Source: Betaproteobacteria bacterium
Lineage (GTDB): Bacteria; Pseudomonadota; Gammaproteobacteria; Burkholderiales; Ferrovaceae
Length of the DNA: 39,085 nucleotides
Direction of reading: 5' to 3'
NCBI GenBank assembly: GCA_018971415.1
Contig: JAGXAW010000010.1
Span: 1-39,085 of the forward strand
A model generated the notes under the pieces. That model was not told where the DNA came from and did no database searches. It saw nothing but the letters and a program-made list of their open reading frames with translations. Of the stretch, positions 1-39,085 are shown piece by piece. The translations under genes and the position numbers were made by a program. Position 1 is the stretch's first letter; every line of letters starts with the position of its first letter.

Positions 1-259
1 TCATTGGCCGGAGATTGTACCCATTCAGCACGCACCATTTTCTGGAAAAGTATTTGTTTTAACAGGAACTCTACCTCATTTAAGTCGTGATGAAGCAAAA
101 CAAAGAATTGAACAGGTGGGAGGGAAAGTGTCTTCTAGTGTTTCGAGTAAAACGGATTATGTTGTTGCTGGGGCTGAGGCAGGAAGTAAATTAGATCGGG
201 CCATTGAGTTAGGGGTTAAAATACTCAATGAGCAAGAATTGTTGGAATTAATTCAATAG
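1..259 (+). CDS. ligA: NAD-dependent DNA ligase LigA, C-terminal BRCT part (5' truncated)
   Basis: Only the last 85 or so codons are in the window, read in the frame starting at base 2 and ending at TAG 257-259. The peptide contains [12 protein letters not shown] and then [18 protein letters not shown], the classical BRCT-domain pattern found at the C-terminus of bacterial NAD-dependent DNA ligases, which seal nicks during replication and repair. The N-terminal adenylation, OB-fold and zinc-finger parts lie upstream of the window. galU begins 12 bases downstream on the same strand, so the two may be cotranscribed. A lone BRCT domain could belong to another protein, but the length from BRCT motif to stop and the motif wording fit LigA closely. 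Confidence 0.9.
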
Positions 260-271
260 GAAATCAAGTAC

Positions 272-1150
272 ATGAAACCCATTAGAAAAGCCGTTTTTCC
301 TGTCGCAGGATTAGGTAGTCGTTTTTTACCTGCCACAAAAGCCAGTCCTAAGGAGATGCTCCCCATTGTGGACAAACCACTCATTCAGTATGCCGCGGAA
401 GAGGCGGTTGCTGCTGGCATTACTGAGCTTATTTTTGTGACGGGACGGGGAAAAAGAGCGATTGAGGATCACTTTGATAAGGCTTATGAGCTTGAGGCTG
501 AGTTAGAGCAAAGAGGTAAGACAACTTTACTCGAAAATGTTCGTGGCTTACTTCCTAAAAATGTGAGTTGTGTTTATGTACGTCAGCCAGAAGCGTTAGG
601 TTTAGGCCACGCTATTTTATGTGCTGAGCCTTTGGTGGGTGATGAGCCCTTTGCTATTTTGCTGGCCGATGACTTAATTGATTCAAAAAAACCAGTATTG
701 AAACAAATGGTGGATCTCTATAACGAAACAGGTTCTTCAGTTCTTGGTGTGCAACAGGTGGCAAGAGAGGAAACCAAGCAATACGGTATTGTCGCCACAC
801 AGGAAAAAAACACATTACAAAAGATTATAGAAATTGTGGAAAAACCAGAACCTGAGAAAGCACCGTCGACCCTTGGTGTGGTGGGGCGTTATTTATTGAC
901 CCCTGAAATCTTTAATTACTTGAGACAGACTCAACCTGGCAGTGGTGGTGAGATTCAGCTTACCGACGGGATTGCAAGACTGTTAAAAGACCAAGATGTA
1001 TTGGCGCTACCCTTTGAAGGGGTTCGTTATGATTGTGGTAGCAAGCTGGGATATTTAAAGGCGACAATGGCTTTTGGCGTAAGGCATCATGAAGTTGGCC
1101 AACAATTCTTAGAGTGGTTAAAGCAACACGAAGGTTCCTATGGCAATTAG
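272..1150 (+). CDS. galU: UTP--glucose-1-phosphate uridylyltransferase
   Basis: A 292-residue protein of normal family length that makes UDP-glucose from UTP and glucose-1-phosphate in the cytoplasm, feeding lipopolysaccharide and exopolysaccharide synthesis. The nucleotide-binding start [20 protein letters not shown] lies at residues 12-31, followed by [12 protein letters not shown]; further conserved stretches are LLADDLID (about residue 130), [10 protein letters not shown] and the late [15 protein letters not shown] segment. The ATG at 272 is preceded by a modest AGGAAA purine tract that overlaps the end of ligA. The last 11 bases overlap the start of def in another frame, suggesting coupled translation of two functionally unrelated genes. 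Confidence 0.96.
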
Positions 1151-1667
1151 AAAAGTGTTGAGAATGGGGCATCCCGTATTAAGGGAAGTGGCTAAACCCG
1201 TCGAGCAGATTAATGATCCCGCATTAATTGCTTTAATAACAGATATGTTTGACACCATGGCTCATTTAGACGGAGCTGGGCTTGCGGCTCCCCAAATTGG
1301 TGTTGGTTTGAGAGTCGTTATTTTTGGTGTAAAAGAAAATACGCGTTACCCCGATGCAGAAGAAGTACCTATGACTGTTTTAATTAATCCTATTATTACG
1401 CCTTTGTCTGACGAACAAGAAGAGGATTGGGAGGGCTGTTTGTCAGTTCCGGGTTTAAGAGGGCGCGTACCACGCTACAAACATATACGTTATCAGGGGC
1501 TGGATGAACAAGGTAATATCATTGATCGGACAGTATCAGATTTTCATGCTCGGGTAGTTCAACATGAATGCGATCACTTAGACGGCATACTCTATCCCAT
1601 GCGGATTCGTGATTTCACCTCTTTTGGGTTCTCTGAAGAGCTCGGTATAAATACCCCAGACGATTGA
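1140..1667 (+). CDS. def: Peptide deformylase
   Basis: A 175-residue enzyme that removes the N-formyl group from new polypeptides. All three metal-site motifs are present: [11 protein letters not shown] (residues 45-55), EGCLSVPG with the metal-binding Cys100, and QHECDHLDG with His142, catalytic Glu143 and His146. This is the ordinary type I bacterial enzyme. The start ATG at 1140 lies inside the end of galU (11-base overlap). The usual partner fmt (methionyl-tRNA formyltransferase) is not adjacent here, so def is uncoupled from its common neighbour and instead sits behind ligA-galU. The next gene starts 100 bases downstream. Confidence 0.97.
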
Positions 1668-1675
1668 TTTTAATG

Positions 1676-1691
1676 GGTTTTTTAAAAAACC
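1676..1691. repeat. Short perfect palindrome between def and the DUF5666 lipoprotein gene
   Basis: A 16-base perfect palindrome (GG, six T, six A, CC) lies just after the def stop codon. A second small inverted repeat, ATGGG (1721-1725) with CCCAT (1733-1737), follows. Neither has a downstream T-run, so a rho-independent terminator is not well supported. The palindrome could be a weak terminator or a protein-binding site in the promoter region of the next gene. No convincing -35/-10 pair was seen in 1668-1767. Confidence 0.3.
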
Positions 1692-1767
1692 ACTAAAAAC
1701 TTCTTGCGCTCTTTAAAAAAATGGGTAAAATTCCCATTTATGGAGATACATCTAAGGGAGAGTAATC

Positions 1768-3543
1768 ATGAAGCTTTTAGCGAATCGTAAATGGGTTGTT
1801 GTTGGTATATTCTTATCAATCTTTGGCTTACCTTCATGTGGTGGAGGCGGTGGGGGTGGAACCACCAGTTCAGGAACACCAACGGCACAATCTACAGCTG
1901 CCGTTTCTAGCGGTACGGTAACTGCATTAGGTAGTGTGTTTGTGAACGGTCATGAATTTGATACAAACTCAGCCAACATCGTAGATGCAGATACAGGTAT
2001 TCTCAATAATTCCAGTAATAGCGCACTGGTCTCAACTGGTTTACTCTCTCCAGAAGTAGGGATGACGGTAGCGGTCAATTCTGCAACCGGCAGTACAACG
2101 CTTGTCCCTGTTGCTAGTGAAGTCAGAATTACTCCGCTGGTGAGGGGTTATGTAGACGCCAGTGATTTAACTGCTGGAACAATCACTGTTATGGGACAAA
2201 CTATTCAAGTGACCTCCAGTACGGCATTTACTGATAAAAGAGCTTGTGCGACAAGTAATAGCTGCAACACAACCAACCCTCTTAATTATCTTGTTACAGG
2301 ACAGTCTAATTTGATCGCTACTTCTGGCGGTACACCCGGAACATTTGTCATCATTTACGGTTACACGTACGCAGCCTCAGGATCCTCACAAGCGCAAATT
2401 GTAGCAACCATGGTCAGTGCCTGGGATGAAACAAATACAGTATTTACTCAAACCTTCGTTACAGACAATCACAGTTCAGCAGAATTGTATCCATTTAAGG
2501 TCTCAGGGATTATTAATACGACAAATTCCACCATCGGTTCTGAAACACTCAACTTAACAGCTACTAATTGTATTGTGAACGGTGTCACGGCAGCGTGTTC
2601 AAGTATTGCAAATGGAAGTATGGTTTCGGCGCGTGGCCTCACTGCTCCAGTTAATAATACATTTTCTCCAAATATTGTAATTGCACAATCAGGTGTTAGC
2701 TCAATCAATCCTGGAGGATCAACGCTTCAAGTGGGACAAACAGTAGAAGTTGAAGGAACAGTTTCTTCCGTATCAACTCCAAATTTCGTGGTTAGAGGGA
2801 TAACGATTGATGGAAGTTTACTAAATACAGCCTTACCAATTGTAGGGTCTAAAGTAGAGTTAACAGGAACGGTATCAGCTAATGGTACAATTCAGGCTAC
2901 ATCAATCCAAACAGATGTCCCAGCCTCTTTACCTAGAACGATATATTCTGCTCCTATCTTAGCGTCCAGTATAGTTGCCGGCGCCCAAGCAGCAAGCAAT
3001 TGTTCATCATCGTTGCCTGCCTATACCCTAACTATCTTAGGGCAGACAGCGGTAGTGGATTGTAATTCAGAGATTGCAGACAGAACAGCCACAGTATTCC
3101 AGGCATTTAATATAAATAACTTTAAGACTTATATTTCAGGTTTATCAAATAGCTCTGTTTACGCCGTGGTATCAACATATATTGATGCCTCCTCCGTGAG
3201 AAGAGTTAACAGTATCAATATCATTAATGCCCCCACATCCGGTTTTGTGAGCGTGTCTGGTACTGCAACAAGTGCTACAGTCAGTGGAACAATTACCCCA
3301 TTCACTGTGCAAGGCGTCACCGTTAATTATTCGTCAAATACTTTGGTAGTAAATGTAGGCGACTATGTCACAGCGATAGGGACAATTGATACGGCTAATC
3401 CAGCAGAAATCGATACTAATGTCACAAACGGAGTACTAAATGTAATACCACAGTCACAACTTATCAGTAATGCTTTAACGCATCTTGGTGAGAATGGTAA
3501 CGAAGGCGGTATTAATCAAGGGTTTAGAGGTTTTGATCACTAA
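1768..3543 (+). CDS. DUF5666-type secreted lipoprotein of unknown function
   Basis: A 591-residue exported protein. The N-terminus is a basic, hydrophobic signal ending in a lipobox, LPSC at residues 21-24, followed by a run of seven glycines, then a Thr/Ser-rich linker. The rest is rich in Thr, Ser, Val and Asn and contains repeated beta-strand units of the type GTVTALGSVFVNGHEFDT, VRGYVDASDLTAGTITVMGQ, VEVEGTVSSVSTPNFVVRGI and VELTGTVSANGTIQATSIQ. This resembles the DUF5666 repeats common in betaproteobacterial lipoproteins, whose function is not known. Several paired cysteines (the CATSNSC, TNCIVNGVTAAC and NCSSSL regions) could form disulfides outside the cytoplasm. There is a purine-rich ribosome site (AAGGGAGAG) before ATG 1768. 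The gene stands alone between housekeeping genes, so context gives no role. Confidence 0.8.
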   Translation: MKLLANRKWVVVGIFLSIFGLPSCGGGGGGGTTSSGTPTAQSTAAVSSGTVTALGSVFVNGHEFDTNSANIVDADTGILNNSSNSALVSTGLLSPEVGMTVAVNSATGSTTLVPVASEVRITPLVRGYVDASDLTAGTITVMGQTIQVTSSTAFTDKRACATSNSCNTTNPLNYLVTGQSNLIATSGGTPGTFVIIYGYTYAASGSSQAQIVATMVSAWDETNTVFTQTFVTDNHSSAELYPFKVSGIINTTNSTIGSETLNLTATNCIVNGVTAACSSIANGSMVSARGLTAPVNNTFSPNIVIAQSGVSSINPGGSTLQVGQTVEVEGTVSSVSTPNFVVRGITIDGSLLNTALPIVGSKVELTGTVSANGTIQATSIQTDVPASLPRTIYSAPILASSIVAGAQAASNCSSSLPAYTLTILGQTAVVDCNSEIADRTATVFQAFNINNFKTYISGLSNSSVYAVVSTYIDASSVRRVNSINIINAPTSGFVSVSGTATSATVSGTITPFTVQGVTVNYSSNTLVVNVGDYVTAIGTIDTANPAEIDTNVTNGVLNVIPQSQLISNALTHLGENGNEGGINQGFRGFDH

Positions 3544-3565
3544 TTACTAACATTAATCTAACCAT

Positions 3566-3598
3566 ACGCGCCCATGATACTCGTTATTATGGGCGCGT
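3566..3598. terminator. Bidirectional rho-independent terminator between the DUF5666 gene and glnD
   Basis: ACGCGCCCAT (3566-3575) pairs perfectly with ATGGGCGCGT (3589-3598). The stem extends inward through a G-T wobble and three more pairs to a five-base loop. It sits between two convergent genes, ending one base before the glnD stop codon (3599-3601, minus strand). The plus-strand T tract is short (TTT), but the GC-rich stem is the strongest hairpin seen in the window. Confidence 0.8.
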
Positions 3599-6160
3599 TT
3601 ATGTTAACGCCTCGATTAATTCTGTTTTAATCACTTCTCTGCTGTCTTGTTTTTCTAAACCTTTATCATCAAGTATAAAGATATCTTCTACTCTTTCACC
3701 AAGCGTATTAATACGTGCACTCTTCAAATTAATGTGGTGTTGCACAAGCACTCTTGCAATCTTGTAGAGTAGGCCTGGCCTATCACCCGCCACAATGGTT
3801 AACGAGCGATCTTGGTTGCGTTCACGCTCACCAAAATGAACCATAACTTGTATGGGAAAATGTTGTAGATGTCTTGAAATTCTTGAATTTAATGGGGCTT
3901 CTAGTGGAATTTGTTGTTCAAGCCTTTGTTGAAGTTCTTCTTCAATTCGTTTGATGATATTACGATAGTGATCACTCTCTTCGCTACGATGAACTATTTG
4001 AAAGGTATCTAAGGCGTAACCATTTAATGCGGTATGAATTTTAGCTTCTTGAATGGTATAGGATATTTTTTCAAAATAACCGCAGATTCTCGCAAACAGT
4101 CCTGCCTGATCGGGTGAATAGATAAGTACTTGAATACCTTCTCCAAGCGGAGATAAACGTGCTTTAACAACAGGTTTAACGCTGTCAATCACTCCTTGAA
4201 GGGCCCTTGCGTGCCAGGTGATTTCTTTTTCGTCATAACGCTGAAAATAAAACTGATCAACAATTTGCCATAATTTGATTTGTTGTGGACTGGATAAACC
4301 ATAATGACGAAGCGTTCGCTGTACTTTTTCTTTTTTCTTTTCTATTTCAGTATCTATGTCTGTTTGATGACCTGAGAAATAGCGTTCCGTCAGACGGTAT
4401 AGGTCTTCTAATAATTTGGCTTTCCAAGCATTCCATACTTTGGGACTTGTGCCTCTCACATCGGCTACAGTTAAAAGATAAAGCGCAGTTAAATGTCTTT
4501 TATCTAGCATTCTTTGGACAAATTTTTCAATTACCTCTGGATCTGATAAGTCCTGTTTTTGAGCAACGGAGGACATATACAGATGATTTTCAACTAACCA
4601 ACATACCAGGTCAGTATCGTATTTTGATAACCCATGAATGGTGCAAAATACTTGTGCATCTTCCTTACCCAAGGTGGAGTGGTCTCCTCCTCTTCCTTTT
4701 GCGATGTCATGAAATAGTGCTGCAACATAAAGTAGATCAACTCGATCAAATTGCCTCATTAAAACTGAACAGAAAGGAAATTCATGATCATATTGAGGAA
4801 CTGCAAAACGTCTTAGATTGGTTAATACTCTGAGAATATGTTCATCGACGGTATAGACATGAAACAGGTCATGTTGCATCTGACCTTCAATCTTACCAAA
4901 GGAGGGGATATAGCGACCCAAAATACCATAGTAATTCATCCTCTTTAATACTTCAGCAGTCCTAAGAGGTTGCCGTAGGATTTCCATGAACAAGTGTTGA
5001 TTATGAGGATCGTCTCTAAATTCTTTATTTATTGATTTTTGTGCTCGCCACAAATTTCTGATAGCGCTAGGTGTAAAGCCACGAAGTTTAGGATACCTCT
5101 GTAGCATTAAAAAACCCTCAAAAATATACTCTGGATGTTGACTAAATAGGTTTTCAGGAATCGTACCTAATAAGTCGTCCTGTCGGACAAAGTGTTCTGT
5201 TAACAGTTGTTGTTTATCAGATTCTTTAGTGCTAGAGAATTGCGCTTTTACTTGTTCCATAATGATGGTATTAATAAGTAAAACTTCTTTAGCAGTTTGA
5301 TAATATTGCTGCATCATCATCTCGCTGGCACGATGATTATCTTGATCTTTAAAGCCCAGCTCTTTTGCTAGTGGACTTTGAAAATCAAAAAGTAAACGGT
5401 CCTCACGACGCTTTGCGAGATAATGAAGACGAATTCTTAAGTTAGCTAGGTATTTAATCAGTGTTTTAATTTTTCTGATTTCTGGTTCGAATAAAATCCC
5501 AGCATTTACAAGATCGTTCCAAGTGTTACCGTATCCGGCCCCCCAGGATAACCATATAATGGAATGTAGATCCCTGATTCCCCCTGGGCTTTCTTTAATA
5601 TGGGGCTCAAGATTAAAAGCGGTGTCGTTATGCTTGTGGTGTCTTTCTTTTTGCTCTTTTATTTTACCAATAACAAACTGATTCAAATCCAATGTATTAA
5701 ATAGGCCATTTTTTAGTTCGGTTAAATGCTTTGTTTCCCCACAAATTATTCGTGAGTCAATGAGGGTTGTGGCAATTGTAATATCCTGTTGTGCCACCTC
5801 AAGACATTCTTCAATGGTTCTGACGCTGTGACCTACTTCAAGACCAATGTCCCACAACAAACTAATTAACGATTCGATTTTTTTTGAATTATCGTCACAA
5901 AGTTGTTTTTCAATCAGGATTAAAAGATCAATATCTGAGAAAGGAAAGAGTTCTGCTCGACCATACCCCCCAACCGCAATAAGACTAATTTCTGGACTAA
6001 AATCAAAAGTTTGCCAGATGTTGTTTAATGCTTTATCAACTACCCCAGTCCAGTTCTTTAACAAAAGATTGGGATCAGGTTTTAAATAATATTGTTCTTT
6101 TAGTGATTCTCTTTGAGCGAGGAGAAATGACCTGACTTCTTTAATCTCAATATTCATCAT
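3599..6160 (-). CDS. glnD: [Protein-PII] uridylyltransferase / uridylyl-removing enzyme
   Basis: A bifunctional sensor of glutamine that uridylylates and deuridylylates PII proteins. In order, it shows a nucleotidyltransferase domain (GGYGRAELFPFSDIDLLIL near residue 65, with the G-x-G and DxD signature), a central helical region, an HD hydrolase domain (VAALFHDIAKGRGGDHS near residue 490) and two C-terminal ACT domains (VLIYSPDQAGLFARI and LTIVAGDRPGLLYKIA). The frame is open to an ATG at 6181 (860 residues). I prefer the ATG at 6160-6158 (853 residues) because it forms an ATGA overlap with the map stop codon; neither start has a strong ribosome site. glnB is not adjacent. The 3' end abuts a bidirectional terminator. 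Confidence 0.95.
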   Translation of the reverse strand: MMNIEIKEVRSFLLAQRESLKEQYYLKPDPNLLLKNWTGVVDKALNNIWQTFDFSPEISLIAVGGYGRAELFPFSDIDLLILIEKQLCDDNSKKIESLISLLWDIGLEVGHSVRTIEECLEVAQQDITIATTLIDSRIICGETKHLTELKNGLFNTLDLNQFVIGKIKEQKERHHKHNDTAFNLEPHIKESPGGIRDLHSIIWLSWGAGYGNTWNDLVNAGILFEPEIRKIKTLIKYLANLRIRLHYLAKRREDRLLFDFQSPLAKELGFKDQDNHRASEMMMQQYYQTAKEVLLINTIIMEQVKAQFSSTKESDKQQLLTEHFVRQDDLLGTIPENLFSQHPEYIFEGFLMLQRYPKLRGFTPSAIRNLWRAQKSINKEFRDDPHNQHLFMEILRQPLRTAEVLKRMNYYGILGRYIPSFGKIEGQMQHDLFHVYTVDEHILRVLTNLRRFAVPQYDHEFPFCSVLMRQFDRVDLLYVAALFHDIAKGRGGDHSTLGKEDAQVFCTIHGLSKYDTDLVCWLVENHLYMSSVAQKQDLSDPEVIEKFVQRMLDKRHLTALYLLTVADVRGTSPKVWNAWKAKLLEDLYRLTERYFSGHQTDIDTEIEKKKEKVQRTLRHYGLSSPQQIKLWQIVDQFYFQRYDEKEITWHARALQGVIDSVKPVVKARLSPLGEGIQVLIYSPDQAGLFARICGYFEKISYTIQEAKIHTALNGYALDTFQIVHRSEESDHYRNIIKRIEEELQQRLEQQIPLEAPLNSRISRHLQHFPIQVMVHFGERERNQDRSLTIVAGDRPGLLYKIARVLVQHHINLKSARINTLGERVEDIFILDDKGLEKQDSREVIKTELIEALT

Positions 6161-6951
6161 AATATTGGTTTCGGCGGGCATCCTGTGGATTGAGTGAGAA
6201 CTTCATAGCCCGTGTCTGTAACAAGAACAGTGTGTTCCCATTGCGCTGATAAGCTATGATCGGCAGTCACGATGGTCCAGCCATCTGCAAGTTGTCTTAT
6301 TTCTTTTTTTCCTGCATTGATCATGGGTTCAATCGTAAAAATCATTCCAGGACGGAGCTTTACTCCTGTTCCTTTTTTCCCATAGTGCAATACTTGTGGG
6401 TCTTCATGAAACTCTTTGCCAATCCCATGGCCGCAGAATTCTCTGACAACACTGTATCCCGCATTTTCAGCAAAAGTTTGAATAGCAGAACCGATATCAC
6501 CTAAAAAGGCGTCGGGTTTCACTTGTTCAATCCCTATCCACATGGATTCAAAAGTAACCTGACATAAGCGTTGAGCCTGTTTACTTCCTTCGCCGACGAT
6601 AAACATGCGACTTGTATCACCGTGGAATCCCTCTTTAATCACAGTGATATCTAAGTTCACAATATCTCCGTTTTTAAGTATTTTTGCGCCAGGGATCCCG
6701 TGACACACCTGATGGTTCACAGATGTGCATATTGACTTAGGGTATGGCGTGTAGCCCGGTGGGCAATAGTTTAATGGTGCAGGTATGGTTTTTTGAACAT
6801 TAACCATGTAGTCATGGCACAGTTGGTCTAGTTCACCTGTGGATACGCCAGGCTTTACAAAAGGTGTAATGAAATCAAGGACTTCACTTGCTAGGCGGCC
6901 TGCAACACGCATGGCTGCGATTTCTTCAGCATTTTTGATGTGTATTCTCAT
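6157..6951 (-). CDS. map: Methionine aminopeptidase, type I
   Basis: A 264-residue metalloenzyme that removes the initiator methionine from nascent proteins. All five metal ligands can be placed: Asp101 and Asp112 in NLDITVIKEGFHGDTSRMF, His175 in GHGIGKEFHEDP, Glu208 in FTIEPMIN and Glu239 in QWEHTVLV; the substrate His84 is in VCHGIPG. The length and absence of an N-terminal extension place it in type Ia. It is transcribed away from rpsB, the usual arrangement in proteobacteria, and is followed by glnD with overlapping stop and start codons. The promoter proposed at 6979-6984 would give a very short leader. Confidence 0.97.
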   Translation of the reverse strand: MRIHIKNAEEIAAMRVAGRLASEVLDFITPFVKPGVSTGELDQLCHDYMVNVQKTIPAPLNYCPPGYTPYPKSICTSVNHQVCHGIPGAKILKNGDIVNLDITVIKEGFHGDTSRMFIVGEGSKQAQRLCQVTFESMWIGIEQVKPDAFLGDIGSAIQTFAENAGYSVVREFCGHGIGKEFHEDPQVLHYGKKGTGVKLRPGMIFTIEPMINAGKKEIRQLADGWTIVTADHSLSAQWEHTVLVTDTGYEVLTQSTGCPPKPIL

Positions 6952-6978
6952 GGGGGTACCGTAATGATAATTGAAGGG

Positions 6979-6984
6979 ATTATA
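6979..6984 (-). promoter_or_regulatory. Extended -10 promoter for map-glnD
   Basis: On the minus strand the sequence TGCTATAAT gives a consensus TATAAT with the extended TG motif, 28 bases before the map start codon. No good -35 hexamer is seen at 16-18 bases; the corresponding position overlaps the rpsB -35 element on the other strand, so the two promoters are back to back. Confidence 0.6.
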
Positions 6985-7003
6985 GCATTTTGGTGAGCCT
7001 TCC

Positions 7004-7032
7004 TTGAAAATACCCCCTTAAAATGCTAAAAT
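7004..7032 (+). promoter_or_regulatory. Promoter of the rpsB-tsf operon
   Basis: TTGAAA (7004-7009) and TAAAAT (7027-7032) are separated by exactly 17 bases, and the -10 box carries an extended TGC motif. This is the best sigma-70 promoter in the gap between map and rpsB and would give a 5' leader of about 150 bases. Confidence 0.75.
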
Positions 7033-7039
7033 GAAGAGC

Positions 7040-7190
7040 TTTTGTTAACAATTCTTTGAAATAAGTTAATAGAAAACGGTGAGTTAAGTCATTAACTCAA
7101 TTTTAACGACTCATGCCGATTTAACGTTAGGGTGCTTTAATTAAAGTTGAATGGTCGGCAGAGGCTCAACCCTTACATTTAGGAGTTTTT
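7040..7190 (+). promoter_or_regulatory. Structured 5' leader of rpsB, possible ribosomal-protein S2 autoregulatory element
   Basis: The predicted leader contains a perfect eight-pair hairpin (7080-7087 with 7092-7099, loop GTCA). A second domain is closed by TGCCGA (7114-7119) pairing with TCGGCA (7155-7160), and inside it lies the 12-base palindrome CTTTAATTAAAG (7135-7146). The ribosome site AGGAG is at 7181-7185. S2 is known to repress its own operon through a structured rpsB leader in gammaproteobacteria; extending that to this leader is inference from position and structure, not from a covariance model. Confidence 0.5.
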
Positions 7191-7931
7191 ATGTCAGTTA
7201 CAATGCGTCAAATGTTAGAAGCCGGTGTCCATTTCGGGCATCAAACCCGTTTCTGGAACCCAAAGATGGCCCCCTTTATTTTTGGTCATCGCAACAAAAT
7301 CCATATTATTAACCTAGAAAAAACCTTACCCATGTATCAAGAGGCGATGAAGTTTATTCGTCAAGTGGCCAGTAACAAGGGTACGGTCTTATTCGTAGGG
7401 ACAAAACGCCAAGCCAGAGAGATTGTTCGTGAAGAGGCTTTACGTAGCAACTCACCATTTGTTGATCATCGTTGGCTGGGTGGCATGCTAACCAATTTTA
7501 AAACGGTTAAGCAATCCATTAAGCGTCTAAACGAATTAACTGCGATGACTACTGATGGTACCTTAGACAAGTTACCAAAAAAAGAAGCCTTGAACTACCA
7601 ACGTGAGCTTGAAAAACTAGAACGCAGTTTAGGTGGTTTTAAAGATATGCAAGGTATCCCTGATGCCATGTTTGTGATTGATGTTGGTTATCAAAAAAAT
7701 GCCATTGTTGAAGCCCGTAAATTAGGGATTCCAATCATTGGTGTGGTTGACACCAATAATTCAATTGAAGGTGTCGATTATGTCATTCCTGGAAATGATG
7801 ACTCAACTCGTGCTATTCGTTTATATGCGCGTGGTGTGGCTGATGCCATTTTAGAAGGCCGTTCCGCAAGTATTTCTGAAATGATTAAAAGCGAAGAATA
7901 CGAGGAAGTGGTAGAGCCAACCCAAGAATAA
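7191..7931 (+). CDS. rpsB: 30S ribosomal protein S2
   Basis: A 246-residue protein of the small ribosomal subunit that binds near the platform and helps hold S1. The opening [20 protein letters not shown], the KRQAREIV segment and [17 protein letters not shown] are unmistakable S2 signatures; the length is typical of beta- and gammaproteobacteria. A good AGGAG ribosome site lies five bases before the start. tsf follows 47 bases downstream, the near-universal bacterial partner, so the two are expected to be cotranscribed and jointly regulated through the rpsB leader. Confidence 0.98.
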
Positions 7932-7978
7932 TTGGTCATTATTTTCTATTTATTTGGAAAAGTGTTAAGGAGTTTAAA

Positions 7979-8866
7979 ATGGCGGAAATTACCGCAGGTT
8001 TAGTTAAAGAATTACGCGAATTAACGGGTCTTGGCATGATGGAGTGCAAAAAAGCACTTCAGGAAGCCAATGGTGATATTAAGGCCGCTGAAGATTTGCT
8101 GAGAATCCGTAGTGGCGCAAAGGCCAGTAAAGCGGCTGGCCGCGTTGCAGCTGAAGGTGTTGTGGCAACTTATGTTAACAGCCAAGGTAATCTTGGTGTC
8201 ATGGTAGAAGTAAACTGTGAAACAGACTTTGTTGGTAAAAATGATGATTTCGTGTCATTTGCTAAAACCGCTGCAGAGTGCGCAGCCAATTCACAAGTTG
8301 TGGATGTAGAGCAGTTAAGTCAATGCAAAACTTCCGCTGGTGAAACTCTGGAAGAAGCCAGAAAAGCGCTGGTTATGAAGTTAGGTGAAAACATTACTAT
8401 TCGACGTTTTGCGAAATTTAATGCAAAAGGTAAATTATCTCAGTATCTGCACGGCGCCAAAATTGGTGTCATGATTGATGTCGAGGGTGGTGATGAGGCG
8501 CTTGGTAAAGATTTAGCAATGCATATTGCTGCAAGTAAACCCATTTGCGTCTCTAAGGAAGAAGTACCTGCTGAGATTTTAACCAAAGAGCGTGAAATCT
8601 ACACTGCCCAGGCTGCGGAGTCAGGAAAACCTGCCGATATCGTTGCCAAGATGGTTGATGGCCGAATTGCCAAATATTTGGCAGAGGTCACTTTAGTGGG
8701 GCAGCCTTTTGTTAAAGATCCTGATCAAACTGTTGAAAAACTGTTGGCTACTAAAAAAGCCAAAGTGCACAGTTTTACCATGTACTTGGTGGGCGAAGGG
8801 ATTGAGAAGAAGAGTGAAGACTTTGCCGCTGAAGTTGCTGCCGCTGCTGGCGCTGCAATGGCCTAA
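7979..8866 (+). CDS. tsf: Translation elongation factor Ts
   Basis: A 295-residue nucleotide-exchange factor for EF-Tu. The N-terminal domain carries [19 protein letters not shown] (residues 12-30), and the core carries [19 protein letters not shown], the classical EF-Ts signatures; length is normal. There is an excellent AAGGAG ribosome site at 7967-7972. The stop codon TAA shares its last base with the pyrH start codon (TAATG), so translation of pyrH is probably coupled to tsf. Confidence 0.98.
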
Positions 8867-9588
8867 TGATGATGAAACAGCCCGTATATAAACGTATTTT
8901 AGTGAAGTTGTCAGGGGAAGCCTTGATGGGTTCTGATGCGTACGGGATCAATCGCGCCACAATTGATCGTATTGTGGCGCAATTGGCTGAAGTGCAAAAC
9001 CTAGGTGTTCAATTGGCGATAGTCATTGGCGGGGGCAATATTTTTCGTGGTGTCGCTTTGGGCGCTGAGGGAATGGATCGGGCAACTGCTGATTACATGG
9101 GTATGTTAGCCACTGTCATGAATGCCTTGGCCTTGCAAGATGCCATGAAGCGAGTTGGATTGGTTAGTCGTGTTCAATCCGCGCTACATGTCGATCAAGT
9201 TGCAGAACCGTATATTCGAGGTAAAGCTTTACGTTACTTGGAAGACGGTCGAGTTGTTATTTTCGCAGCAGGGACAGGAAATCCTTTTTTTACCACGGAT
9301 ACTGCAGCAGCCTTACGTGGTATGGAAATGAATGTTGATGTTGTTTTGAAAGCCACCAAAGTGGATGGGATATATACCGCTGATCCAGTTAAAGATCCAC
9401 AAGCTAAACGTTATGAGTCTTTAACCTTTGAAGAGGCAATCGTTAATAATCTGCAAGTCATGGACGCAACAGCACTGACATTATGTCGTGACCAAAATAT
9501 GCCTTTATGTGTATTTAGTATTTTCAAAGAAGGGGCCTTGAGACGAATTGTGATGGGCGAGCCTGAAGGAACATTTGTTAGGAATTAA
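8866..9588 (+). CDS. pyrH: Uridylate kinase (UMP kinase)
   Basis: A 240-residue hexameric bacterial UMP kinase that makes UDP for nucleic acid and UDP-sugar synthesis. The amino-acid-kinase fold is shown by [10 protein letters not shown] near residue 13, the phosphate-binding IGGGNIFRG near residue 51, the [19 protein letters not shown] segment and [17 protein letters not shown]. The start is ATGATGATG; the first ATG overlaps the tsf stop by one base, and either of the next two could also be used. It lies in the standard tsf-pyrH-frr order. Confidence 0.97.
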
Positions 9589-9602
9589 TTGGAGTCAATC
9601 AA

Positions 9603-10160
9603 ATGATTGCTGACGTAAAGAAAACTGCTGAACAAAAAATGAGTAAGTCAATTGAGACGCTGAAAACTGACTTATCAAAAGTGAGAACCGGTCGCGCTCA
9701 TGCAGGATTGTTAGATCATGTGATGGTTGACTACTATGGAAATCCCACGCCAGTGAATCAAGTAGCAAACATTAACTTGATTGATGCCAGAACCATCGGT
9801 GTATCCCCTTATGAAAAAAATCTACTCTCTGCTATTGAAAAAGCCATCCGTGACGCTGACTTAGGGTTGAATCCTGCCAGCCAAGGCGATTTGATTCGTG
9901 TGCCGATGCCTGCTTTAACTGAAGAAAGACGTAGAGATCTAACTAAAGTGGTTAAATCAGAGGCTGAAAACGCCAGAGTTGCCGTGAGAAACATCAGACG
10001 TGACGCAATTGGTCAATTAAAAGATTTGTTAAAAGCCAAATCTATTTCTGAAGATGAAGACCGTCGAGCGCAAGATGATATACAAAAACTCACTGATAAG
10101 TTTATTGCTGAAATCGATAAATTGTTGGCCGTCAAAGAATCTGAATTAATGGCTGTATAA
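9603..10160 (+). CDS. frr: Ribosome recycling factor
   Basis: A 185-residue protein, the usual length, that with EF-G splits post-termination ribosomes. Near-invariant family segments are present: [20 protein letters not shown] (residues 21-40), the [14 protein letters not shown] hinge region, and [33 protein letters not shown] tract provides the ribosome site after the pyrH stop 15 bases upstream. It continues the tsf-pyrH-frr-uppS operon. Confidence 0.98.
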
Positions 10161-10185
10161 CTCCAAGTTAACCTGAGGACTTGCC

Positions 10186-10968
10186 ATGAGTGACAACAGT
10201 AGTTCTACCTTAGCAATTCCTGAGGTTGGCTCCATACCCAAACATGTTGCAGTTATCATGGATGGCAATGGTCGTTGGGCACGTAATAAGTTGCTGCCAC
10301 GTATTGCTGGTCATCGAAAAGGTACTGATGCTGTTCGTGCGCTGGTTAAAGGTGCGATAGATCTTGGGATTCCTTACGTTACTTTGTTTGCTTTTAGCAG
10401 TGAGAACTGGAGAAGGCCTGCAGAAGAAGTATCCATGTTGATGCAGTTGTTTATTACTGTATTAAAAAAAGAAATCAATCGTCTACACCGTAATAATATA
10501 CGCCTAAAGGTGATTGGGGATATCTCTCAATTTGATTTACCACTTCAAGACTTAATTCGCTCTTCTGAGCAACTCACCCAAGATAATACGCAATTAACGC
10601 TAACCATTGCCGCTAACTATGGTGGTCGCTGGGATATACTTCAGGCTATGAACGCGTTACTGAAAGCTGAGCCCAATAAAGAAGATAAAATGATTACAGA
10701 AAACGATCTAATGCCTTATTTGTCTATGGGAGATTTGCCTGAGCCTGACTTGTTTATTCGAACAGGTGGCGAAAAAAGGATTAGTAATTTCTTGCTCTGG
10801 CAGTTAGCCTATACGGAGTTATTTTTTACCGATACCCTATGGCCTGATTTCAATGAAGTCAACCTTAGAGAAGCCGTTTTGTCCTATCAATCAAGAGAGC
10901 GAAGATTTGGCAGAACTAGCGAGCAAGTCATACAAACTTCTTGGCCAAGTGTTTCCACGGCAATTTAA
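10186..10968 (+). CDS. uppS: Undecaprenyl diphosphate synthase (cis-prenyltransferase)
   Basis: A 260-residue cis-prenyltransferase that condenses isopentenyl diphosphate onto farnesyl diphosphate to make the C55 carrier for peptidoglycan and O-antigen. The signature HVAVIMDGNGRWA (residues 20-32, catalytic Asp26), FAFSSENWRRP and the C-terminal RTGGEKRISNFLLWQ with the following AYTELFFTD are all present. It starts 25 bases after frr with a GAGGA ribosome site and is followed three bases later by cdsA, so the two lipid genes are tightly linked. Confidence 0.97.
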   Translation: MSDNSSSTLAIPEVGSIPKHVAVIMDGNGRWARNKLLPRIAGHRKGTDAVRALVKGAIDLGIPYVTLFAFSSENWRRPAEEVSMLMQLFITVLKKEINRLHRNNIRLKVIGDISQFDLPLQDLIRSSEQLTQDNTQLTLTIAANYGGRWDILQAMNALLKAEPNKEDKMITENDLMPYLSMGDLPEPDLFIRTGGEKRISNFLLWQLAYTELFFTDTLWPDFNEVNLREAVLSYQSRERRFGRTSEQVIQTSWPSVSTAI

Positions 10969-10971
10969 TCA

Positions 10972-11793
10972 ATGTTAAAGCAAAGAGTTGTTACTGCCTT
11001 TTTTCTGTTAATAGGCATGCTCTGGGCACTTTTTTTTAGCACCACCAATCAGTGGACAGGTTTAGTTAGTGTGATCGCACTTGTAGCGTTTTGGGAATGG
11101 TCTAAATTGGGACGCTATTCTTTAATCACTACGTTTTTATATCTACTTTGTAGTGCTGCCATATATGTAACGATTGTTCTGTTTCAATGGCATGATCATG
11201 TTGTGCTGTTACTCAATTTTGCGGCCGTGTTGTTCTGGTTACTGATTGCTCCATTATGGTTAAACCATGGGTGGCCCACTCAACATCCTCTGGTTCATGC
11301 TGTTCTTGGTTGGTTACTTGTGTTTTCTACGGTGTTTTCATTAATGGTCGTCAAAGCCTTTGGTGCAATTCACCTGCTTATACTATTTAGTATTATTTGG
11401 TTGTCAGATAGCACTGCTTATTTTGTTGGCCGCGCATTTGGAAGACACAAGCTCGCACCTCGTATTAGCCCTGGAAAAACATGGGAAGGGGTAATGGGTG
11501 CCTTGGTGGCGGTAATGATCTATGGATTTTCTATCCAGTTTTTCTGGCCATGGCAAACGATTCCTTTAATTGCCTGGCTTCATATTCATCCCTTATGGTT
11601 TTATTGTCTGATACTCCTCATTGCCTTACTCGGTATTGAAGGTGACTTGTTTGAGTCATGGTTAAAACGTTGTGTGGGGGTCAAGGACAGTGGTTTTATC
11701 TTACCTGGACACGGTGGTATTCTAGACAGAATTGACGCGTTAATTGCTACGCTTCCCGTCATGGCTTTATGGACAGAGATGTTGGTCAGATAA
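10972..11793 (+). CDS. cdsA: Phosphatidate cytidylyltransferase (CDP-diglyceride synthase)
   Basis: A 273-residue polytopic inner-membrane enzyme that makes CDP-diacylglycerol, the precursor of all phospholipids. It shows several hydrophobic segments from the N-terminus onward, the GKTWEGVMGA segment and the diagnostic C-terminal signature SWLKRCVGVKDSGFILPGHG followed by GILDRID, containing the conserved K-D and H-G-G with D-R-x-D residues. It begins three bases after uppS and ends four bases before the preferred dxr start. Confidence 0.97.
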   Translation: MLKQRVVTAFFLLIGMLWALFFSTTNQWTGLVSVIALVAFWEWSKLGRYSLITTFLYLLCSAAIYVTIVLFQWHDHVVLLLNFAAVLFWLLIAPLWLNHGWPTQHPLVHAVLGWLLVFSTVFSLMVVKAFGAIHLLILFSIIWLSDSTAYFVGRAFGRHKLAPRISPGKTWEGVMGALVAVMIYGFSIQFFWPWQTIPLIAWLHIHPLWFYCLILLIALLGIEGDLFESWLKRCVGVKDSGFILPGHGGILDRIDALIATLPVMALWTEMLVR

Positions 11794-11797
11794 AAAT

Positions 11798-12979
11798 ATG
11801 CCAAAACAACTTATCACTATTTTAGGTTCAACAGGATCAATTGGCTGTAGTACTTTGCAAGTGATTGCTCTTCATCCTGATAAATATCAGGTTTTTGCGC
11901 TGGCCGCATACAGTAATACTGAGTTGTTATTAGAGCAATCCATGGCTTTTAAAGCACGTTATGCAGTGCTCGTAGGGGCCATACCCAATAGCGAGCTACA
12001 GCAACGTTTTAAGAGCCATGGAGTAGAGTTACTGTTTGGTCTTTCGGCGCTCGATGATGTTGCTCAGCATGAAAGCGTTGATACAGTCATGGCAGCCATC
12101 GTTGGAGTGGCCGGTTTACAGTCGACTTTGGCGGCAGCTCGATGTGGAAAAAGAATTTTACTGGCTAATAAAGAGTCCTTGGTGGTCTCTGGTAAGCTTT
12201 TAATGGACGCTGTTAAAGAAAATCATGCTACTTTGCTTCCGGTAGATAGCGAACACAATGCTATTTTTCAGTCATTGCCTGTTTATCATCAACAAGGACT
12301 TGATCAGGCTGGAGTTAAAAAAATCATCCTCACTGCATCTGGAGGACCTTTTTTACATAAAAAACCTCATGAGCTGGCTGATATTACACCTGAGCAAGCG
12401 TGTAAACACCCTAATTGGAGTATGGGTAGAAAAATTTCGGTAGATTCAGCGACCATGATGAATAAAGCGCTTGAGCTGATTGAGGCATGTTGGTTATTTA
12501 ATGCCTCACCATCACAAGTGGACATTCTTATTCACCCGCAAAGTATTATTCATTCAATGGTGACTTATAAGGATGGATCAGTTATGGCTCAACTGGGTTG
12601 CCCAGATATGCGAACTCCCATCGCTTATGCACTCGCTTATCCCGAAAGAATTGATTCAGGAGTTGAAATGTTGGATCTTGCTAAAATTGGTACTCTTCAG
12701 TTTGAGCAAGTGAATTTAGAGAGGTTTCCCGCCATTCGATTGGCTTACGAGGTGGTTAAAGCTGGGGGAACGGCAAGCACTATTTTCAATGCAGCCAATG
12801 AGGTGGCTGTAGAGAATTTTTTAGATGGACATATTCCCTTTAATCAGATTACGCAAATCATTGAGACAGTTTTGAATCAATCAGCAATTGAATCGGTAGA
12901 GTCTTTAGAAACTGTGCTCAATGTGGATCGACAAACCAGAATGATAACTCAGCAAATTATCAAAAAGAGTAAGGTATAG
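11798..12979 (+). CDS. dxr: 1-deoxy-D-xylulose 5-phosphate reductoisomerase
   Basis: The second enzyme of the MEP pathway, turning DXP into 2-C-methylerythritol 4-phosphate. The frame is open from 11744, but I choose ATG 11798, giving 393 residues, because the protein then begins MPKQLITILGSTGSIGCST with the NADPH-binding motif right at the N-terminus as in the family, and because it lies just after the cdsA stop. Other signatures are LLANKESLVVSG, the metal/substrate segment PVDSEHNAIFQ, ILTASGGPF, and NWSMGRKISVDSATMMNKAL. It supplies precursors used by uppS two genes upstream. Confidence 0.97.
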   Translation: MPKQLITILGSTGSIGCSTLQVIALHPDKYQVFALAAYSNTELLLEQSMAFKARYAVLVGAIPNSELQQRFKSHGVELLFGLSALDDVAQHESVDTVMAAIVGVAGLQSTLAAARCGKRILLANKESLVVSGKLLMDAVKENHATLLPVDSEHNAIFQSLPVYHQQGLDQAGVKKIILTASGGPFLHKKPHELADITPEQACKHPNWSMGRKISVDSATMMNKALELIEACWLFNASPSQVDILIHPQSIIHSMVTYKDGSVMAQLGCPDMRTPIAYALAYPERIDSGVEMLDLAKIGTLQFEQVNLERFPAIRLAYEVVKAGGTASTIFNAANEVAVENFLDGHIPFNQITQIIETVLNQSAIESVESLETVLNVDRQTRMITQQIIKKSKV

Positions 12980-12983
12980 ATAA

Positions 12984-14351
12984 ATGGGTATTTTAGAAAC
13001 GTTAGCAGCCTTTATAGTAACGCTTTTGGTTCTCATTACGGTTCATGAGTTTGGCCATTACTATGTGGCTAAACGGGCGGGTGTCAAGGTCTTACGGTTT
13101 TCAATTGGTTTTGGTAAACCGATTTGGCAAAGGCGTTTTGGTCGGGATAATACTGAGTGGTGTCTTGGCTCGTTGCCGCTTGGCGGATACGTTAAAATGC
13201 TTGACGAGCGTGAAGCACCTGTACCGCAACATGAATTACACCGTGCCTTTAATAATCAATCTCTAGGTAAACGTTTTGCCATTGTGAGTGCTGGGCCCTT
13301 AGCCAATTTTATTCTGGCTATTATTTTGTTCAGTATATTAAATATGGTGGGAATACCCGGCATGCGTCCCTATGTGGATGCGCCAGTTAAAGGAACCATT
13401 GCAGAAGTAGCTGGTTTAAAAGCGGGTGAGTTAATTACTGCGGTAGATAACCAACAGGTGACCAGTTGGAATGATCTTGAGCCTACTTTAGTAGAAAAAG
13501 TATTGGGTGAACAAAGAATTACCTTGCAGGTACAAGACGACGCTGGGCATATTGCCCTCAAAACTTTAGATCTCTTTGGTTTTGATGTCTCTCAAGCGGG
13601 TCAAGATCTTATGAAAGACATTGGTATTTTGCCGTGGAATCCTCCATTACCTGCGGTGGTTGATAAAATACTTCCAGATAGTCCAGCTGCTAAAGCAACA
13701 CTTTTAAAAGGCGATAGGATTACCGCTGCTAATCAACAACCTATTCATGACTGGCAGACATTAGTTAATATTGTTCAAGCTCATCCAAACCAAGATATAA
13801 CCCTTCAAGTAGAACGTTCTGGTCAACAGATTGACCTTAAAATTACGCCTGCGTCATTTAAAGATCCCAACGGAAAAACCATTGGTCGAATAGGAGTCAT
13901 GCCTTTAAGGGATACTGAGCTTATCAATAAATTACGAGTAAATGTTAAATATCCCCTTTCACGTGCAGTGATCATGTCCGTTGAAAAGACATGGAGTGTG
14001 ACTGCCTTAACTTTTAAAACATTTGGAATGATGCTAGTCGGTAAGGCCTCATGGAAGAGTGTTGGTGGCCCAGTCCAGATTGCTGGATTTGCAGGGGAAA
14101 CAGCAAAATTAGGCTTAATTCCTTTTCTTTCCTTTGTTGCACTGATTAGCATTAGTCTTGGGGCGCTGAATTTACTTCCGATACCGGTATTAGATGGCGG
14201 CTATTTGTTGTATTATGTAGTGGAATTATTAAAAGGGAGCCCAGTATCCGACTCGGTGGTTGCTTTTACGCAAAAAATTGGACTCGTTTTACTGACCGCA
14301 TTAATGGCTTTTGCCTTATATAACGATATACATAGATTGTTAACTAATTGA
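12984..14351 (+). CDS. rseP: Site-2 intramembrane zinc protease RseP
   Basis: A 455-residue inner-membrane protease that, in the family, releases sigma-E by cleaving the anti-sigma factor and clears signal-peptide remnants. The first membrane helix carries the zinc motif HEFGH (His21, Glu22, His25); the third conserved ligand segment is LLPIPVLDGGYLLYY near residue 400. Between them are the KAGVKVLRFSIGFG-like loop (here KRAGVKVLRFSIGFG), GGYVKMLDE, and two PDZ domains, roughly residues 115-195 and 210-300. It sits directly before bamA, a classical arrangement linking envelope stress response to outer-membrane assembly. Confidence 0.96.
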   Translation: MGILETLAAFIVTLLVLITVHEFGHYYVAKRAGVKVLRFSIGFGKPIWQRRFGRDNTEWCLGSLPLGGYVKMLDEREAPVPQHELHRAFNNQSLGKRFAIVSAGPLANFILAIILFSILNMVGIPGMRPYVDAPVKGTIAEVAGLKAGELITAVDNQQVTSWNDLEPTLVEKVLGEQRITLQVQDDAGHIALKTLDLFGFDVSQAGQDLMKDIGILPWNPPLPAVVDKILPDSPAAKATLLKGDRITAANQQPIHDWQTLVNIVQAHPNQDITLQVERSGQQIDLKITPASFKDPNGKTIGRIGVMPLRDTELINKLRVNVKYPLSRAVIMSVEKTWSVTALTFKTFGMMLVGKASWKSVGGPVQIAGFAGETAKLGLIPFLSFVALISISLGALNLLPIPVLDGGYLLYYVVELLKGSPVSDSVVAFTQKIGLVLLTALMAFALYNDIHRLLTN

Positions 14352-14360
14352 CCTGATTTC

Positions 14361-16655
14361 ATGATCAAACGATTATTATCTGCACTTTTGTTGTGCTCCT
14401 TCAGCATGTTCGCTTTCGCATTAGATGCCTTTGTCATAAAAGATATCCGCGTGGAAGGTGCGCAACGTATTGAAGTGGGGACTATTTTCACGTACTTGCC
14501 CGTGAAGGTCGGCGAAAAAGTCACTGATGAAAAGGCCTCTGAAGCATTAAAAGCGTTATACGGTACTGGTTTTTTCTCTGATGTGGTGCTAGAAAACGAT
14601 CACGATATTTTGGTGGTTAAAGTTCATGAACGTCCAGCTATCGCAAAACTCGAAATCAACGGCTCAAAAGAGTTTCCCAAGGACCAATTAAAAGAAGCAT
14701 TGAAGTCAATTGGTTTGGTTGAAGGTCGTATTTATGACAAATCGATTCTGGATAAAGCTGAAAAAGAACTGAAAAGACAATATTTAAGTAAGGGTCATTA
14801 TGCTGCCCAGGTGATCGCAACTGTGACCCCTATGGAGCGAAACCGAGTTGCTATAACTTTAAATATTGTTGAGGGTGACACTTCTGAAATTAAATCCATC
14901 AATATTATTGGTGCAAAAGCCTTTAAAGAAAAAGAGTTACTAAGCCAGTTTAAGTTGTCGACCCATGATTGGATAAGCTGGTATACCAAAAACGATCAAT
15001 ATTCAAAACAAAAACTAAGTGGCGATTTGGAAACATTGAAGAGCTACTATGAAGATCGTGGCTATCTTGAGTTTTCGATTCTTTCAACCCAGGTGGCCAT
15101 TTCACCAGATAAATTAGGTATCTTTATCACCGTCTCTATTTCTGAAGGCAAACGTTACACCGTCTCTGATGTCAAATTGGCAGGGCGCTTCGTGGTCCCA
15201 AAAGCTGAGCTGGCGAAGCTCGTGAAAATTAAAAAAGGCGAGGTTTTTTCTAGGCAAAACGTCACTGAATCTGTTAAAGCCATGTCAGACAGATTAGCGA
15301 ACGAAGGCTATTCTTTCGCTAACATCAACGCTAATCCTCAAATTAATAAAGACAATCAAACGGCTTCATTCACGTTTGTGGTGGATCCTGGTCGCCGCGT
15401 CTATGTTCGTCACGTGAATATTTTTGGTAATGCCCGTACTCGTGATGAAGTGATTCGTCGTGAGGTTAGGCAGTTGGAAGGTGGCTGGTATTCAATTGCC
15501 AAGATTAACCGCTCAAAAGAGCGTATTGATCGCTTAGGTTTTTTTAAAGAAGTGACAGTTGACACTAAACCCGTTCCAGGCACCACGGATCAGGTGGATG
15601 TGAACTTTACTGTGGTTGAGCAGCAAACAGGCTCCATTCAGTTGGGTGCCGGCTATTCTCAGGTGCAGAAAATTATCCTTAGCGGAAGTATTAGCCAGAA
15701 CAACTTGTTCGGTACTGGAAATTCACTAACACTTGCCTTAAATACGGGTTTGGTGAGTCGCAATATCTCACTGACTTACTTTAATCCCTATTGGACTGAA
15801 GATGGAATAGGGCGCTCTTACAGTGTGTATGACCAATCTTTAGATACCACGTCCTTAGTTGGGGTGAGTCCCTATAGCACCAATACTTTGGGTGCTGATA
15901 CCCACTGGACTGTTCCTCTGAGTGAGACCAATGCTTATACTTTTGGTTTTGGCGTTGAGTCAACCAGTGTCAATGTATACACAGGTAGTCCTTTGCAGTA
16001 TTTGGGATTTGTGAACCAGTTTGGCGATTTGGCGAGAACCATTAAAAGTGATATTGGTTTTTCAAAAGATACGCGTGACAGTATTCTCTATCCTACGAAA
16101 GGGGCGAATCAGCGTTATCGTTTAGAGGCTGGACTCCCAGGCGCAGATTTAAAATACTATAAAGCCACCGCTGATGATCAGTGGTTAAGTCCCACTTTTA
16201 GTAAAAATATTACTTTTTCTGCTTCTTCTCATTTGGGTTATGCAAACGGTTATGGTGGGCAGCCTCTGGCGTTCTTTAAAAACTTCTTTGCCGGTGGTCC
16301 TAACTCAGTGCGTGGTTATTACCCTTACAGTATGGGTCCTCAGGCTCGGGATATTTACGGCAACGTTTACAACTTAGGCGGAGCAAAACTTGCTACTGGT
16401 AACGTCGAATTGTATTTCCCGTTTCCAGGACTTGCTAATGACCGTTCGTTCCGTTTAAGTACCTTCATTGACGGCGGTAATGTGTTTGGTCAAAATCAGC
16501 CCATATCGACCAGTCAATTTCGATATTCTTATGGGGTAGGGTTAAATTGGTATTCACCCCTGGGGCCTTTGCAATTTAGCTATGCTTTTCCCTTTAAAAC
16601 CCAACCCTATGATAATATTGAGCGATTACAGTTTCAGTTAGGTTCAACATTTTAA
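14361..16655 (+). CDS. bamA: Outer membrane protein assembly factor BamA
   Basis: A 764-residue Omp85-family protein, the central subunit of the BAM complex. A cleavable signal (MIKRLLSALLLCSFSMFAFA) is followed by five POTRA domains over about residues 22-420, seen from units such as FVIKDIRVEGAQRIEVGTIF, AKLEINGSKEFPKDQLKEAL and YVRHVNIFGNARTRDEVIRR. The C-terminal half is the barrel, with the diagnostic NSVRGYYPYSMGPQARD loop and a C-terminal aromatic (QLGSTF) typical of outer-membrane barrels. It is flanked by rseP and the chaperone gene skp, as expected. Confidence 0.97.
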   Translation: MIKRLLSALLLCSFSMFAFALDAFVIKDIRVEGAQRIEVGTIFTYLPVKVGEKVTDEKASEALKALYGTGFFSDVVLENDHDILVVKVHERPAIAKLEINGSKEFPKDQLKEALKSIGLVEGRIYDKSILDKAEKELKRQYLSKGHYAAQVIATVTPMERNRVAITLNIVEGDTSEIKSINIIGAKAFKEKELLSQFKLSTHDWISWYTKNDQYSKQKLSGDLETLKSYYEDRGYLEFSILSTQVAISPDKLGIFITVSISEGKRYTVSDVKLAGRFVVPKAELAKLVKIKKGEVFSRQNVTESVKAMSDRLANEGYSFANINANPQINKDNQTASFTFVVDPGRRVYVRHVNIFGNARTRDEVIRREVRQLEGGWYSIAKINRSKERIDRLGFFKEVTVDTKPVPGTTDQVDVNFTVVEQQTGSIQLGAGYSQVQKIILSGSISQNNLFGTGNSLTLALNTGLVSRNISLTYFNPYWTEDGIGRSYSVYDQSLDTTSLVGVSPYSTNTLGADTHWTVPLSETNAYTFGFGVESTSVNVYTGSPLQYLGFVNQFGDLARTIKSDIGFSKDTRDSILYPTKGANQRYRLEAGLPGADLKYYKATADDQWLSPTFSKNITFSASSHLGYANGYGGQPLAFFKNFFAGGPNSVRGYYPYSMGPQARDIYGNVYNLGGAKLATGNVELYFPFPGLANDRSFRLSTFIDGGNVFGQNQPISTSQFRYSYGVGLNWYSPLGPLQFSYAFPFKTQPYDNIERLQFQLGSTF

Positions 16656-16667
16656 GAGAGTACTGAT

Positions 16668-17165
16668 ATGAAATTCTTAAGACTAGTTTTAGCCATGGTG
16701 CTTTTATCATCTGTATCAGCTGTTTACGCTGATAACGTTAAAATCGGCTGGATCAATATTGAGCGCATTTTCCGTGAGGCGGCACCAGCACAAAAAGCCA
16801 CCAAGAAACTGGAGAAAGAATTTGCTGCTCGTGACGCTGATCTTCAACGATTAGGAAAACAAGCCCGTGACCTTCAAACCTCTCTTGATCGAGATGGGCT
16901 AACAATGTCCGAATCTGACCGTAACGCAAAACAACGTGAATTGGCCGATTTAAATCGTGAATTTCAACGTAAACAAAGAGAGTTTCGTGAGGATCTTAAT
17001 ACCAGACGCAATGAAGAGTTAGCGGGTATTCAAGAGAGAGCAAACCAAGTTATACGTCAAATTGCAGCCTCAGAAAAGTACGACTTGATTCTTTCTGATG
17101 TTATCTACGCTAGCCCTGCCATTGATGTTACTGACAAGGTACTAAAGGCTTTGGCTGATAAGTAA
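16668..17165 (+). CDS. skp: Periplasmic chaperone Skp/OmpH
   Basis: A 165-residue periplasmic chaperone that holds unfolded outer-membrane proteins for delivery to BamA. A signal peptide ends near AVYA (residues 19-22). The mature start VKIGWINIERIFREAAPAQK is the family's core strand and first helix, followed by a long charged coiled-coil (residues about 45-125, rich in Arg, Lys, Glu and Gln) that forms the tentacles, and a closing core segment YDLILSDVIYASPAIDVTD. It lies between bamA and lpxD, the standard order. Confidence 0.95.
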   Translation: MKFLRLVLAMVLLSSVSAVYADNVKIGWINIERIFREAAPAQKATKKLEKEFAARDADLQRLGKQARDLQTSLDRDGLTMSESDRNAKQRELADLNREFQRKQREFREDLNTRRNEELAGIQERANQVIRQIAASEKYDLILSDVIYASPAIDVTDKVLKALADK

Positions 17166-17178
17166 TTAGGAAGAGTGT

Positions 17179-18213
17179 TTGAAGTCAAAACTGTCATTTA
17201 CCTTATCGCAAATTGCCGCTCAATGTAACGCAGAGGTATTAGGTGAGGGTTCCACTCTTATTTCGGGGATTGGAACCATTGCCGGCGCTACGCAGGGGGA
17301 AATCACATTTTTAGCTAACACACTCTACCGCGACTCACTTAAACATACTCGCGCCAGCGCAGTAATTTTGTCGGCTGAAGACGCATCCTTTTCTCCTTCT
17401 CCATGTTTAATCAGTAAAAATCCTTACGCCACTTACGCAAGAGCCGCGCAAATGTTGTTTCCCGCGGAGGCTACACCCATCGGCGTTCATCCAAGCGCAG
17501 TGATTGCTCAAGATGTTGTATTGTCAGAGAATGTCAGTATTGGTCCCCATGTGGTAATTGAGTCGGGCGCTCAAATTGGACGAGGGGTAGTGATTGACAG
17601 TGGTACTTATATAGGTCGAGATACGGTAATTGGCGCCAACTCAAGACTGTACTCTGGTGTCAGGCTTTATCATGAAACCCATATTGGGGAACGGGCTATT
17701 ATTCACTCAGGGGTTGTTATTGGCTCTGATGGTTTTGGTATGGCCTGGGATAAAGGTGGTTGGATTAAGATCCCGCAAATTGGTAGAGTGGTTATTGGTC
17801 ATGATGTGGAAATAGGGGCAAATACCACTATTGACCGTGGGGCTATTGAAAATACCGTTATTGAAGACGGTGTGAAATTAGATAATCAAATTCAAATAGC
17901 CCATAATTGCCACATTGGTGCTAATACCGTGATTGCAGGGTGTACGGGCGTCTCGGGAAGTACCACCATTGGCAAAAATTGTCGCATTGGTGGTGGGGTT
18001 GGCATTGTTGGTCACCTTAATATATGTGATGGGGTCACAGTGACTGGCTTTACAATGATCACAAAATCGATTACTGAACCCGGTATATACTCATCTGGTA
18101 TGCCAGGTGTACAACATAAAAATTGGATGGAAACTTTAGTTCATTTACGCCATTTATCAGATTGGATAAAACGAATTAAATCTTTAGAAAAAGTACTTAA
18201 AAAAGAGGAGTAG
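17179..18213 (+). CDS. lpxD: UDP-3-O-(3-hydroxyacyl)glucosamine N-acyltransferase LpxD, TTG start
   Basis: A 344-residue trimeric acyltransferase that adds the N-linked hydroxyacyl chain in lipid A synthesis. An N-terminal uridine-binding domain (ISGIGTIAGATQGEITFLAN) is followed by a left-handed beta-helix of hexapeptide repeats (for example VSIGPHVVIESGAQIGRGVV). The catalytic His is His242 in QIAHNCHIG, and the C-terminal helix carries HLRHLSDWIKRIKSLEK. The start is TTG at 17179, five bases after a good AGGAAG site; a TAG stop lies in frame at 17167-17169 region upstream is absent of other starts, and the next internal Met is near residue 92, so the TTG is well supported. Confidence 0.95.
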   Translation: MKSKLSFTLSQIAAQCNAEVLGEGSTLISGIGTIAGATQGEITFLANTLYRDSLKHTRASAVILSAEDASFSPSPCLISKNPYATYARAAQMLFPAEATPIGVHPSAVIAQDVVLSENVSIGPHVVIESGAQIGRGVVIDSGTYIGRDTVIGANSRLYSGVRLYHETHIGERAIIHSGVVIGSDGFGMAWDKGGWIKIPQIGRVVIGHDVEIGANTTIDRGAIENTVIEDGVKLDNQIQIAHNCHIGANTVIAGCTGVSGSTTIGKNCRIGGGVGIVGHLNICDGVTVTGFTMITKSITEPGIYSSGMPGVQHKNWMETLVHLRHLSDWIKRIKSLEKVLKKEE

Positions 18214-18221
18214 AAGTTATC

Positions 18222-18671
18222 ATGGCCATTATGGATATCAAAGAAGTGATGAAATACCTTCCTCACCGATACCCTTTTTTGCTAATCGATAAAGTGGTGG
18301 ATTTGAAAGCAGGTGAGTCAATCACTGCTGTAAAAAACGTCACCATGAATGAAGGTTTTTTTCAGGGACACTTTCCAGGGCATCCTGTCATGCCAGGTGT
18401 ATTGATCATTGAAGCCATGGCCCAGGCTGCTGCACTGCTTAGTTATAAAACTGAGGGAACACAGCCTAATGGAAATGTAGTGACTTATTTTATTGGTATT
18501 GATAAAGCCCGTTTTAGGGCGCCAGTATTTCCAGGCGATCAACTGATATTGAAGGCCAATTTGATTCGCCGTTCTTCACGTTTATGGAAATACGAGACAC
18601 AAGCTTTGGTGGATGACAAGATTGTCTCTGAGGCTGAGTTGTTATGTACCGAGAAGAATATTGAAGAATGA
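18222..18671 (+). CDS. fabZ: (3R)-hydroxyacyl-ACP dehydratase FabZ
   Basis: A 149-residue hotdog-fold dehydratase of fatty acid elongation that competes with LpxA for hydroxyacyl-ACP. The opening MKYLPHRYPFLLIDKVV and the active-site stretch GHFPGHPVMPGVLIIEAMAQ (residues 49-68) with His54 and Glu64 are diagnostic. The ATG at 18222 is used here; an in-frame ATG three codons later is also possible. Its stop overlaps the lpxA start (ATGA), so the ratio of the two enzymes that share a substrate is probably set partly by coupled translation. Confidence 0.97.
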   Translation: MAIMDIKEVMKYLPHRYPFLLIDKVVDLKAGESITAVKNVTMNEGFFQGHFPGHPVMPGVLIIEAMAQAAALLSYKTEGTQPNGNVVTYFIGIDKARFRAPVFPGDQLILKANLIRRSSRLWKYETQALVDDKIVSEAELLCTEKNIEE

Positions 18672-19444
18672 TGATTCATCCAACCGCAATTATTCACCCT
18701 AAAGCCCAGCTCGATGAGGGAGTTAAAGTTGGGGCTTACTCTATCATTGATGAGCAGGTTTGTATCGGTCGCGATACCGTAATAGGTGATCACGTTAAAA
18801 TTTCCGGAAAGACCACCATCGGTCAACGCAATAAAATTTACTCCTTCGCTGCCCTAGGTGGTGATCCACAGGATAAAAAATACCGAGGAGAAAACACCGC
18901 TCTTGAGATCGGTCATGACAACGTCATCAGAGAGTTTTGTACATTTAACATCGGTACAATCGATGATGGGGGTGTAACCCGTTTAGGTAACCATAATTGG
19001 ATTATGGCTTATGTTCATTTGGCCCATGATTGCCAAGTGGGAAACCACACCACCTTTGCCAATAATGCCAGTCTTGCGGGACACGTTCACGTGGACGATT
19101 GGGCTATCCTGGCTGGGTTTTCTGGGGTACATCAATTTTGTCGCGTGGGGGCACACAGTTTTGTTGGTATCTCTGCTGTTGTCACGCAAGACGTTCCTCC
19201 GTTTGTCACCGTTGCCGGCAACCCTACAACGCCCCATGGTATTAATAGTGAAGGCATGAAGCGACGTGGTTTTAGTTCTGAGGAAATCATGGCGGTGAAA
19301 AGAGCTTACAGAAAACTGTACCGTTCTTCCTTAACCCTTGAGGATGCCAAGATAGCTATTCAGGAAATTGTGACTGAATTTCCGAAGGCTCAGCCTTTCT
19401 TAGATTTTCTATTACAACCCAGCCCTCGTGGCATTATGCGCTGA
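18668..19444 (+). CDS. lpxA: UDP-N-acetylglucosamine O-acyltransferase LpxA
   Basis: A 258-residue trimeric enzyme catalysing the first step of lipid A synthesis. The N-terminal MIHPTAIIHPKAQLDEGVKV begins the hexapeptide-repeat beta-helix; SFAALGGDPQDKKYRGE and the catalytic His120 in VHLAHDCQVGNH follow, and HQFCRVGAHSFVG continues the helix. The C-terminal helical part has KRRGFSSEEI. Start codons are ATGATG; the first overlaps the fabZ stop by four bases. Its own stop shares one base with the lpxB start (TGATG). Confidence 0.98.
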   Translation: MMIHPTAIIHPKAQLDEGVKVGAYSIIDEQVCIGRDTVIGDHVKISGKTTIGQRNKIYSFAALGGDPQDKKYRGENTALEIGHDNVIREFCTFNIGTIDDGGVTRLGNHNWIMAYVHLAHDCQVGNHTTFANNASLAGHVHVDDWAILAGFSGVHQFCRVGAHSFVGISAVVTQDVPPFVTVAGNPTTPHGINSEGMKRRGFSSEEIMAVKRAYRKLYRSSLTLEDAKIAIQEIVTEFPKAQPFLDFLLQPSPRGIMR

Positions 19445-20592
19445 TGTTAAAGATTGGTGTAGTCGCCGGAGAAGCCTCAGGTGATCAGCTTGGCGCCTCT
19501 CTTGTCAGAACACTAAAAAAACATTATCCAAATTGTCATTTTGAAGGTATAGGTGGTCCTCTCATGATGGCCGAAGGGGTCCATTCACTCTTTGCCATGG
19601 AGAAACTCTCTGTTCGAGGGTATTGGGAGGTGATTCGCTCTTTGCGCGAATTACTTTCTATACGTAAACAGCTCATCAATCACTTTCTTCAAAATCCACC
19701 TGATTTATTTATTGGTATTGATGCTCCAGATTTTAATTTGGGGGTTGAGGAAAAGCTCCGCGCCCAGGGTATCAAAACCATACAAATGGTAGCGCCAACT
19801 GTATGGGCTTGGCGTGAGGGGAGATTGCCATTAATCCAACGAGCGGTCGATCGATTATTGGTTATTTTTCCTTTTGAAAAAACTTACTTTGCTGATCATC
19901 AAGTGACTTCTACCTACATTGGTCATCCTTTGGTGAATCAAATTCCTTATCCAATTAACCGGCAAGAGGTTCGAACTCTTTTGTCAATTGGTCCAGACAA
20001 AACAGTGATCGCGTTACTGCTGGGAAGTCGTAAATCTGAGATTGAATATCATGCCAAGTTGTTTGTCGAGGTGGCAAAGAAGATCAAAGCTCAACATAGT
20101 AACGCAGTATTTTTATTGCCATTTATTAATCCAGGGTTAAAGCAGCTGTTCAGTCAGTTAGTCGGCTCAGCGGTAACAGAGTTATCTTTATTATTACTTG
20201 ATGAAAACGCCCATCGTGCTTTGTCTGCAGCTGACGCCGCTTTGGTGGCCTCTGGGACAGCAACGCTTGAGGCAGCTTTATTTGATTGCCCGCAAGTGGT
20301 GACGTATAAGCTATCGGCCTTTACAGCCTGGATGGTACGCCGCAAAAAGAAAAAGGGCTTTGTTGCCCTACCTAACTTGATTTTAAATGAACCTGTCATT
20401 GATGAATGGTTACAAGAGAGCGCCACTGTGACCAATATTACCCAAAGCCTTGAGTCACTCTTACCGCCAAGCCAACAGCGAGAGCAGATGCTTATGGCGT
20501 ATCGAAGAATGCGTGATCTACTTAAGCTTGATACTGAAAGCGCCATGATTGAAGGAATTCAACTGGTGTTAGAGCAGTCCCATGGTCGTTAA
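19444..20592 (+). CDS. lpxB: Lipid-A-disaccharide synthase LpxB
   Basis: A 382-residue peripheral-membrane glycosyltransferase joining UDP-2,3-diacylglucosamine and lipid X. Signatures are [14 protein letters not shown] (residues 7-20), [35 protein letters not shown] and the nucleotide-sugar binding [10 protein letters not shown] plus [15 protein letters not shown] near the C-terminus. Length matches the family. The start overlaps lpxA by one base and the end overlaps rnhB by 11 bases. Confidence 0.98.
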
Positions 20593-21190
20593 AAAAAAGA
20601 TTAGATTACACGAGAATATTGATCCTCCTTCGGGACTAATGGTGGGTCTTGATGAGGCTGGGCGAGGTCCTATTGCCGGTCCAGTGATGGCCGCTGCAGT
20701 GATTTTAGATCCCTCGCGGCCCATTCAAGGATTGGATGATTCTAAAAAACTCAGCGAACGCAAAAGAGAAGAGCTTGCCTCTTTAATCAAGGCCAATGCG
20801 CTGTCATGGGCGGTGGCTGAGGCCAGCGTGGAAGAAATTGACAGTATCAATATCCTGCAAGCTGCTTTGTTGGCCATGAAGCGTGCTCTTGAAAAGTTGT
20901 CAATTAAGCCTGATGTTGTTTTTATTGATGGCAATCAGTTCATCGACTGTGATTATTCTATGTATGCCATTGTATCTGGTGATGCACGAGTTCCTGCCAT
21001 TTCAGCAGCATCAATTTTAGCCAAAACGGAACGCGACAACTATATGTTAGATTTGCATCAACAATATCCTTACTATGGTTTTGCGCAACATAAAGGCTAC
21101 CCCACTTCGCAACATTTGGCAGCTCTTACAGAACACGGTATTAGTCAACACCATCGTAAATCCTTTAGGCCGGTGAGAGAGCTCATATGA
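20582..21190 (+). CDS. rnhB: Ribonuclease HII
   Basis: A 202-residue RNase H that removes ribonucleotides misincorporated in DNA. The active-site start [20 protein letters not shown] (residues 20-39; Asp24 and Glu25) is followed by [23 protein letters not shown] and [19 protein letters not shown], all family signatures with the later Asp ligands. The N-terminal 20 residues are slightly extended. The ATG lies inside the 3' end of lpxB, the usual neighbour, and the stop overlaps the next start as ATGA. Confidence 0.96.
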
Positions 21191-21966
21191 AGATAATTAC
21201 TTCAACGGATAACCCATTAATTCGCCAAATCATGCGATTAACGAAAGAATTTAGCTACCGAGAAGAAGTAGGGCAAGCCGTGATCGAGGGCATTCATTTG
21301 GTGGAGGCAGCATTAAAAAGCAATCAGGTAAAGATACATACTCTCGTCGTTGATAAGGAGAAAAGTACCAATCAAGAGCTGATGGCGTTAGTTAATGCCT
21401 ATCAGGGTGAATGGATTGAGGTCCCTCAAGGAGTATTTAAAAAAATAAGTACTTTGACATCGCCAGATGGCTTATTGGCAGTGGTTGATATCAAATTACC
21501 CGTATCGCCATTAAAGAATTCAGGATTTTGTTTGGTTCTCGACAGTATTCAAGACCCAGGTAATGTGGGCACTTTACTTCGTTCTGCGGCTGCAAGTGGA
21601 TTTAACAAAGTTGTATTGTCACCAGGTTGTGCTCACGCTTGGTCACCTAAAGTTATCCGAGCAGGCATGGGAGCGCATTTTATTTTAGAAATACATGAAC
21701 AGGTGGCATTATCAGCGTTTTTAGTTGAAACAGAGCAACCCATTTGGCTTGCAGCATTGAGTGTGAAAAGTAAAGATTATCGTCAACTTAACCTCTCCTC
21801 TGCCTTTACTCTGGTGATTGGTAACGAGGGTTCCGGTATTGACCCTTCACTTTTAGACCATCATCCACATCATCTTAATATTCCTATGATGAATAAGGTT
21901 GAATCGCTCAACGCGGCCATTGCAGGGTCCATTATTATGTTTGAAAGTCTACGCCAGAGGCTTTAA
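21187..21966 (+). CDS. TrmH/SpoU-family RNA 2'-O-methyltransferase
   Basis: A 259-residue SPOUT methyltransferase with all three trefoil-knot motifs: [20 protein letters not shown] (near residue 120), [12 protein letters not shown] (near residue 206) and [20 protein letters not shown] near the C-terminus. The N-terminal 100 residues form the substrate-binding domain ([14 protein letters not shown]). The RNA target (23S rRNA or tRNA) cannot be assigned from sequence alone; RlmB-like and TsnR-like members look similar. It is coupled to rnhB by an ATGA overlap and ends the long plus-strand run; ppsR converges from the other side. Confidence 0.9.
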
Positions 21967-22032
21967 TACGCTCTTCTTCTTTGACTTGCTCAGAAACAAA
22001 GTATTATTTCAAACCCATTCAACGTGAGGCAA

Positions 22033-22854
22033 TCAATAAAGATGTCTTGATAAACCCGTTTGGTGAAGAATGGTAGCAGACAGCTCTTCAATTGACATAT
22101 TGGTTGAGTCAAGAAAAGGAATACCCTGTCCGCGCATTAAGGCCTCTGCTGCTTGAATTTCATAGCGACAATTGGCGAGCGAAGCGTATTCACTGTCAGG
22201 GCGGCGCTCTGAGCGAATTTGATGTAGACGCTCAGGTTTAATGGACAGTCCCCAAAGTTTGTTTTTAAAGTTGTTTAGCGCCTCTGGCAGTTTCTGCCGG
22301 CTCAGGTCCTCTGGAATAATGGGGTAATTGGCTGCTTTGATACCAAATTGCATGGCCAGGTAGAGACTGGTTGGGGTTTTACCGCAGCGCGACACCCCTA
22401 CTAAGATAATTTCAGCCTCATTAAGGCCCCTTGAACTCACCCCGTCATCATGGGACATAGTGAAATTAATGGCCTCAATACGATGGGTGTAGTTTTGTGA
22501 ATCCCCCGTACTGTGTGAACGACCAATGGCGTGGGAGGAGGCAAGGCCCAGAGCATTTTCTAGAGGAGATATAAAAATTTCAAAAAAATCAAAGACTAAA
22601 GCCTCTGATTGACGAACAATTTGACGTAGGTTGTCATCAACTAGGGTGCTAAAGACAATGGCTTGGTTACCATCCTCAAGGGAGGCTTGGTTAATGATGT
22701 TGACAGCTTCTTTAGCTTTTTCGGTGGTAGCAATAAAGGGAAGAGTTCGTCTTTTGAAGGAAACGGACTCAAATTGGGTGATTAAACTCTGTCCAAGCAT
22801 CTCTGCCGTGATACCGGTGCGGTCCGATAGATAAAAAACACTTCTTTTGGGCAT
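22033..22854 (-). CDS. ppsR: PEP synthase regulatory protein (kinase and pyrophosphorylase)
   Basis: A 273-residue DUF299-family protein that inactivates PEP synthase by ADP-dependent phosphorylation of a threonine and reactivates it by phosphate-dependent removal. The N-terminal VFYLSDRTGITAEMLGQSL and the P-loop GVSRCGKT (residues 153-160) followed by PTSLYLAMQFGIKAANYPI are typical. It is divergent from ppsA, its target, with 81 bases between the start codons, an arrangement widely conserved in beta- and gammaproteobacteria. Confidence 0.95.
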   Translation of the reverse strand: MPKRSVFYLSDRTGITAEMLGQSLITQFESVSFKRRTLPFIATTEKAKEAVNIINQASLEDGNQAIVFSTLVDDNLRQIVRQSEALVFDFFEIFISPLENALGLASSHAIGRSHSTGDSQNYTHRIEAINFTMSHDDGVSSRGLNEAEIILVGVSRCGKTPTSLYLAMQFGIKAANYPIIPEDLSRQKLPEALNNFKNKLWGLSIKPERLHQIRSERRPDSEYASLANCRYEIQAAEALMRGQGIPFLDSTNMSIEELSATILHQTGLSRHLY

Positions 22855-22899
22855 ACGAAATTCTCTTTATTTGAATAACCTATTATTTCACGAATATTT

Positions 22900-22905
22900 T
22901 ATAAT
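22900..22905 (+). promoter_or_regulatory. Candidate -10 element for ppsA
   Basis: A perfect TATAAT lies 30 bases before the ppsA start in the 81-base gap between ppsR and ppsA. There is no good -35 hexamer at 16-18 bases; a TTGAAT at 22871-22876 is 23 bases away, too far for this -10 but 18 bases from TATTTT at 22895. The ppsR promoter on the other strand could not be placed. Confidence 0.35.
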
Positions 22906-22935
22906 AAGAGTTTTTGTGGTTGTCAGGGGAAAATT

Positions 22936-25308
22936 ATGGCTGGGGAGTATATCCGTTGGTTTGAAGAGTTGCGTATGACTGATGTTGACTCCGTGGGAGG
23001 TAAAAACGCCTCTTTGGGTGAGATGATTAGTCAATTAAGTCATGCTGGGGTTCGAGTTCCTGGCGGATTCGCGACAACTGCATTGGCCTTTCGCGATTTT
23101 CTGAAAGAAGGGGACTTAGAGAAGAAAATCCAAGACACGTTAAATACCTTGAATGTGGATGATGTGAATGCACTGGCCCAGGCAGGAAAACAAATTCGCC
23201 AATGGGTTCTGGATGCCCCTCTACCTAAAAAGCTGTTAGAGGATATTGCCACCGCCTATCAACAATTGGCCGTAGGCAGCGAAGCCAATCCCTCGGTTGC
23301 CGTGCGTTCCTCCGCCACCGCTGAAGATTTACCTGACGCCTCATTTGCTGGCCAACAGGAGACTTTCCTCAATATCGCAGGTTTGGATAATGTGATCGAA
23401 GCTGTCAAACATGTGTTTGCTTCTTTATATAACGATCGCGCCATATCCTATCGTGTCCATCAAGGCTTCTCTCATGCTGAAGTGGCGCTCTCTGCTGGTA
23501 TACAAAGAATGGCAAGAAGTGATGTGGGAGCGAGCGGTGTCTTGTTTACCATGGACACTGAATCTGGCTTTGACCAAGTGGTGTTAATTACAGCCAGTTG
23601 GGGACTTGGTGAGAGCGTAGTGCAAGGAGCCGTTAATCCCGATGAATACTATGTGAGTAAGCTCGCTCTGACGCATAACAAACCAGCTGTATTAATGCGT
23701 AATCTTGGTTCAAAAGCCACCAAAATGATTTATAGCGCTGATAAAACTGCTGGTAAAACGGTAACCACCGTGGAGACCTCAGAGCAAGACCGTCACAGTT
23801 TTTGTTTAAACAATGCAGAATTAGAAGAGTTGGCTCGTTATGCCATGATCATTGAAAAGCATTACCAGCGTCCAATGGACGTTGAGTGGGCTAAGGACGG
23901 TATCGATGGCAAGCTATACATTCTCCAAGCTCGTCCTGAAACTGTTGCCTCACGCAAAAATGCCGACACCCTTGAGCGCTATCAACTTAAACAATCCGGT
24001 GAAGTGTTAGTGACAGGCAGGGCTATTGGACAAAAAATCGGTGCAGGCAAAGTCAAAATCATTTTTGATGTGAGTGAAATGGACAAGGTTGAGCCTGGTG
24101 ATGTGTTGGTTACAGACATGACAGACCCTAACTGGGAACCGATCATGAAGCGTGCCTCAGCCATTGTGACCAATCGTGGAGGTCGGACCTGTCATGCTGC
24201 CATTATTGCTCGTGAGTTAGGGATACCTGCGGTGGTGGGCTGTGAAAATGCCACAGAGGTATTAAAACATGTTGAGCAAGTCACCGTTTCCTGTGCTGAG
24301 GGAGAAACTGGTCATATCTATAAAGGGATATTGGACTTTGAACTCAATTCTGTGACGCTAGACAGCATGCCTGACATCCCCGTTAAAATCACCATGAACG
24401 TGGGTAATCCGCAGCTTGCTTTTGCCTTTCAACGCTTACCCAATGAGGGAGTGGGGCTTGCCCGTTTAGAGTTTATTATTAGTGCCATGATTGGAGTACA
24501 TCCTCGGGCTTGCCTAGACTACCCCAATCTTCCTCCGGAACTTAAGCAAGAAGTAGAAGAAAAAGCCAGGGGATACCAGAGCCCTGCGCACTTTTACCGT
24601 GAAAAATTAACGGAAGGAATTGCGACACTGGCGGCTGCCTTCTGGCCGAAAAAAGTGATTGTGCGTTTGTCTGACTTTAAGTCTAACGAATACACAAACT
24701 TAATTGGCGGTAAGCAGTATGAGCCTCATGAAGAAAACCCCATGTTGGGCTTCAGAGGCGCTGCTCGTTATATCTCAACTTCCTTTAAAGAGTGTTTTGA
24801 ACTTGAGTGCCAAGCCCTTAAACATGTTCGTGATGTGATGGGTTTTACTAACGTAGAAATCATGGTGCCCTTTGTGAGAAGCCTTGCTGAGGCAGACCGA
24901 ACATTGGCTTTACTTGGGGAGCTTGGGTTAAAAAGAGGCCAGAACGCTTTGCGTATTGTGATGATGTGTGAGATTCCGGCCAATGCAATTTTAGCTGACC
25001 AGTTTTTAGAGCGTTTTGATGGGTTTTCTATAGGCTCAAATGACCTTACACAAATGACGCTGGCTGTTGATCGTGATTCGGGACTCGTGGCCCACGCCTT
25101 TGATGAGCGTGATCCTGCTGTAAAGGCGATGCTCCACCTAGCGATTAGTGCGTGTCGTAGGGCGGGTAAATATGTGGGTATTTGCGGTCAGGGCCCCTCT
25201 GATCATCCTGATCTTGCTCAGTGGTTAATGGCTGAAGGGATTGAGTCAATGTCCTTAAACCCAGACTCGGTGATTTCAACCTGGTTGTTTCTCGCTCAGC
25301 AGAGCTAG
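22936..25308 (+). CDS. ppsA: Phosphoenolpyruvate synthase
   Basis: A 790-residue enzyme that makes PEP from pyruvate and ATP for gluconeogenesis. Domains in order: N-terminal ATP-grasp ([12 protein letters not shown], then [20 protein letters not shown] near residue 123), central swivelling phosphohistidine domain with the catalytic His in [20 protein letters not shown] near residue 418, which also holds the threonine that PpsR-type regulators modify, and a C-terminal PEP/pyruvate barrel with [17 protein letters not shown] and the catalytic Cys in [11 protein letters not shown]. An AGGGGA ribosome site lies five bases before ATG 22936. The 3' end overlaps the convergent amidohydrolase gene by 33 bases. 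Confidence 0.97.
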
Positions 25309-26544
25309 TCCATCCAGAGCAAGAAAACACAGCGCCTTGACCCCAACGGGCAGGGCGCTCTCGTCCACTGTAAAATGGGGGGAATGATTGGGAGCAGCTT
25401 GTCCGTGGCTCAATGCCTCTGGCGTAATGCCCAAAAAGAAGAACAATCCTGGAATCTTCTCTTGGTATTTTGAGAAATCCTCTGCACCGGTTAATTTGGG
25501 GGAGACAAAGACTTTGTCTATCCCTGCCGCCTTGGTTAAACTGCCAACCATATCCTGAGTTAGATGTGGGTCGTTGACCGTTACGGAGTAACCTCTTTCA
25601 ATAGTCACCTCGGCCGTGGCTCCCGCACTACTTGCAATATGGGTCACAGTGTTATGAACACGTTGCGCAACGTCAGAGCGCATGCGCTCATCAAAGGTTC
25701 TAATGGTGCCAAGCAGTTTCACTTGATCGGGAATAATGTTATCGCGAATCCCCCCCTGAATGCAGGCAATGGTAATAATGGCAGGTTCGTGCGTCACATC
25801 TAATTGGCGACTCGTGATAGTTTGTAGTCCTAAAATGACCTGTGAGGCAACCACAATGGGGTCTATGCCAAGCCAGGGCATGGCACCATGGGTTTGACTG
25901 CCGTGAATGGTGATTTTGAGCGTGTCGGAGCTTGCCATGGTGGGGCCTGATCGATAGCCAATATGTCCTGATTTCATGCCAGCGATCACATGTAAACCAA
26001 AAATGGCTGAAGGCCTTGGGTTTTCCAATACCCCTTCAGCAATCATTAACTCAGCGCCTCCAGTCTCGCCCTCAGGCGCCCCTTCTTCCGCGGGTTGAAA
26101 AATCAATTTAATACTTCCTCGCCAATGCTCCTTGAGTTGACTGAGGATTTTAGCCACCACAAGAAGTATGGCGGTATGGCAATCATGACCACAGGCGTGC
26201 ATGACATCGACTTGTTTTCCTTCGTATTCACAACTCACCTGTGAAGCAAAGCTTAAAGAAGAGTGTTTTTCACTGACCGGTAGAGCATCCATATCGGCTC
26301 TGAGTGCAATAACAGGACCTTTTTCTTTTCCTTCTAATAAAGCCACCACTCCTGTGTGCGCGATATCACGCGTTACATTAAGACCTAACTCTTCGAGATA
26401 AGAGGCAACAATGCGTGAGGTACGGTATTCTCGGTTAGAGAGCTCTGGATGTTGGTGAAAGTCACGGCGCAGCCTAATCAGCTCTTCGGTGAATTGATGG
26501 GTATATTCTTCAACCAATAATTGAAGAGGTTTTGAGGATGTCAT
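25276..26544 (-). CDS. M20D-family metallo-amidohydrolase (hippurate hydrolase / IAA-amino acid hydrolase-like)
   Basis: A 422-residue zinc or manganese hydrolase that in this family cleaves N-acylated or N-carbamoyl amino acids. Seen motifs: [19 protein letters not shown] (residues 25-43), [10 protein letters not shown], the metal-binding [11 protein letters not shown] (His116, Cys118, His120), [19 protein letters not shown] with the catalytic Glu pair, FGLHV, and the C-terminal [10 protein letters not shown] His ligand. No signal peptide, so it is cytoplasmic. The substrate is unknown. The gene converges on ppsA with a 33-base coding overlap and is divergent from the next dehydrogenase gene with 48 bases between starts. 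A TATAAT on the minus strand at 26575-26580 could be its -10. Confidence 0.9.
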
Positions 26545-26592
26545 GGTAGGATTATTTTTTATTGACTATAGATCATTATAAACACAAAGCCT

Positions 26593-27474
26593 ATGAAAGC
26601 TAAATGCGCCTTAATTGGAACTGGATTAATGGGAATCCCCATGGCCAAGAGATTACTTGGCCATGGTTATGAATTATGGGTATGGAATCGAACTAATCAG
26701 AAATGCCAACCATTGATTGAACTAGGAGCCAAACACAGTGAATCTCCCTTTGCCGCCACTGAGCAGGCAGATATTGTGATCACCATGTTAAGTCACGCCG
26801 CTGCAGTTGGCGAGGTGTTACAGCAGGGTCTCTTGGCAGCCTTAAAACCGCAGAGTATTTTTATTGATATGAGCTCAATTCCACCTCATAGCGCCAAGCT
26901 TCATGCCAAGTGGTGCCATGAAAAGGGAGCCTTGGCTTTGGACGCTCCAGTGTCAGGTGGTGTTGTGGGGGCTGAGCAGGGTACCTTGGCTATTATGGCG
27001 GGAGGAGATCGGATGGCCTTTGAGCAAGCTCTTCCCGTGTTCTCAGTACTCGGTAGGGCGACTTACGTGGGTGAGGCCGGAGCAGGCTCTTTGGCAAAAC
27101 TTGCCAATCAAATGATTGTTGGGATGAGTATTGCAGCCGTTGCTGAGGCAATGACTTTAATGGCTCAAGCAGGGGCTGATCCTAGGGCGGTGAGAGAAGC
27201 CATTCGCGGTGGCTTTGCAGAAAGCCGTATTCTTGAATTACATGGCCAAAGAATGATAGATCGCACCTTTACTCCTGGTGCTCACGCCACCACCCAGCTC
27301 AAAGATTTAAATACCGCGGTGGCTGTCGCTCGAGAAGCCATGATTGATTTGCCCTTACTCAACCAATCGCGTGATTTGTTCCAATCAATGGTGGATAACG
27401 GTTTTGCAGATCTTGATCACAGTGCACTAATACTTGAATTGGAGAGATTAAATCAGATTAAAAGACCGGAGTAA
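26593..27474 (+). CDS. Beta-hydroxyacid dehydrogenase, tartronate-semialdehyde reductase / 3-hydroxyisobutyrate dehydrogenase type
   Basis: A 293-residue NAD(P)-dependent oxidoreductase. The dinucleotide motif IGTGLMGIPMAKRLL is at residues 8-22 with VWNRT after the second strand, which suggests NADP preference. The substrate-binding DAPVSGGVVGAEQGTLAIM (about residues 117-135) and the catalytic lysine Lys169 in AGSLAKLANQMIVG are present. Members reduce tartronate semialdehyde to glycerate, or oxidise 3-hydroxyisobutyrate; the short N-terminus and GxGLMG motif fit the GlxR/GarR side but do not decide it. It lies near a formyl-CoA:oxalate CoA-transferase, so a role in two-carbon (oxalate/glyoxylate) use is possible. 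Confidence 0.85.
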   Translation: MKAKCALIGTGLMGIPMAKRLLGHGYELWVWNRTNQKCQPLIELGAKHSESPFAATEQADIVITMLSHAAAVGEVLQQGLLAALKPQSIFIDMSSIPPHSAKLHAKWCHEKGALALDAPVSGGVVGAEQGTLAIMAGGDRMAFEQALPVFSVLGRATYVGEAGAGSLAKLANQMIVGMSIAAVAEAMTLMAQAGADPRAVREAIRGGFAESRILELHGQRMIDRTFTPGAHATTQLKDLNTAVAVAREAMIDLPLLNQSRDLFQSMVDNGFADLDHSALILELERLNQIKRPE

Positions 27475-27494
27475 AAGCTGACTGGGTCATTCAA

Positions 27495-28430
27495 TCATGA
27501 TGCGTAAGCTTTGGTAAGTGGAGTGAAGTCCTGTATTAAACTCTGTCCTCTATGATGCAAGAAGCTAATAAAAGAACGAGTAATAGGTGGTAAGAGTTTT
27601 TCTTTACGGTAAATAATGTACCAGTGACGCATAGCTGGAAAACCTTCCACATCGAGGATAGCCAGATGATTCAGTGCGATTTCAAGATTGATGTTAAACG
27701 CAGAAATAAAGGCAATGCCCATGCCTGAACGAACAGCCTGCTTAATCGATTCAGTACTTTGAACAGCCAGAGTAATTTTTAATTTATCCAGATTTTCTTT
27801 GAATTTTTCAGCGATGGCATCCCTTGTATCAGATCCCGTCTCACGGGTAATAAAGGATTCATCGAGGAGCGTTTCCGGTGAGATTCTTTTTTGTTTGGCC
27901 AGCGGATGATCGGGCCTCGCGACAATCACATAAGGGTGAGGAGCGAATTGCTCTGAAACCACCTCAATTTCAGTGGGTGGTCGACACATCACCACCAAAT
28001 CAATTTCATTATCACTTAGTTTTTCGATCAGGTTAGTTCGATTAGCCACGGTGAGTTGAATTTTTGCGTCATGTATTTGATTTTTAAATTCAGAGAGGAC
28101 ATGAGGGAAAAAATAATCGGCAGCGCTATTAACGCCAACATTAAGGGTGCCACTGGAGACCCCCTTAAAGATATCCATAGCTTCTTCCGCTTCACGAAAC
28201 TGGTTGATGATCAGTCGACAATGTTTAAGCATGGTCTCCCCAGCCTGGGTGAGATACACCTTTTTGCCCAGTTGCTCAAATAATCGAATGCCAACGTGGT
28301 TTTCCAGTTGTCTGATTTGGGTGGAGACCGCAGGTTGAGACAAATGTAACTCTTCAGCGGCACGAGAAAAGGAAAGCCGTCTTGCTACGGTTTCAAACAC
28401 TTTTAGTTGACGCAAAGTTGCATGGCGCAT
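27495..28430 (-). CDS. LysR-family transcriptional regulator, CbbR-like
   Basis: A 311-residue regulator. The N-terminal winged helix-turn-helix (residues 3-62) reads TLRQLKVFETVARRLSFSRA and then HLSQPAVSTQIRQLENHVG, wording very close to CbbR regulators of RuBisCO operons. The rest is a periplasmic-binding-like effector domain (LNVGVNSAADYFFPHVLSEF; IDLVVMCRPPTE; SIKQAVRSGMGIAFISA). No cbb genes occur in the window. It faces the dehydrogenase gene tail to tail with only 20 bases between, and follows the PanE-like gene on the same strand after a 136-base very AT-rich gap, which contains an inverted repeat that could be its own operator. Confidence 0.9.
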   Translation of the reverse strand: MRHATLRQLKVFETVARRLSFSRAAEELHLSQPAVSTQIRQLENHVGIRLFEQLGKKVYLTQAGETMLKHCRLIINQFREAEEAMDIFKGVSSGTLNVGVNSAADYFFPHVLSEFKNQIHDAKIQLTVANRTNLIEKLSDNEIDLVVMCRPPTEIEVVSEQFAPHPYVIVARPDHPLAKQKRISPETLLDESFITRETGSDTRDAIAEKFKENLDKLKITLAVQSTESIKQAVRSGMGIAFISAFNINLEIALNHLAILDVEGFPAMRHWYIIYRKEKLLPPITRSFISFLHHRGQSLIQDFTPLTKAYAS

Positions 28431-28495
28431 GATGATTATCTTTTTAAGAAAAAGACGTAGGTAAAATATATATAATTATTTTTTTATATAGATTT

Positions 28496-28515
28496 TATTA
28501 TTGTTTTTAATAATA
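28496..28515. promoter_or_regulatory. AT-rich inverted repeat upstream of the LysR-family gene
   Basis: TATTATT (28496-28502) and AATAATA (28509-28515) form a perfect seven-base inverted repeat around a six-base spacer, about 66 bases upstream of the regulator's start codon. Autoregulated LysR genes often have such dyads upstream. The whole gap 28431-28566 is extremely AT-rich, so chance dyads are expected; it could also belong to a terminator of the upstream PanE-like gene. Confidence 0.3.
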
Positions 28516-28566
28516 CTATCTATTTTACTTTAACTACAAGACTTTTTTTCACGGCCAAACAAAAAT

Positions 28567-29589
28567 TTAATGTTGGTTGCCTGGCCTGATCAGTGCAATT
28601 CCGCTTTGTGCATCCTTAATGCATTCCATTAAGAGTGTAGTGAGCGCAAAAACAGCTTCCAAACGAGGAGTAGGGACGTTTACCAGTTGCCCAAGCTCAA
28701 TCACCGAGCCTAACAAAGCGTCCACTTCTAACTCTCGCCCAGCTTCCACGTCTTGAAGCATTGAGGTTTTATGACGGCCTACCTTTTCAGCGCCATCAAT
28801 GCGCTTCTCGATACTCACTCGGAATGTTACGTCTAATTGGTGAGCAATATTTTGCGCTTCCGTCATCATGTCTTTTGCCAATTGCCGTGTTTTGGGATGT
28901 TGGCATATCTCAAGCAAAGTCCCATGAGTTAACGCGCTAATGGGGTTAAAGGTTAAATTGCCCCATAACTTTAACCAAATTTCTGAACGGATATCCTCTA
29001 GGATGGGTGATTTAAAGCCGGCTGCCTTCATGACCTCTGAGATTTTCAAAGCTCGATCTGTGGTGCTTCCATCGAGCTCGCCAATGGGAAAACGAACTCC
29101 TTCAACATGTTTAATGACTCCAGGCGCAACACTGATCGCCGCAGGATAAACCACGCAACCAATAATTCTTTGGGGATCCAAGGTTTTCATGATGACCCCC
29201 TGGGGATCAACGGTTTGTACAACATGGTTTTGATAGGGGCCAGAGCGGCGCTGAAAATACCAAAAAGGAATACCATTTTGCATTGGGATAATGACGGTAT
29301 CTTGTCCAAGGAGTTGATTGATTTCGCCGACTATCGGGGTAAGCTGATGGGCTTTAATGGCTAAAATAACCAGATCAACAATACCCACTTCACTGATTTT
29401 CTCAACTGCACGAACAGGGCCTTGAATACCTTGAGGATGTTCTTCAGTAATTAAGGTTAATCCTTTTTCTTGGATGGCCGATAAGGTTTTACCCCGGGCT
29501 ACAACGGTGACCTCATTGCCTGCGCGAGCAAGTTGAACGGCTAAAAAACCACCGATTGCTCCCCCACCACCGATAATACAAATTTTCAT
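28567..29589 (-). CDS. Ketopantoate reductase family protein (PanE/ApbA-like 2-dehydropantoate 2-reductase)
   Basis: A NADPH-dependent reductase family member. I choose the ATG at 29589 (340 residues) because the protein then starts directly at the dinucleotide motif, MKICIIGGGGAIGGFLAVQL, as in the family; the frame is open to 29628, which would add 13 unlikely residues. The C-terminal domain has EIWLKLWGNLTFNPISALTH with the conserved lysine and the late ELEVDALLGSVIELGQ segment, including the substrate-binding Glu-Asp/Ala pattern. True PanE acts in pantothenate synthesis, but many paralogues act on other 2-keto acids; its position between a LysR regulator and frc suggests a catabolic paralogue. 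Confidence 0.85.
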   Translation of the reverse strand: MKICIIGGGGAIGGFLAVQLARAGNEVTVVARGKTLSAIQEKGLTLITEEHPQGIQGPVRAVEKISEVGIVDLVILAIKAHQLTPIVGEINQLLGQDTVIIPMQNGIPFWYFQRRSGPYQNHVVQTVDPQGVIMKTLDPQRIIGCVVYPAAISVAPGVIKHVEGVRFPIGELDGSTTDRALKISEVMKAAGFKSPILEDIRSEIWLKLWGNLTFNPISALTHGTLLEICQHPKTRQLAKDMMTEAQNIAHQLDVTFRVSIEKRIDGAEKVGRHKTSMLQDVEAGRELEVDALLGSVIELGQLVNVPTPRLEAVFALTTLLMECIKDAQSGIALIRPGNQH

Positions 29590-29726
29590 TCTTTGTCCCA
29601 TGTCAAAGTCATTAAAATTAAAGTACAAACTGTTAAATTATTATTATATTTTTAAATTGTCTTTTAGATTATAAGTGCTGGTCGAATAAGTAAAGTATCT
29701 GAAAAGAAGTATTTTTTATCTTAATA

Positions 29727-29746
29727 TTGACTTATGTACTTGACTT
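29727..29746 (+). repeat. Tandem TTGACTT repeats upstream of the CoA-transferase gene
   Basis: TTGACTT occurs twice, at 29727-29733 and 29740-29746, thirteen bases apart, 65-85 bases before the frc start. Both copies look like -35 hexamers, but no good -10 box lies 16-18 bases after either (TAAAGT, TAATAT and TATAGT follow at longer spacing, 29771-29784). They may be regulator half-sites or a promoter needing an activator. The surrounding divergent gap 29590-29810 is very AT-rich. Confidence 0.4.
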
Positions 29747-29810
29747 TTTTTTGTTAAAGCGACAAAAAGGTAAAGTAATATAGTAAAAATGATTTTTTAA
29801 AGAGGGATTT

Positions 29811-31052
29811 ATGGAAAACGCTTTATCCGGTATTCGCATTCTTGATATGACGCATGTTCAAGCTGGCCCAACCTCATCACAGTTATTGGCGTGGCTTGGA
29901 GCGGATGTGATTAAGTTCGAACCTCCTTCCGGTGATGTGACACGAGGACAATTACGGGATATTCCAGATGCGGATAGCTTATACTTTACTATGCTCAATT
30001 GTAATAAACGCTCTATTACAGTGAACATGAAAAATCCTTCAGGGAAGGAAGTGTTTGTGGAGTTGTTAAAGCAATGTGACGTCATTATGGAAAATTTTGG
30101 TCCTGGCGTGTTGGATAGATTCGGATTTTCTTGGGAAAAAGTGCATGAAATTAATCCCAAAATTATCATGGCCTCAATTAAAGGTTTTGGGTCAGCCGGC
30201 CCCTACTCAGAGTTCAAAGCTTATGAAAACGTCGCTCAGGCTATGGGTGGGGCCATGAGTACTACAGGTTTTGATGATGGTCCGCCACTTGTCACAGGCG
30301 CCCAAATTGGTGACTCAGGTACCGGTTTACACTTGGCCATTGGGATTTTAGCAGCCTTACAATCAAGGCATCGCACTGGCAAAGGACAGTATGTTGAAGT
30401 GGCCATGATGGACTCGGTAATGAATTTATGCCGTGTTAAATTTAGGGATCATCAGCGTCTAACCCATGGCCCATTACCAGAGTACTCGGTGGATACACAA
30501 AACCGTTCGGCAACTCCTCGAAGTGGTAACGATTCCGGTGGTGGTCAATTAGGTAATGCCATTCGTTGTAAACCAGGCGGCCCTAACGATTTTATTTATG
30601 TGGTTGTGCAAGAGGCCGTTTGGGAAAACTTGGCCAAAAAAATAGGCGGGGAGAGTCTCGCAAAAGACCATCGCTTCAGTACCATTCAAGAGAGAAGGCG
30701 AAATCAAGGCGACATGTGGCGCTTGATTACCGATTACGCCAGTCAATATACCAAACGAGAATTTATGGCGATTCTCAATGAAATTGACGTGCCTTGTGGC
30801 CCAATTATGAGTACGGAAGATTTGGCGCAAGATGACCATGTTAAGTTACGCAACATGTATGTTGAGCTCGATCACCCTAAGCGGGGCAAATGGTTTAATG
30901 TGGGAATGCCCATTAAACTCTCAGATAATCATGTGGCAATGAAGCGCTCTCCCTTATTAGGGGAGCACACAGATGAGATCTTGAGAGAGGTATTAGGTTG
31001 GGACGATAACGAAATTGCTCAGCACAAACAAGCTGGGGCCTTTACCAAATAA
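29811..31052 (+). CDS. frc: Formyl-CoA:oxalate CoA-transferase (class III CoA-transferase)
   Basis: A 413-residue family III CoA-transferase. It moves CoA from formyl-CoA to oxalate, giving oxalyl-CoA. The N-terminal ILDMTHVQAGPTSSQLLAWL with Gln17, the SLYFTMLNCNKRSITVNMK segment, MENFGPGVLDRFGFSW, the catalytic Asp168 in TGAQIGDSGTGLH, and the glycine loop SGGGQLGN (about residues 242-249) match the Oxalobacter Frc / E. coli YfdW group rather than CaiB or racemases; the C-terminal RSPLLGEHTDEIL is also conserved. AGAGGG lies four bases before ATG. The usual partner, oxalyl-CoA decarboxylase, is not in the window. Other acyl-CoA:carboxylate pairs remain possible. Confidence 0.85.
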   Translation: MENALSGIRILDMTHVQAGPTSSQLLAWLGADVIKFEPPSGDVTRGQLRDIPDADSLYFTMLNCNKRSITVNMKNPSGKEVFVELLKQCDVIMENFGPGVLDRFGFSWEKVHEINPKIIMASIKGFGSAGPYSEFKAYENVAQAMGGAMSTTGFDDGPPLVTGAQIGDSGTGLHLAIGILAALQSRHRTGKGQYVEVAMMDSVMNLCRVKFRDHQRLTHGPLPEYSVDTQNRSATPRSGNDSGGGQLGNAIRCKPGGPNDFIYVVVQEAVWENLAKKIGGESLAKDHRFSTIQERRRNQGDMWRLITDYASQYTKREFMAILNEIDVPCGPIMSTEDLAQDDHVKLRNMYVELDHPKRGKWFNVGMPIKLSDNHVAMKRSPLLGEHTDEILREVLGWDDNEIAQHKQAGAFTK

Positions 31053-31065
31053 TTGTTGTCATCAA

Positions 31066-31099
31066 AAAACGAGCATTAACCAACGTTACTGCTTGTTTT
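31066..31099 (+). terminator. Rho-independent terminator after frc
   Basis: AAAACGAGCA (31066-31075) pairs with TGCTTGTTTT (31090-31099) through ten pairs including one G-U; inside, after one mismatch, TAAC pairs with GTTA around a CAAC loop. The 3' arm ends in TTTT. It starts 14 bases after the frc stop and ends 25 bases before the pyrG -35 box. Confidence 0.7.
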
Positions 31100-31108
31100 C
31101 TGAAAACG

Positions 31109-31144
31109 GTTTAAATGGAATGTTTGAGGTAAATTCCATTAAAC
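31109..31144. promoter_or_regulatory. Dyad-symmetric operator candidate around the pyrG -35 box
   Basis: GTTTAAATGGAAT (31109-31121) and ATTCCATTAAAC (31133-31144) form a 12-pair inverted repeat with one extra base in the left arm; the inner eight pairs (AATGGAAT/ATTCCATT) are perfect. The -35 hexamer TTGAGG lies in the 11-base centre. The geometry suits a dimeric DNA-binding regulator, though no candidate is known from the window apart from the distant LysR protein. Confidence 0.5.
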
Positions 31145-31152
31145 GATATAAT
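31124..31152 (+). promoter_or_regulatory. Promoter of pyrG-kdsA-eno-ftsB
   Basis: TTGAGG (31124-31129) and a perfect TATAAT (31147-31152) are 17 bases apart, 26 bases before the pyrG start codon, leaving a very short leader of about 20 bases. There is no clear Shine-Dalgarno sequence before ATG 31179. The short leader argues against the long-leader attenuation known for pyrG in Gram-positives. Confidence 0.8.
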
Positions 31153-31163
31153 CAGTCGTCTAA

Positions 31164-33658
<2,495 letters not shown>

Positions 33659-33662
33659 TTGA

Positions 33663-34958
<1,296 letters not shown>

Positions 34959-34976
34959 AAATGGGTCAGGAGCATA

Positions 34977-35291
34977 ATGAGAGATCCTGGAAAAATAGTT
35001 TCATTGTTTTTGTTATTACTCATTACGCTCCTTAGCTATTCACTGTTTATTGGTAAGGGTGGATGGCTTAGAATACGCAGTTTAAGTCAGCAGATAAGCC
35101 AACAAAAAGATGCCAATGTTCAACAAAAAATACGTAACGATGCTTTGAGTGCTGAGGTAAAAGATCTTAAGCAAGGCACAGATGCTTTAGAAGAACACGC
35201 CCGAACTGACCTCGGTATGGTGAGACAGGGCGAAACTTTTTACCGTTACGTCAATCCTTCAGCTGGCCCGTTACCAAAAAATACCCCATAG
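34977..35291 (+). CDS. ftsB: Cell division protein FtsB
   Basis: A 104-residue bitopic membrane protein of the FtsQLB division complex. One hydrophobic helix (about residues 8-25, IVSLFLLLLITLLSYSLF) is followed by GKGGWLRIRSLSQQISQQ and a coiled coil of some 35 residues, then LEEHARTDLGMVRQGETFYRY, the conserved C-terminal FtsB segment. Its place immediately after eno is the standard proteobacterial context. The stop codon is only two bases from the stop of the convergent bamD gene. Confidence 0.95.
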   Translation: MRDPGKIVSLFLLLLITLLSYSLFIGKGGWLRIRSLSQQISQQKDANVQQKIRNDALSAEVKDLKQGTDALEEHARTDLGMVRQGETFYRYVNPSAGPLPKNTP

Positions 35292-35323
35292 CATTAAATT
35301 ATTTTTTTCCACCAAGGGGTATT
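35280..35323. terminator. Inverted repeat enclosing the stop codons of ftsB and bamD
   Basis: AATACCCC (35280-35287) pairs perfectly with GGGGTATT (35316-35323) across a 28-base loop that holds both stop codons and a run of seven T (35302-35308). The structure is symmetric and would work on both transcripts, but the T-run is in the loop rather than after the stem, so it is an atypical terminator or simply a transcript-end hairpin. Confidence 0.35.
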
Positions 35324-36094
35324 AATGCTGGGTTTATTCTTAAGAAATTTACTGTTCGGAAAATCTTGATTGAGTACCCTTAAAGTATCATCTGCCAATT
35401 GAGTTAAGTGCATGGCCTGATAACTTTTTGCCATGATATAGAGGGCTTCTTCTGCTTGTGGACTTCTAGAATACTGGGTAATGACTTCTTTAGCCCGGTC
35501 CACCGCCGCAAGGTAGGCTTGGCGCTTATAATAGTACCTCGCCATAATGACGTTCCCCTTGGCTAATGCATTGACGATGTAGCGCATACGCACCGTTGCA
35601 TCGGGAGTGTATTTACTTTGAGGAAAGCGGGTCACCAATTCTTTGAAGGTCTCAAAGGCCTCTTTGTAAGGCTTGGTATCCCGTTGCGCAAGATCATCAG
35701 GAGAGTACACGCCAAACAAACCCAAGTCATCATCAAAATTGGCTAAGCCTTTCATATAGTAGGCATAATCCACGCCAGGATGATTAGGGTGAGCCTTGAT
35801 AAAACGATCAGCTTCGCTAATGGCTGAAGCTTTTTCACCTTGTTTGTAGTAGGAGTAGATTTGTTCTAATTCCGCCTGTTGAGAATAAATTCCGTAAGGG
35901 TAGCGAGTTTGTAACGATTCATACAGTTTGGCTGCTTGTTCGTAGTTACCATCTAGCATTTGTGCTTTGGCTTCTGAGTAGATTTTGGATGCTGACCAAT
36001 TTTTAGTTGGATCAAGGTCATCTGTCATGCCACTGCAACCTATCAAGGCCAAAGATGCAGTGAGCAGTAAAAAACGGGTTATACTAATGTTCAT
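35294..36094 (-). CDS. bamD: Outer membrane protein assembly factor BamD (ComL lipoprotein)
   Basis: A 266-residue outer-membrane lipoprotein, the essential partner of BamA. A lipoprotein signal ends in LIGC (lipidated Cys20). The mature part begins with the family pattern WSASKIYSEAKAQMLDGNYE followed by TPR-like helical repeats (QAAKLYESLQTRYPYGIYSQ; VDYAYYMKGLANFDDDLG; FKELVTRFPQSKYTPDA). The start codon is separated by one base from the divergent rluD start, the conserved neighbour in many proteobacteria. A short GGA serves as ribosome site. Confidence 0.96.
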   Translation of the reverse strand: MNISITRFLLLTASLALIGCSGMTDDLDPTKNWSASKIYSEAKAQMLDGNYEQAAKLYESLQTRYPYGIYSQQAELEQIYSYYKQGEKASAISEADRFIKAHPNHPGVDYAYYMKGLANFDDDLGLFGVYSPDDLAQRDTKPYKEAFETFKELVTRFPQSKYTPDATVRMRYIVNALAKGNVIMARYYYKRQAYLAAVDRAKEVITQYSRSPQAEEALYIMAKSYQAMHLTQLADDTLRVLNQDFPNSKFLKNKPSINTPWWKKII

Positions 36095-36095
36095 A

Positions 36096-37082
36096 ATGTC
36101 CGAAGTAAATTTTGATTTAATTGATTATACCAGTCTTGATGAATCTGACCCAATTGATGTCATGATACCTCACGATTTGGCCGGTTGTCGTCTTGATCAA
36201 GCGTTAGTTTCTCTCTTACCTGATTATTCCAGAAGCCGACTTCAACAATGGATTAAAGATGGGTCAATAAAACTTAATGGTGAGTTGGCCCAACCTAAAG
36301 ACAAGGTATGGACCGATGATACAGTGTCCGTTCTTGTTCCTGAAGAAGTGGATATGGATGTCATTATTCCGCAAGCCATTTCTTTAAATATTGTTTTTGA
36401 AGATGAAGACATTATGGTGATTAACAAGCCCGCTGGATTGGTGGTTCATCCCGGTAATGGCAATTGGGATAATACCTTACAAAATGGGTTGCTCTTTTAC
36501 AACGAACAACTAAAAATGGTGCCTCGCTGTGGTATTGTTCATCGTCTCGATAAAGACACCAATGGTTTGATGGTGGTGGCTAAAACTTTAGCTGCTCATC
36601 AAGACTTAGTTCGCCAACTGCAAGCAAGAACAGTTAAACGACATTATTGGGCCTGTGTTCAGGGTATGTTAACCATAGCGGGACAGGTGGATGCTCCAAT
36701 TAGTCGTCATCCAACTCAACGGACCAAAATGGCTGTGGTAGCAACTGGGAAAGAAGCTTTAACCTACTATGACGTGATAGAGCGCTTACCCTGCCACACC
36801 TTGGTGGAGTGTCATCTCGCCACTGGCCGCACCCATCAAATTCGGGTACATATGCAATTTATCGGCCACCCTCTTGCTGGAGATCCTATCTATGGTGGAA
36901 AGACGCCTCGTTTTGATGAGAAAAGTATGGCTGCGTTAAAAAACCTAAATAGACAAGCACTACAGGCTTTTCGATTAGGCTTAATTCATCCCTCTACACG
37001 AGAATATTGTGAGTGGAGCATTCCTTTAGCTCAAGACTTAATCGCTTTGGTAGAGGTATTAAGAGACTGTCGATATGAATGA
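36096..37082 (+). CDS. rluD: 23S rRNA pseudouridine synthase RluD
   Basis: A pseudouridine synthase for helix 69 of 23S rRNA. I choose ATG 36096 (328 residues): the frame stays open back to 35985, but that would overlap bamD by 110 bases and add an unlikely N-terminus. An S4 RNA-binding domain (GCRLDQALVSLLPDYSRSRL, about residues 30-49) precedes the catalytic domain, with the catalytic Asp152 in IVHRLDKDTNGLMVVAKT and later CHLATGRTHQIRVHMQFIGH. There is no Shine-Dalgarno; a TATACT at 36080-36085 would start transcription almost at the ATG. pgeF overlaps its end by eight bases. ATG 36162 is an alternative start. Confidence 0.93.
   Translation: MSEVNFDLIDYTSLDESDPIDVMIPHDLAGCRLDQALVSLLPDYSRSRLQQWIKDGSIKLNGELAQPKDKVWTDDTVSVLVPEEVDMDVIIPQAISLNIVFEDEDIMVINKPAGLVVHPGNGNWDNTLQNGLLFYNEQLKMVPRCGIVHRLDKDTNGLMVVAKTLAAHQDLVRQLQARTVKRHYWACVQGMLTIAGQVDAPISRHPTQRTKMAVVATGKEALTYYDVIERLPCHTLVECHLATGRTHQIRVHMQFIGHPLAGDPIYGGKTPRFDEKSMAALKNLNRQALQAFRLGLIHPSTREYCEWSIPLAQDLIALVEVLRDCRYE
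36124..36153 (-). promoter_or_regulatory. bamD promoter inside the rluD coding region
   Basis: On the minus strand, TGGTATAAT (extended -10; TATAAT at 36124-36129) is preceded at 18 bases by TTGGGT (36148-36153). Transcription would begin about 23 bases before the bamD start codon. The element lies inside the first 20 codons of rluD. Confidence 0.65.
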
Positions 37083-37815
37083 ATATAGTGTCAATTGGCC
37101 AGCTCCTAACTGGGTTAGGACATTTGCTACCGTGCGCCAAGGTGGAGTGAGCGAGGGGCCTTGGTCTAGTCTTAATCTTGGTGATCATGTGGGCGATGTC
37201 TTAGAGCACGTAGCCCTTAATCGCCAGCGTGTAGAAGCGCATATTCAAGTGACTCCCATTTATTTAAAGCAAGTTCATGGCACCAGAGTTATTAATCTTG
37301 ATCATCCTTTACCAAACCTCCCTATTGAAGCTGATGCAGCGTTCACCAAATCCAAAGGGAAAGCTGCCGTTGTCTTAACGGCAGACTGTATGCCGATATT
37401 CTTTTGTCATGATAAAGAAAAAGTTGTGGCAGTAGCCCATGCGGGCTGGCGCGGGCTCGCGCAAGGGATAATTCGAGAGACTATTAATGCATTAAATGTC
37501 AGCGTTGAGGAAATCTTGGTCTGGCTTGGGCCAACGATCAGTCAGCCATACTTTGAAGTGGGTGATGAGGTGAAGAGCATTTTTGAGCAACATCACGCTA
37601 TGGCTAAAAATGCTTTTCTACCAGGAAAAGTCCAGAACAAATGGTATGCAGATTTAACATTACTCGCTAAGCAACAGCTCCAGGAACTCGGTGTAACCAA
37701 AGTCTATGGTGGTGATATGTGTAATTATCATCATCCTAACTTGTTTTTTTCGCATCGACGAGATCAAGGCGTGACTGGACGGATGGGGTATTATATTTGG
37801 ATCGATTCTAACTGA
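37075..37815 (+). CDS. pgeF: Peptidoglycan editing factor PgeF / YfiH-family copper-zinc oxidoreductase-nucleosidase
   Basis: A 246-residue protein of the YfiH/LACC1 family, described as a purine nucleoside phosphorylase/adenosine deaminase-like enzyme and, in E. coli, as a factor that prevents wrong amino acids in peptidoglycan stems. The three metal ligands can be placed: His68 in KQVHGTRV, Cys105 in LTADCMPIFF and His122 in VAVAHAGWRGLAQGI. The C-terminal GGDMCNYHHPNLFFSHRRD is also typical. The first ATG overlaps the rluD stop, the near-universal neighbour. Confidence 0.92.
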   Translation: MNEYSVNWPAPNWVRTFATVRQGGVSEGPWSSLNLGDHVGDVLEHVALNRQRVEAHIQVTPIYLKQVHGTRVINLDHPLPNLPIEADAAFTKSKGKAAVVLTADCMPIFFCHDKEKVVAVAHAGWRGLAQGIIRETINALNVSVEEILVWLGPTISQPYFEVGDEVKSIFEQHHAMAKNAFLPGKVQNKWYADLTLLAKQQLQELGVTKVYGGDMCNYHHPNLFFSHRRDQGVTGRMGYYIWIDSN

Positions 37816-37863
37816 AAAAGCAACGTATAATAGTGTGTTCATTAATATCAAGAGTACTTTCCC

Positions 37864-38637
37864 GTGATAATGACCCCTTTAATTAATACTGTCATTGCCA
37901 GTTTAGCGGCAGGGGCCCTGTCGGTGTTTTGCGCAGTGTTGGTGGTATTAACAGCTCGTCCAACTTGGGTGCCGCTGTTAGTCAGCTATGCCATAGGTGC
38001 GCTTTTGGGAGCTGTGTTTCTTGAGATATTGCCTCATGCGTTTACCTTATCCCATAACGCCAATTTGGTGTCCATGACTGTTCTTGCTGGAATATTGTTG
38101 TTTTTCTTATTAGAGAAGTTGGTGTTATGGCGACATGTTCATGCCCATGATGTACATGAACACAGTCATTCTGTTCATGAAGGGCACCATCGGACGGGAG
38201 CGATGGTTGTGGTCGGTGATTCTGTTCATAACTTTGTTGATGGAATCATCATTGCGGCCGCCTTTGTTGCCAATACTCAGCTTGGTATTGTCACTGCACT
38301 TGCCATCATTGCTCATGAAATCCCCCAAGAAGCGGGAGATGTGTTGGTGCTCTTGCATTCAGGGTTAACTAAAAAAAGAGCCTTGTTATTTAATTTGTTG
38401 ACCAGCGTTGCGACTCTAGTGGGTGGGGTATTTGCCTCCCTTGCGCTGCAATCTCTACAACAACTTGTTCCTTACTTATTGGCATTAGCTGCTTCAAGTA
38501 TGATTTATGTGGCAGTGGCTGATTTAATCCCTGGACTACATCGGCGGATTGATTTTAAAGAGTCTGTCTGGCAAGTGATTCTCATAGGACTCGGTGTTGC
38601 CTCTATTCATTGGATGCATATTCTAGTTAGAGAATAA
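37864..38637 (+). CDS. ZIP-family divalent metal transporter
   Basis: A 257-residue polytopic membrane protein with about eight hydrophobic segments. A His-rich cytoplasmic loop (residues 91-109; HVHAHDVHEHSHSVHEGHH) precedes the metal-transport helices with HNFVDG (His122, Asp126) and HEIPQE (His151, Glu152, Glu156), the paired ZIP signature. It probably imports zinc or iron, though direction is not certain for this bacterial subgroup. The start is given as GTG 37864, nine bases after AAGAG; ATG 37870 is the alternative. A TATAAT at 37826-37831, without a clear -35, may be its -10. Confidence 0.88.
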   Translation: MIMTPLINTVIASLAAGALSVFCAVLVVLTARPTWVPLLVSYAIGALLGAVFLEILPHAFTLSHNANLVSMTVLAGILLFFLLEKLVLWRHVHAHDVHEHSHSVHEGHHRTGAMVVVGDSVHNFVDGIIIAAAFVANTQLGIVTALAIIAHEIPQEAGDVLVLLHSGLTKKRALLFNLLTSVATLVGGVFASLALQSLQQLVPYLLALAASSMIYVAVADLIPGLHRRIDFKESVWQVILIGLGVASIHWMHILVRE

Positions 38638-38698
38638 ATCTAGAATTTTTCTAATTCATATTTTTTAACTTTTCGCGGTGTACAATTCATTATTAAGG

Positions 38699-38727
38699 TT
38701 GTCACTTAATCATAATAATTCTAATAA
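38699..38727 (+). promoter_or_regulatory. Weak promoter candidate for the TolC-family gene
   Basis: In the 216-base gap 38638-38853, TTGTCA (38699-38704) and TAATAA (38722-38727) are 17 bases apart, giving a leader of about 120 bases. The same gap holds a palindrome TTAAC-AGT-GTTAA (38780-38792) between this promoter and the gene. The rest of the gap is AT-rich and shows no other structure or open frame. Confidence 0.3.
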
Positions 38728-38853
38728 AGCGTAAAAAAGAGACAAATCTAACAAGAAAATGGTTTAAAAGATGAATTTATTAACAGTGTTAAGTTAATTT
38801 TAAGCTGTTACAGTTAGAGTCAATGATCTGGTTCTATCAAAAAACTTACTTTA

Positions 38854-39085
38854 ATGAAAATTAAAATAATACTGTTTATTGTAACTATCCTTTTAGCAGG
38901 ATGCGCAACTTATGACAGTAAACCACTGCCAGATAAGCCCTTGTGGCCTGAAAACATTCATCGTCTTGAAGTAACTGTATTAAAACTGCCAGAAGAATCA
39001 GAAGCCCGGCATTTTGTATTTAATCCAAATGATGGTTTGGATGTCGTTGAAGTAGCTATTATGGCGGTAGCAAATAATCCCAATT
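38854..39085 (+). CDS. TolC-family outer-membrane efflux lipoprotein, N-terminal part (3' truncated)
   Basis: Seventy-seven codons are visible. MKIKIILFIVTILLAGC is a lipoprotein signal with lipobox LAGC (Cys17). The mature part contains FNPNDGLDVVEVAIMAVANN followed by PN, the pattern that opens the first long helix of TolC/CusC-type outer-membrane efflux proteins (L..eA...A..NP). The gene runs off the window end, so its transporter partners are unseen. With the ZIP transporter upstream, metal efflux (a Cus/Czc-like system) is a possibility but unproven. Confidence 0.7.
   Translation, partial: MKIKIILFIVTILLAGCATYDSKPLPDKPLWPENIHRLEVTVLKLPEESEARHFVFNPNDGLDVVEVAIMAVANNPN

Follow-up and report, generated by a model that had tools for sequence, protein, structure and literature searches.

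Through analysis of one end of the window, by which the whole stretch of 39,085 nucleotides under study is meant, genes have been identified in the order ftsB, bamD (minus strand), rluD (plus strand) and pgeF (yfiH). According to the ORF list and profile matches, bamD (35294-36094, minus) encodes 266 residues with the lipoprotein signal MNISITRFLLLTASLALIGC. Its product is assigned to BamD by the NCBIfam profile TIGR03302, with 277 bits against a curated cut-off of 81.4, and by an LIGC lipobox in the translation; the Pfam profile YfiO also matches. The bamD ATG occupies 36094-36092, with no ATG, GTG or TTG further upstream before an in-frame stop, and the lipobox is consistent with this start. 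The rluD gene (36096-37082, plus), counted from ATG 36096, encodes 328 residues and exceeds the cut-off of the NCBIfam equivalog profile NF008385 (366.6 bits against 351), which identifies the product as RluD. The longest ORF in this frame begins at TTG 35985, and in-frame ATGs are located at 36087, 36096 and 36162. Between the two start codons lies a single base, 36095, as the initial annotation had stated. Its suggestion of looking for this spacing in relatives was followed as well; the one-base gap, both start codons and the two hexamers described below recur in all three congeners (L030-L032), of which two are close relatives of one another. At the other gene borders, ftsB and bamD meet tail to tail at 35289-35296, their stop codons being 2 nt apart, so that bamD is tightly bounded at both ends, and rluD overlaps pgeF on the same strand by 8 nt (37075-37082).

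On the minus strand, positions 36132-36124 read TGGTATAAT and overlie rluD codons 10-13 (GAT TAT ACC A..). Two elements can be distinguished here; a perfect -10 hexamer TATAAT (36124-36129, minus) and, ahead of it, the TGG of an extended -10 (36130-36132, minus). Read in the other direction, RluD codons 10-12, GAT TAT ACC (Asp-Tyr-Thr, 36123-36131, plus), are the coding image of the bamD -10. All four genomes of the genus agree at every position of a surrounding 20-nt block (36123-36142). Transcription usually starts 7 nt from the -10, which places the predicted bamD start at 36116-36118 (minus) with a leader of about 23 nt. The same 7-nt rule is found in the accessible part of PMC12825309. 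Among 119 aligned bamD sites, whose TATAAT columns stand at 100% by construction, the G two bases ahead of the hexamer is present in 92% and the T before that G in 22%, no column at the -35 distance reaches 60%, and the two positions of the ribosome-site GG on the bamD strand reach 62% and 65%. With this G and no conserved -35, the bamD promoter looks like one of the extended -10 type (GnTATAAT). The initial annotation had proposed a bamD promoter inside the rluD codons at 36124-36153; its -10 stands, in codons 10-13, whereas its -35 (TTGGGT, 36148-36153) has been rejected, as it matches the consensus at three of six positions and corresponds to no conserved column in the relatives.

The comparison covers 152 genomes of the order, which we take to be the Burkholderiales, picked largely by the similarity of their RluD to that of the window and thin in families with a distant RluD; twelve repeat loci (L165-L175 and L180), together with L002, which seems to be L031's contig, had been excluded before counting. 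The divergent bamD–rluD pair is kept in all 152. Four genomes without an assignable bamD start were left out, leaving 148, with starts assigned by an ad hoc lipobox rule that looks wrong for some loci (e.g. L041, L068 and several f49 loci). In 133/148 genomes the 110 nt upstream of bamD contain a perfect TATAAT; it lies at 20-50 nt in 119 (40 of 47 families) and at one exact offset in 74 (27 of 47 families), and 115 of the 133 carry it in the same RluD phase. In 82 of the 148 genomes (33 families) a single CATG holds both ATGs and is in frame with rluD, and every one of these genomes has the perfect element; eight further genomes of the 148 share the one-base spacing of the window.

It might be supposed that an A/T-rich stretch at two gene starts merely yields TATAAT-like words and close starts by chance. 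The 43% GC of the window's rluD agrees with this, and so does a generic promoter scan of the window, which returned 6 promoter-like sites against 5.1 expected and listed neither of the two promoters; from the window alone they do not rise above chance. In the comparison with relatives they do. The count of 74 at one exact offset stands against 0.03 expected from base composition, and many rluD genes sharing that offset have a GC content of 60-72%. A purely chance origin was dropped on this count, and we give the supposition almost no credence.

In many relatives the rluD frame runs through the bamD -10, and the codon choice at this site differs from that of the rest of the gene. When the tail tyrosine is located by peptide alone, 108 of 110 genes encode it by TAT, against a TAT:TAC ratio of 301:303 in the same genes; the preceding codon ends in T in 108 and the following codon begins with A in 107 of the 110 (of the 148, 23 were excluded because a stop interrupts the tail and 15 because the tail lacks D/H/N-Y). 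Selection by the CATG only gives the same picture. The D/H/N-Y pair is found in 80/82 tails, the tyrosine is TAT in 80/80 (39.4 expected; 226:231 in the gene bodies), and in all 80 the preceding codon ends in T and the following one begins with A. A serine following the tail tyrosine is encoded by AGY in 36/36 cases, against 199 AGY to 209 TCN in those genes, in a test whose narrower peptide pattern misses the TAC cases L177 and L181. When the wide pattern is used, TAT is the sole codon in 39 of 40 families, the exceptions being the tails of these two loci. The third base of rluD codon 4 is G in none of the 82 CATG genomes (28.5 expected); on the bamD strand this codon shows GG at 9-10 nt ahead of the bamD ATG, where a ribosome site would lie. 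Within the genus, rluD codons 10-15 form the only run of at least six identical codons among three lineages, with 61 of 221 conserved-residue codons identical in the rluD body. Codon 13 (36132-36134 in the window) has a third-position A in 34 of 63 relatives (8.3 expected) and T in the window; on the bamD strand this position precedes TATAAT by 5 nt and is possibly a spacer contact. These 63 genomes were chosen for TATAAT at one offset, which by construction puts the TATAAT columns of their alignment at 100% and a T at the third position of codons 10 and 11.

The motif D-Y-N/S/T could instead be kept because RluD needs it, the TATAAT on the opposite strand being incidental. Such a need would suit the invariance of Tyr11 in 28/28 aligned RluDs (of 32; the long-tailed L069, L073, L081 and L145, all NAT TAT Ann, were omitted) and the common phase of the element in 115/133 genomes. 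However, a requirement for residues does not account for the fixed synonymous choice at Tyr and Ser, nor for the retention of the element beyond the reach of the rluD frame in nine genomes and in another phase in L126; furthermore, RluD residues 1-16 have a pLDDT below 50 in the structure model and the tail is predicted to be disordered. We regard a need of RluD itself as very unlikely. The codon tests also speak against shared ancestry without selection. Comparison shows the bamD -10 to be selected at the DNA level and to force the residues D/H/N-Y-N/S/T on RluD. Since the codons are fixed, the tail is predicted to be disordered and the element persists without a reachable rluD frame, Tyr11 seems, on the simplest account, to be an image of the bamD promoter, which would thus have written part of RluD. 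The initial annotation had envisaged that each promoter evolves under the coding constraint of the other gene; what emerges is mainly a promoter that dictates codons and residues of RluD, rather than the reverse. The locus offers a clear natural case of a promoter on one strand fixing residues of the protein encoded on the other. The invariant tyrosine of a tail predicted to be disordered has the look of a functional residue, although an origin in the neighbouring TATAAT explains it best, and caution is warranted in interpreting such residues near divergent starts.

The proposed overlap of promoter and coding sequence depends on where RluD starts. The in-frame ATG at 36087-36089, GTG in two congeners, is an unlikely start, as the predicted rluD transcript begins downstream of it. 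The ATG at 36162-36164 deserves more attention, as the initial annotation had named it as the start that would overturn its reading. If RluD began there, or at the equivalent position elsewhere, the tail would be untranslated and the region an ordinary short intergenic one, possibly with a back-to-back bidirectional promoter. This ATG is kept in 4/4 genomes of the genus, the RluD tail evolves fast outside the element, and in the accessible part of PMC2478687 all 75 examined divergent overlaps longer than 60 bp turned out to be start mispredictions. In contrast to those, bamD and rluD overlap by 2 bp or not at all. Against the downstream start, 36 of the 115 genomes with an in-frame element offer no ATG, GTG or TTG on the way from this element to the S4 domain. 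Furthermore, among 141 genomes with an ATG-starting bamD, 97 form a CATG and 82 of these are in frame with and open to rluD, across 20 estimated tail lengths, where one third would be expected (p 3e-25, relatedness ignored). A start at 36162, which is residue 23, would also cut the first strand of the structure model, predicted at residues 20-23. We consider this start improbable, in the genus as elsewhere. In those 36 genomes at least, where no start codon intervenes, translation of rluD appears to pass through the bamD promoter. The window's genus has ATG 36162 as well, and the upstream start is supported there by frame, position and relatives. The comparison suggests that very short divergent overlaps of the CATG kind can be real and old.

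A gamma outgroup of 30 loci (29 and E. coli) bears on the same question; two lack a divergent bamD and three an assignable start, leaving 25. None of the 25, E. coli included, has an in-frame shared CATG, a perfect TATAAT lies within 110 nt of bamD in 3/25, and rluD starts downstream in most, which could be counted in favour of the downstream start of RluD. The lack of the in-frame CATG and the three TATAAT elements suggest an upstream shift of the rluD start, in the sampled order, across a pre-existing bamD promoter. E. coli (NC_000913) has the same divergent bamD–rluD pair, but its annotated genes are 134 nt apart and share no start, and the 110 nt upstream of bamD contain no perfect TATAAT.

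On the opposite side, a -10-like hexamer TATACT (36080-36085, plus) has been found in bamD codons 4-5 (AGT ATA), 10 nt ahead of ATG 36096. The predicted rluD transcript would begin at 36091-36093 (plus), with a leader of about 3-5 nt. In the 63 CATG genomes of the commonest offset the rluD-strand hexamer is TAnAMT (A2 81%, T6 71%), 7 nt from the ATG, and 56 of the 82 CATG genomes have both A2 and T6. A TATAAT-like hexamer (at least 4/6) with the 7-nt spacer occurs in 52/82 in-frame CATG genomes, and is absent in 25 of the 63. The third base of bamD codon 4 is T in 61/79 (13.9 expected) and that of codon 5 is A in 49/79 (7.1 expected). In the outgroup the codon 4 bias is absent (4/23, 5.0 expected) and codon 5 is mildly biased too (7/19, 3.6 expected), so that only codon 4 comes out clear in the gamma control. 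The bias also extends to codon 7, whose third base is A in 42/79 CATG genomes (8.4 expected), an excess that may reflect a further promoter element or a general early-codon bias. Genomes with a far-downstream rluD start retain the bamD codon bias (12/18 and 13/16), which indicates that it is independent of the near-leaderless start; several of them carry TAAACT or TACACT in the same location. The early bamD codons alone are accordingly weakened as proof of an rluD promoter. A promoter of rluD inside bamD is likely, and, because codon 7 is biased and the far-start genomes keep the bias, it is less certain than that of bamD; it is perhaps older than the near-leaderless start. The near-leaderless mRNA of the initial annotation stands as a prediction, with hexamer and spacing conserved; a leaderless gene would be expected to have its -10 about 7 nt ahead of the start codon, and the distance in the window is 10 nt.

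Taken together, the locus is probably a divergent pair with facing promoters, that of bamD lying in the early rluD codons and that of rluD in bamD codons 4-5. The GnTATAAT promoter would drive bamD from within the first dozen or so rluD codons, and rluD would be driven by TATACT (TAnAMT in relatives) in the early bamD codons. A polymerase from either promoter would traverse the start region of the other gene, and the mRNAs should therefore be complementary at their 5' ends, over about 26 nt. The rluD mRNA would be nearly leaderless; its leaderless translation, like the transcription starts and a competition of polymerases, would follow from this layout. Mutually exclusive transcription of the pair, which the initial annotation had raised, may occur; given the size of a polymerase footprint, two polymerases could hardly sit on these facing promoters together. 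Divergent genes with overlapping face-to-face promoters are a class recognised in reviews on divergent promoters. The bamD–rluD pair resembles it in that the promoters point at each other, the transcripts are predicted to be 5'-complementary, and the -10s are opposed with both predicted starts between them, the bamD side being conserved and the rluD side present in 52/82. It differs in that both -10s lie inside coding sequence and in that the bamD element, found in 40/47 families, marks the protein of the other gene.

Bidirectional promoters, as a class, have shared or overlapping -10s. The hexamers at 36080-36085 and 36124-36129 are separate and point inward, which sets the pair outside this class. 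The bidirectional promoters of E. coli, as presented in the accessible part of PMC12825309, are pseudo-symmetrical, with starts that diverge and are most often 18 bp apart; possible competition is the point of likeness, whereas the -10s of bamD and rluD are 38 nt apart and facing, and their starts would converge. In the same source, none of the five bidirectional promoters tested had enough basal activity for competition. A stronger proposal would be a switch conserved across the order, with polymerase leaving in one direction at a time, antisense control at the 5' ends, and BamD opposed to RluD; we consider it speculative and rather doubtful. If true, outer-membrane assembly (BamD) would be set against ribosome maturation (RluD) throughout the order. 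The pair in any case provides a ready system for studying competition between facing promoters.

No paper was found in the open-access literature on the divergence or promoter of bamD–rluD, on divergent overlapping start codons or on embedded promoters. The predicted elements nevertheless have parallels. RpoD promoters of Cupriavidus metallidurans have a TATAAT with a highly conserved second A and last T, according to the accessible part of PMC9045368. Leaderless mRNAs are described, in the accessible parts of PMC4603805 and PMC7563307, for Burkholderia cenocepacia and C. metallidurans, respectively; in B. cenocepacia a TA-rich promoter motif stands directly upstream of leaderless genes (PMC4603805), like the -10 of rluD, whose leaderless state is, in contrast to these mRNAs, a prediction. 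Neither rluD nor bamD is named in the accessible main text of these two studies, and bamD, comL and rluD are absent from that of the Neisseria gonorrhoeae map (PMC4176332).

The layout is common and not universal, and it is weaker in less similar families. An extra sample of 30 genomes from families with a distant RluD, counted separately, has the divergent pair in 27/30 loci; among 22 with an assignable start, TATAAT is found in 16, the usual RluD phase in 9, the shared CATG in 5 and the one-base spacing in 2. Within the main sample, 15 of the 148 genomes lack a perfect TATAAT, including genus g6 (5 genomes), which belongs to the same family as the window. The genus of L053, L056, L058, L060 and L061 has no perfect TATAAT within 110 nt and a CATG at the bamD start that is out of frame with rluD, preceded at 7 nt by TACACT in L056, L058, L060 and L061; rluD would there be preceded by a long leader or by a short upstream ORF. 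One f49 genus has the perfect element in 8 of 14 genomes, in all 8 in another RluD phase (ATT ATA). In L176-L192, of one f49 genus, a block like AATTATATCGAC lies about 40-68 nt upstream of bamD, and the rluD frame would read it as Ile-Ile.
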